A stretch of DNA of 64,000 nucleotides from Botryosphaeria dothidea. Lineage: Eukaryota > Ascomycota > Dothideomycetes > Botryosphaeriales > Botryosphaeriaceae. The notes under the pieces are model-generated. The model saw only the letters and a program-made list of their open reading frames with translations, searched no databases and was not told the DNA's origin. Of the stretch, positions 1 to 64,000 are shown piece after piece. Numbering within the stretch: position 1 is the stretch's first letter; every line of letters begins with the position of its first letter. The translations under genes were made by a program, and so were the position numbers. The stretch is taken from NCBI GenBank assembly GCA_011503125.2, contig WWBZ02000033.1, positions 3,968,001 to 4,032,000 of the forward strand, written 5' to 3'.

Positions 1-1466
1 CGGAGAAGACCGCTACTAGTTAGAGTTTAGAATAAGGTCTTCTAACCTTCTAGAGGAGGCTGGCTATCCTAGAAGGTAATGCTTTACGAGTTAAGCTAAT
101 TAGAGAAGCCTACGATAAGCCTATAACGGGGCACCCCGGAGAAAGAAGAACGATTAACCTTCTTAGGAATCGATACTACTAGAAAGGTATAAAAAACGAT
201 ATTAAGCGGTACGTGCGGAACTATTACTCCTATAAGAGAGCGAAGCCTAGTAATAATCCCTACTATGGTCTTCTTAAGCTACTTCCGATTCCGCATCGCC
301 CTTAGAAAGACCTTACCTGCGATTTTATCGTAAAACTACCCGTCTACGAGGGGAGTAACGCCGTTCTCGTAGTAATAGACAGATTCTTAAAAATAAGACA
401 TTTTATACTATACTCTACCACGGCGACGGCTAGAGATCTAGCCAGATTATTTAAGAATTACGTCTAGAAGATTTACGGCCTTCTAAATAGTATTCTCTCG
501 GACCGAGGTCCCTAGTTTATAAGCGAATTCTAGAGAGAACTCTATAAACTTCTAGATATCGAGGTAAAGCTATCGACGGTATACTACCCGGAGACGGACG
601 GATAATCTAAGAACGCGAATAAGGAGATAGAGACCTATTTAAGGTACTTTATTAACTACTATTAGGACGACTAGGTTTCTTAGCTATTCTCCGCGGAATA
701 CGTAGCCAACGCTAATACCTCTACGTCCTCTACCGTTAGTCCTTTCTTTACTATATATAGATACGAACCGCGTCTATTATTTAACTAGGACCCTCGCCTA
801 GTAACTAACGACCCCGTTATTAATTAGAACCGCGAGAAAGCTACGGAAATAGCAAAGAAAATAGAGGGCATCTAGGTATAGTATAAAGAAAGACTACGGG
901 TAAGCTAGGAAGTTTAGACCCGAAACGTAAACCGCTACCGTAAGGACGTTACGTTTAAGATAGGCGATAGAGTCTTCTTAACCACTCGGAATATTAATTA
1001 GAGTAGGCCTTCGCGGAAACTCTCCGCGAAGAGAATTAGTCCTTACCCTATTACCGCTAAGATAGAATATATCTATCGGTTAGACCTTCCTTCCGGATTA
1101 AACTTATATCTAGTAATATACGCTAGTAAACTTACTAAGGATCTAAATAACCCGCTAGAAGGTTAGTTATCTAAGCCTTAGTAACTAATTAAGGTAGACG
1201 GTAAGAAAGAGTAGATCGTAGAGGAGATCCTAGACTCTAAGAAAAAGTATAGATATATTTATTATCGTATTTAATAGGCCGATTAGCCTCCGGACCCTTA
1301 ATAGTACCCCGCTAATAACTTTAACTACGCCCTAAGAAAGCTTTAGGCTTTCTATTAGAAGTATCTAGAGAAGCCTAGCCTATTATAGCTACTAAAGATA
1401 TAGCTTAAAATCGACGCCGAATTAATAGAGTAAGCTCCGGAGATCTTACGCTAAAGGGGGGAGTAA
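1..1466 (+). pseudogene. RIP-destroyed Ty3/gypsy pol end: integrase plus chromodomain
   Basis: Read on the + strand with TAG/TAA taken as former Gln/Trp codons, this stretch gives one continuous gypsy pol C-terminus. An HPGERRT motif lies near 130-150. The D,D,E integrase core has its first Asp near 320, SDRG near 497 and the PETDG-to-E block near 590-625. Near 960-1130 come the post-integrase lines IGDRVFL and YASKLTKD, and a chromodomain-like segment (EWIVEEILDSKK) lies near 1208-1245. Every stop seen is TAG or TAA in positions explained by CAG, CAA or TGG to TA, the RIP pattern. CA and TG dinucleotides are almost absent. The element is cut by the left window edge, so gag, RT and the 5' LTR are not visible. 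It is non-functional. The 3' LTR follows directly. Confidence 0.85.
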
Positions 1467-1683
1467 TATTACGATTCTATATAAGAGTACCTATCGTAGG
1501 GTAGAGGACGGGCGTAGGATCCGGATTAATTATTTTTTCTTTAGCTTACTTATTTATTAGTTAGCGTATAAGACGATATTTCTTTACTCTATATCTACTA
1601 TACCTTTCTCTCTTTTTCTCTTTAGCTTAGAAACTTCGTTCTATTATATCTACTTCGAATTTAGTTTAGTAATAGTCGTAATA
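1467..1683 (+). repeat. 3' LTR of the Ty3/gypsy element
   Basis: A purine tract (aaggggggag, about 1454-1463) lies just before TATTACGA at 1467, and the segment closes with TCGTAATA at 1683. Undoing RIP at the ends gives TG...CA termini with short inverted ends (TGTTACGA / TCGTAACA), as expected of an LTR of about 217 bp. Clear copia-type coding sequence begins right after it, which fixes the 3' boundary. The partner LTR is outside the window, so LTR identity cannot be measured. Confidence 0.65.
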
Positions 1684-2083
1684 AGTAAGGTTCTTAAGTA
1701 GAAGATACCCTTTAAGGTTACTTATAGTATTAAACTAAACGTAGCTTATATAAGAGTCTACGAATATAAGGCCTACGCCCTTAATAAAAATATCCCGCGT
1801 AGTAATAAGCTCTAAGAACGAGCTCTTATTAGTTATCTTATTAGTTACGACTCTACTAATATCTACTAAATATAGTATCTACTAGAGAACTATATTATTC
1901 GCTTAAGAGACGTTAGTTTTAACGAGTTATTAAAATACTTACTAGATAAGTAAGAGTAGTATTAAGAAATCTAGAATATAGAAGAGGAGCCTTAGAAGGT
2001 TATTCCTCGTATTCGTTTAAGCTCTAAAAATCTTATTACGTTAGATTTATTATCTAGTAAGAGTAAGAAGATAACTTATAAGT
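1684..2083 (+). pseudogene. Ty1/copia pol fragment, part 1 (post-integrase linker)
   Basis: Conceptual + strand reading gives the copia segment just after the integrase core, with motifs resembling YKAYALNKNIPRS, RALISYLISYDSTNIY and RLRDVSFNELL. All stops are RIP-type TAG/TAA. The left end abuts the gypsy LTR, so the gypsy element probably inserted into this copia element. The right end is interrupted at 2084-2097 by two LINE insertions; the copia-like reading frame appears to resume at 8146. No functional product is possible. Confidence 0.7.
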
Positions 2084-2097
2084 AAACTACTAATATA
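2084..2097. repeat. Target-site duplication, copy 1 (aaactactaatata)
   Basis: The 14-mer aaactactaatata occurs at 2084-2097, 7232-7245 and 8132-8145, exactly at the outer edges of the two stacked LINE copies A and B. Three copies are what two successive insertions into one site leave behind. The length matches the 15-bp duplications of LINE C and of the SINE, so the same endonuclease type is plausible. Confidence 0.85.
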
Positions 2098-2335
2098 GAT
2101 AGATAGATAAATTCATTTCTTCCCGATATAGCTCCCTTACGGGTCCATGCGGGGCTGGCTATCTATAGTTATTTTACACGAGGGGGAAAACCTTTTCGCC
2201 TGGCAAAAACCCCTCCTCTCTCTCTGGGCATGCTATCCTATACTAGTTCTTGTTTTTCCTTCTTACCAGTAGCGGCTGCTATGGCAGCCCTACATTCACC
2301 TACTAGACCTATCCCTTCAGTCCTTGTCCTCGTAG

Positions 2336-5300
2336 TTATCCGGATCCTGGTGGTCCTGGTGGTCCTCCTGGTTCCTCTTCCTGGTTGTCCTCCTGGATTA
2401 GTTCCCTTGCCAGGCTGAATTGCTTGAGCAGCCCTAGGCGTAAGAACCAGTCTATTGCTGCTTTGATTCCCTTCTTCGTTGAGAGGAGGGAATAGTAGTC
2501 CGTAGTCCCTGCCCTTTGGAGCATCTGTGCCCTGCCCTGTTGGAAGTGGGGGCAGAAGAGGAGGATGTGCTTTGGGGTTTGTCTATGCCAGCCGCATGGA
2601 CAGGCAGGGCTAGGGTGTCCTGGCACCTTGCGCCTAGAGAGGAAGTCCTCTAGTCCAATATGCTCAGTACGCAGTAGAGTGGCGAGTGTGCTCTGTGGCT
2701 TAGACAGTTCGCTGTGAATTTGTCGAATCTTTGGGTTCCACTGTGTGCTTTGGGCTACTGGCTTATCTTGCCTTCCTTGGCTGGTAAACTTTGTCCATCT
2801 CTTCTTCCACTTATTCCTATATGCTATGCGTAGTCTTGTTCGCTCCGGAAGACTCTGGTAGGTAGGGGGGCAGTAGTTAAGGAGGGCTGTTGCTCTTTCT
2901 CTAAGCAGAGTTCTTCTGGCTGGGCCGGCTGTGCCTCTGGTGCCTAGTGTAGCCCGGGCTATCTCTTTAATGCTCTGGCAAGTGTCCTCTACCACCATTG
3001 CCACTAGGCCATCCCTAGATCTAATAGTCTGGGCCAGCGCCAGTTCGTCCAGGTAGAGTGAGAGTGGGGAAATCCCCGTCTCGTGCTCTAAAGTTTGTGT
3101 GCTGGTTGACTTGTATGCCCCTGAGATGGTGCGTAGGCACTGGTTTTGGATCTTCTGCAGTGGCTGGGTGGCTGTCTTTCTCCACCCTGGGGTTCCCTCT
3201 GGGACGTGCCATACCCCACAGCCGTAGGTCATGACTGGTCTCACCACAGCCATATAGATATGGCGGGCTTTAGTAAATGAAGCTCCCCAGGTGGATGCTG
3301 CGAGTCTAGAGAGAGATATGCACTATTTGATTGCCTTGGCTCCTGTTTCCCTAATGTGGGGTCCCCATCTAAGCTTGTTGTCTACGTGGACTCCTAGAAT
3401 CTTGATTGTAGGCTCTGGGCATCCAGCAAATCCAGGGATACGGATCTCTGCTGCCATATTAAATCTTCTTGGTTTTCTTGTAAAATGAATGAGGTGATAC
3501 TTGTCAGGCGAGAAAGCTGACCCGTGGGTAGCTGCCCAGCGCTCGCAAATTTGATGTACGCCCTCTAGTGTCCTACAGTTTTGTTCTGTAGATCTACTAA
3601 AGGTTAGAATATTAGTATCATCGACGAATCCAAGGGGGAAGGTATTGCCCCTGCGTAGCTGTGTAAGTAGGTTAGAGGCAAAGAATAGGTAGAGGATCGG
3701 AGATAGTGAGGATCCCTGGGGAATCCCGGTTGAGGTCTAGATTGGTGGACTGGTAAAGTCTCCGAAGGATAGCTGAGTGGTACGGTCCTGTAGAAAGGAT
3801 CGAGTGAATCTTTCTACCCATTCTGGGAGTTTTGCCATCCTCATATTGTAGAGAAGCCTTCTATGAGATACGTGGTCATATGCTCCCGAGATATCCAGGC
3901 TGAGGACTAAAGCCACCAGCCCTGGATCTTGTGCCCAGACAGTATGGATCTGTTCTGTGAGCAGGTCGAGAGCTGCTACTGCGGACCTGTTTCTCCTAGC
4001 TCCCATCTGTGTATTAGGGAGCAGGCCGTATGCTTCAGTAGCCTAGGAGATTCTATCTGCTATAATCCTCTCAAGTAGCTTCCCTAGCGTATTAAGTAGG
4101 GCAATCGGCCTAAATGATTTGGCTTTGGTATAGTTATCCCTCTGTGGTTTCCTTAGGACTACGGTAATGGAGCTTTTGAACTGCCTAGGGTGGTATGCAA
4201 GTGCGAGGTATCCCTGGAAGAGCCTAGTGAGTGGTCCGCTTAGTGTCTGAGCGCACTGCTTTAGGAACCTATTGATAATCTTATCTGGGCCTGGTGCCTT
4301 ATCTGGGGGGAGCTTCTTGATGGTATGGAGGACCTGCTCTTCAGTAAGGTCTTGAGGGATCTCCACTGGCTCTGGGTATATACACCCATCCAGATCTGAG
4401 AGGTCGGTGGCCCTAGGAGGGGGGAAGAACTGGTTGGTAAGGATTTCTGCCTTGGCCGGATTGTCGTAGCGCAGTTGTCCATCTGCTCCCTGGAGGGGTG
4501 GGAACTGAGGTGGGGCTGGAGGCTCTAGTGCCCTTGTTCTTGCCCACTTTGAGAGCTTCCAGAGTGCAGATGGGTCTGAGGTGATCTCAGCTACTGTTCT
4601 GCGCCATACTTTTATTCTATCCCTTCTGATCTGCCTCTTCTTGCTATTAGCAATAGTTTGGTATACCACCCAGTCCTCCTCCCTCCCTGTGGCTGTCCAT
4701 TTCCTTCTAGCTGCTCTCGCCTGGTGCACTAGGTCCGAACACTCCTTTGTCCATTGTATGGAGGCCCAGGGCGAGGGTCTCGCCACTGGGATGGTTTCCT
4801 GGATTGTTCTTTGGATGACCTCCTGGAGTAGTTCTGTAAAGTAGTCTAGGTCTGCTTTCGTATTAAGAGGGGCTGCTCTAAGGTATTCGAGCTTTGTTTG
4901 GAGCACCTGATTGGTTCTATTCCAGTCTGCTTTTTTCCACTGGGGCCTTGGAGGACGTGGTTCTGTAGGGGTAGGGGAGATATCAAGCATGGTGAGGATA
5001 GGTAGGTGGTCTGAGGAGGATTCGAGCTCCTAACTAACTCTACAGCTAAGGATCCTCTTCTCTAGCCACCGTGTGGTAAAGATAAGGTCTAGGGTACTCT
5101 CGCTACTACCCTCTCTCCTAGTAATAGTACCTCTTGGAAGGGCTAGGTTAAGGCTAGCTGTCGTAGCTATTTTAATAAGGTCGTCTGCAAGAGTATGGTG
5201 TGTAGGGGAGGTAATGCCTCCCCAGGTAGGATGGTGAAGGTTAAAGTCCCCTAGTAGGACATGCTCCCCTGGTTTTCTAAGGGCTTCTGGGAGAAGCGCT

Positions 5301-5671
5301 AAGGTTTCTAGAGCCGTACTAGTGTGGGAGGCTGGTGGGGGGTTATAGCAGTTATGGATGTAGATTGTATGTGTCCTAGTAATGAGGGATAGTGTGATGA
5401 GATCTGGTGAATGGACTATTGCTTGCCAGGAGTCGGGGCTAATGGCCTTGCTTATAAAGAAGCAGGTTCTTGCCACTCCCTCCTGGGGAAAAACTGTGTG
5501 GTAGGCAGGGTGTCTTGCTGTTGTCTTGACCCTCGGGTTCCTCCAAGGTTCCTGGATGGCCAGGATATGGTGGATCTTTGGGTCCACTTCCTTAAAGAGC
5601 GGGAGCATTACCCTATCCTTACTCTTATGGACGTTATACTGTACGATGGAGAGAGAGCCTATGTCTAACAT
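2336..5671 (-). pseudogene. LINE A ORF2, endonuclease and reverse transcriptase
   Basis: A 1,112-codon frame is broken by four TAG codons (near 5030, 4043, 3737 and 3323) and no frameshift. The N-terminus is an APE-type endonuclease: VQYNVHKSKD near the start, AIQEPWRN, LLGDFNLHHPTWGG and STLDLIF. The central part is a LINE reverse transcriptase, with LRKPQRD...SFRPIALLNTLGKLLE, DISGAYDHV, TGIPQGSSLSPILY and the catalytic FVDD box near 3620. The C-terminus ends in a Cys/His cluster of the form CPCGWHRQTPKHILLFC. I find no RNase H signature (no TDGS-like motif) between RT and that cluster, although Tad-clade elements usually carry one. Each stop is explained by CAG or TGG turning into TAG. Confidence 0.88.
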
Positions 5672-7224
5672 TGACTTCCTTCCATCTCTAGGTCCGGCTG
5701 CGAGGGGGCTAGTGGTGTGGGCTGTGAGGAGGGAGTTCCCGCGGGCTCCTCTAAGGCGTGTTGTGAGCTGTTAAGTCCAGTGAACCTCATTTGGTTAGGA
5801 GGCGGGGGGCGGCTTAAGTCTCTTGGCCTGCCTGGTCCCCTCTTGACCGGCTCCTCCTCCCTGATCCTCTTCCTTGGTCCGACCGTCAGCCAGTTAGTTT
5901 GGGGCTGTGTCTTGGTTATCAGGGGTCCTTCCCGGTGCCTTTCTGGTGCTGCTAGGCGGGCCTGGGCGGCCTTAGCATGGCAGGCTCTGCGTGTTGGGCA
6001 GACGTTGCTCCAGGCTGTGTGCCTTTGGGAGCAGTTTGCGCACTGCGTGCTTTCCTTAGGGTAGTCCCTAGTATTATGTGCCTTGCCGCACTGTCCACAC
6101 TTTTCCTCCTTTTTACAGTGGTTGGTAATATGACCGTAGGCCTGGCACTTAAAACACTGGGTTACTATGAAGGCTGCATTATAGTACTACGCTATATAGA
6201 TAGCAAAGTTAATAACAAGCCCCTTATCAATAATCTGGTTAGCGGTTTCGGGGTTTGTAGTACTGAGGATGATGGCTAAGTGAGTTTTCCCCTCTGGGAG
6301 CTTCCTCTTTAGCCAGGCCAGCTTGCTGATACGTAGTCCTGGGTGTAGAGATAGGTTCTGCTCCTGGATGGTTTGGATGGCTTGGGGGTCTGTGGTATCG
6401 ATTCCTTCTCGAGGGACGTTGTGTACTAGCACTGAGTATAGCTGCTGGTTAGGCCTGACTTCTTTTCCCAGTCCTGTAGTCCATTCCTGGTCCTGGAGAA
6501 GGGCTGTTCTGGTTGCTTCATCCGGTATAAAGATCCTAACGTCTCCACTGGGGAGCTTCTTGGCAGCAAGTACTTTCTTGCACGCCCAGCTTTTTCCTGC
6601 CTGGATCTTTCTGATGATTGCCTCATTTGAGAGCTTGGCTATTTCTTATCTGTTTGCTATCTCTAGGAAGTAGAGGGTAAGTTCAGTGGTGGCTGGGGGG
6701 GTAGGGGGCTTCGGGGCTGCTTGGGCTGCAATTTATGCCCAGCTACGAGTATTGGGTGTGGGTGTAGAGGTAGCCTGGATACGGTTGACTATCTTTTGGA
6801 CCTGTTGGACCTCTTTGAGGATGTCCTTAAGGCCTGGCTCCTTGGTGGCTGCCTCCTAGCAGATAGTAATATGATCCTGGAAGATTGTCTTGGCAATGTC
6901 GAGAAAATTTTTCACCTGGCTGGAGAGGACTAAAGGGAGGCTAGCGGATATTTGTAGGGCTTGGAGGAGGGTGTCTGCTGTTTTTGAGGCTCTCTCAACG
7001 TATTCTACGCTATACTAGGTGCTCTGCGGTTTCTTGGGGGTGTATTAGGGCTGGGTAGGGGTAGTCACTGGGGGAGGCTGTTCGCCTCTTCCTGTGTCCT
7101 CTACATCAACCACTTCGCGGCTGCAGTTGTCTTGAGTACTGTTTTGGGACTCGCGAAGCCTAGGATAGTCCCTAGGGCCCTCTCCCGGCGCCGTAGCTTG
7201 GGGTCGATTTTTTGGTGTGGTCAT
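5665..7224 (-). pseudogene. LINE A ORF1, gag-like nucleic-acid-binding protein
   Basis: A 520-codon frame starts at ATG 7224, seven bases from the element end, and stops at TAG 5665-5667. Near its C-terminus (about 6150-6010) are two or more zinc knuckles. The first is a perfect CX2CX4HX4C (CFKCQAYGHITNHC), followed by CGQCGKAHNTRDY and a further C-rich segment. Such proteins coat LINE RNA. About six nonsense codons interrupt it, all TAG or TAA where CAG, CAA or TGG would restore sense; no frameshift was seen. The stop overlaps the ORF2 start in the heptamer ATGTTAG (5665-5671). That arrangement would suit termination-reinitiation on one mRNA, but this is inference. Confidence 0.8.
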
Positions 7225-7231
7225 GTTTTTT

Positions 7232-7245
7232 AAACTACTAATATA
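7232..7245. repeat. Target-site duplication, copy 2 (aaactactaatata)
   Basis: The middle copy of the 14-mer lies between the 5' end of LINE A and the 3' tail of LINE B. It shows that the two LINEs entered at the same phosphodiester position on separate occasions. Confidence 0.85.
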
Positions 7246-8131
7246 AATAGATAAATTTATTTCTTCTCGATATAGCTCCCTTACGGGTCTATACGGGGCT
7301 AGCTATCTATAGTTATTTTATATAAGGGGGAAAATCTTTTCGCCTAGTAAAAACCCCTCCTCTCTCTCTAGGCATACTATCCTATACTAGTTCTTATTTT
7401 TTCTTCTTATTAGTAGCGGCTGCTATAGTAGCCTTATATTTACTAACTAGATCTATCTCTTTAGTCCTTATTCTCGTAGTTATCTAGGTTCTAGTAGTCC
7501 TAGTAGTCCTAGTAGTTCTCCTAGTTTCTCTTTCTAGTTATTCTTCTAGATTAGTTCTCTTACTAGGCTAAATTACTTAAGTAGCCCTAGGCGTAAGAAC
7601 TAGTCTATTACTACTTTAATTCTCTTCTTCGTTAAGAGAAGGAAATAGTAGTCCGTAGTCCCTACTCTTTAGAGTATCTATATCCTATTCTATTAGAAGT
7701 AGAAGTAGAAGAGAAGAATATACTTTAGGGTTTATCTATACTAGCCGTATAGATAGATAGGGCTAGAGTATTCTAGCACCTTACGCCTTAAAAGGAAGTC
7801 CTCTAGTCTAATATACTCTATACGTAGTAGAGTAGCGAGTATACTCTATAGCTTAGATAGTTCGCTATAGATTTATCTAACTTTCGGGTTCTACTATATA
7901 CTTTAAACTACTAGCTTATCTTACCTTTCTTAGCTAGTAAACTTTATCTATCTCTTCTTCTACTTATTTCTATATACTATACGTAGTCTCGTTCGCTCCG
8001 GAAGACTCTAGTAGGTAGAGGGGTAGTAGTTAAGAAGGGCTGTTGCCCTTTCTCTAAGTAGAGTTCTTCTAGCTAGGCCGGCTATGCCTCCGGCGCCTAG
8101 TATAGCCCGGGCTATCTCTTTAATACTCTAA
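7246..8131 (-). mobile_element. LINE copy B, 5'-truncated, heavily RIPed
   Basis: This is colinear with the 3' 0.9 kb of LINE A (3' tail, 3' UTR, ORF2 C-terminus) but with nearly all CA/TG converted to TA. It ends abruptly at 8131, followed by the third copy of the 14-bp duplication at 8132-8145. A 5'-truncated LINE with an intact tail and duplication is the normal outcome of incomplete target-primed reverse transcription. Being strongly RIPed while A is not, it is older than A. Confidence 0.85.
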
Positions 8132-8145
8132 AAACTACTAATATA
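8132..8145. repeat. Target-site duplication, copy 3 (aaactactaatata)
   Basis: The outer right copy of the 14-mer. The copia-like reading frame continues immediately after it. Confidence 0.85.
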
Positions 8146-8507
8146 GAAGAATAATCTACTTCGTTATTAAATAAATAATAATAATAAGATATACTATCTA
8201 ATAAGCTAGATAAGTAATAAGCTTAACTACGTATACTATCGCCTTCTACTAGAAACGATAATATACTATAACTACTAGGCGATAACGAGCTACCGTTATT
8301 ATCTACTCTTAGAGACTCGTCTTTCTTAAAGAGTAAGAAAAAGAAGTAATAATAAGAGAGACGTCTCGGTTATCTTCTTTCTATTTAATATAATATTAAA
8401 TCTAACCTAGGAGTAGTAAAGGATAATCGTATACTTTTTATAGCTAATATTAACGCGGACTCTAACCTAAATCTAATTATTAAGAGTCTAAGAAATTAAA
8501 GAAGAGC
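8146..8507 (+). pseudogene. Ty1/copia fragment, part 2
   Basis: With the LINE A/B block and two duplication copies removed, the + strand frame of part 1 continues here without a shift, again with only TAG/TAA stops. The reading is a low-complexity, charged linker of the kind found between copia integrase and reverse transcriptase. I cannot place it on the family with certainty. LINE C interrupts it at 8508-8522. Confidence 0.5.
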
Positions 8508-8522
8508 TATATATATTATAAA
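8508..8522. repeat. Target-site duplication of LINE C, left copy
   Basis: The 15-mer tatatatattataaa at 8508-8522 recurs exactly at 10903-10917, directly after the tail of LINE C. Confidence 0.85.
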
Positions 8523-10902
8523 ATAACTATATTACGACAACTAGTCTAAGGTAGAAATCCTTACTAACTAGTTCTTTCTACCTTCTAGGGCTACCGACCT
8601 CTTAGATCTAGATAGGTATATATACCTAGTACTAGTAGAGATTCCCTAAGACCTTACTAAAGAGTAGATTCTCTATACTATTAAGAAGCTTTTCCTAGAT
8701 AAGGTACTAGGCCTAGATAAGATTACTAATAGATTTCTAAAGTAATACGCTAAGATACTAAGGGGACCTCTTACTAGGCTCTTCTAGAGATACCTTATAC
8801 TTAGATACTATTTTAAGTAGTTTAAAAGCTCTATTACCGTAGTTCTTAGGAAACTATAGAGGGACGACTATACTAAAGCTAAGTTATTTAGGCCGATTAC
8901 TTTACTTAATACGCTAGAAAAGCTACTTAAGAGAATTATAGTAGATAGAATCTCCTAGGCTACTAAAGTATACGGCCTACTTTCTAATATATAGATAGGA
9001 GCTAGAAGAAATAGATCTATAGTAGTAGCTCTTAACCTACTTATAGAATAGATCTATACTATCTAGGTATAAGACCTAGAGCTAGTAGCTTTAGTCCTTA
9101 GCCTAGATATCTTAGGAGTATATAATTACGTATTTTATAGAAGGCTTCTCTATAATATAAGAATAGTAAAACTCCTAGAATAGGTAGAAAGATTTACCCG
9201 ATTCTTTCTATAGGACCGTACTACTTAGCTATCCTTCGGAGACTTTACTAGTCTATTAATCTAGACCTTAACCGGGATTCCCTAGAAATCCTTACTATCG
9301 CTAATACTCTATCTATTCTTTACTTCTAATCTACTTATATAGCTACGTAGGAGCAATATCTTCCCCCTTAGATTCGTCGATAATACTAATATCCTAACCT
9401 TTAGTAGATCTATAGAATAGAACTATAGGATACTAGAGGAAGTATATTAAATTTATAAGTACTAGGCAGCTATCTACGGGTTAGCTTTCTCGCCCGATAA
9501 GTATTACCTTATTTATTTTATAAGGAAACTAAGGAGATTTAATATAGTAGCAGGGATCCGTATTCCTAGATTTACTAAATATCTAGAGCCTATAATTAAG
9601 ATTCTAGGAGTCTACGTAGATAATAAGCTTAGATAGAGACTCTATATTAGAAAAATAGAAGCTAAGGTAATTAAATAGTATATATCTCTTTCTAGACTCG
9701 CGGCGTCTATCTAGGGAGCCTTATTTATTAAAGCCCGTTATATCTATACGGCCGTAATAAGGCTAGTTCTTACCTACGGCTATAGGATATAGTATATCCT
9801 AGAGAAAATTCTAGGGTAGAGAAAAATAACTATCTAGCTACTAAAGAAGATCTAAAACTAGTACCTACGTACTATCTTAGGGGCGTATAAGTTAACTAGT
9901 ATATAAACCTTAGAGTATAAGATAGGGATTCCCCTACTCTTACTATACCTAGACGAACTAGTACTAGCCTAGGCTATTAGAGCTAAAAATAGCCTAGTCG
10001 CGATAGTAGTAGAGGAAACTTACTAGAGTATTAAATAGATAACTCGGGCTACTCTAAGTACTAAAGGCGCTACTAGCTCTACTAAAAGAACCCTACTTAG
10101 GAAAAAGATAAACTTACTCCTTAACTACTACTTCTCTACCTACTAGAGTCTTCTAGAGCGAACGAAGCTACGTATAGTATATAGGAATAAGTAGAAGAAG
10201 AGATAGATAAAGTCTACTAGCTAGAAAAGATAAGATAAGCTAGTAGCCTAAAGTATATAGTAAAACCTAAAAATTAGATAAATCTATAGCGAACTATCTA
10301 AGCTATAGAGTATACTCGCTATTCTACTACGTATAGAGTATATTAGACTAGAGGACTTTCTCTTAAGGCGTAAGATACTAGGATACTCTAATCCTACCTA
10401 TCTATACGGCTAGTATAGATAAACTCTAAAGTATATTCTCCTCTTCTACCTCTACTTCTAATAGAGTAGAATATAGATACTTTAAAGGATAGAAACTACG
10501 GACTACTACTCCCTTCTCTTAATAAAGAAGGAGATTAAAGTAGTAATAGGCTAGTTCCTACGCCTAGGGCTACTTAGTTAGTTTAGTCTTACTAGAAAAC
10601 TAATCTAGAAGAATAACTAAGAAGAGGAACTAGAAGGACTACCGGGAATACTAGAACCCGGATAACTACGAGAATAAGAACTAAAGAGGTAGGGCTAGTA
10701 GGCGAATATAGAGCTACTATAGTAGCCGCTACCGGTAAGAAGAAAAAATAGAACTAGTAGGAATAAATAGGCCTAGATAGAAAGAAGGGGTTTTTACTAG
10801 GCGATAAGATTTTCCCCCTCGAGTAAAATAACTATAGATAGCTAGCCCCGTATAGACCCGTAAGGGAGCTATATCGGGAAGAAATAAATTTATCTATCTA
10901 TC
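8523..10902 (+). mobile_element. LINE copy C, 5'-truncated, heavily RIPed, opposite orientation
   Basis: This + strand copy of the same LINE begins inside ORF2, upstream of the reverse transcriptase core, and runs to the (TATC)n tail at about 10889-10902. The RT is recognisable by conceptual reading, including the FVDD box near 9375. Essentially every CA/TG is now TA, so ORF2 is riddled with TAG/TAA. It is bounded by an exact 15-bp duplication (8508-8522 and 10903-10917). It is dead and can move only if supplied with enzymes in trans. Confidence 0.88.
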
Positions 10903-10917
10903 TATATATATTATAAA
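10903..10917. repeat. Target-site duplication of LINE C, right copy
   Basis: This is the second copy of tatatatattataaa. About 45 bp of the interrupted host sequence (10918-10962) follow before the next LINE tail. Confidence 0.85.
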
Positions 10918-10963
10918 GATTATTAGTAACGCTTATTATAACTAGACCTTTCTCGCCGTAAGT

Positions 10964-11156
10964 ATATATAGATAAATTTATTTCTTCTCGATATAGCTTC
11001 CTTACGGGTCTATACGAAGCTAGCTATTTATAGTTATTTTATATAAGAAAGAAAATCTTTTCGCCTAGTAAAAACCCCTTTTCTCTCTCTAGATATACTA
11101 TTTTATATTAGTTTTTATTTTTTCTTCTTACTAGTAGTAGCTACTATAGTAGCTCT
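10964..11156 (-). mobile_element. LINE copy D, 3' end only, heavily RIPed
   Basis: About 190 bp match the extreme 3' end of LINE A (tail and 3' UTR, - strand) with RIP substitutions. The match stops near 11156, where sequence from the opposite, 5' end of the same LINE begins on the other strand. See the inverted segment at 11157-11340. Confidence 0.75.
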
Positions 11157-11340
11157 AGAAAAAATATAACTATACTAAAAAATCGACTCTAAGCTACGGC
11201 GCTAGAAGAGGATTCTAGAGACTCTTCTAGACTTCGCGAGTTCTAAAATAATACTTAAGATAACTATAGCCGTAAAGTAGTTAATATAGAGAATATAAAA
11301 AGAGGCGAATAGCCTTCCCTAGTAACTACCTCTATCTAGC
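11157..11340 (+). mobile_element. LINE 5' end in inverted orientation
   Basis: These 184 bp match the first 183 bp of LINE A (- strand of 7231-7049), from the A-rich start through the beginning of ORF1, but on the + strand and RIPed. They sit head to head with the 3' end of copy D. Either it belongs to D as an inversion with a very large internal deletion, or it is the stub of a separate insertion whose remainder is gone. The sequence beyond copy E (16491 on) does not continue it. Confidence 0.7.
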
Positions 11341-11349
11341 TCTAATATA

Positions 11350-14300
11350 GATAGATAGATAAATTTATTTCTTCCCGATATAGCTCCCTTACGGGTTTAT
11401 ACGGGGCTAGCTATCTATAGTTATTTTACACGAGGGGGAAAACCTTTTCGCCTAGTAAAAACCCCTCCTCTCTCTCTAGGCATGCTATCCTATACTAGTT
11501 CTTATTTTTTCTTCTTACTAGTAGCGGCTGCTATAGCAGCCCTATATTTACCTACTAGACCTATTTCTTTAGTTCTTATTCTCGTAGTTATCCGGGTTCT
11601 AGTAGTCCTAGTAGTTCTAGTTATCCTCCTAGTTCCTCTTCCTAGTTATCTTTCTATATTAGTTCTCTTACTAGGCTAAATTACTTAAGTAGCCCTAGAC
11701 GTAAGAACTAGTCTATTACTACTTTAATCTTCTTCTTTATTAAGAGGAGAGAGTAGTAGTCCGTAGTCCCTACCCTTTAGAGTATCTATACCCTATCCTA
11801 TTAGAAGTAGGGGTAGAAGAAAAGAATATATTTTAGGGTTTATCTATACTAGCCGTATAGATAGGTAGGACTAAGGTACTCTAGTACCTTACGCCTTAAG
11901 AGGAAGTCCTCTAGTCTAATATACTCTATACGTAGTAGAGTAGCGAGTGTACTCTATAGCTTAGATAGTTCGCTATAGATTTATCTAATTTTTAGGTTCT
12001 ACTATATACTTTAGGCTACTAGCTTATCTTATCTTCCCTAGCTAGTAGACTTTATCTATCTCTTCTTCTACTTATTCCTATATACTATACGTAGCTTCGT
12101 TCGCTCCGGGAGACTCTAGTAGGTAGAGGGGTAGTAGTTAAGAAGTAAGTTTGCCTTTTTTCTAAGTAGGGTTCTTCTAGTAGGGCTAGTAGCGCCTCTA
12201 GTACTTAAAGTAGCCCGAGCTATCTATTTAATACTCTAGTAAGTTTCCTCTACTACTATCGCGACTAGGCTATCTCTAGCTCTAATAGCCTAGGCTAGTA
12301 CTAGTTCGTCTAGGTATAGTAAGAGTAGGGGAATCCCTATCTTATACTCTAAGATTTATATACTAGTTAACTTATACGCCCCTAAGATAGTGCGTAGGCA
12401 CTAGTTTTAGATCTTCTTTAGTAGCTAGATAGTTATTTTTCTCTACCCTAGGATTCTCTCTAGAGTATACTATACTCTATAGCCGTAGGTAAGAACTAGC
12501 CTTACTACGGCCGTATAGATATAACGGGCTTTAGTAAATAAGGCTCCCTAGGTAGACGCCGCGAGTTTAGAGAGAGATATATACTATTTAATTGCCTTAG
12601 CTCCTATTTCTCTAATATAGGATCCCTATCTAAGCTTATTATCTACGTAGACTCCTAGAATCTTAATTATAGGCTCTAGGCATCTAGTAAATCTAGGGAT
12701 ACGGATCCCTACTACTATATTAAATCTCCTTAGTTTCCTTATAAAATAAATAAGGTAATACTTATCGGGCGAGAAAGCTAACCCGTAGGTAGCTACCTAG
12801 TACTCGTAAATTTAATATACTTCCTCTAGTATCCTATAGTTCTATTCTATAGATCTACTAAAGGTTAGAATATTAGTATTATCGACGAATCTAAGGGGGA
12901 AGATATTATCCCTACGTAGCTATATAAGTAGATTAGAAGTAAAGAATAGGTAGAGTATCGGCGATAGTAAGGATTCCTAGGGAATCCCGGTTAAGGTCTA
13001 GATTAGTAGACTAGTAAAGTCTCCGAAGGATAGCTAAGTAGTACGGTCCTATAGAAAGAATCGGGTGAATCTTTCTACCTATTCTAGAAGTTTTACTATC
13101 CTTATATTATAGAGAAGCCTTCTATAAGATACGTAGTTATATACTCCCGAGATATCTAGGCTAAGGACTAAAGCTACTAGCCCTAGGTCTTATACCTAGA
13201 TAGTATAGATCTATTCTATAAGTAGGTTAAGAGCTACTACTACGGATCTATTTCTCCTAGCTCCTATCTATATATTAGGGAGTAGGCCGTATACTTTAGT
13301 AGCCTAGAAGATTCTATCTACTATAATCCTCTTAAGTAGCTTCCCTAGCGTATTAAGTAAAGTAATCGGCTTAAATAACTTAGCTTTAGTATAGTCGTCT
13401 CTCTATAGTTTTCTAAGAACTACGGTAATAGAGCTTTTAAACTACCTAGAGTAGTATCTAAGTACGAGGTATCTCTAGAAGAGTCTAGTAAGGGGTCCCC
13501 TTAGTATCTTAGCGTATTACTTTAGAAATCTATTAGTAATCTTATCTAGGCCTAGTACCTTATCTAGGGAAAGCTTCTTAATAATATAGAGAACTTACTC
13601 TTTAGTAAGGTCTTAGGGAATCTCTACTAGCACTAGGTATATATACCTATCTAGATCTAAGAGGTTAGTAGCCCTAAGAGGTAGAAAGAACTAGTTAGTA
13701 AGAATTTCTACCTTAGACTAGTTATCGTAATATAGTTATTTATCTACTCTCTAAAGGGGTAGAAACTAAGATAGGACTAGAGGTTCTAGTACTCTTATTC
13801 TTATCTACTTTAAGAGCTTCTAGAGTATAGATAGGTCCGAAGTAATCTTAGCTACTATTCTACGCTATACTTTTATTCTATCTCTTCTAATCTACCTCTT
13901 CTTACTATTAGTAATAGTTTAGTATACTATCTAGTCCTCCTCCCTCCCTATAGCCGTCTACTTCCTTCTAGCTACTCTAGCCTAGTATACTAGGTCCGAA
14001 TACTCCTTTATCTATTATATAGAGGCCTAGAGCGAGGGTCTCGCTACTAGAATAGTCTCTTAGATTATTCTTTAGATAGCCTTTTAGAGTAGTATAGTAA
14101 AGTAATCTAGGTCTACTTTAGTATTAAGAGGGGCTGCTTTAAGATATTCGAGCTTTAATTAGAGTATATTATTAGTTCTCTTCTAGTCTACTTTCTTCTA
14201 CTAGAGCCTTAGAGGGCGTAGTTCTACGGAGGTAGGAGAAAAATTAAGTATAGTAAGGATAGGTAGGTGGTTAGAGGATAATTCGAGCTTCTAGCTAACT

Positions 14301-16490
14301 CTATAGCTAAGAATTCTCTTCTCTAGCTACCGTAATATAAAGATAAGATCTAAAGTACTCTCGCTACTACTATCTCGTCTAGTAATAGTACCCCTTAGAA
14401 GGGCTAGGTTAAGATTAGCTACGGTAGCTATCTTAATTAGGTTATTCGCTAGAGTATAGTATATTAGGAAGGTTATATCTTCCTAGATAGGATAGTAGAG
14501 GTTAAAGTCCCCTAGGAGAATATACTCTCCTAGTTTTCTAAGAACTTCCGGTAGAAGAGATAGGATTTCTAGCGCTATATTAGTATAAGAGGCTAGCGGG
14601 GGATTATAGTAGTTATAGATATAGATTATATATATCCTAGTAATAAGGAAAAGTATAATAAGATCTAGTAAATAGACTATTACTTACTAGGAGTCGGGGC
14701 TAATAGCCTTACTTATAAAGAAGTAGGTTCTTACTACTCCCTTCTAGGGAAAAACTATATAGTAGATAGAGTATCTTACTATTATCTTAACCCTCGGGTT
14801 CCTCTAAGGTTTCTAGATAGCTAGGATATAGTAGATCTTTAGGTCTACTTCCTTAAAGAGCGGAAGTATTATCCTATCCTTACTCTTATAGACGTTATAC
14901 TATATAATAGAGAGAGAGCCTATATCTAATATTAACTTCCTTCTATCTCTAGGTCCGGCTACGAGGGGGCTAGTAGTATAGGCTATAAGGAGGGAGTTCC
15001 CGCGGGCTCCTCTAAGGCGTATTATAAGCTATTAAGTCCGGTAAACCTTATTTAGTTAGAAGGCGGGGGGCGGCTTAAGTCTCTTAGCCTACCTAGTCTC
15101 CTCTTAACCGGCTTCTCCTCCCTAATCCTCTTCTTTAGTCTAACGGTTAACTAGTTAGTTTAAGACTATATTTTAGTTATTAGGGGTCCTTTCCGGTACC
15201 TTTCTAGTACTACTAGGCGGGCCTAGGCGGCCTTAGTATAGTAGGCTCTACGTGCTAGGTAGGAGTTGCTCTAGACTATATACCTTTAAGAGTAGTTTAC
15301 GTACTATATACTTTCCTTAGGGTAGTCCCTAGTATTATATACCTTACTATACTATCCGCACTTTTCCTCCTTTTTATAATAGTTAGTAATATAACCGTAG
15401 GCCTAGTACTTAAAATACTAGATTACTATAAAGGCTACGTTATAGTACTACGCTATATAGATAGTAAAGTTAATAATAAGCCCCTTATTAATAATCTAGT
15501 TAGCGGTTTTAAAATTTATAGTACTAAGGATAATAGCCGAGTAAGTTTTTCTCTCTAGGAGCTTCCTCTTTAGCTAGACTAGCTTACTAATACGTAGTTC
15601 TAGATATAGAGATAGATTCTACTCCTAGATAGTTTAGATAGCTTAGGGGTCTATAGTATCGATTCCTTCTCGAGGGACGTTATATACTAGTACTAAGTAT
15701 AGCTACTAGTTAGGCCTAACTTCTTTTCCTAGTCCTATAGTCTATTTCTAGTCCTAGAGAAGGGCTATTCTAGTTACTTTATTCGGTATAAAGATTCTAA
15801 CGTCTCTACTAGGGAGCTTCTTAGTAGTAAGTACTTTCTTACACGCCTAGCTTTTTCCTACCTAGATCTTTCTAATAATTACCTTATTTAAGAGCTTAGC
15901 TATTTCTTATCTATTTACTATCTCTAAAAAGTAGAGAATAAGTTTAGTAGTAGCTAGGGAGGTAGAGGGCTTCGGGGCTACTTAGGCTATAATTTATATC
16001 TAGCTACGAGTATTAGGTATAGGTATAGAGGTAGCCTAGATACGGTTAACTATCTTTTAGACCTATTAGATCTCTTTAAGAATATTCTTAAGGCCTAGCT
16101 TCTTAGTAGCTGCCTTCTAGTAGATAGTAATATAATTCTAGAAGATTATCTTAGTAATATCGAGAAAATTTTTTACCTAGCTAGAGAGGACTAAAGAAAG
16201 GCTAGCGGATATTTATAGGGCTTAGAGGAGGGTATCTACTATTTTTAAGGCTCTCTTAATATATTCTACGCTATACTAGATACTCTACGGTTTCTTAGGG
16301 ATATATTAGGGCTAGGTAGAGGTAGTTACTAGGGGAGGCTATTCGCCTCTTTCTATATCCTCTATATTAACTACTTCGCGGCTATAGTTATCTTAAGTAC
16401 TATTTTAGGACTCGCGAAGTCTAGAAGAGTCTCTAGGGCCCTCTCCCGGCGCCGTAGCTTAGAGTCGATTTTTTAGTATAGTTATATTTT
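11350..16490 (-). mobile_element. LINE copy E, full length, heavily RIPed
   Basis: This is colinear with LINE A over its whole length, from the tail (gatagatagataaatt, from 11350) to the 5' end (atagttatattttt, to 16490), about 5.14 kb. ORF1 zinc-knuckle and ORF2 endonuclease/RT segments are all present, but CA/TG are replaced by TA throughout, producing a dense series of TAG/TAA. It is the natural alignment partner for A: same length, same structure, opposite RIP state. I see no convincing target-site duplication around it, perhaps because RIP or rearrangement erased it. Confidence 0.87.
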
Positions 16491-18110
16491 TAGTAAAATA
16501 ACGTAGTTTTAAAGAAACGAGACGTATACTAATTACTAAGAGGTTTATAGACTCGCCGCCTATAGTAGGCGTTAGAGCTAAAACTATTAGAGTTAACGTT
16601 ATAGAGATTAATTAAGTAGATAATAACTATAACGATAACTTTAAAGAATATATATAATAAGTAGGGCGGCGCTTAGCCTATAAGCGTTTATTATCGATCT
16701 ACTAAATATAGCTTACTATTTAATAGAAGGATATTACTCTAATTATAGTTATAACTACGAAGAGACCTTTCTTAAGTTCCTAAAAGAGTCTATACTAAAA
16801 CTCTACTTTACGATCTTTTAGTAATATATTAAGTTTAGTATAGAGGCGCTAGTATTTCGCGGTATACTAACTAAAAGGCTTATTAGTCTACTTAAGCTTA
16901 TAGAGCTCTTAAAAAGCTATTTTACGACGATTAGAGTCGCTAAAGGCTTACTTTAGTAACTATAGAAGGTTCTTAAAGTCTTCTATAATTAATAAAGAAT
17001 CTCGTAGTAGAACGTTAATTAAGCCGTATTTCTTAACGTATTCTCGTACTTAAGCGCTTACTTTACCTTTAAGACGTAATATAATATATTATAGACGAGC
17101 TTAAGCTATAGAAAAGCGGTCTCTATTTACTATAAGCTTAATACGTACTACTATTCGCTAATTAAGATATTTCTTTTTTTCTTCTTTAAAAACCGGTACG
17201 TTAGAAAGCTTTTCGCTAAGCTTTATTCTTTATTATAAGCCCTAGTTCTAATACTAGCTCGTAATAAAGCTAGTCTCTAGCCTTACTAACGGTTATATAT
17301 AGCTAAATCCTCTAGTAGGTTACTACTATCTCTTATATACCTCTAATTATTCTTTTAGTATCTCTTATATTATACGTACGGTATTTAACTCGTTTATAAG
17401 AGTATTAATACTATTCTAGGCGGACTAAAGCTATATTTTAAGGCTTACTACGCGTTAGTACTATTCTCTTAACTAGTTAAAAAAGCGCTAGGCCTAATCG
17501 CTATCTATAGTAACGTAGTTAACGAGTATCTAGGCGTTAGTAATATTAATAAAGTTAAGGCTAAGCTAGTCGACGCCGAAGGTATTATAACTCTATTAGT
17601 AAATAGTTACTAGACTCTCGCTTTTAAGCGGTAGAACGCGTAACGAAGGTCTCGTAGATAACGAATCGTACGGATAATAGTATAGCTCTCTCTAGGCGTT
17701 ATCGCCTATAATATCTAGATATATTTCTAATATTATAATAGACGATAACGGTTACGGTTACGGTTACGGTTAGCTTTAGATACCTAGCGTAGCTCTAACT
17801 TTATAGCGAAATAATAAGACTCTACGCGAGGCTCGACGATAGTAATAGTAACGGTAACGAGACGTAAGCTATTCTAAAGCCTACTTCTAGCTATAAGTAA
17901 GATAGGCGGTATAATCTAATATAATAAGACTCGATACTATTATAGAGAGATCGTATAAAGTACGAGAGTCTACGTATAAGCGAGAGCTATAAAGTTATAA
18001 AGTACGTAACGTTACCGCGTATACGCGCGTCTACTACCTATACGTTATTACGTATACTATCTTAATACTACTTCTTCGTTTAGCCGTTATACTTAAAAAT
18101 AGTAGATACT
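16491..18110 (+). pseudogene. RIP-destroyed reading frame of unknown identity
   Basis: One + strand frame from about 16690 to 17760 or beyond has only TAG and TAA stops in positions that CAG, CAA or TGG would fill, plus well-spread charged and hydrophobic codons. That suggests a real former coding sequence of at least 330 codons rather than noise. Conceptual reading gives helix-rich segments such as ETFLKFLKESILKL and VNEYLGVSNINKVKAKLVDA. I recognise no RT, integrase, transposase or zinc-finger signature. It could be a gene of an unclassified mobile element or a duplicated host gene inactivated by RIP. It lies between LINE E and a LINE ORF1 fragment. Confidence 0.45.
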
Positions 18111-18179
18111 CTTCTCTAAGCTCTATAAGTATTCGCTAGTCTTTCTTTAGTCCTCTCTAGCTAGATAAAAAATTTTCTC

Positions 18180-18858
18180 GATATTATTAAGATAATCTTC
18201 TAGGATTATATTACTATCTACTAAAAGACGACTACTAAAAAGCTAAGTCTTAAGAATATTCTTAAAAAGGTCTAGTAGATCTAGAAGATAGTTAGCTAAC
18301 TCTAGACTACTTCTACGTCCGTAGTATCTAGCTAGACTAATATTATAGCCTAAGTAGCTCTAAAGCCTTCTACCTTCCTAACTACTACTAAGCTTATTCT
18401 ATACTTTCTAAATAAAACTAATAGATAAAAGATTACTAATCTTACTAACGAGGCTATTATTAAGAAGATCTAAATAGAAAAAAGCCTAGCTTATAAAAGA
18501 GTACTAGCGGCTAAGAAGCTCTTTAGTAAAGACGTTAAGCTTTTTATATCTAATACTTAGACTAGAGTAGCCCTTCTCTAGAATTAAAAATAGACTATAG
18601 AACTAAATAGAAAAGTCTATTCTAACTAGTAGCTCTACTTAGTACTAGTCTATAACGTCCCTCTTAAAGATATTAATACTAAGAATTTCTAGGCCGCCTA
18701 AACTCTTTAGAATTAGAATCTATTTCTATATCTAGAACTATATATTAGTAAGCTAGCCTAGCTAAAAAGAAAGCTCCTAGAGAAAAAGACGTACTTAGCT
18801 ATTATTCTTAGTACTATAGACCCCGAGGTAGCTAACTAGATTATAGTAACTATATAGA
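18180..18858 (+). mobile_element. LINE ORF1 fragment, + strand, heavily RIPed
   Basis: Conceptual translation gives a diverged copy of LINE ORF1, with segments resembling ISKLAWLKRKL and YLAIILSTMDPEVAN. These match LINE A ORF1 (ISKLAWLKRKLPEGKTHLAI) upstream of the zinc knuckles. Similarity fades near 18858 before the knuckles. It is diverged beyond RIP changes alone and may represent a related LINE subfamily. No ends or duplications were identified. Confidence 0.65.
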
Positions 18859-19805
18859 ATAGTTCCTCTTCTTAAAGCTACTTCTTTATTAAAGAGAACT
18901 AGTCGTCTTTATTATTATAGAAGAGAACTAGAATAGAGCGACGCTTAGCGAAGTCTTACGAAGATATAGCGAAGAGAAAGATATATTTCGAAATAAAGTA
19001 ATCGAAAAAGTTATAAACGTAGTAAAATAAGTATACTACGGTTAATCGGGTCTAGACTATTAGACTTAAAAGTTAGAATAAAAAGTTATTAAAGCGAAAT
19101 AGTAAGATGCTATAGTCCGGTAAGTTAAGCGTTTATTAGATTTTTAATTAAATCGTCTACTTCTCTTAAGATATAGATAGATAATAAGATAGCTATTTTT
19201 TTTAGCGTAAGCCTAGGCCTTAGGCGATAGCTTCCTAAAATATACTTATTTCTTCTCTTAACGAAGACCGTATCTAGCTATCGATACTAGGTTACTTATA
19301 GACTAACTATAAAGATAATACGTCTTTTTATAGATAAATATAGAATTTTATATCTAGCGGGAACTCTCTAGACTTAGATATATAAATCTAGGCTTATAAT
19401 CTTTTAAGTAAAGTATATATCTATTAACGGTTATATAGTATAGTAGCGGGTATTAAAATAGTCTATAGTAAGAAGTTCGATTCTTCTATCTATTAGCCGT
19501 ATACGGAAGATATACGTATACGTTACGTACTACGCTAAACCCTAATTAGTCTTCGCTAATCGGATCCTTCTCGGTATTAGCTTCCCTCTAGATATAGGGC
19601 TTAAAAGCTAACTCGCTTAGTTAGCTAAAATCTACCTAGGTATAGTAGCCCTTAGGCTATTTATTTAATAATAGCCTTTATAAAGTTAAAATTAAATAAA
19701 AAAGAAAGCTAGCGGGACGTAAATACGTGCCGTAAAGACCTACTATAGGTTACGTATATTATATAATACTAAGGAATTAATCTCTTTAATCCCGTATACC
19801 TTAGA
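18859..19805. other. RIPed DNA of unknown origin
   Basis: AT-rich, CA/TG-depleted sequence without a coding frame I can identify. A degenerate tRNA-like element lies at 19429-19498. CA and TG reappear from about 19805, marking the end of the RIPed block. Confidence 0.6.
19429..19498 (+). repeat. Degenerate tRNA-like element in RIPed DNA
   Basis: About 70 bp have an A-box-like tagtatagtagcggg (TGGCATAGTAGCGGG if RIP is undone) at 19436-19450. At about 19471-19487 there is a perfect 5-bp T-arm (agaag / cttct) around the B-box core gttcgattc. The acceptor ends pair poorly, so it is not a working tRNA. It may be a RIPed tRNA relic or the head of an old tRNA-derived SINE, different from the one at 31263. 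Confidence 0.35.
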
Positions 19806-19855
19806 CATCTAGGAACAGATTAATAAGGTATTACGAACCTACCTGTATATAGAGT

Positions 19856-20151
19856 TGTTGGGGCGCGATTAGCCACTAGGCTGATCATTGCTGAACCTTT
19901 TATCGACTGAGAGTCGACGGGAGGTTGGCCGAATGGTCTTACACACCGACTGAAACCCAACACGGTCGGTCCGTCGTAACATAAGGTTAAGATAATATTA
20001 ATCTATCTAATCCGCACGCTTCTGTCTAACGGATAATATAGATTAAATAGATTAATAATAGATTATAGATACTCTTCTACGTGTATATAAACTATACTTC
20101 TTAGATAGCTTTGACCTTCGTGGTCAACTTCGCAATAGAATTTGGACTCTA
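19856..20151 (+). repeat. Probable copia-type LTR, not RIPed
   Basis: It starts TGTTGGGGCGCG at 19856 and contains a promoter-like tatataaa at 20084-20091. It ends just before ttggtaacaaggcc (20152), which resembles a retroelement primer-binding site. An imperfect 17-bp inverted repeat (19998-20014 with 20030-20046, 15/17 matches) could fold as a hairpin. The terminal inverted repeats are weak, so the right end is uncertain. Internal sequence seems to be lost within 100-200 bp. Unlike the DNA to its left it keeps CA/TG. Confidence 0.4.
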
Positions 20152-23100
20152 TTGGTAACAAGGCCTTCGCACGTAGTGCTCAGTCTTAGTCGTCTGCTCG
20201 TTCCTCGCGTACCTCTTGTACCCACTCAAGGAAAACCCTTCGACAGGTTTCCACCCTCTTTGGTGTTTGGATCCTTAGAGGCAGAGGCCCGCTCGTTACA
20301 TCTGAAGGTCAGATCAGACAATTAATGTGATAGAAACGTGAAGCACAGCCTGCCCAGCCGTGTCACCGAAACACCAAGATAAGGGATGTGATGGTATTTG
20401 CCACGTGCGGTGGCTTCAAAGCATCTGAAGGGCTGAGACAAAACGTGCTCTCAGGTTGCGCTCATGCCTCTGTCTGAGGCTCTCACGTGTAACAACGACG
20501 GTGCATCCGGAAATGCATATATCTGCCAGTGGATTAACATGGTTTTCATTCAAGCCTAAATTCCGGAAGAGAATTAGGCGCTCTACGAATCGAGAGTTTG
20601 CCCATGCATGGTGAAGAGCTACTCGTTAGGCGGCGCTGTCGGCGGGTAGCAGTAGACAGTATCTAGATGGCCAGCCGTTGGGGAGGGTGCGGTATGTCAT
20701 GCTGGGTGACATTCCTGTTGGGCCAGAGGCTGGGTATGGAAGAGGCACACCTCTCATCAGTGCGGATGAATTGATGATGAACCAGGTGTACGCAGTCGAT
20801 GCGGTCGAAACAAGCTTCCTCAAAGGACGATAAACCTTTGGCTCCATAGGCATAGGGCTGACCGCTATGTGGGGCTCTGTAATTTACTGTTGTCATCCAA
20901 AGGGTCCACGATGAGATCCTCGTGCCGATCATCGGATGTGCTGCAGGGACTTTTTGAGAGGCAGTCAAGCCCGTTCCGTGTCCTTAGTGCAAGCACGTTT
21001 GCCTGACTGGAAGATCCAGTAGGTTGCGGACAGGGACCAAGCTCGCCAGGCTTACGTACTTCAGAGGAACCAGGACAGAAGACCTGTTAAATGGGAGGTC
21101 TGACCTGACCCACTCCGCTCCACACTGAACTCGGAATGATGTCATAGGAGATGAAACGATGTCATTCTTGCCTACCGAATGCTTTGCATACGTCCAAGTA
21201 TTCCTGTTACTTGAAAATCAATGTATCGAAGATTGTCAAAGTGTAATGCCGAAAGGAAAATGAACAGGCAAAAGCATCTAGGGGACGGTGAAACAAGTAT
21301 ATCATAAGCCCACATTTGTAACGATCCGAACTTCCATACTATCATCGGGGAAGTGGTATGCTTTTGCCAACTTCAAGGGAGACAAGCGGCTGACTCGAAT
21401 GATAAACTGTGCATCCGGAATATTGGGGAGGGTTCGCCTTTGTCGGTCATTACAGAAATCAAATCGGCTATGTTGGATGGACGATGTTCGGGCGTTCTAA
21501 CAATGTTACAAAGCTTGAGGCTGTCAGAGTGGCTGCGACCAGATGTTCCGCGCTAAGACGGGCTGTAGGACTATCGCGACGAGGAGCAGCATCTGTGAGT
21601 GATGCTATCCATACTGCACCTAAGCTAGGTCAGAGCTTATCGCTTTGTTATGGAAGCTGGCCGAGATAAAAGGATGCCAATGTGGCTTTGATTCAGAGAA
21701 GAAAGGTAAGGCTTCCGCACAGAGATGCTCGGATAAGCCATGCAATTGGATTCCATCATGATGATCAACACGAAAGAGATGGACGACAAAAGACGTACCA
21801 GAGCCCTTGGAAGACACGGATGGGATCAGTGCCGGTTGCTGGGGAGGGGGCATTGAATTCTGGGAGAGAAAAACAAAGGGGGAGCACAAGCTTTGCGCGA
21901 ATGGGAACGCAGTGCGTCGCCGCAGACGACCAGGCTTCTTTGAGCTGGAGAAAGAGGCGCACTGATCGGCGTCCGGGCGGGCAGTCCGCTTACTTATACT
22001 GCATTCCGCGTCTGCCGTCGCAACAGGTCACGTGAGTGGTGCTGCAGTGCTGCCCGAGAGGCATGACGGGCGGAGAACCTGCCGTATTCCGCAGCGGCGT
22101 TAATTACTGCCTGAGATGGCCGGCTCTCTGCAAGCTTGTCAGCACATTGTTTCAGCTAGACTGGCGCGCTGGCGGGAGCGGGCGCGCTGGGCGAGGTCGG
22201 AACGCGGGACAGAGCTGCACGCGTAAGGCCTGGCGCTGGCGGCCGGCGTCAGCTGCGAGGCTCCTTCTCCGCAGCCGAAGATCCGCGCCTGCGCGCCCGG
22301 GCAGCGCAGCAATGAGAGAGCGATGCCAGACGGGATGGCATATTGGGGCGTCCGGCCGTGGCTTGGGCGTGAAGGCTACATCATGCCACCGGCTGCCATT
22401 GTCGCAGCGACGGGTGCTGAGGCGGGCGCGCAACTTGGCGGACAACAGCCCGCTGTGGCCGCAGGCGCAGGCGCGTGCGTCGCAACAGTTGGCCCGCAGC
22501 GCTCGAAGGGGGTGTGGATGCCATAGACGAGTGCAGCAGCTGCGGCTGGCGCACCAGAAGCGGCGGTTCGCGTGCGGGCGCGGTGCGGTGCGGTGCCTTG
22601 TGTGCGCGGGTGTGCTGGGCCTGACGCGCATGCGCAGGCAAGCCGTAAGACAACAAAGGCGCGCGCAGCGAGGCGGGCAGCGGGCAGCATGGGGAGACGG
22701 ACGCGGGCAGTGGAAGGGCAGACTGCTGCGCGCGCGGGCCGGCCTTCTCGAGCGGATTCGACTTAACGTGCCCTCAGAGAGGGGCACTGTGGGCGGCGGC
22801 GCGCTGAGGGCTGCCACTGTGTTGTGGTCGATCACGTGAGCGTCGGGCTTAGGCTCTCGCTGACGCAGGCGCCAGGTGCGCGCTGCCTGCCAGCAAAACC
22901 GCGCAGCGCCCGCCCTCTTCCCCCATAGCAGTGCTCACCTCTCTACTCCCACTGAGCGCCGTCCATACAATCCGTCGAGAACACGTCCCCCCCGAGTGAG
23001 TCGCTTCCCGCATTGAATCCTCACACCCGCCCGCACTCCGCAACCACAACGCACCTTTTTTTACGCGTTTTTCTCGCATTTCCGCGCGACATCCGCTTCA
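20152..23100. other. Intergenic, no convincing gene
   Basis: Possible LTR-element leader to about 20300, then unique DNA. Small overlapping frames at 20626-20968 and 21288-22035 show neither intron structure nor family motifs. From about 22160 to 22800 the DNA is very GC-rich (runs of gcgcgc). Long frames there exist on both strands and reflect composition. It probably includes the upstream region of the HMG-box gene. Confidence 0.5.
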
Positions 23101-23612
23101 TTCTGTCCATTTCTGAGCTTCATTCGCGACTGCATCTCGAGCTCTCGCCGTCATCTCGCCATCACCGCTGCCCGCCAGCACACCTTACTGACCACCAGCA
23201 CAGGCAGACTCCATCTCCACAACCTCACCCAAACAGCTCCAATTCGTCTTGTAAGTGCATTCCGCCCCTTCTGCGACCCATCTGCACCTGTTCCAAGGTG
23301 TTGTTGTTCTGCGCTGTTTCTGCGACCGCGCCCGCTATGCGCCCGCGATGCACGCAGACACCAACACAACACCGCGCCCACCACCACAGCTCCATTCACC
23401 ACCACCCACCTCGTGCATCGTCGCTGCAGCACTGCAGCTGGGTCGCATACCCCTCCAAACATCACCTGATCCACTTGCACGCGAAAATCTGCACCTGCGC
23501 GCCCGCGCGACTATTTCAAAGCCTGCCGCCTCTGCTCTTGCCCATCAACAATTCATCTCACCAGTGCACCACGCTGACTGTCCCGACTTGCAGCTTGACG
23601 ACCACCGCAACC

Positions 23613-24091
23613 ATGCCCAAGGAGAAGACCACATCCCGCAAGACCAAGGCCAGCAAGGCTGATGGCAAGAAGAAGAAGGGTACGTTTCCTCGCACCTGCA
23701 CTGCGTGGGCCATGACTGACAGCATCCTAGATCCCAACGCACCCAAGCGTGGTCTTTCGGCCTACATGTTCTTTGCCAATGACATGCGCGACAAGGTTCG
23801 CGAAGAGAACCCGGGCATCAAGTTCGGTACGTCGCCATCCCCCATCTACTGTTTGTCGTTACACGGTTACTCACGCCACCAATAGGTGAGGTTGGCAAGA
23901 TCCTGGGTGAGAGGTGGAAGGCTCTTTCCGACAAGCAGCGCGCTCCCTACGAGGCGAAGGCTGCCAACGACAAGAAGCGCTACGAGGATGAGAAGGCTGC
24001 CTACAACGCGGTATGTCCCCAAAGCGTGACCCTGTGAACACATAACTGACTCGCGCAGGCTGGTGATGACGAGGATGAGGCATCGGAGTAA
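23613..24091 (+). CDS. NHP6: NHP6-type HMG-box chromatin protein
   Basis: Four exons: 23613-23679, 23731-23826, 23886-24010, 24059-24091 (106 aa). All introns are GT-AG and 48-59 nt. The basic N-terminus (about residues 1-22, many Lys) is followed by one HMG box (about 23-95). Landmarks are [38 protein letters not shown] and [19 protein letters not shown], then a short acidic tail (DDEDEASE). Size and layout fit yeast Nhp6, a nuclear non-histone protein that bends DNA and helps FACT and transcription complexes. The start has a good context (gcaaccATGC). A 5'-UTR intron of about 343 nt (23251 gtaagt to 23593 ttgcag) is likely. Family assignment is firm; the exact role is inferred. Confidence 0.95.
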
Positions 24092-26399
24092 AGCTCCCGC
24101 TACCTCATTCACCTGATCTCTCATCAACTACTCCTTGAGTCTGCCTCTTTCGCGGTCTTTTGCTGTTTTACTCTGCGGCGTTGGCAGGGTGAGGCAGGTC
24201 GTGCGGTTTACATGATCGGATGAACCGCGTTTTTCGTCACAACAATTACTGGTATCTGCTGTCCTACTTGCTTTGCGAGGCGCGTTCGGGGAAGGCCTGG
24301 TCTACCATTTCTTTCCGGACGGGTGGTCGGTTTTCACGGGGATAACGATACCGGGGGATTCTAAACATGGAAAGCATCAGGATCACTGACTGGCTGAGCA
24401 TGCTCGTTCTTACATAGCGGGCGCGCAACAAAAGCGGTTCTCAATTGGCGATTGCGCCAATAGCTGCAGACGCAGGTCAGCATCAACGAACAGCAAAACA
24501 ATGATCCTTCTAATGCCTTTTCTCTCTCTCTCCCTCGGGTTCAAATGTATACTAGAAGCAGTTTTGCTATGGAATGAGATAATTTCCTATTACGGGTTCT
24601 TGGCTTTCGTCATCCTGTGCCTAGCTCCCGGGGTCAGTTGCAGGACCCCCGCTCTCTCCCTCACAAGCGGCGAGATCAGCGGGAATCTGGAATCCCTCTT
24701 TTTGAGCCTCACTCCCTTCCGCAATCAGAGATCTACAAATAGACTTTTCCAATGCGAGGGTGCCTGGAGATCGTCGCCGAGGCTGTCGCAAGGCCGCGAT
24801 GCCGCGATGCTTGATGACTCTTAAGCTGGGACTAGTTCCACATTCTGCGTGGGGGACGAAACAAGAGCACGTGGGCGAAGAAGCACGATCCCTCCCCAAC
24901 TGTTTGCAGAGATAAAGTTTTGCTCAACCGGCGGCTATGCGGTACGCGGACAGTCAAGGAGAAGCGTTGAGTTGCCGTAGCGTGCACACACCGGCGACCG
25001 TCTCACCGGCCATTTCCCTCGTCCACAAAATACACAGCGCGCGGCTGTTTCCCATGCGTGAGTTTTTGCCTTCATCCTACCTAACATGCTACCGGTCTAT
25101 ACTAGAACACCCATCTCGCGGCAATGACCATCTTGTTCCACAGACCTTCCCCTCCCTCTCTCCGCTCACCGGTCACGGTCGATCTGCCCAATTCTCTTCC
25201 CAACAAATCCCGCGCCCTCTTTCCCGACCCAGGAGCACTCATCAGGCAAATGAGAAATACACAGCATCTGAGTGGCCAACAACAACCGCGCCGCAGCCAC
25301 TTCAGATATGAGATACGCGATATCGTGCGAAAGAGACTAGGGTCGGCGGCACGGCCAACCCCTTGATTTCTATGAGAGAACGAGATAAATAGGAACTTGC
25401 CGCTCGATACAGAAGTATTGCTTTGCCCTTGTCTCAACCAAAAATGGATGGGGGACTGGGCCTTGAAATAAAAAAAAAGGAGCCAACAGAAAGATACCGA
25501 AAGGCGCTGACAATAATCCCTCTGTTCATGTCAGAACGAGACCGGGGATTTTGGTCATATGGACAGAAGTAAGTCACCGAAGTAACGTGCCGAACATACG
25601 ATGCGAAGGGAAAAGAGAAGAAAAAAATAACGCGTGATAATTCCAGTGTTGTTGTTTCCTTTGCCTCGACATGAATAATTCACTGTACACACGAAAACGC
25701 AGGGTCTGCGGTGAGCTGGCAGAGATGCGGGGTTTTATCAGGACGTGCCAGCGCAGAGCGGAGGGACAGCAGGAAAATGGCAGGCGAAGGGCAGATCATG
25801 GGCCGTTTTCTGGTCTGATGTTGAGACACACCAGGTCCCGCCTTCTTCCGCCCTGGTCACCGCTCTCCAAATCTGGGCAGTCTTCATGGCCTGTGGTTGC
25901 GCGGTGATGATGCGACCGAAGCAAGACTTCAAGAATGAGAGTACATTTGAGTGGCTCAGTAGAATGCATCTCCAATTATATTGGTCTATCCAGTGAAAAT
26001 CGTCAAGTTTCAAATCCATTGAAGGGGTTTGTCAGGTTATTCTACGTTAAAACATCGCAATTCTTTATATTCTTCCAACCGAAGCCCTTCGCTGCCCTTG
26101 ATTGTCGAACAAAATAGAGGGCAAGACCAGGAGCAACGATCTATTATAGTCGTTCTTTAATCATGCACGTAAAAGGGAAACCCCCAATTTGTGGAGGGCG
26201 GCGAGCAAAGAAGTCGCCGAAGGTATCGTCTCATCCATCTCGTATCTCCTGGATCCTTTTTTTCTGCAAGCCCCGCGGGAGAAACTGCAGTTACATGCAG
26301 ATATATTTACACCCACGAAAAGCGCCGAATGTGATGCATTGGAAATGTTGTGCGCCACTGATGGCGTGGACCCGGTCATGTCGCTCGAAAATGGGGAAA
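24092..26399. other. Intergenic, no convincing gene
   Basis: This is the 3' flank of the HMG-box gene and the 3' flank of HMG-CoA synthase, which converge here. The short frames present overlap on both strands and lack introns or motifs. I see no repeat or RNA gene in it. Confidence 0.5.
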
Positions 26400-27952
26400 T
26401 CAAGCCTTGATGGCGTACTTCCTCTGGAACATCTCGTCGACCTCCTCGAGGTAGTAGGTGCCAGGGAAGATCCTGTCGGTGGAGCCCTGGGGCTTGTAGC
26501 CCTTCTTGAGATGAGCCTGCTCGCGGAGGTTGCACATCTGATGCGATCGTCAGCTTGTTTTCTTCAGCGCGGGGCCAGGTCAACTTACGTCATCGTAGGT
26601 TTGAGGGGGAACGACCTCACGCGCATCCAGGCGCTTGTGCAGGTCGACCTTCTCAACGATGTCCTTGGTGCTGCCATTGACCTTTAGGGAGAGCAGCGAC
26701 GCGGCGAGACCACTGCCGTAGCTGAAAACACCAATACGCTTGCCCTGGAGCTCGTCCGAGGAGACGTTGCTGAGCAAGCTGATAAGACCGCCCCACACGC
26801 TACCGCTGTACATGTTACCGCACATGGTGGGAACCTGAATGGCGGGCTGGACGCGGCTAGCGAAGCGCTTCTTGGTCTGCAAAGGTCTTAGCCGACACGA
26901 ACGAAATATTCTCTGCGGGACGTATTCAACTTACCAGACCCATGAAAGTCTTCTCGATCGTCTTATCAGTGATCGAGGCGGTGTAGTCGAGGTTCAGAAG
27001 CTCGCCGGGGACCTCGGCGAAAAAGGGGTTGTTGGGGTCCTTCAGGTAGTCGTTGTAGAGCAGGCGGGCGTACGACTTAGCGACGAGCTTGCAAGTAGGG
27101 GCGTGGAAAGCCATGTAGTCAAAGCGGTCGAGCGGGACCTCCTTGTCGGCGGTGGCGCCGTTGGTGCCGTTGGAGTGGCCATTTTCCTGACTGGCGAGCT
27201 TCTCCTCGCGGGCGTTGTAGGCCTTGTAACAGGCATCAACAGCCTCGGTGTAGCAGCGGACGGAGTAGTGGCCGTCGACGTAAGGGTACTCGCTGGTGAG
27301 GTCAGGCTTGTAGAAATCGTAGACGTGAGCCATGTAGGTGCCACGGAGACCGGGCTCGAAGACGACGGGCGCGTCGGGACCGATGAGGAGGGCAACGCAG
27401 CCAGCACCGCCAGTCGGGCGGGCATTTCCCTTCTTGTAGAGAGCAATGTCACCAGCAACAACAATCGCGTCGCGGCCGTCCCAGGCGGAGGACTCAACCC
27501 AGTTGACGGTGTTGAAAACAGCGTTTGTGCCGCCGTAGCAGGCGTTCACGGTGTCGACACCCTCGATGTTGGTGTTGCCGGACTCAGCGAAGAGCTGCAT
27601 AAGCACCGACTTGACAGACTTGGACTTGTCGAGCAGAGTCTCGGTGCCGACCTCGAGGCGGCCAATGTTCTTGGGATCGACATTGTACTTCTTGATGAGC
27701 GACGAGACGGCGGTGAGGGCAAGCGAGTAGATGTCTGGTAGCCCACGGCGTTAGTGCTGGGAGCGAAGGAAGCGGGAAGACGGGCAGGCGCATACCTTCC
27801 CGGTCGTCGCAGAAGCTCATCTTGGTCTGGCCCAGGCCGATGGTGTACTTCCCCTGGGAAACGCCATCGAACTTCTCGAGCTCTGCCTGGTCGACGCACT
27901 GAGCGGGGAAGTACAGCTCGGCGGCCTTGATGCCGATGTTCTGGGGAGCCAT
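26400..27952 (-). CDS. ERG13: Hydroxymethylglutaryl-CoA synthase
   Basis: Four exons on the - strand: 27952-27796, 27734-26935, 26876-26589, 26537-26400 (460 aa). Introns are 51-61 nt, GT-AG. The enzyme condenses acetyl-CoA with acetoacetyl-CoA to HMG-CoA in the mevalonate/ergosterol pathway, in the cytosol. The N-terminus [16 protein letters not shown] is typical. The catalytic residues are present: Glu80 in [16 protein letters not shown], Cys118 in [10 protein letters not shown], and His263 in [10 protein letters not shown]. The C-terminal block [18 protein letters not shown] is complete. Length matches the family. A large antisense frame (26839-27741) is only its shadow. The start ATG at 27952 is the first in frame and lies directly upstream of conserved sequence. 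Confidence 0.97.
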
Positions 27953-29372
27953 TGTGACGGTTGTGCGTGCGAAGGGCTGTGGAATTGGTGTGGCAGAGCA
28001 GAGGGCGGGAATGAGGAGGAAAGTGGGTTGAGAGGCAGCGACGTGGGCGAGGACCGGGAGCTCAACGTTCTCAAAGAAATCTTAAGGACGGAGCAGGGAC
28101 CCATGGCCACTTAGGGGCCCGCCGTGCGAAGGACAGCTGTATGCGGCTTAGGCCAGGCACACGATAAGGCCTATTAGCCACACCGCTCTCCGCGCCGCCG
28201 CAAATGAGAAGACAACTCTGCTCCTCCGCTGCTGTGCCACGGCTGCACACGCAAGCCCTCCTCGCCGCTGTCATCACCTCGTGCAGCATGCTTAAATGCA
28301 GGCACCCGTCAGCCTTCTCCTCGCCTTACGCTCACCGCGACTGCTGCCTGCACTGATGGCCTCATTCAGCACAACTCAGCCCTCCTCGCTTGCGCACCCT
28401 AAGCCCGCCATGCCGCCATCCAACCCGCCGCTCCTCATTTGCCTGCAAGTGCCGCGCCTCTCGTATGATTGAGCCCGCCGAGAGCCGTTATCGGTCGAAA
28501 AGATCTTATCCGATCTTGTTGCTGCGCAACCGCCCGGCAGATTTTCCTGGCCGCTGCTCCACGCACCCCACCCCGCGACATGATTTTACGTAGAAGCTCC
28601 CCTCCATGCGGAATCTTACGGACCAACCCGCCGCCTTTCCCGCACACCCTCTTCAATATCCCGAGAAGCCAACTCGGCACCCCGATCCTGATTGATCTTA
28701 TCTCCGATCGAATCTTCTCCCATCTTTCTACTCTTCCCTGCGCTTTTTGCTCACACTCTCGGAAACCCGCCCTAAATGTAAGCCTCTCGCTTTCTGCAAC
28801 CACTAAGCGCTCCACAGTCTGTCTTCCTCTTACTTCTTTTCTTCGGATTTCGGAGCCATTGCATTGTCAGCTGTCATACTTTGTGAATGTTCTTTTCTAT
28901 CCCGCGCAGCCGGGCTTTTTTCACGAGAAATCCGCCGCCACGAAAACATCCCGTCTATGAGAAACCCTCCGATCTCGCTCCACTTTGCATGAAGCCACCT
29001 GCAGAATACAGATTCAAGTCCACGATATGGTCGGTATCCGCGGCAGAAAACAAAATCTTCTCACTCGCGTAGCAAAAGCACGCAAGGCCTCGAACAACGC
29101 CCTCGAATACGCCAGCCACGTTCGTCAACTGAACCATGCCCCACTGGAAATTTCCGCATTCTGGGTCCGACGGGCAGAATCTGTGTCATGGCAATTGGAA
29201 CGTCCCTCGAGATATCCACTACCAATCAAGTCAGCTCAAGATCGCTTGCTCCAAATTGTCTGCAAAAAGAAAATCCTCTCCTACCTCAGACATTTCTCCA
29301 CAATCGCTTTCCAGACCAAAACGCAACCCTTCTAGGGTCTCTCAGGCGCTTGTAGAAGAAGAGCAAAAGAGA
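27953..29372. other. Intergenic, HMG-CoA synthase upstream region
   Basis: About 1.4 kb between the synthase start and the tRNA gene. Frames at 28390-29335 overlap on both strands without recognisable domains. I annotate no gene. It likely contains the synthase promoter. Confidence 0.5.
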
Positions 29373-29510
29373 TGCGTCGGCCGGGAATCGAACCCGGGGC
29401 TCATCGAAACTGATGTTGAGCATCTTGAAGGATTCATCAGAGGGTATTCCTTGGGATGTATCAACAACTTTTCTTGGCAACGATGAATTTTACCACTAAA
29501 CCACCAACGC
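29373..29510 (-). tRNA. tRNA-Gly (anticodon GCC) with a 67-nt intron
   Basis: The - strand 5' half starts GCGTTGG at 29510, has the D-arm/A-box GGTTTAGTGGTAAAATT and runs to the anticodon stem CATCG and loop TTGCCA. The intron occupies 29474-29408. The 3' half resumes with T-CGATG, the T-arm CCCGG-GTTCGAT-TCCCGG (B box) and acceptor strand CCGACGC plus discriminator A at 29373. The exons total 71 nt, exactly tRNA-Gly size. The acceptor pairs with one G-U, and all other stems pair. The intron sits one base 3' of the anticodon, the canonical position, but at 67 nt it is long for a fungal tRNA intron. Confidence 0.92.
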
Positions 29511-31247
29511 GATGCTGCTCGTTAGAAAGAGCGTATAAAGTTTTCCGTTATCAAGGAGACTGTACGCGTTGGGAGCCAAGCGCGACGTTGGCCGTCGTGG
29601 CATAGCGATGTGTGGAAAGAGAAGCTTGCATCCGACGACAAGGATCATACCACTCAACTACCAGCACTTCGCGCTACTGCCTCTTCAAAAGCGGTATTGA
29701 GCTACCGATGTGGAGAGAGGCGTTGGTCACCGTTATGCCGCAAGAAACTGCCACTCCAAACCGTAATCTGGGTATGCAGGTATCGACGAATGTGTCTTGC
29801 TTCTACTTCAGCGCTGGCCTATCACCAGTGTGCCATTTGTTACACCAGTAGGTTAGTATGCAACCCCACATCTCGTCGTGCTTATCTTGCAGGCGGTATT
29901 TGGTAAAAAGTATCGAGCATCTGTGAGGTCGTTTTCAACAGTAAGTACATGAGTGAAGCGAAGCGCTAGGAGCCTAAATATGGGAGGTCAGTTAGGTCAT
30001 TCACATTCGCACTGTGTCTCCTGCTCCTGAGTTTCTATTGCACCAAATCCTGATAACAATCTGGAATTCAAAAGCAACATGCTCAAGCTTGTTCATTCCC
30101 GAGGTTTCTTCTCTTTCAAGTTAAAAGAACACCCCACGCTATCCCTCGGAGGCCTCATCAGATGCTGGTCCATCCAGTGTTCAGCTCGTGCCTCGGTTAA
30201 GCCGGACTTTCCAACCAATACATCCTATTCATCTACAGAGGCAAATGGCACGGTCCCCCTTTATCCATGTCCTTCATGCGGGGGCACGGATATCTCCTGC
30301 GTACGTTTATGCAACAGCCCTATCCTTTCGGCATGAGTTGGGATGGATGGAACCCCTTAGGCGGTCGGCACGCCTATTGCAGCACCAAACAGTCCTGGCT
30401 CGGGCACTTGAAGCCGACAGTCTTCACTGTCCATTCGCCTCCGGACGACTCCTTCATGTCACCATGTTCCATCCATTCTCGCTATCATAAAACGAGGGAA
30501 CCCACCGCAGAGCCTATTCCGGCCATTGTTGTCGGAAGATTTCAACGAAGCTATCCCCCGCCGCAGGTGGAAGGTGCTCAAGCATAAGCATTTACTGGCC
30601 AAGCGAAACCACAACGGCTTTTCCCGTATTCCTTTAAACACAATGGTTGTTGAGTCGAAACCGCATGGAAGCTCGAGCCTTTTTTTTCTTTTTACTCAAG
30701 GGATGACAAGTGGTCCCACGTCTCATTTTGCGACCTGTTACCAACGGCGGACTGATGCACGGCGTATGCTCGGTGTATGATGTCGGCAAAGTATCCGACT
30801 ATACGGTACAGTACGACCGACTGCTAGAGCACATTGCACAGGCTGGTGGCAAATGCCGGCGTACAATGTAACATAGAGTGAGTTTTCGGCTGAATTTGCT
30901 TCTCGGCACAGCGTTCCGAAGCGATGGTTGAGCTCACAAGGCCAATTTTCCACTTACCTAGGCATTTCTCCAAACGCAAACCAGTGATTGGGCCCAACCC
31001 TAGAAATTTGGCATATGAGCTCACATGAGATTTGAAGTAGTCGTACGGGCGTGGATGTTGTCAATTCTCCTGGACAGACATGCGGAAAACTTTGATTCCC
31101 CATGCGTCTTTGCGCTTGCTGCAGCAATACTTTTCGCATCGGCTTCGGAACAGTAAAGATTCGCGAATCGTCAGGCAAACGACTATCGTACCCCGAGCCA
31201 CGGACAATCGATCTGCAGTCAGAGACCGAATATTGAACGGACCAGTT
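29511..31247. other. Intergenic, no convincing gene
   Basis: Several 60-110 aa frames overlap on both strands (for example 30079-30587). None shows a domain, signal peptide or plausible introns. The right edge is the 15-bp target duplication of the SINE (31248-31262). Confidence 0.45.
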
Positions 31248-31262
31248 CTATGTATTTCGATT
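31248..31262. repeat. Target-site duplication of the SINE, left copy
   Basis: The 15-mer ctatgtatttcgatt at 31248-31262 recurs exactly at 31875-31889, after the SINE tail. Up to four bases of the right copy could equally be tail (ctat), so the duplication is at least 11 bp. Confidence 0.9.
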
Positions 31263-31269
31263 GGCGGGG

Positions 31270-31341
31270 TAGTGTATTGGTAGGGTGCACTTCCACGGTA
31301 ACCTGGCCTTTCTGGGGTGGCACAGGTTCTAAGTTCGAATC
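31270..31341 (+). promoter_or_regulatory. Internal Pol III promoter of the SINE (A and B boxes)
   Basis: A box TAGTGTATTGG fits TRGYNNANNGG at every position. B box GTTCGAATC fits GTTCRANNC. Start-to-start spacing is 63 nt, inside the usual range for tRNA-type promoters. Confidence 0.8.
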
Positions 31342-31360
31342 TTAGACCGCTTACCTACTC

Positions 31361-31530
31361 GTGGCATGTGCGTCCCACGTTAAAAGCACACGTACCCGCG
31401 TTCTCCCTAGCGGTGATAAGGGGGAAAATCCACAGGTGGTTAGGGTGGGCCACAAGTGGCATGTACGTCCCACTATAAAAGCATACGTACCCGCGTTCTC
31501 TCTGGCGGTAACAAGGGGGAGAAGGGCCAG
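31361..31530 (+). repeat. Tandem duplication inside the SINE body
   Basis: Unit 1 starts GTGGCATGTGCGTCCCACG at 31361 and unit 2 starts GTGGCATGTACGTCCCACT at 31456, a 95-bp period. The units share the motifs ACGTACCCGCGTTCTC and AAGGGGGA and differ at scattered positions, so the duplication is not new. Confidence 0.85.
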
Positions 31531-31874
31531 CTAGGCGCTTCTGAAAATAAATTTTAAGAGCGCTTTACCAGCGCTTATAAATAGGTAAGCCGGGACTTCT
31601 TACGGCTTAGTCTTAAGATTTACAGTCACCTCTCTCTATAGTTCCTCCCTCTTAGCTACTCTTCCTACTTTAGATACCGCTACCGGTATATAGAAAAAAA
31701 CCATACTAAATAGAGTATCTACGGATACTACCATTATAGATAGGGAAGGTTTTTACCCGGGCTATCCCAAGAAAGTAGCCACGGTTTCCCCTTCCATATA
31801 TACCCTTACAGATAGCCACAGCTGCATGGACCCTTCGGGGAGCTAAATCAGCTTAATTGAATTTATCTATCTAT

Positions 31875-31889
31875 CTATGTATTTCGATT
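31875..31889. repeat. Target-site duplication of the SINE, right copy
   Basis: Second copy of ctatgtatttcgatt, directly after the (TATC)n tail. Confidence 0.9.
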
Positions 31890-33740
31890 CACATCCTACC
31901 ATAGCCCTGCCCCAAGGCGATTGTTCATTTGCAGGCTGAATCAAGCCAAGTTCTGTTGATTGATCGCCTCGCCTTAAGCCTAGAAGTGGTTATGCTGTCT
32001 CACTATAATCTCTTCTGGCCCACAAGCTGCGGCACCGGCTAACAGTAATTAGGGGGGCTTCAATCTGTAGCAGTGGCTATTCCACAATTGTAGGCGCTAC
32101 AATGGACAAAGCCCATTGCTCAAATTTGGGGTGCGAACTATCGAGTTTCGGGCACTGCCAAGCAGATCCTCACGCCCAGACCCTTCCACAACCCTCCAGC
32201 TGAGGTCCCGGCTCTACCTTTCAAAAAAGCTTGAGTGTCATTTCCGAACGCACACAGAAAGCAACCATGCTGATCGATACCGTCAGTTGCCGTCGCCGTT
32301 CGAGCTGATCATTGGTCGCCAGCGCGAAGTTTGCGGAGAGCCAACGCACGAGTGAATACGAGGTATTTCTTGCGGCAACAATTTGTCGGAAGTATTCCGT
32401 CTCAAGTCTCGAGTCGCGCGCATGGCCCCACGGAGATCAGTTCGGGCCATTCCATGGCGACGAGAAGGTTGGCTCCACCCGCCGAGCGAATGCGACCGCA
32501 AGAGGGGCCGAAGAGGCCATACAAATAAGCAGAGGCTGTTTATTAAACCGAGCTGGGGGCAAAAAATAGCCTCCAACAGCGCGCCGGTGCAGCTCAGGTC
32601 CAGGGTAATGATCTCATTGCCAACAAGTCGCCCTGAGAATCCCCGGGCGAAGCTTACTGAGAGAGGCACAGTGTGGCACAGAAAATCCCACACTAGCACG
32701 CCCCACACGTGACTGGAGCGTTTCAGGATCACGCGTCAGAGTCAGCTTAAGTGTCGCAGCGCAGGTACGGCGGTTACAAAAAACGCGGCTGCGTCGTCGT
32801 GCGAAAGGGCGGCAGTTGTGAAGCGGAGGTCAGCGTATTGTCAGCACTCTATTCACTGCGCTGGGTGGGTGGGCGGCGGGCACCATGGCCGCTGATCGCT
32901 TTGGGAGGGGGGAGGGCACGGCAGACGCCAGCGGCCTGCCCGATTCGAACGGCTCGGCGGGCGAGGGGTGGCTGTCAATGGAGCAAGGGGAGGCTAAAAT
33001 CAAGGTTAATCCTGTGTATTCTGGCAGTCAAAACAGGGCCGGGGCGCAGTCGCCAGAGCTGCTGTATGGCCGCGAGGGGGTGAAGGTGTGGCTCGCCCTC
33101 CCGGCAGCACGGCATTCGCGCCTGCAGGCTGCCAGCAGCATGCCACACGCGAGGTGTCAGCCCGCGCGGTGTGACCATCGCCGGCGCCGGCCCAGAGGCG
33201 GCGGCCGCACGCTCGCGCACTGTCCCTGGCCAGGGCGAGAGCGCCCGGGGCGCCCTCGTCGCGCGGGACCCTCTGGCGGCGGATGGGGCGTGATGGGGCC
33301 GTGGAGCGAGGGGAGAAGCAGCTCTGGCGGCGATGGCTGTGCAGCGCTGTAAATAATGATGGAGTGAGAGCAGCGCTGGCAGCACCGCAGAGCGCCCTCT
33401 AGAGCAGCCCGTTTCGGTAGCGGCGGCCGGCCGTGCCTGCAGTTTTTTATGTCATGCCTGAAACGGCTCTAGTCTGAAATCATGCGCTGCCCAGTGAGTG
33501 GACCAGGCGCTCCCCGAGTCTGCCGTCTTGACCACCGGATCTCTCCACTCACTGCGCGACCACATTCATCAACACCAACACCGCCCTCGCCCCCCATCAC
33601 GTACCCGCGCCTTCCCTGCACGCCGACTCCCAGCCCGCCGCCCGCGACTTCCACCCGGCTCACGATCCTCTCCCTACCGAATTCGACTCACCACGGCGCC
33701 CTCACGCCCCCGATAAGGAGGCACTCGCTTGCCGGGCGCA
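31890..33740. other. Intergenic, no convincing gene
   Basis: Unique DNA, GC-rich from about 32750. Frames such as 32283-32732 (-) and 32885-33352 (+) overlap antisense frames and show no family features. The last few hundred bases, rich in CCACC/CCGCC, are probably promoter and 5' UTR of the next gene. Confidence 0.45.
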
Positions 33741-36137
33741 ATGGACGGACGCCAGCCGCCCAGTGACGACCACGAGCCACCCTCCAATTCCAGGAATCCC
33801 AATGTCTTCGACGACGAGTACGCGCTCGATCGCGAACACGACTCGGAACATGGCTTTGGTGTAGCAGACGGCTTTCGGCCCGGAAACGAGAACAGAGGCT
33901 CAATCACTGGTAACACGGCGGCCGCTCTCGACCACAGGGCGTCGTTGCGGTCGTCGGTGCGTCACTCGATCTCAGAAAATTTCCCCTTGGACACGAAGAG
34001 CCCTTCTCCGGCCCCCCAGCCAAGGAACAGCATCGCAAAAGGCGGCCATGCGCCAAGAAGCTCGCTCTCCATGGCGAATGATGGACCCAACTTTTCGACT
34101 TCCGAACGAAGCAACACCTACTCCCCCGCTCCTCGTCTACCGCAACTATCACATCGCGCTTCGATTGCCTCAACCTCGTCGTTTGCGACCGAACACGCGT
34201 CGCAGAGTGGTTTTGCGGGCAACTCGGGCCCCAGCCACCCCTACGGCATGTACCCTCAGGGAACCGGTCTAGCCCGGTCAGAGAGCGTGACGACAACATC
34301 TACCATGCAGACATCTCGACGGTCAATGTCCAATCGTGGTCCCGCGCACCCCTATGCCATGTATCCTCAGAATTCCTTTGGTGACGACGACCCTGATGAG
34401 ATACGTCCGGCACCAGCGCAAAATCAGATCCCTGTCGGATTTCCCGGTCTTGGCCAAGGTTACCACAGACAAATAGGACCAGATGGCGAGGAGCAGGACA
34501 TCATAGGACCAGATGGCCATCTCGAACAACTGCCCCCTTATTCTCGATTTCCGGAAGAAGGTCCGACAAAAGCCTCGCTTATGGCAGTGCCGGAGGAGTT
34601 CGACCTGGTCACTGGACCAGATGCCGCAGCAGGGGCGCAGTCAAGGAATCTAGCGGCATCACCAACAGGGCATGCTCCAGGTGCAACCATGTCGCAAGAA
34701 GCACTACCTTCGAGCAATTCTAGCATGATGATGCAACCCATGGCGAACGGGCAGACCACACCACAATCACAGGAGCCACTCCAACCACAGGATCGCTCCC
34801 TGTCTGATGGAGCGAACCAGCAAGCTTCGGAAAGCCCAGATGACAAGACGTGGAGTGAGAAGACATGGAAAGAAAAGAGGAAGACCCGGATATTGTGGGG
34901 CAAGGTTCCTTTATGGGTATTGATTACCGCCATTGTCATCATTGTCATCTTGGCAGTGATTTTAGGAGTTGTGATTGGCACGTTCATGGCCAAGGAGCAC
35001 ATGAAGGATGGTGGAAAAGACAAAGGGTGAGTGGACCCGAGCCGAGCAGCTCGCACCTCCTAGATTGTACTGACTAACAACAGGACTGCAATGGTCACGG
35101 TTATCAGCACTGAGTCTTTGTTTGATGCCTCAAACATCCCGATCCCGACCGGTCTGCCAAACTTACCCCTTGGCAAATATGCACTTCCCATTAGGAGTCC
35201 CGATGTCTCAAGCAACGAGTGCCTTACGAACTCTGAGCAGAATGATGCGTGGTCTTGCAATGTCGAAGGCCCACCTCTTGAAATCAACCTCGGAACTTCA
35301 GGAAAGGCTAATTCGTACGCCATGTGGCTTCAACCGTTGGCCAACACGACGTACATCAACTATGGAAGCCAGGCACCCAACCTTAAGCCCCAGTCTCTCA
35401 GCTTAGTTACAGATCTCGACAATCCGTCGGACGGGCCTGCATGGCACTTTCAGACCTTGTACGACAAGATCGTCGTTTTGAGAGATGAAGACTTTACGTC
35501 GGGCGGCAACACAAAACGGCATGCTCATGCCCAAGATGGCGGCGACGGAAAGCCGTGGCCACCAGATGGATTTTCAATGCCAGATGGGTTTCGGGGACCC
35601 CGCCACCAAGTCGTCGCTGGAGATACCCCGTGGTACTGCATCTGGAACTCGACGTTCATAGAAGCCTTCGTCTACGTACAACAGAACACATCTGCTGCAA
35701 GCTCCGCAGTTTCAACTGCAGGCACGCCTACTTCGACAGGATCAGCTTCACCCGCGTCTTCGTATGCGACACCAGCCCCGACATCATCCTCGCCCTCAAC
35801 TGGGACTGTCGCACCTACCACAACGACAGCAGTGCCTACCGTCGAGCGGCGGGGCTCGGATTCGGAAATTCAATGGTATCCTCGTATCGTGAAGATCGAG
35901 GAGCGTCGCATGTCGACAAAAGAGACACCGTATTGCCAGAAGATGCAACTACTGGATAATGGGGAAATGGTGGCGGTGCCAGACAGCAATGGCAACCCGA
36001 TCATCGTCCAGTTGTCAGAGTCGGACCCGGACTACGATAACTACAAGAACGGGGGCAGCAGTAAGAGCTCGAAGAGGTCACTATACAGAAGAGAAGACCC
36101 TTCGAACGCTTGTCACTGCCAGTGGTCATTTACATAG
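33741..36137 (+). CDS. Single-pass membrane protein with disordered N-terminus and extracellular C-terminal domain
   Basis: Two exons, 33741-35026 and 35084-36137 (779 aa). The intron is 57 nt with branch tgactaac. Residues 1 to about 385 are polar and low-complexity (Pro, Ser, Gln), including repeated NRGPAHPYAMYPQ-like segments. One strong transmembrane helix, VPLWVLITAIVIIVILAVIL, lies at about residues 397-420. The C-terminal part has a conserved-looking globular segment (SWSCNVEGPPLEINL-like, PWYCIWNSTFIEAFVYVQQN), a Ser/Thr-rich linker and a final segment ending ACHCQW. This resembles the uncharacterised DUF7820 fungal family, recalled from memory. No signal peptide is seen, so type II or III topology is likely. 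Function unknown. The ATG at 33741 is the first in frame. Confidence 0.85.
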
Positions 36138-37592
36138 GCGTTTTCATTGGTTTCTTTCTTCTGCAAAGATATTTCGAGCATGTTTTCCAATTTTTTTTTT
36201 TTCCTGTCAGTCAACAAGGAGTTTGGGCGCAACGAGGATCATGGAAAGCACGGAAACGGCATGGCGCTATGGGCGGCTTGAAAGTGAAATTTTATTGTTT
36301 GAGACGGTGCGATCCTTTCGGACCACCTCAGGAGGAATTAAGAGCGAGGGAAAGGGAGGGTTGAGAGCACATATCCCGGGGTGTCAAGACGGCAGACGTC
36401 AGCCCAAGTTTTCTATCTACCAGTATATCGAAGTCGCGAGTGACGAATGAACACCCACTCGGTGTGGATCTTTCGCTTATTCCGGGGTTCCTAATAGTCA
36501 TACGAGCGACGCGGAGGGATTCGCGAGGATGGCCAGCGTCTTCAGCAAAGGCTTTTGAGTGGCGGTTCATGATCGGTAGCATGACCTCTATTTCAGAAGA
36601 AAAGCCGAGTGTATAGGCAGATCATGTCTGCATGGGGGAAACGGAGGAAAGAGGGCCTAGTAAATTCCTTTAGCATAAAGCATACCACTTATTGACCCTA
36701 TGACGTGTGGGTGTTGTGCATCAGGAATGCGACCGAAGGCGGCCTAGCTTGCCAGGCGTTTTGCAAGCATGCGCTCGTATCGTTTGGAGCCGCAAAGCCA
36801 CAGTCGCGATAGGGTGCGGCGAAACGGCACGGCGAGATGGCATTGCTGAGTGCTTGTGTGCGGGCTCCTGAGCCAATTGTGGGAGTGGAGAGAGCTGTTT
36901 ATCCCCGACGCGCGGGCGGCCTGTTGAAATGTACGGGGGATGCGTGCCGTTGCTCGTGGAAACAACAGAGGCAGCCCGGCCTTGGCGCCAGACGTGGCGA
37001 GAGGAGATCCCTCCCCCCGGCGCACGCAAAATAATGAGGACGCTCAACACCTCTCTGCTGCTGCTGCACCACGCTCGCTTTTGTGGGCTTACGGCAGGTT
37101 TTACAGCGCATCAACGGGTCGGTGCGGTGGGTGCTCGTGAGCGATACGGCCTGAGACTACCCCGTATTGAGCGCTAATTTTAGGCATTTTCGCCTTCCGG
37201 GCCCGACGGCGATCTTCCACCAGCGCTGTGCTGCAACCCCTGCGGGCCATCCGCCGAGAAGCCCTCCAGTCTCTCCACGCCTTCGCCTCCGAGCCTGCAA
37301 AATTCACCTCAACTCTCCCCTATCCATCGCCCGCGCTCGCTCGTTGTCCGGCCTCGATCGTTCCTCAGTCATTCGTTTGGAAGGCCGTCCACCCACGCCA
37401 GCGTCTCCGTCGCGTCGCAGCATTCTCCCAACCTCCCACTGACACCGCCAACCACGCATCACCACCCAGATCCGCGGAGCCCGCCCCCAAAACCCTCAGG
37501 CCCTCACCCGCGAGCCAACACACCGGCTCCACGACGCGCCTGCGTCCATTGAACTCGTGCATCGCTGCCGACCCACCCGCTGCAGTTCCACG
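36138..37592. other. Intergenic
   Basis: 3' flank of the membrane-protein gene, including a poly-T run near 36188, and upstream region of the next gene. No convincing frame. Confidence 0.5.
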
Positions 37593-38692
37593 ATGCGTCC
37601 TCAACAACTCCTTGCCGCAGCCCTGACGCTGTCATCCCTTTCGGCTGCTTGGCCATGGCCCCCCAATGTCGACGACATGAAGGCCGTCATGGGCATCGAG
37701 AACCTGTTCAAGCGCGAGAACTGGCTCTATGTCCGCCAGGATAACAACGACAATACCAGCGAATGTAAGAAGATCTGCCCGCCCCGGCCTCCGCCGATCC
37801 CTCTCAAACATAAAAAGACTCCAGCTAACCTCAGACCAGCTTCCTCGGCCGCCGCCAAGACGACCGATTCCAAGTCCGACACGGCCTCCGCGTCCAACAG
37901 CGAGAAGACGACCGCTGCCGAAACGGCCTCGAAAACGGGCACCGACTCGGCCGCCGCGACGACGGACGGCAGCAGCAACAGCGGCTCCGGCACGAACACG
38001 GCGTCGCAGACGGGCAAGACGACGGGCTCGGCCACGGGCAGCGGCACCAAGACGTCGAAGAAGGGGTCGAAGAGCACGTCGTACGACGCGCGGCTGCCCG
38101 CGGGCGGCATCTCGATGATCACGCCGGCGGCGACGGACTCGTCGCAGTACTACAAGATCGGCGATTGGGTGTCATTCGCGTGGAACTACACGTCGCTGTC
38201 GGCGACGCCGTCGGCCATCAACGTGCTGGCCAGCTGCAGCAAGAACCAGGAGACGTACACGCTCGCCCAGAACATGAGCGTGCACGAGACCAACATGGTC
38301 TTCTGGGACACCGGCGAGTACCAGAAGACGGCGACGAAGAGTCTGATCCAGGAGACGTACACCCTGATTGTGTATGATGCCGGCAGCTCCATCTCGGCGA
38401 CCGCGGCGGCCGGTTATCTGGGCGTGGCCAACACTTTCCAGTTTGCGATGTACTCCCCGCAGCCGTACACTCCGAGATCAGGTGAGTTTGATCTGTTTTG
38501 TTTTTTTTTTCCCCACTCAGGGTTGGCGGGCTGCGGCTAACGTAATATTTTTTTTTTGCAGAGTGGCAATGCACCGGTTGTAACGCTGCCGGCACCTCCG
38601 TCGAGGCCCAGACCGTCCGCTTCCTGTTCGGCACTTTCGCTATTACCGTCGTCACCTTCACTTGGTTCGTCATCGGCGTCGGCGTCGTGTAA
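37593..38692 (+). CDS. Secretory-pathway membrane protein, signal peptide plus C-terminal helix
   Basis: Three exons: 37593-37764, 37840-38481, 38562-38692 (314 aa). A signal peptide is expected (MRPQQLLAAALTLSSLSAAW), then WPWPPNVDDMKAVMGIENLF and LYVRQD. A Ser/Thr/Lys-rich linker of about 90 residues follows. A folded domain comes next (LPAGGISMITPAATDSSQYY, GDWVSFAWNYTSL, INVLASCSKNQETYTL), and a C-terminal hydrophobic helix (FAITVVTFTWFVIGVGVV) ends at the last residue. Layout and motifs resemble the uncharacterised DUF7137 fungal family (from memory). The first intron is 75 nt, divisible by three and without stops, so retention would add 25 residues rich in Pro and Lys; gtaaga, gctaac and cag signals favour splicing. 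Confidence 0.87.
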
Positions 38693-40589
38693 AAAAACGA
38701 CGATTCAAAAAGAAAACATCGACAAGATTTCTCCGACCAGTTGGACGAATTGCACACAGTGAACATTTTCGAACGGCAGTGGATAATGCATTCTGGACTC
38801 TTGTGTTTTATCCTCATCGTTCCTTTGACGAGAGCATTGCAACGGGCGTTAACTTTACCACACCAAAAATGGCTTGAATCTTCCTTCCTAAAGCTCTGGA
38901 TTGCTTGTGGCATCCTACTCAGTCACATTTGCGTACATTGACGAAAGCCACGCCTAATACTCGATATTCGTCCACTTTTTATACATACTTTTTTTTTTTA
39001 AAGCTGTAAGGGGGGATTTTTCTTATTGCTGGCTTTTGCGACACTCCTTTTGGGAATCACGATGGGTTCGTTTTTTGCTTGGTGCATGTTGTTATTTTTG
39101 GGATTTAATGGGGGGAGGTGGGGCGGAGGCGTTATATTCGGGAGATTTTGACGGGTGGATGATGAGTGCGAGAGTGGTCTGGGGATTGCATGTGGTAGTA
39201 TATGCGTAGCGAAATGAGAATTGGATGGATCTGAGACGCTGATGTGTGTTTTAGCGTTGTGACGATCATATTCTTCTATTCTCTCTTTCTGCATTTTGAC
39301 GGCGTGTTGCTTGGAGCTTGGGTTCGAATATGCGTGAGCTGAAGATACAGGATGGTGGTGATTTGTCGGGCGTAGTTGGTGGAGGTGTAGTAATACCATG
39401 GACGCGCGTTTTGCTTGCATGTATAAGACCGTGTGCTTACTCAACCCTTACGTGAAGCTGGACGAGTGTTGGGTCCAGATTTGATTGGGCTGGCGGAGGC
39501 CTCCCTCTCCTCGAGCATGCGGAGTTGATGCCATTGTCTGAGCGTTGATATCGAGGTGGTCTGCGGATCTGGCCCAAAGGGCGGAGCGCGGGATGCTGGG
39601 TGGCCTCGATGCTGCAACGTCACGCCTGCATTTTGTGACTGAGTAAGCAAAGTTTATGGGGAATTTGCCCGCAGTACGCTTACAGCGGAGGTTTATGGGA
39701 CGCGGACCTTGAGCAATAGCACTGCAAACTCAAACTAGGATTTGACACGTCTATTCGGACGTCAACATTCGAAGGCTTTGTCGGAATCAGCCTCCGAATG
39801 ACTGCTTCAGCCCGTTATGAGTATCTTATATTCGTGTATGAACCTTTCGCAGTTCTAAATGTTGCTTCTCGGCGCGTTGGCGGTATTTGCGTGGAAGTTG
39901 GTATGGCTCTTGTGGATGCGCAGGAAGAAAGAATGTCGCCTATAACTTTCCAGCAAAAACAGAGCTGCCGCTTCACAAGATTCGCAGTTGGAAGATCGGA
40001 GAATGCCTTTATGCGTCATCTATGGAGGATATAATCAATTCCCTTTATCTCTAAACGCCAATGGTCGTGATGCTCTGGTGGAGTGGTCAGAGGCCCGGGA
40101 ACTCATATATCTACAACCAGACCAATTCATTCCTGCATATGCGCGCTGATTAGAGCAATGTGGGTTTTCTATGTGGTACTGAGAAGACAAGAAGCGCCTG
40201 AAGAGCTCTTGAAGTTCTTGGGGTGAAGCTGCGCTTGGCCAATCTCGAAGCGTGATGGATATTATGGAAAGTCAGGTTGAGCGGAGTTGATCTCGAGCTT
40301 CTCAGAGGGCTCTTAGACGTGGAAGCTCGTAGAAACCTTGCCTCAGAGCGTCTTTAGTTAGCACGGACCACACACAGTGACGTTGGTGGGCACAAAATAT
40401 CTTGTGCCAGCAGCCGCTCCTGCCTCTTTCCTCTTCGGTCTTTTCACACGCTCCATCAACACCACCACCACCAGCTCACCTGCGCGCTCTCGGCAGCTTC
40501 TTCCTCTTCCTCCTCCTCTTCTTCTTTTGACGACCACCATCATTCTCTTCCTCTCCTCCATCACCAACACCACCGTCACCACCGCCACC
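38693..40589. other. Intergenic, no convincing gene
   Basis: 3' flank of the preceding gene and upstream region of the RNase H-like gene. Frames at 38998-39444 and 39798-40034 have no supporting features. The last 150 bp before 40590 are a pyrimidine- and CACC-rich leader. Confidence 0.5.
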
Positions 40590-41454
40590 ATGCCTGCCTT
40601 CGCTGCCCGCTGTGCTCTCCCTCTCCCCAACGCCGCCGACTACACCCGCTTCACGGGTGAGGTCAAGACACCGCGGCATGAGCCGGATTCGGCCCATAAC
40701 AAGAGGCTTGCGCTCCAGGCGGCCGCTCTCGAATACATACGCCCTGACGCCCACGAGCGCATTCCCATTTGGGCAGACGCGTCGCAGCTGTGCACCAACG
40801 AGCACAGCCAGCAGCCGGAGGGGGGAGCTGAGGGTACTCCGACCGCCGCAGCCATCGTCTGGCGCCAGGACCTCGGCAACGGGGCCTGGGAGTGGGACGA
40901 AGAGACGAAGGTGGCCCAGCCGCAGCACCTACCCGTCACCATCCGCCGCGCCGAGATGCGGGCTGTCCTGATGGCCCTTCACAAAGGTCTCATGCTGGCG
41001 ACTTGCGGCGGCGCCCAGCACAAGCGTGTGGTCGCAGCCTACACCGATAACCTGCGCGTCGTCGACACCATCCGCGGATACCGCAAGCGCCCGGCCAACC
41101 GGCGGAGACATTGGGGTAGAGATCTCCTCGCCCAGATCGTCCAAATCACCAACGCCATCCGCCAGGAGGGCGTCGAGGTCGAGCTGCGCTGGATCCCGCG
41201 CGACAACGAGATTCTGGGCCACCAGCTCGCCGACTTCGCCGCCAAGAAGGCCATCGGCATGTGGCCTCCCAACCCGCTGGCCGACGTCTTCTCCTACCAG
41301 CAGCAAGACAACCTCCTCTCCTGGTACGTCATCCGTGACAGGGACGCGGAGCGCGCCCGCAGGCGTTGGTGGAACATCCGTAAGTTTCTTCTGCGTTCAA
41401 TCTTCGGGGAATCGGATAACTTCACTTATAGCTCAGCACTTCTTCCACACCTGA
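40590..41454 (+). CDS. RNase H-fold protein
   Basis: Two exons, 40590-41379 and 41432-41454 (270 aa); intron 52 nt, gtaagt...ttatag. The start has a near-ideal context (gccaccATGC). The four acidic residues of an RNase H active site can be placed: Asp63 in IPIWADAS, Glu122 in RRAEMRAVLMAL, Asp153 in AAYTDNLRVVD and Asp215 in GHQLADFAAKKA. His211 of GHQLAD sits near the expected C-terminal histidine. This suggests an RNA/DNA-hybrid nuclease or an RNase H domain taken from a retroelement, standing alone. If the intron is retained, the frame runs into a poly-Leu tract encoded by a (TCC)n repeat, so the spliced form is far more credible. Confidence 0.8.
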
Positions 41455-41513
41455 GGTGGTGTCCTCCACCCGCCCAGCGGCGCCTCCCGTTGTCGTCGTC
41501 GTCACCGCCTCCG

Positions 41514-41571
41514 CTCCTCCTCCTCCTCCTCCTCCTCCTCCTCCTCCTCCTCCTCCTCCTCCTCCTCCTCA
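41514..41571 (+). repeat. (TCC)n microsatellite
   Basis: About 18 uninterrupted tcc/ctc triplets lie some 60 bp after the stop of the RNase H-like gene, probably in its 3' UTR. Confidence 0.95.
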
Positions 41572-42472
41572 CCACCGACACCTCCAGAGATGACGGCCCT
41601 TTGTGGCTACCCCTGCCGACCCTCACATTCTCACCCTTTCTCCGTGCAGACCCGCACGTTAAAAAACCGGAGTAAACCGCAGGAATCCCTTGGAAGGAAA
41701 ACCAATGGCAAAAAAACCCGTGGGAGTGCGCCGGCAAGGCCTCCTTCGTAGCCTAGCGATCAGCTCACACGTCCACGTCGTGCCGGGTGGGAACTTCTCA
41801 CTTTGCTTGAGATGCTAGGATGAGCTTTGCCACTGATCACTTGAGCTTCTCAATGCGGTAAGGCGTCTCTACTCATCAATGTTTGGAGAGAACATGCTAA
41901 CCATGCCGCATATGCCATGTTTCACTGGCTCATAGGGCATATGCCGGAGGTTTTGTTTGATAGAGGTACAGTCAATCACTTCACCGCCGAACGGGGATTT
42001 GCAGCCGGCCGGAGTTTGCTGTTTTCTGGAGATTGTTTGTTCCGACCACAGCTACAAGCTGGTGCACCCTCTCCACCGCATGTATTTTCATTGGATGGCA
42101 TTCTTTATTCCCCAGCACCGCCTTCTATGAACGTTGTGCGGACTGCGTGTTTCTCCTAAAGTATCCGGTAGACGCAGTCTTTCCGATTCCGGAGAACCGC
42201 GGTAATTTTCAAAACCTTTGCGGGGAACTCATACGTTTGAACCGGAAAAGGCGGGGTGTGTATATGCGCTCATGCTTCAGTCGGCAGATATGGACGCTAG
42301 AGTTAAGTGGTTGTTAAAAGGCCATTCACAACTGCCATCCATTGGCTGTTTAATTTAGAACGTTGTCTTCAGCTCTGAGCTACTACATTCTAGGTAATTG
42401 TCGGGTATCGGGTATGCGATCCCGGCTATCGGTTAAGCACGGCGGTCAGCTGGCCGACAAAAGAGAATGATA
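41572..42472. other. Intergenic
   Basis: Between the 3' ends of two convergent genes. Short + frames at 41917-42317 are unsupported. Confidence 0.5.
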
Positions 42473-45239
42473 TTAGCACGGACATTCTTGCAAATGGACG
42501 TCCACGTTGATCGTCGCTCCAGTGAAAATATCGGCGTCATCACTCAAACGGAACGCAGTCACAGCTGTAACCTCCTTCGCATCTGCGGAAGTAGAGCCTG
42601 TTGAGAGTGCTTTTCGGATATGCAGAATTTTGCATGAGCTTCAACACAGCAATTTCGCAAAGGAACAATTTCCGTGACACCTGTTGAGCCTGCTTTAGGA
42701 AAAGGCTCTTGACATAAAGTAACTTCAGCTCCAAATGAAATCCTTCCCGAAGAACTCGACAACAGCATCCCGAGATGCATCGGTGATCTCGATGTTGAAG
42801 TGGTGTTGGATAAACGAGTTGTTTATATAGGGAGTGAAGTTCATTGTAGATTGGCATGAGGAGGAGGAGGGTAGGTGACCCGGTCCCTCTTATACAGTAG
42901 CTATATAACAAATTTTCGGTGTTGACCCTTGGTTCGATCAGACCCTGTTCCTCCCAACAAGTGGCGAAGAAGTTGCAGAACGTGTGTACATCTCCCCTAA
43001 TTGCTCCCGGCTGCTTGTACAATGCTTCTTGATATTTCGAAGCCGGGAAGGAGAGAGGCAAAAAGCGCGACGGTATGTAGGTCAAGCCAACGGATGGCCA
43101 TCTCCATCAGCGCATCGTTTAGTTCAACTTCGCGCTTTTGATCCACCATGAGCCGCGCTATCCTATAGTTCACCAGATCTTTCAACATCGCTGCTCGTAG
43201 GAGGATTGCTGCGGATATCTTGAGATCGGGAGCCTTTTCAAACATCGAGCAGATGATATCCTTGGTGACCGTAGGGCTGATACGGCAGTAAGGACAGAGG
43301 TCTCCGTGATAGTTATGTGCGTAAATAATAGTCGGACGGCCTTCTCATATGTTGTGCTTTCCTGAAGCACACTCTTGTCAAGCTCAATACTGGGACATCT
43401 GGTGAGTACTCGTTGGAAAAGGCCTGAGCGTGAGCTTTCGTGTGATGTGTTAGTGAGCAGAAACTGTTCAGTGACCTCCAGAGTGGGTTCATGGTCAAGG
43501 AAAACCTGAGCGAGATCCTTAGATCGCAATGTCAGCTTGAGTTGAGTCTGAGTAATTTTGATGTTGGAATGGCGAATCTTTAATGCTTTGTAGAAATGTG
43601 GGATGGAAATTTCTTTCCACTCCCAGTCCCATCGTCGAAGAGTGTATACTTCTGAGCTAAGGAGAATTCCCTCCGTGGAGTTTTGGCTGATGTTGTTGGC
43701 AATGGCGTCGAGGGTCGGGTTCTGTACGAAGACTCCAGGAATATTCAGGCTGTCAAGGACAGCCTTCTGGGCCAGATCCAATCACTTAGACGCAAGGAGT
43801 GTAATTAACTGTGGGGTATTGTTCAAAATGGCTTCTTCAACGCAGAAATGCCGTTGGTCCTCGCTTAAATTCACGTGAGCGTGTTGGAGCATGATCTTAA
43901 GCACGAATGTGACACCGAAAGCCACAAGCATGCAGGCCGGATGAGAGACTAAGGTTTCGACATTAGTTTTGTCTATATCATGAGGTCCTCCGGCCTTTTT
44001 GTCTTTCCAGATAGCAAATTTGTCGGGAGGATCCCCTGCTGGCTCAAACGTCAGGTTAGCGAAAGGCGACCTATACGATTCCCCCCCGGGCGGTATTGTC
44101 GAGGCCCTTGGCCTATATTTGGAAAGAAGGAGTAGCTTCCCCCTTGAGAAAAGCATTTTTCTCATAACTTCCGATACCCGGCCTGAAGGTTGGAGAGTGC
44201 TGTTGGGGCTTGGGAGATGCAGAGGAAGAGAAACAAAACAGTACCGTTTCCAGCCAAGATGCCATGGTAATTGGTAGGTGTTTAAAAAGGACCGATACAT
44301 GCCTGGAATGCTTCATGCTCAATGTTTGCCCTCGCGTAGATACTTAAGCTTTCCAGAGAGAGTGATACCATCCACCAGTGAGTTGGGCCCAAGATGTGTC
44401 TTCGCACAAAGAGGTAACGAAATCATCCTCTCTGCCAATCTTCCGCTCCTGGGGCCGGAATCGATGATCTTCTCGTAGATGACATCATATGACTCTTTGA
44501 GAATCCAAGGTAGTTTTTCCAGCTCCTCTTCGACGTCTTCAGGGAGCTTTAAACGTTGAGAATTGCAAATATTCTGCATTTGCAGACTGACCCAGCGAAA
44601 CCCGAGGCAAAAGCTGGTCAATACTTCTCTTTCTTGCTAAGTCAGGATTTAACATGTATCCCTTGAGCACCTATCAACAGAGAAGCTATGATATGCTTGT
44701 GCAACTGGACACTGACATTTCCATGAAGAAGCGAGCCTCTCCTGATGGCACTTTCGAGCTCGACGTTGACAAACCGTGCGATGTCCGTAAAGTTGTCTGA
44801 AGTTGTGATGTACACGCTCTGTGATTCTTCCAGTTTGATAACAATTTCAGTGTCATTCCTACTAGATATGAAGACCTTTACGAGGTTTTGATGAGTTTTG
44901 GATGATGTTGTCCAAGGCTTCGAGTAGCTCGTGTCTACGGACTGGATCACATTCGTCCAAAGCATCAATGATTACGATGCAAGGATCTCTGTCCAATGTT
45001 TTGTTGATATGAGTAGTGCAATCATGTAGTGTCAGCTTGATGATGTCACTCCTATCATTTTCAGCTTCCTCTTTTCGTTTGCGAAATGTCGTTGCGACAG
45101 GATCTCGGATCGGCTCCTTAGCTAAACCTGCACAAAGCTTGTTGAATGCTTGTTCCCAGAGGCTCTCTCCTTGCGCAGTAGAGTCTTTGAGGAGCACTGG
45201 AAGGTTGATCTGCGGCAAGGCTCTGGCTGGAACGGCCAT
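42473..45239 (-). pseudogene. NACHT/NLR-like gene, truncated and frame-broken
   Basis: From 45239 leftward the sequence carries a NACHT-like half: Walker B-type CIVIIDALDECDP (near 44965), VFISSRND (near 44860) and GFRWVSLQMQNICNSQRL (near 44590) with LPEDVEEELEKLP. These are typical of fungal STAND proteins. Degenerate repeats resembling TEE-type repeats of fungal NLRs (ITQTQLKLTLRSKDLAQ, LEVTEQFLL) follow, ending near ECPC-stop at 42473. Breaks include an apparent one-base insertion in aaacctcgt near 44883, which ends the first frame early, and an in-frame TGA at 43782-43784. There are further shifts near 43240-43000. The P-loop and N-terminal effector domain are not found upstream. Introns could explain some but not all breaks. 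It is probably a decayed incompatibility or immune receptor. Confidence 0.65.
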
Positions 45240-46015
45240 CGTGGTTGGCCTTCACTGTCAGGTCCGAGACCTCAGCTGTATCAGTGTAAGCTCTGGCATA
45301 CAGTACCGATGGGTCTTCGGAGGAGAAACCTGCTACTTAGCAAGGTGCTTGAGGCTCTTGTGCATGCGAGTCAAGGTGTCTGAGAGCCTGGTGAGCGGGG
45401 TTTGGGTTCAGCGTAGTCGGACACGGAGGTCACTGCATGCTTATCTAACAGCCAATCATTTGTCCCGCTTCCGAAAATAGACAATCTCATCTATAAAGCG
45501 TGCCGCAAATCACAGTGTTCGGTACTTTTGGTTTAACACTTACTTATATACACCATAGCGGGTGCTTGCCATGGTTATGCAAGTATGTGTGAATATCTTG
45601 TACCAGTTGCACAAGGTACTTAACCACGAATAGTGAGTCTAAGCGTTTACAAGTTTTCTAATGCACACGACTGTTGGGTTCCTCACCGAAACTGAGATCA
45701 GACACAGAAAGATTCCCCGAAGGAGAAATTGGAGAAAGTCCGGTCCTGGGATGGAGAGCCCACAATTTATGGGCGGAGGGAATCTTGACGATGGTGACGA
45801 AGTGGCTCATGAGCCCCAAAGTCTGAAGAAAGAAGGAAGAGAGAGAAAGAACAGGAATCAAATATCGAAAGAGAAAAGCTATACTTCCACAGAAGTATAG
45901 CGCATTTCACCCGCAAAACATTCGGTTCACATTTTCGAAAAAGAGTCGTCATATACACATATTTACAACACCTCACCACCCCCATCTCCCCGGTCCATTC
46001 CAATCCAGCAGACGC
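45240..46015. other. Intergenic
   Basis: No supported gene. The right part is the 3' flank of the small secreted-protein gene. The left part may hold unrecognisable remains of the NLR N-terminus. Confidence 0.4.
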
Positions 46016-46810
46016 TCAAGCCTCGTCCGCCTTCTTCGTGCACTGTCAACCCCACATTAGCCGAACCATCCGTTTGTTCACAGCAAGACAAAAAGGATAA
46101 GAAAAAGAAGAAGAGAAAAGGCCACTTACCCACTCCAAAAACAGCCCATCCCCGGCCTTCCTCGTCACCGTCGTGCCCGCCACCCCATCCACCACCCCCG
46201 TCGCTTCCACCCCGCCATCCGGATACAGCCCCTTCTCCACGCTCCCCCACTTCACGCCGTCCCAGTTCCTGACCTCGGCGCCGGGCACGAACGTCGCGTT
46301 GCCCAGCACGTCGTCCGGCCCGGCGTCGTCGGCCGCGTACAGCCGCAGGTCGAGGTACTGCTGGCGGTAGGGCCCCATGCGGTCGGGCTGGAGGAGGGTG
46401 ACGGAGCCGTGGAAAGGCCCGGTCAGGGAGAGCAGGTATTCGCCGGTGGGCTGGTGGGACGGTTCGGGGTCGGGGGTGGAGGAGGGGGCGTTGAAGTCGG
46501 AGATTTGGAGTTTGAGGGCATCGGGGGTATCGCAGCCTGAGGGGAGGTTTAGTTTTTTTCTTTTGTGGGGGGGGGGGGGGGGATGGAAGCGGGGGCTGAG
46601 TGGTGGAGGTGGTGGTGGGATCGGCTTTTGGAGACACGGAGAGAGTGTGCCGTGATGGCAGCAGGGCATGTTTGGTCTGAATGGCAGGAAGGGAAACTCA
46701 CGGGAGTAGTCCATCCAGATGTGGAAAGTCTTGCCATCCTCGGCGACGGTGGTGGCGCCGGCGAGAGCGGCGCTCATGCAGAGCAGAGCGGTAGACAGAA
46801 GGCCGTGCAT
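46016..46810 (-). CDS. Small secreted protein
   Basis: Three exons on the - strand: 46810-46702, 46536-46130, 46042-46016 (180 aa). The introns are 165 and 87 nt; the first contains a poly-C/G run (14 G on the + strand near 46567). A signal peptide is clear (MHGLLSTALLCMSAALAGA). The mature part contains only two cysteines, one after DYSR and one in LFLEWCTKK at the C-terminus, so at most one disulfide. It includes LSLTGPFHGSVTLL and QYLDLRLYAADD, which look beta-rich. I do not recognise the family. A host- or wall-directed role is possible but unproven. Frame closes perfectly across three exons (543 nt). Confidence 0.8.
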
Positions 46811-48441
46811 ATTTGCGAAATGTGCTGTATAGTGCTTCGAGGTATACGAGGATTTGAAAAAGGATAGTAAGAGCGAACTCTCGACAATATAAGGTAGGTA
46901 TGTAAAGAAAGCAAAAAGGAAACGCAGATCGTTGACCACACCCTCTTATATACTCTAGGCCCCTTCACGGCCATCTCGGAGACATCCCTTGGCTCGTCGA
47001 TCATATAGTTATTGACGGACGGTCTCAGCCTTCTTGGCGGTTACGTGACAACACGAGCAGGAAACATGGATACCGAAAGTATGCGGGAGCACACGTGCAG
47101 CGTGCGGTCCGTCCTGGATGGAGAAACGTCGAACAACAGTACGCGAGCCGACCTTTCCGGGCCGAGGAAAGGGGAAAGAAGAAAGAAGTCGCCCTTGCCT
47201 CGCTCACAACAGCATTCCCTTGCCACGTCGATACTCGTGCTCTCCCTAGTGTAGAAGAACTCGGCGAACAACGAATAGCTACTGCTAATACTCGCCTCGC
47301 GCACGGTCAGCGGCGCGGTTGATCCGCCATCGTAAGACGAAAAAGAAGCATGATTAAGGTGGCAGGTTGTGGGAAGTGTAAATACGAGCGGAAGCTCATA
47401 AGGCTCGAACCTTGCTAAATTTGGCACCGCTGGACTTTGTTGCCAAGCAAACCGACGTCACCCCACAGCCCCGTAGATATTAAAGGGGTGGGCGAAACGG
47501 CGGGGAAAAAGGGAACTAGGGAAACACATATAGCGGGGATGCTCACCGAACATTTAGGCTCTCGGCCTCCATCTTCGTATTCACGGTCGTTTCAACAGAG
47601 GAATGCAGCCAGTTCCGCCCGTGCCTTCGCCTCCGGACTCGTGCGTCAACTGTCCATCCACAAACGCTGGACAACTTCCATCGCCTGGGCTAATTTCATG
47701 AACGCGCAAAAATCACTGAAGAATACCCGCTTGCCGTACACAAGCAGCCGGATAAGGGTTAACAGCTTCCTCGATTCCCACATTCTATATGACTCGGCTC
47801 CACATCGAACATGTCCGGCAAGAAACTTAACACCATCAACCAGTGATCCTCCATATTGATCGATGGGGTGCCGCAAACACAAAAAGCAAGGCAACATCCG
47901 CTTCTGATCACCCTCCAGCTATTTCACCTCCGCTCACCCTCAAACAGCTCTTCTTCGCTGGAAGAAGAAACACGTTAGAAAAGAAAGAAGAAGAAAAAAA
48001 AAAAAGTACACAGGGCTGATGAATCCGCCGTACGCCATGAGTAAAAGACTCCCACCCCTCCGTGACACCTCGCAACGGTATGTGTATGGGTGATGTGATA
48101 GCCGCCCAGGGTTTGAAAAAGAAAAAGGAAAGATTGACGGGAAACAATTGCGTCTCTCGGCAGTATACTTTCACGTTCAAGGTCGCCCGTGTTGACTGCT
48201 CTCGACTCTCACAGCCTCTCTGATGAAATACAGCGTGAAGGCATTGCGGATGAGTTCCCACATCGAGGGAATGAGAGTTGCGAAACGCGTCGAACGCAGT
48301 GTTGTTACTGCTCATTACCTGCGCCTGCGGTTGGCGCTGCGGGTGCGGCTTGTGCTGTGGGAGCCGATTGGTCAGCGTGATCTGTGCCGAAAGTATCCAC
48401 GTCATAGAGATGGTAAACAATCCGGTAGCCAACATCCAGGA
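46811..48441. other. Intergenic
   Basis: Upstream region of the secreted-protein gene and 3' region of the KapC gene. A + frame at 47437-47859 lacks any recognisable feature. Confidence 0.5.
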
Positions 48442-50051
48442 TTAGTCATCAGAGAAATCCCATCCGTCGTTAAAGTTCAGCTGAAAGTAGGTGTTCATGA
48501 AAGCACGGGGCGGCGGCGGAGGACGGCTGCGTGCAATCATCCGGTCTACAATCTCAAGAATGCTGGGCTCTTCCTTTGGGGCCGGGGTAGGAGATGAAGC
48601 AGGTGCTGAGACCGGAGCCGAATCGTCCTCATAGTTGAGAAGGGGACTAACACCAGAGTGTAATTCCTGGTTGATTTGAGCCTCCAATGCATCATCAAAA
48701 GCCGAGCCAAATTGGGTAGGATCGGTAGGCTGAACCGGGGCATAAGGACTGGAATAGGTACTGGAGCGTGGTACCTCAAGACCGGGATATTTGTTGAGAT
48801 ACGGTGATTGGCCCTGGGCGTAAGGAGAGTTGCAGTGCTGGGGAGTGGATGGAAACACGAATCCTAGACTGAATTCGCAACATCATTGAAGACAACCGAA
48901 ATGAGAACGCGAGCCTCCGGTTTGGCTGGACATTCCATTTACGCCAGATGGAACTGTGGACCTCTGAAAAAAGAAAAAGAAAAAGAAAATTATGGCCTAC
49001 CTGAATTGACAGCGGTGTCATCGCTCTTCTGCCTCTTAGCCGGGGGATAGTCGTTCGACGCAGGAATGTACTGTGCTTCCTCATGATTGTGCTTGGAGCC
49101 GTTGTTCAGGTGTTCGCTGGAGGCCTGGGCCGCCGCAGCCTGTGCCGCCGCTTGCTGGAGCTGGTGGGCAGCCGAGGCGGACATGGGCGCGGTCGGCGCA
49201 GGCTGCTGGGGATGTTGCGGCGGGGCAGCATTCTGCGACTGCGGGGACTGGATGTTCTGAACGGGCGGCGGGATCTCCGTGTGCGGGCGCGACAAGTCAA
49301 TGTTGCTCGGCGGCTCGGGATAGCTGCCCTGCGACTCGATGAGGCGGGCTTGCAGGCTGATGACATAGTCGCGCAGCGTGTTGTTCTCGGCCTGGATGGC
49401 GCGGAACTGCTCCGCCATCTGCTTGTAGTCCTCGACCTGGTCCTTGAGCGACTTGATGTATTCCTCCTTGCGCTGGCGGAAAGCTCGCTGTGCTGCACGT
49501 TAGCTGCGGGCCGTCGACGAGGGCGGAGCGCGTGAGGTGAGGTGAGGTGAGCTAACCTGAGCGGCGCGATTTTGGGCGGCACGTTTTGAGGTCGAGAGCT
49601 CGCGACGGCCCTTGCGGCCTCCCTCACTCATATGACCGTCTGCTGCCTCGCCAGCACTCATGGGGTAGCCGGCGGCGGTGATGGAAGGGTCGAGTCCTTG
49701 GTGTTGAGAATGATCGGGGGGATGCGCCGTGGGGCCGGGGGTGATCTGCTGGGGCGGTGGAGGAGGCTGGCCAGCGCCAGCGGCGATGAGGTGCTCTCTT
49801 AAACCTGGGGACATGGAAGGCGGAGTTAGCAGGAGCTGGCGGTGGGCGGTTTGAGCGGAGGATGCAGCTGGGAAGGTGGATGGTCCGGCTTACTCATCTC
49901 GAGATTGTGCGTGGAGCCCTGGAGCGGTCGCGCGAATGGGTTAGCATTTAGGCGTCGCCAAACCAAGCGGCTGGGGCGAGCGCAGTCAGATTAGACTCAC
50001 CGAAGGCGATTGATTCATCGTGTAGCCCCAGGCGTTCGTGGCGGCCGTCAT
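48442..50051 (-). CDS. kapC: KapC-type bZIP transcription factor
   Basis: Five exons on the - strand: 50051-50001, 49918-49894, 49804-49557, 49487-49001, 48863-48442 (410 aa). All introns are GT-AG and 69-137 nt. The bZIP spans about residues 95-155: basic region STSKRAAQNRAAQRAFRQRK, then a leucine-zipper-like heptad stretch (IKSLKDQVEDYKQMAEQFRA). The following lines QARLIESQGSYPEPPSNIDL and SRPHTEIPPP are hallmarks of the KapC family of Aspergillus and relatives. The third intron splits the basic region between AAQ and RAF. The C-terminus ends with NFNDGWDFSDD. It is a nuclear regulator whose targets cannot be read from sequence. The N-terminal start MTAATNAWGYTMNQSPS is inferred from clean splicing of two short exons. 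Confidence 0.9.
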
Positions 50052-51578
50052 TCAACCCGCGACGTGGGGAGGAAGCTGGCGGCGGAGGGCTGGCGCTGGC
50101 GTGGAGCGTGGGAGGAGAGATGCGCTTTGGGCGGAGGCAAAAGGGAGCGTCTGGCAGGAGCACAGGTGAGCGCAGGTCGCCGCGGGCGCAGATTCGCGCG
50201 GGCATGATTGCGACGTAGGGCGCAGTGAAGCTCGTCTCATGCTTTCGCGCGTGTGAGGCTTGGTGGAGGCTCTAACTTACCTTGATGCGTTGATGAATAA
50301 TTTCTGACTGAGACGGGCGGAGGAGACTGGCCACGGGCTTTAATAAGGTATTCGGCGGACGGGGCGGTCCAGGCGGAGCCAAGAGGAGGCAGGCCGCGTC
50401 GGGAACAGCTGCCGTTCCGCTTTCCGAAGCCCGAGATTCCTCACTCTTGCACAGCACGCGCAGGCAGGCGTCCGCGTTATGTCAGACCGGTTGCACGCGC
50501 AGCAGGCAGCAGGTCAAAGAGAGAGAGAGAGAGAGAGCGCCTGCCTCAAGCAGCTGTCTGGCGAAGAAGTGCAGCAGCAGCGCCGGCGGTAGACACTCGT
50601 CTCGGACTTTGCTTACTTAGATATTTCCGGCTATTCCGAATACCGCTCGTCAGCACCCCATCATTACGATTACCAATCCGCGCTCTCCAGTCGCCGCCCT
50701 GCCGCAGCCTCGCCGTCGTCGTCGTCCACCAAAGAACGAGCCAGCGCCCGTCCGCCTGATGCTCGATCCTGCTGCAGCTCTATTCTTGGAGGGCTTAGCG
50801 ATCCATGCCCCCTTTTCCCCCCCCCCCAAATACCCGCCCCTCTACCAACAGTCCAGCCCATCATCCCTCGCCGCGGCGTCCTGCAACCTGGCCCAGCATC
50901 AGGTTACGTAAGGACCGAGGACTACTTACTGCAGCACTCGCCCCGGCCAATCCCCGCCTCACCTCGCCCTCGACTGCTTCCGCAGCTGCCGTTTCGGGTG
51001 AGCTGAGCACGAATCCCCCTCCTCGTCCAAGAAAACCCGTCGAACAACACACCAAGCAGCACGTATTTCGTCCGACCGATTCTGGCCGCTGCCGCCGATC
51101 CCCAGCGCAAAACCCGTCTCATCGCTGCCAGCCTCTCCGCGCCTCACTCACTCACTGACACTAGCGTTTGCACTGTTGGAACATCTTTCAACCAAGCAAT
51201 CTGTGCTGCGTGTTTTACATAGCTGATCTGACTAAGCCGCTGCCGGCTGCATCCCGGCCAAGGCATTAGGTTCAACCGAGTGTGACCTATTAGGCGTGAA
51301 ACCCCGATGGGAGCAAAACCATAAGAAAACAAGGGCGCCGCCTTTTATACATGAAGCAGATGAAAATGAAAAACCAAGGCCACTCGGGCCGCCGCCTATG
51401 CAGGAGCGAACGGAAATAGTAATCACCCTCCCCAGTCCCACCACCAACCCGCCGACACCCATGCCGTATCCATTTTCCATCCTAAAGGACCGAAAGAAGA
51501 TTCGTCAAACTCGTCCCATCATGCAACCACAGCCCCGCTGCCGGCTACGCGCGCAATTATTGGTTTCTGCTGTGTCGA
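50052..51578. other. Intergenic, KapC upstream region
   Basis: GC-rich DNA with a (GA)n microsatellite (about 50519-50538) and a run of nine or more C near 50819. Frames on both strands overlap and are unsupported. Confidence 0.5.
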
Positions 51579-54466
51579 CTACGGAGACTGCGCGTAGGGA
51601 TTACTCGGCTTGCGCGGGAGGGGCTGTTGGCCTTGCTGCTGGCCTCGTTGCTGCTGCTGACTCGTAGTCTGCTGCAGAGGCTTGTACGCTGTGTTGCCCT
51701 GAGGGAACTGCTGGTACTGGTAGCTCTGCGGCGAGCCGTACGAGCCCTGGCTCTGTTGTGGGCTCACAGGGCTCATGTTCTGCGCCCCGCCGTACTCGTA
51801 GTACTCATCATTTTGGCCGCCAGGGCCCGAGACCATGATCGCCGAGGGGCTGGTCGGGCCGGCCTTGCGCTTACCCTTGGTGCTCTCACGCTTCAACGTG
51901 TTGCGTACGTCTTCCGCGTCCTGAGCGTCCATGCTTTTGCCTCCGATCGAACCCGTGCGATTGATGTCGGCTTGATCAGCACGTTCGCGGAATGCATCAT
52001 CCCGATACGGATCCGAGCCAACCGGTCGAGCCGTCAGCGTGTTAATAGCCTGGTTCTCTTGGCCGAGGCCAGCGCCGAGGTAATCGACACCCGAGGAATT
52101 GCCTGCTGGCGCCTCCTTCTTTGACGGATACAGGCGGCCCTTTTCCTTTTCCTCAAGATATGCCTGGCGGCGCTCCTGAGCCTCAGATGCAGTCACGGCG
52201 ACAGACCACGAGGGCTGGTCGGCGGATCCAAGCGCGGCGTCGCTGCCACCAGGAGGTTCGATAGGGATCTTGCGAAGCGCCTGGACGAGAGCGCACATGA
52301 ACTTGTTGCGACGCGTAGCCCGCAGCATCTCGTTGCCCCAGTTGCTCTTGTGGCGACACTCGATTTGGAGTTCCAGCTTGTTGAGCTCCGCGATGCCCTT
52401 GACCTCAATATCGATATCCGGGTGGAAGTCGCGAGAGTTCTCCTTATCGCGGACAAACTTCTGCATCTCGTCCTTGAGAGCAGTGATGTCCTCAAAGGAA
52501 GTTCCGAACGCAACGTAGACGGGAATCTGTTCCCTCATGGCCAGAGACCTGCTGGTGTTCTCAATCCAGAGACTGTTGAGAACAATGTTGGGTATCTGAA
52601 CAGTGCGACCGTTGTTCACACGCTTGAAGACAGTGAAAAGGAGAGAGATGTGCTCAACGGTGAGCTGGTCTGTTCCGTTGGTGAGGTCGACCCTGTCACC
52701 AACATCGTAGGGGTGCTTGACGAAGAGGAAAATGCAGGAACCGAGGACTTCCTGAGCAGTGACTGAGAAAACGAAGGAAAGAGAAAGCAGGGCCGTTCCG
52801 GCAGTCGCAAGTGTAGTGACAAAGCTGGAGTTCAAAAATGCGACTATTGAAAGATCAGTCTGTGGTCCTCAAGAACACTTGGGTGAGACTTACTGAAGAC
52901 GAAGACACAGATAACAAAGACGACAGTGGCGAGCAAACCATCGAGCACGTTGATCGCTTGATCAACATCGTGCATGCTAGTAGCCACAGACTTGCGGCTA
53001 CGTCCAATCTCCGTGACCGTAAGGATCATCTCGTCGAGACTGATATCGCCATTGCCATCCTTGTCGAGAGCCGCGAAGGCTTCCTCAGCTTCTATTTCCC
53101 GGCCAGAGCCAAGAACTTCGACAATGTCATCATGAAAGAGGGCGTTTCTGCCTTCGACGACGAAAGACATCCAAAGACGCTTGGCAAGAGCCTCGGAGGA
53201 ACGCGGTTTCTCGAGCGCCTCGACAACCACGTTGTGGGCAGAATCAGGGTTGAAGACTTGCTTGCCAGTGATCTCGGAAGCAATGTTGCCAAAAGCAGAG
53301 GTAATCTTATCTCCGACACGTCCTACATCATGCAGGAGACGCATGGGGGTCGCCGATCCGGACCGTGCGTGACTCTTCTTGGCACCGGGAATGTTCAGCC
53401 TCAGTGAGTCGTTGATGATGTAATCTTCTTCCTGAAATTCAGGGCAGTAGGATGGGAAGAGCGCCCTGGAAGCATCGAAGAGCAAACCAAGGAGGAATAC
53501 CTGGCGCTTGTTCTCCTTGATCTTCGCGTTGAACTGCTTGCGGTGGTAGTTGATGCTGATGAGCTGGATAAGGAACTTTTCAACGAGCAAGACGCATGCA
53601 GAGACGACAGCTGCGGCAAGGAGCTGACGGACGACCTTCTCCCATTCCTTGACGGAATCTGCGGTAGAGGTGTTGTTGGATGATGCTTTTTTCTCCGCCT
53701 TCGCCTGGGCTTGAATGTCGGGGTTGTGGACCATCAAAGGAATGAAAGTTGCAAGAGAAGTGACGGCCCAGCCGACCAGAGAGAGCGGGATCTCAAGCGC
53801 ACGAAGAACCAAAGCATACTTGCGGACTCCGGAGCTGACGACGCCGGCCAGAATTTGGAAGACTTTGGGAAGGAAATGGGCCACGATTTTGGAAATCCAA
53901 ACGGAGAGCCAGACGACCTCGACCCATGTGAAGAACCTGGAAATGTGTCAGTGACGTGCAGATCTCGGATCGGGGAGCACGACTCACCAGACGATCCGCA
54001 CACCGCCAATCTTCGCGTCCGTAGCGACGGTAGCACCTACAATTATGGGTACTGCAATGCAGAGAGCCAACGGCAGAACGTAGATAAAGTAGCGAGTGAT
54101 AATGCTGAAATTGAGGATCTTGTAGTAAATCCTGCCCACGCGATTGATGTAGTCCTCCTCTCCATCATAACCAACAGTGCCGAGAGGCTCGCCCTTGGAG
54201 TCGAGCTTCTTCACGCGTCGGCCAAAGTGATGGTGGCCCGACTTCTCATTGGGGGTCTCAGTGGTGGGGATCTGGGTGATTGGAGCAGCGCTGCCACTGC
54301 GCATACCGGTCGAGGACGGCGTGCGGCTGGTGACAGGCTCGAGTGGGATGTCAATGGTTGCGTCGTTGGGAGCCATGTCGCTGGGATTGTCGCGCAGAGG
54401 GTGGAAACCCTGACGGGAGAAACGATGGGACGGCGACCTGGGCGACTTCGGGGGGTTGGTGGACAT
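51579..54466 (-). CDS. MscS-family mechanosensitive channel with EF-hand
   Basis: Three exons on the - strand: 54466-53988, 53936-52894, 52843-51579 (928 aa); introns 51 and 50 nt. After a polar N-terminus (about 1-105) come membrane helices around 120-230 and 265-290. A canonical EF-hand loop, DKDGNGDISLDE, is at residues 451-462. The pore-lining helix and beta domain follow (VVFVICVFVF; LNSSFVTTLATAGTALLSLS; SCIFLFVKHPYDVGDRVDL). The C-terminal tail is long and Gln/Ser/Pro-rich. This matches fungal MscS proteins such as fission yeast Msy1/Msy2, calcium-responsive channels of the ER and cortical membranes that act in hypo-osmotic shock. The assignment to the family is firm; location and role are by homology. 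Confidence 0.93.
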
Positions 54467-56600
54467 TTGAATGGTGATCGTTGTGGAGAAGCGCCGCGGT
54501 GGAGAGTCAGTCAGTGTGGAGCAGGCGCCGGGACACAGCTCAATAAAGCTTCCGACGTGACGATCGCGAGGAGATCGCGAAGGCTTCGGCGTGTCTTAAA
54601 TGTCAAGGGGCTGAAGATGCTCCGCGCGCAAAATGACGAAAAAGCCTTCGGTAGGAATGCACGCTGGGCACGCCGGCGTGAGGTGGTAAAACTGGCGCAG
54701 TGGGAAAAAAAAGAAGGCAGGGTCTAGACGAGCATTGAACGAAGGCCCGCCGTCGGTTTGCTGGTGAACAGGAACAGGAAACGAAGGAATAAAAACGCGG
54801 CGTGTCTGGGAGTGAGGTCCTGAGGGAAAAGGAATGAAGGACTCGAAAAGCTTGAGAGCCGTACTCCCGCAGGGACGTGGGCAAAGGAAGGGTGAAACGC
54901 GCCACCGTCCAGGCACGAGCGAATCCCAGGTGCCCGACATCCCAAGGTCCAGCGGCGGCGCCCCGCTAGGCCTCGCTTGGCGACCGCCGCTGCTTTTCTG
55001 GCCTGGCCGTTGTTCCGCCGCCGCCCTCTCCCTGCGCAGCCTACCCACGCCACATACGCACGAAACCCTGTCACTAGGGAAAAAGGGGCTCAGCTCGCTC
55101 GTCTTTCCAAACTTTGCGCCGTGGCTCGTGTCTTGCTATTCCCCCCAGCAGCACCCTCTGGAGCCTCCGATGAAAATGCCGCTTGGCTTTCCCACACGAT
55201 TCACTGATCTGCGGTGCATCACAGATCGAATCCACTGGTGATCCTACCTCAAGCGGCAATCATCGGCGAGCCTATGGAGCGGCGCGACTAGCAGGCCAGC
55301 AAGAGGGACGTGGCCGTGTGGAGCTCTGCAGAGCACAGAGCTTTCCTGCCCGCTGGGTACGCCAGGACGATGACGCCTCTGACTCTGCATCCACGCAATG
55401 CGCAAGCCGCGGCTGGCTGACAGACCACGCCAACTCCATTCGGCCGGCCTGCCTACATACCGGCCGCCGTTAGTGTTCAAGGCTGGCATGCCTCTCTGCG
55501 CATGGCCCAGCAAATTCGCGAAATGACTTAGCCCGCTGCAATGCACCCGCAAAATGGAAAGACCCTGGAAAGGAAAGTGACAGGTCATCCTGGAAAACCC
55601 GGTGGGGGAGGCAAACATCTCGAACTTTGTCTTGCGTGTCCGGTCGTCACGTAATACAATCCAATGCCGATGACGCTGCCAGTTGTCCTACGCTGGTGGT
55701 CCGGACAAACGAAGAAATCCGTGCGTTCCTCTCGCTTGATAGCCGATATAGTTATCTACGACGAAGCCTTACGAATATGATGATCGCCCGTTTTTGATTA
55801 TTGCGTGTCGGTTCGGGAAGCTCCCGAGAGTATGTCATGACACTGCCGCGTGGCCAAGATGCAAAATGCAGGGGGGCCCAACATTCCACGTTTACTAACA
55901 ACACGGCCAACACTTCCGCCCGCAACTGAGAGAAACAGCTTATCGGCCTCAAAATCATAGCATCATCAATATTCCTAGTACCAAGTACACATTACCTGAA
56001 GGAATTTGGAAAGGAATACGAGGTGAAGCAACCGTTGCACTGTAGTGATGCATGCATGTGATAAAGCTTATTCATGCTCTAATCCATGAATTTGCGCTAG
56101 AGCAGCGTTTCTATTCGCGACTGCTGACATGAACTTGCATAGGCACGACTACCTTACGAAATCTGCAGAATTTAAAATAATTGCTTCGGAGCTAATGAGT
56201 TCTGGTATTACACTGCAAAGCAGGTCTCTTAATGGATGAGGAGGCTTTTGCTAAATTTTGTTCTTCTTCGGCAAAAGTGCATTCATGATTGACTTGTTGA
56301 AACACATATCAACATGTAAGGTCATTGTAACATCAGATGATCACGCATTGGCAGCTCAACGAACAATCCGGACCATGACTTCTGTTCAGCGGCAGCACAA
56401 GTTACTACGTCTCAGTTGGGTCCTCAACTCCACTTATGTGATCACGAAATGCAGTCAACTGAATGTCATCATTGATTGAACTACCATCTACGGGCTATCC
56501 CAGCATGGTTAGTACCATGCTCGCATTAGCAAGAGCGATCTCGACTGTATCTCGAGTCGGATCGTAGTAATAAGTGAAAGCACACCCATGCAGCCTCTAT
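54467..56600. other. Intergenic, no convincing gene
   Basis: Upstream region of the channel gene and 3' region of the GPI-type protein gene. Several frames of 60-150 codons overlap antisense frames (54596-55618) without domains. Confidence 0.5.
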
Positions 56601-58492
56601 CTACTGGAAGAAAACAAGGACAAGAGTGATGATGGCCAGCAGGCCAGCGAAGTTGCCACCCTGGACGGCCGCAGCACCACCGTTGAACACAGTAGGGCTA
56701 GGGCTACCAGGAGTGACTGGAGTGACCGGAGTGGTCGGAATGATTAGAGTAGCAGGGGGGGTAGTCGGCAAAGCGATAGTCGAGCTGTTACCCATAGTCG
56801 TGCTACCAATGTCGCCGGTGGAAGCGGGATCCGCACTGGTGTTGCTCTCCACAGACGTGGAGCCGTCGCTAGTAGCACCGCTGACAACGACCAGGGAAGA
56901 CGTCGAAGAGTCGCTAGAGGCACCGCTCACGATGACCATCGAGGAGGAAGTGGAGCCGATGTTGGTCGTCTGCATGATCCAGGAAGTGTACGTGGACGTA
57001 GCGGGAGTGGCCGAGATGGTGATGTACATGGTGCTGGCACCGGCACAGGCGTCATTAGATGTATCGGCTGAAGCGCTGGTCTGCGAGGGGGCCAAGTCGA
57101 AGCTCAAAGACGACTCGCCTGCAGCGAGACCAGCGACAGTGGATGGGACGGAGGTCGTCGGCGTTGAGGTAGAGGAGCTGGTCGCCGTAGGCGGGAACAA
57201 GCTGTCGCACGCGTCAATGTGGGATGACAAGAAGCAGTGGGTGTACGACTCGGTCGAAGTGCTCGAAACGATGGTGGTCGAAGTCGAGGTGGCGAATATG
57301 GTCGTGTCGGAGCCGGGTGTAGTGGGAACGCCCGTACAGTCACGCGCAACGTAAGTGAGCCAGACCGAGGTGTTGCCCTGAGTTGAACGACTGATATAGC
57401 GCTGGCAAGAAGTGGGAATAGCGGCTGTGCTATCAGTGATCAATGCCAGTGGGAACGTAGTGCTCACACCCGTAGCAGTGACAGTGGCCACATCATCGCT
57501 GGCGATGGAGATGCTGGTCACCGCCTCACCACGTTCAGCGTGGGTGTAAACGGGCTGTGAGACGGTAATGGTGACAATGGCGGTCGGCTCCGGGGTAAAC
57601 GGCTCCGGGGTGAAGGGGAAGGTAGGCCAAGGATACTGGGTGAAGACGGGATCGCTGGACTTGGCAGGAGCAGGACCACGGGCCTGGAAAGTCGGCGTTG
57701 GAATAGACGAGCCGGTATCTGACGTGCTCACGAGGGTAATCGCAGTCGAAGTGTGAGTGCGGGTCGACAGGTAAACAGTCGTGATACTAGTGGCGAGCAC
57801 GGCTGTGGAGTGGTCTATCGCAGATGAGATGATGGGAGTCGAAGAAACTTGAGCGGACGAGTTCTTGAACGTGGTGGTTGTCACCATTAACGTGCTGGTA
57901 GAGGTGACAGGAGTCCGAACGGTCGTGGTGCTGGTTGAAACGGTGGAGGACGAGCTCCAAAACAGACTGATCGTCGAGTAAGGATAGCCACCTGTCGAAG
58001 TGTCCACGGGTGAGGAAACAACGGTCGAAACCTCCCTAGGTGAGGTGTTGGCGGACGAGCTGGACGACGGATAGATGGTGAAGGCTCCAGTAGCTCCAGT
58101 GATGGGACCGGGCGAACCAGTCACGAACGAAGCGGTCATGCCGATTAGGGACGGGCCGTTGTCAGTCTCGGTCGCATCGCGACGAGCGATGATAGTCGGG
58201 ACCTGGTCGGGAGCGTAGCAGCCGGTGCTGCCAAGGATTGTAGCGCAGATGGGACGCTCAGTCGGGCAACAGAGAGCCTGAATGTACTCGTTGGCCGGGA
58301 CATGGCATTCGGTAGCGTTGGCGTTCAGGCAGATAGTGTCACAGCTGTGGCATAGTAAGGAGTATCTGAAATTGCAAAAAGATCTGGAGTGAGGGTAACT
58401 GACCTGGCGACCTGACCGTTGATCTGGACACCCAAGAGCAGGAGTAGAAGAAAGGCCATAAAGGCCGACGGAAGTGAGGCCATCGTGACCAT
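56601..58492 (-). CDS. Cys-rich, Ser/Thr-rich GPI-type cell-surface protein
   Basis: Two exons on the - strand: 58492-58404 and 58344-56601 (610 aa); intron 59 nt. The signal peptide is MVTMASLPSAFMAFLLLLLL (a second Met at 58483 is also possible). Right after it is a compact domain with seven cysteines (SCDTICLNANATECHVP, ALCCPTERPICATILGSTGC). Then come about 500 residues very rich in Ser, Thr and Val, and a C-terminal NGGAAAVQGGNFAG-hydrophobic tail that looks like a GPI-anchor signal. Expected product: a heavily O-glycosylated wall or membrane-anchored mannoprotein. The cysteine count and spacing do not fit CFEM (eight Cys). A longer frame extending to 58796 uses intronic sequence and is not the protein. 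Confidence 0.85.
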
Positions 58493-59410
58493 TGTGGACG
58501 CAACAGTGAGGGCAATGAACGAGAGTGTATGCGAACACGATAGGGAGGGAGTGGGATGTAGAGTGCGTGTGCGTGTGCGAACGAAAGGTGTGGTGGAGGA
58601 AAAAAAAGGTTGTGGAGCGGTTGAGGACGAAGATATATAAACCTGCGCTCCAGACGCTAGCCGCAAGTGGACGATGGCAAACGGGCCGCTGGGAAGGCAG
58701 GTGCGAGCGCTGGTAATGACTGCTCGATCGTTGCTGCCATATTTGGCATGCGCACGTTTGCACCAAACCTTCTGGCTCTCTGATTGGCGCGGCCAACCAG
58801 TGAGGTCACGCTGAATCAATGACCATGCCTTCCCTTCCAGACCTTCCAGAACCACACATTCTGCGGGGTGTTGAAGCACATCGTTGGACGTGAATGAATA
58901 GTCTGACACCAGATCATGCAGGCGAATGCTTCAACTTCCCACGAGGGGATGCACGTTCATACACCTTCGCTCTTGACATTATGGACAAGCTACTCAAATA
59001 CCACAAGATCATGATTGCTCGCCAAAAAGCTTAGCAATGTTACCGTCATCTCGTTATTTTGCTGGACGCTCGCGGAAGTGAAATACTTTAATAATTTGTA
59101 GATACTTGTAACTATATTCTCTGGTAGATTGTTCCATCTTGGGTACCAGGATAATGCTCTCAGGAGAGTATCTCACTTCACATTTGATGAACAACCCACC
59201 ATCACTGTGCTTGTACCCGTTAGCCAATGACTTTTCGACAACAAGCAAGTAGTGAAGAGTGGGTGTACAGAAGCTGAGCACAACCAGCCCCTATAATCAC
59301 AACTTGATCCCAGCCATGTACGTCTCAGAAAACTGGCTTGTAAGGACCGGAAATAGACTCGCCGAGCTTGCAGGCAACAAGGCGAATCTCAATTGCATCA
59401 CAAGGAATTT
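58493..59410. other. Intergenic
   Basis: Upstream of the GPI-type gene (tatataa-like sequence near 58633) and 3' flank of the DUF2458 gene. No supported gene. Confidence 0.5.
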
Positions 59411-60203
59411 TCAGTCCTTGTACATATCCTCAAGATACTCGATCATCTTCTTCTGCAACTTCAACAACTCATCCGGAGTGACCTTCGCCTTGGAATCTGC
59501 ACCAGATCCAGCGCCGGCTGCCGCTTCCTCCGCACTCGCAACAAGCCCAGGCTTGACGCCGAAGAAGGGTACGCCGAGACTCTTCAGCTGTCCGGACATG
59601 ACGTAGAACATCTCGCTCTGCGCGCGGTGAACTTTCCTGTCATAGGCTTTCAGCTGCTCCTTGTTTGCACTTTGGCTCATGAGCGCCTGGCGGCCGCCCC
59701 ACCAGATCAGCTCGTGCTCGTGCTGGTCCGCGATCATCTAAGGAATGCTGGTTAGCACTGCACGCTGAAACAAGGACAAGACAATCTACCTTCTGGATGA
59801 TCGGCTTGAAATTGTGATTTTGAGCAGCGATTTTGGTAATGCACCGGAGACCGGGGGCCCACTCGGTGATGGTTGCTGGATCAATGGGCGTTGGTGCGGA
59901 AGATTGCGGCACAAGAGCAGGGAGAGGAGACCCAGGTGGAGTTGTCGAAACGCTGGAATAATTCTGCGATGCGGGTTTCTGGCTACACCCAGCGAGCCTC
60001 GGATCTGACGACTGACGATGGTTGGCAGGGTGTGCAGGAACGGCATGGCGTCCGAAATCAGGAAGAGCCTGCGGAGTCGCAGAACTCTGGCTCCCATCCA
60101 AAGACGGACCTGTCGGCTGCTGAGCAGGAGGAGGCGCGAGCGCGGCGAGGTTTCTGAGCACTGTCGCCAAATCCGGCGCCTGTGAATTGCTCTGCTGCTC
60201 CAT
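59411..60203 (-). CDS. DUF2458-family protein
   Basis: Two exons on the - strand: 60203-59790 and 59737-59411 (246 aa); intron 52 nt. The N-terminal half is low-complexity (Pro, Ser, Gln; MEQQSNSQAPDLATVLRNLA). The C-terminal half, from about residue 112, reads ITEWAPGLRCITKIAAQN, KPIIQKMIADQHEHELIWWG, GRQALMSQSANKE, and ends in a helix KLQKKMIEYLEDMYKD. This WP..LR..T..A/IxxLIxxQHxHExxWWxGR pattern is that of the uncharacterised fungal family DUF2458. Function unknown; helical, possibly part of a complex. The start is divergent from the gene at 60615 with 411 bp between, so a shared promoter is likely. Confidence 0.82.
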
Positions 60204-60614
60204 GATGAGACTCGCCGTGTATTGAAGAGAGCGGACGCGGTGGGTAGATCCCGCAAAAACAGCGATGAGCCTTTCAGTTCAGCTTGACATTCACATTTCG
60301 CATCCAGCAAACCCACAGCTCTTTGCAGCGCTGCTCACAGTCGCCTGGGAGTGCTCGAATGAAGTCGGAGAAAGGGTTGCGGCGATGCCGTTGACGTTTG
60401 GATTCCCATTGGCGCACGGGCGATTGGCTGAGATCCCTGCATGAGAAAGTTCATCGGCGACCAAAGCATCATACGAGGCCGCCCACCGCAGCAGCAGCAG
60501 CATCTGCGCAGCCCTCCCGCAACGAACACCGCCCGCCGTCCCGCCCAGCGCTCGCAAGCTCTCGTGTCTGGAAGCCCCGCTTGATACGCATTGAGCCGCG
60601 GAAGACCGTTCAGA
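60204..60614. promoter_or_regulatory. Shared divergent promoter region
   Basis: 411 bp between the start codons of two genes pointing away from each other (60203 - and 60615 +). It must contain both promoters; no specific factor site is claimed. Confidence 0.6.
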
Positions 60615-61459
60615 ATGTCGCCTCGCTCAGCAATGGACGCCACGCGCTTCACGGCCACCGGGCCGTACGCGCACTCGAAATCCACCAACATCCCGCTCAA
60701 CTCGGCGCCCGCGCCCAAGAATGAAACGCCACAGCAGAAGATCAACAGGTTAAGAGCGGCGGCACAGAAGGCGAAGGTTGACCAGGTGTCGACATTCGAC
60801 AAGGTTGTGGCGGGAGGCAGAGTGTGGGCGGACAGAGCTCACCGGGTAACGGCGCTGAGCTTGATTGCCATCACTGGTGAGCGCAATGTGCTGCAAACAC
60901 CAACACGACGCATCCGGCTGACTGAACGGTCTTAGGTATTGCTGGTGTTGTTACCGTATTTGCCCTGGGCGACATGATAGTATACAACAGGCGGAAGCGC
61001 AGGGAATGGTTCCACGAGCAGAACCAGAAGCATGCAATTTCTCTCGCCGAGGCGAAGCAAGCTGTCGCGGCAGGCACGGCTACCGAGGACCAGGTCCTTC
61101 TACTCAACAACGAGCGCAACAAGCAGGAGCACGCGAAGAACAAGAAGGGCATTTTCACGCGCGCGAAAGAGAGCCTCTTCGGAGGCCTCTCGAAGGAAGA
61201 GAAGGAGGGCGGTAAGCTCGGCGCTGCGGCGTTCCAGGCGTCCGACAAGACGCAGGACGCCTGGGATGCAATCCGTAGCGATGCGCAGGAAGCCAAGGAA
61301 CAAGGCCTCGGGATATTGCAGGCAGTGGAGGATAAGAGAAGAGAGGGCGAGAAGGCACAGGCTCAGGCTCCCGGGCCCTTGGATCTCATGGCAGAAGAGG
61401 CGGCACAGACTGCAACGCAAAAGTCAAAGAGCTGGACGAGCTGGATCACTGGACGATGA
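60615..61459 (+). CDS. COX14-like mitochondrial membrane protein
   Basis: Two exons, 60615-60876 and 60936-61459 (261 aa); intron 59 nt. The N-terminal 80 residues are polar and basic. A single hydrophobic helix (ALSLIAITGIAGVVTVFALG, about residues 78-98) is preceded by VVAGGRVWADRAHRVT and followed by basic YNRRKRREW. The lead-in DRAHRVT-helix-basic is the pattern of the cytochrome oxidase assembly family that includes COX14. The C-terminal 155 residues are charged and probably helical (SKEEKEGGKLGAAAFQASDK, DAQEAKEQGLG), much longer than yeast Cox14. I infer a mitochondrial inner-membrane protein; the exact family link needs a profile search. Confidence 0.7.
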
Positions 61460-61665
61460 GTTGAGGACGGAGGCGAAATCCTTTGCCCCATAAAAGCTGG
61501 CCGCTTGCTTTCAAGCTTCCATTGTATCATATTATACCTCCCAAATTGAGATGGGATGTAGCATAGAGGTGCATCACGGGTGTGGAGCGTCCGGAGTACT
61601 TCTGAACATGAATGGATTTGGTTGGGTATATAAAAAACTGGGCGCCATTTTTTTTTCCCTATCGC

Positions 61666-62329
61666 TCATTGATCGCCCTGGGTAGCTACAGGAATATACG
61701 ACCTTCTCTCCTTCACCTTCTGCATTGCGCCGGTTGTCAGCACTCAAATCACCTGGGCAGGGCCCGACTAAGCTTACTTCTTGCCAGCGGTTGACGTATG
61801 GGCGAGCAGCTGCGTAGACTAGCAGGCTTACGGTGGCAGTTATGAAGATGACGACGACTGCTTGGTCTTTGGCTGAATCCCTCTCTGCAGAAGCATGTGA
61901 GCGCCATACATTCCTGTTGATGCTGGGAGCACTTACGGAAGCATTCCGTGTATACATCCTCCTCCTTAGCGCCGTGGCATATGGGCAGGTTGTAGTCCAA
62001 ACAGAACTTCTTGTTGCAATCGTTACAGGTTCGCTTGCCCTTCTTGGATTCTTTTGCGCGCGAGAAGAGGCTGGAGCCGGAGTCCTTGGAGGAACCGGAC
62101 TTGGAGGAGCCGGATTTGGAGCTGTAGGGCGAGGGGTCATCGAGGTGAATAATGGTGCTATTGGTGAAGCAAGTGCACTTGCAGAAGGAGGCCGGGGCTA
62201 AGCGGAGGAGGGTCAGCGGACGGACAGGTATGCAGGAGCGGAGGCGTGCGGCATACTGGCTGCAAGAGCGGTGGAGAGCAGGGCGAGGAGGGCGAGCAGA
62301 GTCAGGAGGGCATGTCTTCGTCCCAACAT
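61666..62329 (-). CDS. Small Cys-rich type I membrane protein
   Basis: Four exons on the - strand: 62329-62257, 62197-61937, 61884-61778, 61719-61666 (164 aa); introns 58-59 and 52 nt. The signal peptide MLGRRHALLTLLALLALLST is strong. A luminal domain has nine cysteines in the blocks TPASFCKCTCFTNSTII and KRTCNDCNKKFCLDYNLPIC plus a final ECF. A Ser/Lys-rich spacer (about residues 47-65) lies between the first two. A transmembrane helix (AVVVIFITATVSLLVYAAAR) is followed by a short cytosolic tail ERRSYIPVATQGDQ. All four exons close in frame (495 nt). I do not know the family. It looks like a conserved secretory-pathway membrane protein with disulfide or metal-binding ectodomain. Confidence 0.82.
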
Positions 62330-62649
62330 GGTGTCGACGGCGCGAGGTGGTGGATCGCAGGCCGGAGGATCGCAAACGGCCGCGCTGGAGATGATGCGCG
62401 CGCTGTGGATGGCCTGAGCCCTGCCGGCCGCGTACCCTGCGACGGCTTGGCAGCAGTGGGGAACCCGGCAAGGGTCGAGCTCGATAATTTGTCTCCGCCG
62501 GGCCCTAAAAACTTCCAGCGCGATTCTCCGCCTCAGCAACAGCCAACACAGCGCCCGCTGAGCTGAGACACTTGCGCGGCTATGTTCTAGCATCCTTCGC
62601 CCGCTGGTTGGTGGTGGCTCATCCTTTCGCACATCACGACACCTCAGCA
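62330..62649. promoter_or_regulatory. Divergent promoter region
   Basis: 320 bp between the start codons of the Cys-rich membrane protein (-) and the RRM protein (+). No specific site identified. Confidence 0.55.
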
Positions 62650-64000
62650 ATGTCCGTTACACAAGCGCTTACAACAGATTCCGCCGCCCGCGAAGAGCCC
62701 TCCAGCAGCTCCAGCGCCGCGCCCGAGAGAACGCGCCTGCACATCACACCCTTTAATCCGGACCTACTGAAGGCTTTCATCCCGCCCTCCATCTTGCCCC
62801 AGGCGTCGCAAATCTCCTACCACAGTATTCAGACATTTCCCGAGAAAGGCTTCGGCTACGTCGAGCTCCCCACCATGGAGGCCCAAAAGCTTAAGAAGAA
62901 GTTTAATGGCTCCATTCTGAGGGGTCACAAGGTTCGCATCGAAGACGCGCGCCCGGAAAAGCGCAAGATGATCGTGGAGGAGGCACAAGCGGCAGCCGAG
63001 GCGGGCGCAGAGGAGGAAGATCGCAAGGCCGGTAAGAAGGTCAAGAAGGTGAAGCGCAAGGATGGCGTGCTTCCAGGATTTGAGCTTCCGGATGAACGGC
63101 ACGTCAAGCGTGGCTGGACTGAGCCAGACAGCAAGAAGGATCGCAAGCACAAGGACAAGAGGGACAAGGACAAGAAGGAGAAGAAGAACAAATCGCAGTC
63201 TTCGAAATACACTACGGACAAAGAATTGCTGTTCAAGACAAAACTCCCACCAAATGCCGTTCCGATAGCCAAGTCCGACAGAGCTGTGGAAAAGCCCAAG
63301 AAATCGAAGAAGTCCTCGCGCGAGGTTGTTGTTCACGAGTTTGCCAAAACAACAAAACATGCCAGCTTCTTGAAGACCAGTAAAGTCTCGAAAGATGCAA
63401 AGAAAGCTGCCGAATTCGTTGAAGGCAAGGGATGGGTCGACGAAGAGGGAAATGTGGTGGAGCAAGAGTCTGAGTCGCGTCGGACGCGCAGAGAGGCTGA
63501 GGAGGAGGCGAGGCAAAAACGCGCAGAAAGGAAGGCATCTGCCCCTAAGGAAGAGAAGCGCTCCAAGAAGCAGTCTGCCCTGGAGCGGGCGGAGGCGCTC
63601 GAGGCAAGATGCAAGTCTAAAAAAGCAGCTCTATCATCTGACGAAGAGTCAGAGGATGACGATGAAGATGTTTCCGATGATTCTTCAGTCATCTCTACAT
63701 CCTCATCCGACGTCAGCAGCAGTGAAGAAAGCGAGTCTGAAGAAGTGTCTTCGTCGGAGGCTGAGTCAGAAGTCGCACAAGGACGGGAAGCCGAAGAGCA
63801 ACCTTCGCCGGAATCCAAGCCACCAGTTGCACACGCGAAGGCAGCTGATCAGGACAACATTCCTCGTGGTGTTCCTGGCGCAGACGTGGAGATGATTGAT
63901 TCCACAGCGAATACCGGGAACGCCGCGGAGGAGGCGACAAAAGAAGTTCACCCTCTGGAGGCTCTTTTCAAGCGCCCCAAATTGCCCGAGGGTGGAACGC
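62650..64000 (+). CDS. RRM-domain nucleolar protein (Nop8-like), 3' end outside window
   Basis: The frame is open from ATG 62650 (ctcagcaATGT) to the window edge, 450 codons without a stop or needed intron. An N-terminal RRM spans about residues 29-105 (RLHITPFN as strand 1, GFGYVELPTMEAQKLKKKFN as RNP1 and helix, GHKVRIEDARP as the last strand). After it come Lys-rich segments (KKDRKHKDKRDKDKKEKK), a conserved-looking core (ELPDERHVKRGWTEPD; EFVEGKGWVDEEGNVVE), a long Ser/Asp/Glu-rich acidic stretch (about 330-385), and HPLEALFKRPKLP at the edge. This order resembles fungal Nop8-like ribosome-biogenesis proteins often labelled SRP40-like. Role in 60S assembly is inferred. Any introns would lie beyond the window. 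Confidence 0.82.
   Translation, partial: MSVTQALTTDSAAREEPSSSSSAAPERTRLHITPFNPDLLKAFIPPSILPQASQISYHSIQTFPEKGFGYVELPTMEAQKLKKKFNGSILRGHKVRIEDARPEKRKMIVEEAQAAAEAGAEEEDRKAGKKVKKVKRKDGVLPGFELPDERHVKRGWTEPDSKKDRKHKDKRDKDKKEKKNKSQSSKYTTDKELLFKTKLPPNAVPIAKSDRAVEKPKKSKKSSREVVVHEFAKTTKHASFLKTSKVSKDAKKAAEFVEGKGWVDEEGNVVEQESESRRTRREAEEEARQKRAERKASAPKEEKRSKKQSALERAEALEARCKSKKAALSSDEESEDDDEDVSDDSSVISTSSSDVSSSEESESEEVSSSEAESEVAQGREAEEQPSPESKPPVAHAKAADQDNIPRGVPGADVEMIDSTANTGNAAEEATKEVHPLEALFKRPKLPEGGT

Follow-up and report, generated by a model that had tools for sequence, protein, structure and literature searches.

Few SINE/LINE pairs were found in the fungal literature consulted: two stand in a table of 2013, Mg-SINE with MGL/MGR583 and SINE2-1_BG with Tad1-24_BG (PMC3747384), and one, AfuSINE2-1a with I-1_AF, was proposed for Aspergillus fumigatus in 2016 (PMC5063351). 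The present element was compared by description with these families and with Foxy. Mg-SINE of Magnaporthe is of the tRNA type, with 472 bp and about 100 copies (PMC5063351), and has a LINE tail (PMC3747384), whereas the present SINE is distinguished from it by a TCTA tail and a two-unit internal repeat. SINE2-1_BG of Blumeria, a tRNA-type fungal SINE with the tail of a Tad1 LINE (PMC3747384), is labelled tRNA-Gly (PMC5063351) and differs in belonging to another fungus. AfuSINE2-1a is of the tRNA type and has a short repeat tail, and its 3' part (210-335) is similar to a resident LINE's 3' UTR, but its tail is made of ACT (PMC5063351). Foxy of Fusarium oxysporum is comparable as an active fungal SINE family of about 160 copies (PMC5063351).

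In the window, that is, the whole stretch of 64,000 nucleotides of Botryosphaeria dothidea DNA that was analysed, positions 31263-31873 very probably hold a recently inserted member of a fungal SINE family with many copies, moved by the reverse transcriptase (RT) of a resident LINE. Since fungal SINE/LINE pairs such as Mg-SINE/MGL are already known, this SINE constitutes a new family of a known kind. It is real and ordinary in kind; what is added here is its likely partner LINE, a fold shared by both, a common target motif and a mutation record. One genome displays the source copies and the partner together with the structure of the tail, the target motif and the mutation record and, because all of them can be read there, LINE RNA recognition in fungi and the escape of short elements from repeat-induced mutation become directly testable. 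No earlier description of the family was found in the literature by a text search with words of the sequence, which broken words would escape, and an entry in Repbase or Dfam is possible. For B. dothidea, 1,962 bp of Repbase-type SINE have been counted, with no family described in the accessible text of the source (PMC7325678), and the word SINE is absent from the accessible text of a genome paper on the Botryosphaeriaceae (PMC11051394). Of the proteins encoded in the window, one has a Botryosphaeriaceae record as its best named hit (85% over 52% of the query), and for a second the named hits, among 120 listed of 660, come from scattered Dothideomycetes and one lichen fungus.

Structure and copy number of the SINE family

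The window copy is composed of the following features.

31247..31262, + strand: left target-site duplication TCTATGTATTTCGATT, exact, 16 bp
31263..31873, + strand: long-form SINE copy of about 611 bp, carrying two internal units (family searches, copies and ends)
31263..31351, + strand: tRNA-like head with a cloverleaf-like fold (folding; tRNA models without match at cut-off)
31270..31280, + strand: A-box-like TAGTGTATTGG, one mismatch to TRGYNNARNGG
31333..31341, + strand: B-box core GTTCGAATC, fitting GWTCRANNC
31361..31428, + strand: internal repeat unit 1 (self-comparison)
31456..31523, + strand: internal repeat unit 2, 87% identical to unit 1, at 95-bp spacing
31807..31877, + strand: SINE 3' end common to the LINE, 79% over 72 bp
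31820..31853, + strand: 3' stem-loop formed by both SINE and LINE, with a UUCG loop in the window copy
31866..31877, + strand: (TCTA)3 tail
31874..31889, + strand: right target-site duplication TCTATGTATTTCGATT, its first letters overlapping the tail

Because the (TCTA)3 tail runs into the right duplication, the opening letters of which could equally belong to the tail, the last bases of the element are ambiguous. The first-pass annotation had described here a tRNA-derived SINE of about 612 bp that ends at 31874 between exact 15-bp duplications. The common 3' end and the exactness of the duplication were recovered; the duplication itself is 16 bp long and, when it is counted in full, the element closes at 31873 after about 611 bp. 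The claimed absence of coding capacity was borne out, the longest open reading frame lying fully inside being of 57 aa and the longest one overlapping the SINE, which enters from outside, of 67 aa. The same holds for the simple-repeat tail, (TCTA)n, whose length varies among copies, and for the setting in gene space, the flank GC of the window copy being 0.49.

The family was searched in its own genome (51.7 Mb, 78 contigs). With the whole element at least 46 matches were obtained, 40 of the 313 candidates having been scored. A 29-bp core pattern from the middle of the SINE occurred at 172 places with up to 3 mismatches, 100 of which were listed individually, and patterns from the 5' and 3' ends occurred at 38 and 76 places respectively at the same tolerance, while the reversed patterns used as controls gave 0 in every case. 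A further 112 candidate copies were merged, 60 of them (58 stretches) lying in the sample and 52 outside it. From 88 loci, 11 of which hold partial copies only, 80 start-end pairings were made and, once the chimeric L085 (693 bp) was dropped, 79 copies in 77 loci were retained. Family copies are spread over many contigs. Because a match had to begin at element position 1-3 for a copy to enter the set, the agreement at the 5' end is partly due to construction; the start falls at position 1 in 56 copies, at position 2 in 21 and at position 3 in 2, in agreement with the 5' end annotated at 31263. As to the first base, 56 copies have G, 22 have A and 1 has T.

Element lengths fall into two classes, 517-522 bp (21 copies) and 576-620 bp (58 copies), which differ mainly by one internal unit of about 95 bp: the window copy has two such units and the short form a single one. 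In the seven short forms inspected letter by letter, this unit corresponds to unit 1 on its 5' side and to unit 2 on its 3' side, and at least two switch points are seen among the short forms (L003, L062, L093 and L103 compared with L083). The simplest reading is that the short form arose by repeated loss of a unit, through recombination or template slippage; the reverse order is also conceivable. The 37 rows used for the comparison of units and lineages were hand-picked from the table of 79 copies.

The tRNA-like head and its putative promoter elements

In five of five copies folded, the first 90 nt adopt a cloverleaf-like fold, and the minimum-energy fold of the window head has a z of -2.08, with 7 of 200 shuffles folding as well. 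Polymerase III promoters are described by the consensus strings TRGYNNARNGG for the A box and GWTCRANNC for the B-box core. Both boxes had been annotated as fitting their consensus everywhere; both are present and stand in tRNA order, with one mismatch in the A box and two in the B box, whose 11-mer GGTTCGANTCC agrees at 9 of 11 positions. When the mismatched A-box position is relaxed, a search of both window strands for an A+B pair with a spacing of 25-65 bp gives a single hit, at the SINE; when that position is kept, such a pair is absent from both.

While the identification as a SINE stands, derivation from a tRNA is the weakest part of the first-pass reading, as the head is rejected by the search tools. 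ARAGORN reported no tRNA at the SINE in the window, nor in 40 loci, and the match of the Rfam tRNA model was confined to the T arm in a single copy, with 12.5 bits against a cut-off of 29, whereas for the window copy the model gave no match even at an E threshold of 5. A lax Rfam search of the element returned two unrelated families (E 1.6 and 4.9), which were set aside. Elsewhere in the window, a tRNA gene at 29373-29510 (- strand) matches the Rfam tRNA model at 48 bits and is unreported by ARAGORN; inspection by eye made it a tRNA-Gly(GCC) whose intron measures roughly 65 bp. This locus was tried as a source of the head, and its alignments do not stand out from shuffles: it agrees with L004 at 13 of 15 D-arm letters in the same register, a result equalled by 21 of 300 shuffles, and the score of its local alignment with the window copy was reached by 117 of 300 shuffles.

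A LINE-mobilised non-coding RNA element independent of Pol III, whose head is like a tRNA in appearance only and whose template is a Pol II transcript, is an unlikely alternative. It would agree with the rejection of the head by tRNA search tools, with the imperfect A box, with tRNA-locus alignments that shuffles match for L004 and the window copy, and with the internal runs of T4 and T5 at element positions 290 and 487-488, which could end a Pol III transcript early; speaking against it are the cloverleaf-like fold in every head folded, the ordered A- and B-like boxes found once in the window in relaxed form, and the fixed 5' end of full copies (from position 1 in 56/79), as an internal promoter would give. 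The preferred reading is that of a SINE whose head is tRNA-like, the case for derivation from a particular tRNA being weak.

Target sites, probable partner LINE and common 3' end

Exact adjoining duplications of at least 10 bp were found in 66 of the 79 copies as compared with 1.3% of 3,901 shuffled flank pairs, and of at least 13 bp in 63 copies as compared with 0.6%. Judged by their last 10 nt, 60 of the 66 duplications are distinct. By the test used, 10 of the 79 copies have no duplication, namely seven heavily mutated copies, L002 and the two facing copies in L003. Dispersed copies with the same ends and differing flanking duplications, which the first-pass annotation had proposed as the proof of its element, are indeed present. 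At L092 only the last ~45 bp of the SINE lie between two copies of TCTATATAAGCCACGTT (duplication read by eye), which is a 5'-truncated insertion as left by target-primed reverse transcription. The identification as a SINE is upheld by the number of copies and their common ends, by the target-site duplications and the simple-repeat tail, and by the LINE-like 3' end and the lack of coding capacity.

A small DNA transposon (MITE) or another cut-and-paste repeat would also be short, non-coding, flanked by duplications and present in many copies, but such an origin is highly improbable in view of the simple-repeat 3' tail, the duplications of 11-18 bp, the 5'-truncated L092 and the LINE-like 3' end, and no inverted repeats were found in 31230-31900. 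Segmental or tandem duplication in place of transposition, to which the few copies with shared flanks (e.g. L088 with L094, L097 with L098) might be ascribed, has hardly any probability for a family spread over many contigs with so many distinct duplications.

A LINE that the first-pass annotation had left unmentioned lies in the same window.

2083-2097 and 7231-7245: duplication TATATTAGTAGTTTA flanking the LINE
2096..7230, - strand: LINE copy, from the family likely to be the partner, with stop codons breaking its main frame
2096..2167, - strand: LINE 3' end, resembling that of the SINE
3323..4042, - strand: LINE reverse transcriptase, two adjoining open pieces of one frame with a stop between them, both RVT_1
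5030..5770, - strand: LINE endonuclease-like open piece, Exo_endo_phos_2, E 2e-17

The RT pieces match RVT_1 at E 3e-12 and 1e-7. The last 72 bp of the LINE agree with the SINE end at 57 of 72 positions (79%) with one gap, TCTA tail included, at E 3e-14 when the two sequences are compared, and self-comparison of the window also picks out this pair. In the genome the LINE 3' end has at least 40 close matches at 94-100%, with 40 of 559 candidates scored. About 1 kb before an identical LINE 3' end, at C12:4169836, an RT match lies in a stop-free open frame of 961 aa, indicating that intact-looking copies of this LINE exist. Judged by sequence, the LINE at 2096-7230 most likely represents the family that moves the SINE. 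LINEs of the Tad1 clade combine an AP-type endonuclease with an RT, and the clade is assigned by phylogeny; that the partner LINE belongs to it is our guess. LINE/Tad1 elements are reported as common in Botryosphaeriaceae (PMC11051394).

Two other LINE-related sequences were met in the searches. L013 (2179-3624, - strand) represents another LINE family, with a similarity of about 72% across 1,454 bp, and its 3' end also resembles the SINE end. L032-L049 comprise 18 RT matches at an identical score (138.4 bits), 13 of them in an open frame of 1,653 aa; these matches are from a recently amplified element distinct from the partner LINE.

The motif (C/T)TATA starts 12-18 bp upstream in 59 of the 79 SINE copies, and at exactly -15 in 46 of them, whereas a control stretch placed 30 bp farther away has it in 8 of 79; it was scored in the left flank, beyond the influence of the tail. 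Among 12 distinct LINE 5' flanks, located with a motif in the sampled sequence, (C/T)TATA is found 12-18 bp upstream in 8, as compared with 2 in the control stretch, and 4 are without it in that place. SINE and LINE both tend to insert preferentially at (C/T)TATA. At L083, the right duplication of a short-form SINE runs directly into the 5' end of a LINE, at the target site CTATATATACAGACA, which shows one target site used by a SINE and a LINE. Two further pairs of SINE copies were noted by eye: L076 and L116, both of the short form, have the same flanking sequence and start 3 bp apart, and L086 (long) and L104 (short) have the same flanking sequence at an identical position. Such pairs could reflect either more than one insertion at a single nick site, the target itself being repeated, or an exchange that took place later.

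The 3' ends of four SINE and six LINE copies were aligned, and RNAalifold gave one stem-loop for the ten. Pairing is seen in 92.7% of its 110 cells, versus 84.1% (sd 1.8) with the 3' letters shuffled and 23-55% with the partner slid. Between SINE and LINE, 2 of the 11 stem pairs are changed on both sides and still pair, from C-G to G-C and from C-G to U-A, in all four SINE rows. The covariation score is above all 500 shuffles and the number of double-change cells, 8 versus 3.2 in shuffles, was reached by none of 500; the count of double-change pairs (2) was reached by 428 and that of pair types by 498 of the 500. Since the four SINE rows share the double-change letters, these may represent two changes in one lineage. 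The paired changes lend support to a common SINE/LINE fold but do not settle it. The tetraloops differ, the SINE having UUCG or UCCG and the LINE GUAA or GAAA, and the 3' ends folded as single sequences are no more stable than shuffles (z 0.19 for the SINE, -0.57 for the LINE). The SINE has both the 3' end and the common stem-loop that characterize a stringent-type LINE-dependent SINE, for which dependence on the RT is itself predicted.

The following course of events, ordered after known target-primed reverse transcription, would account for these observations. The SINE RNA probably comes from the internal tRNA-like promoter. Since its final ~72 nt are similar to the resident LINE's 3' end, the LINE RT would take it as template, as the shared end, tail, stem-loop and target motif all suggest. 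The LINE endonuclease would nick the bottom strand at (C/T)TATA, the motif observed, and the UCUA repeats of the RNA would anneal to the nicked end, from which DNA would be copied. The target duplications observed, mostly of 13-18 bp, would result.

Age and mutation record of the copies

No substitution separates L004, L005, L008, L009 and L011, which carry five different duplications, implying that the family moved recently. At least three source lineages were distinguished: the L004 group; the window copy with L002, L062, L093 and L103; and L022 with L023 and L102. Every substitution of the window copy relative to the majority is common to other copies, so that it has no private substitution.

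C-to-T change mostly at CpA is the mark of repeat-induced point mutation (RIP). As a reference for mutation, the majority of the 40 GC-richest of the 79 copies was used, a GC-rich reference that favours C-to-T over T-to-C and does not favour the CpA context. C-to-T change, counted on both strands, was found at 2,048 of 3,830 CpA sites (53%), compared with 8.2% of CpC, 3.6% of CpG and 1.5% of CpT, and all other substitutions across the 79 copies amount to 65. The CpA load is two-sided, with 31 copies having 0-11 changed sites and 48 having 20-52, and 29 of these 48 heavily mutated copies are above 95% changed CpA sites. Element GC follows flank GC (r = 0.84, n = 79), the latter being 0.38-0.54 in the light class and 0.27-0.42 in the heavy class.

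Copies in AT-rich, repeat-like surroundings thus carry heavy C-to-T mutation of the RIP type, a pattern that is observed directly and of which RIP would be the cause, while copies in GC-normal surroundings, the window copy included, are nearly unmutated. The relation between GC and mutation is equally compatible with regional mutation, with copies of different age, or with short elements escaping in gene space. RIP has a length limit, and about 0.6 kb is near it. As a tentative and rather doubtful proposal, the fold and not the sequence could be the ticket to the LINE RT, and the SINE of about 0.6 kb could largely escape RIP in gene space, near the length limit; by the same proposal, the five substitution-free copies would survive amid mutation-saturated ones because the short SINE escapes RIP. 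In its accessible text, the genome paper on M. phaseolina reports no RIP, unlike the genome studied here (PMC3477038).

A nest of copies of the partner LINE family, in both orientations, occupies positions 2083-16491 of the window. Its parts at 11342-16491, 8521-10907 and 7231-8130 are strongly AT-shifted, and the adjoining copy at 2096-7230 is less mutated.
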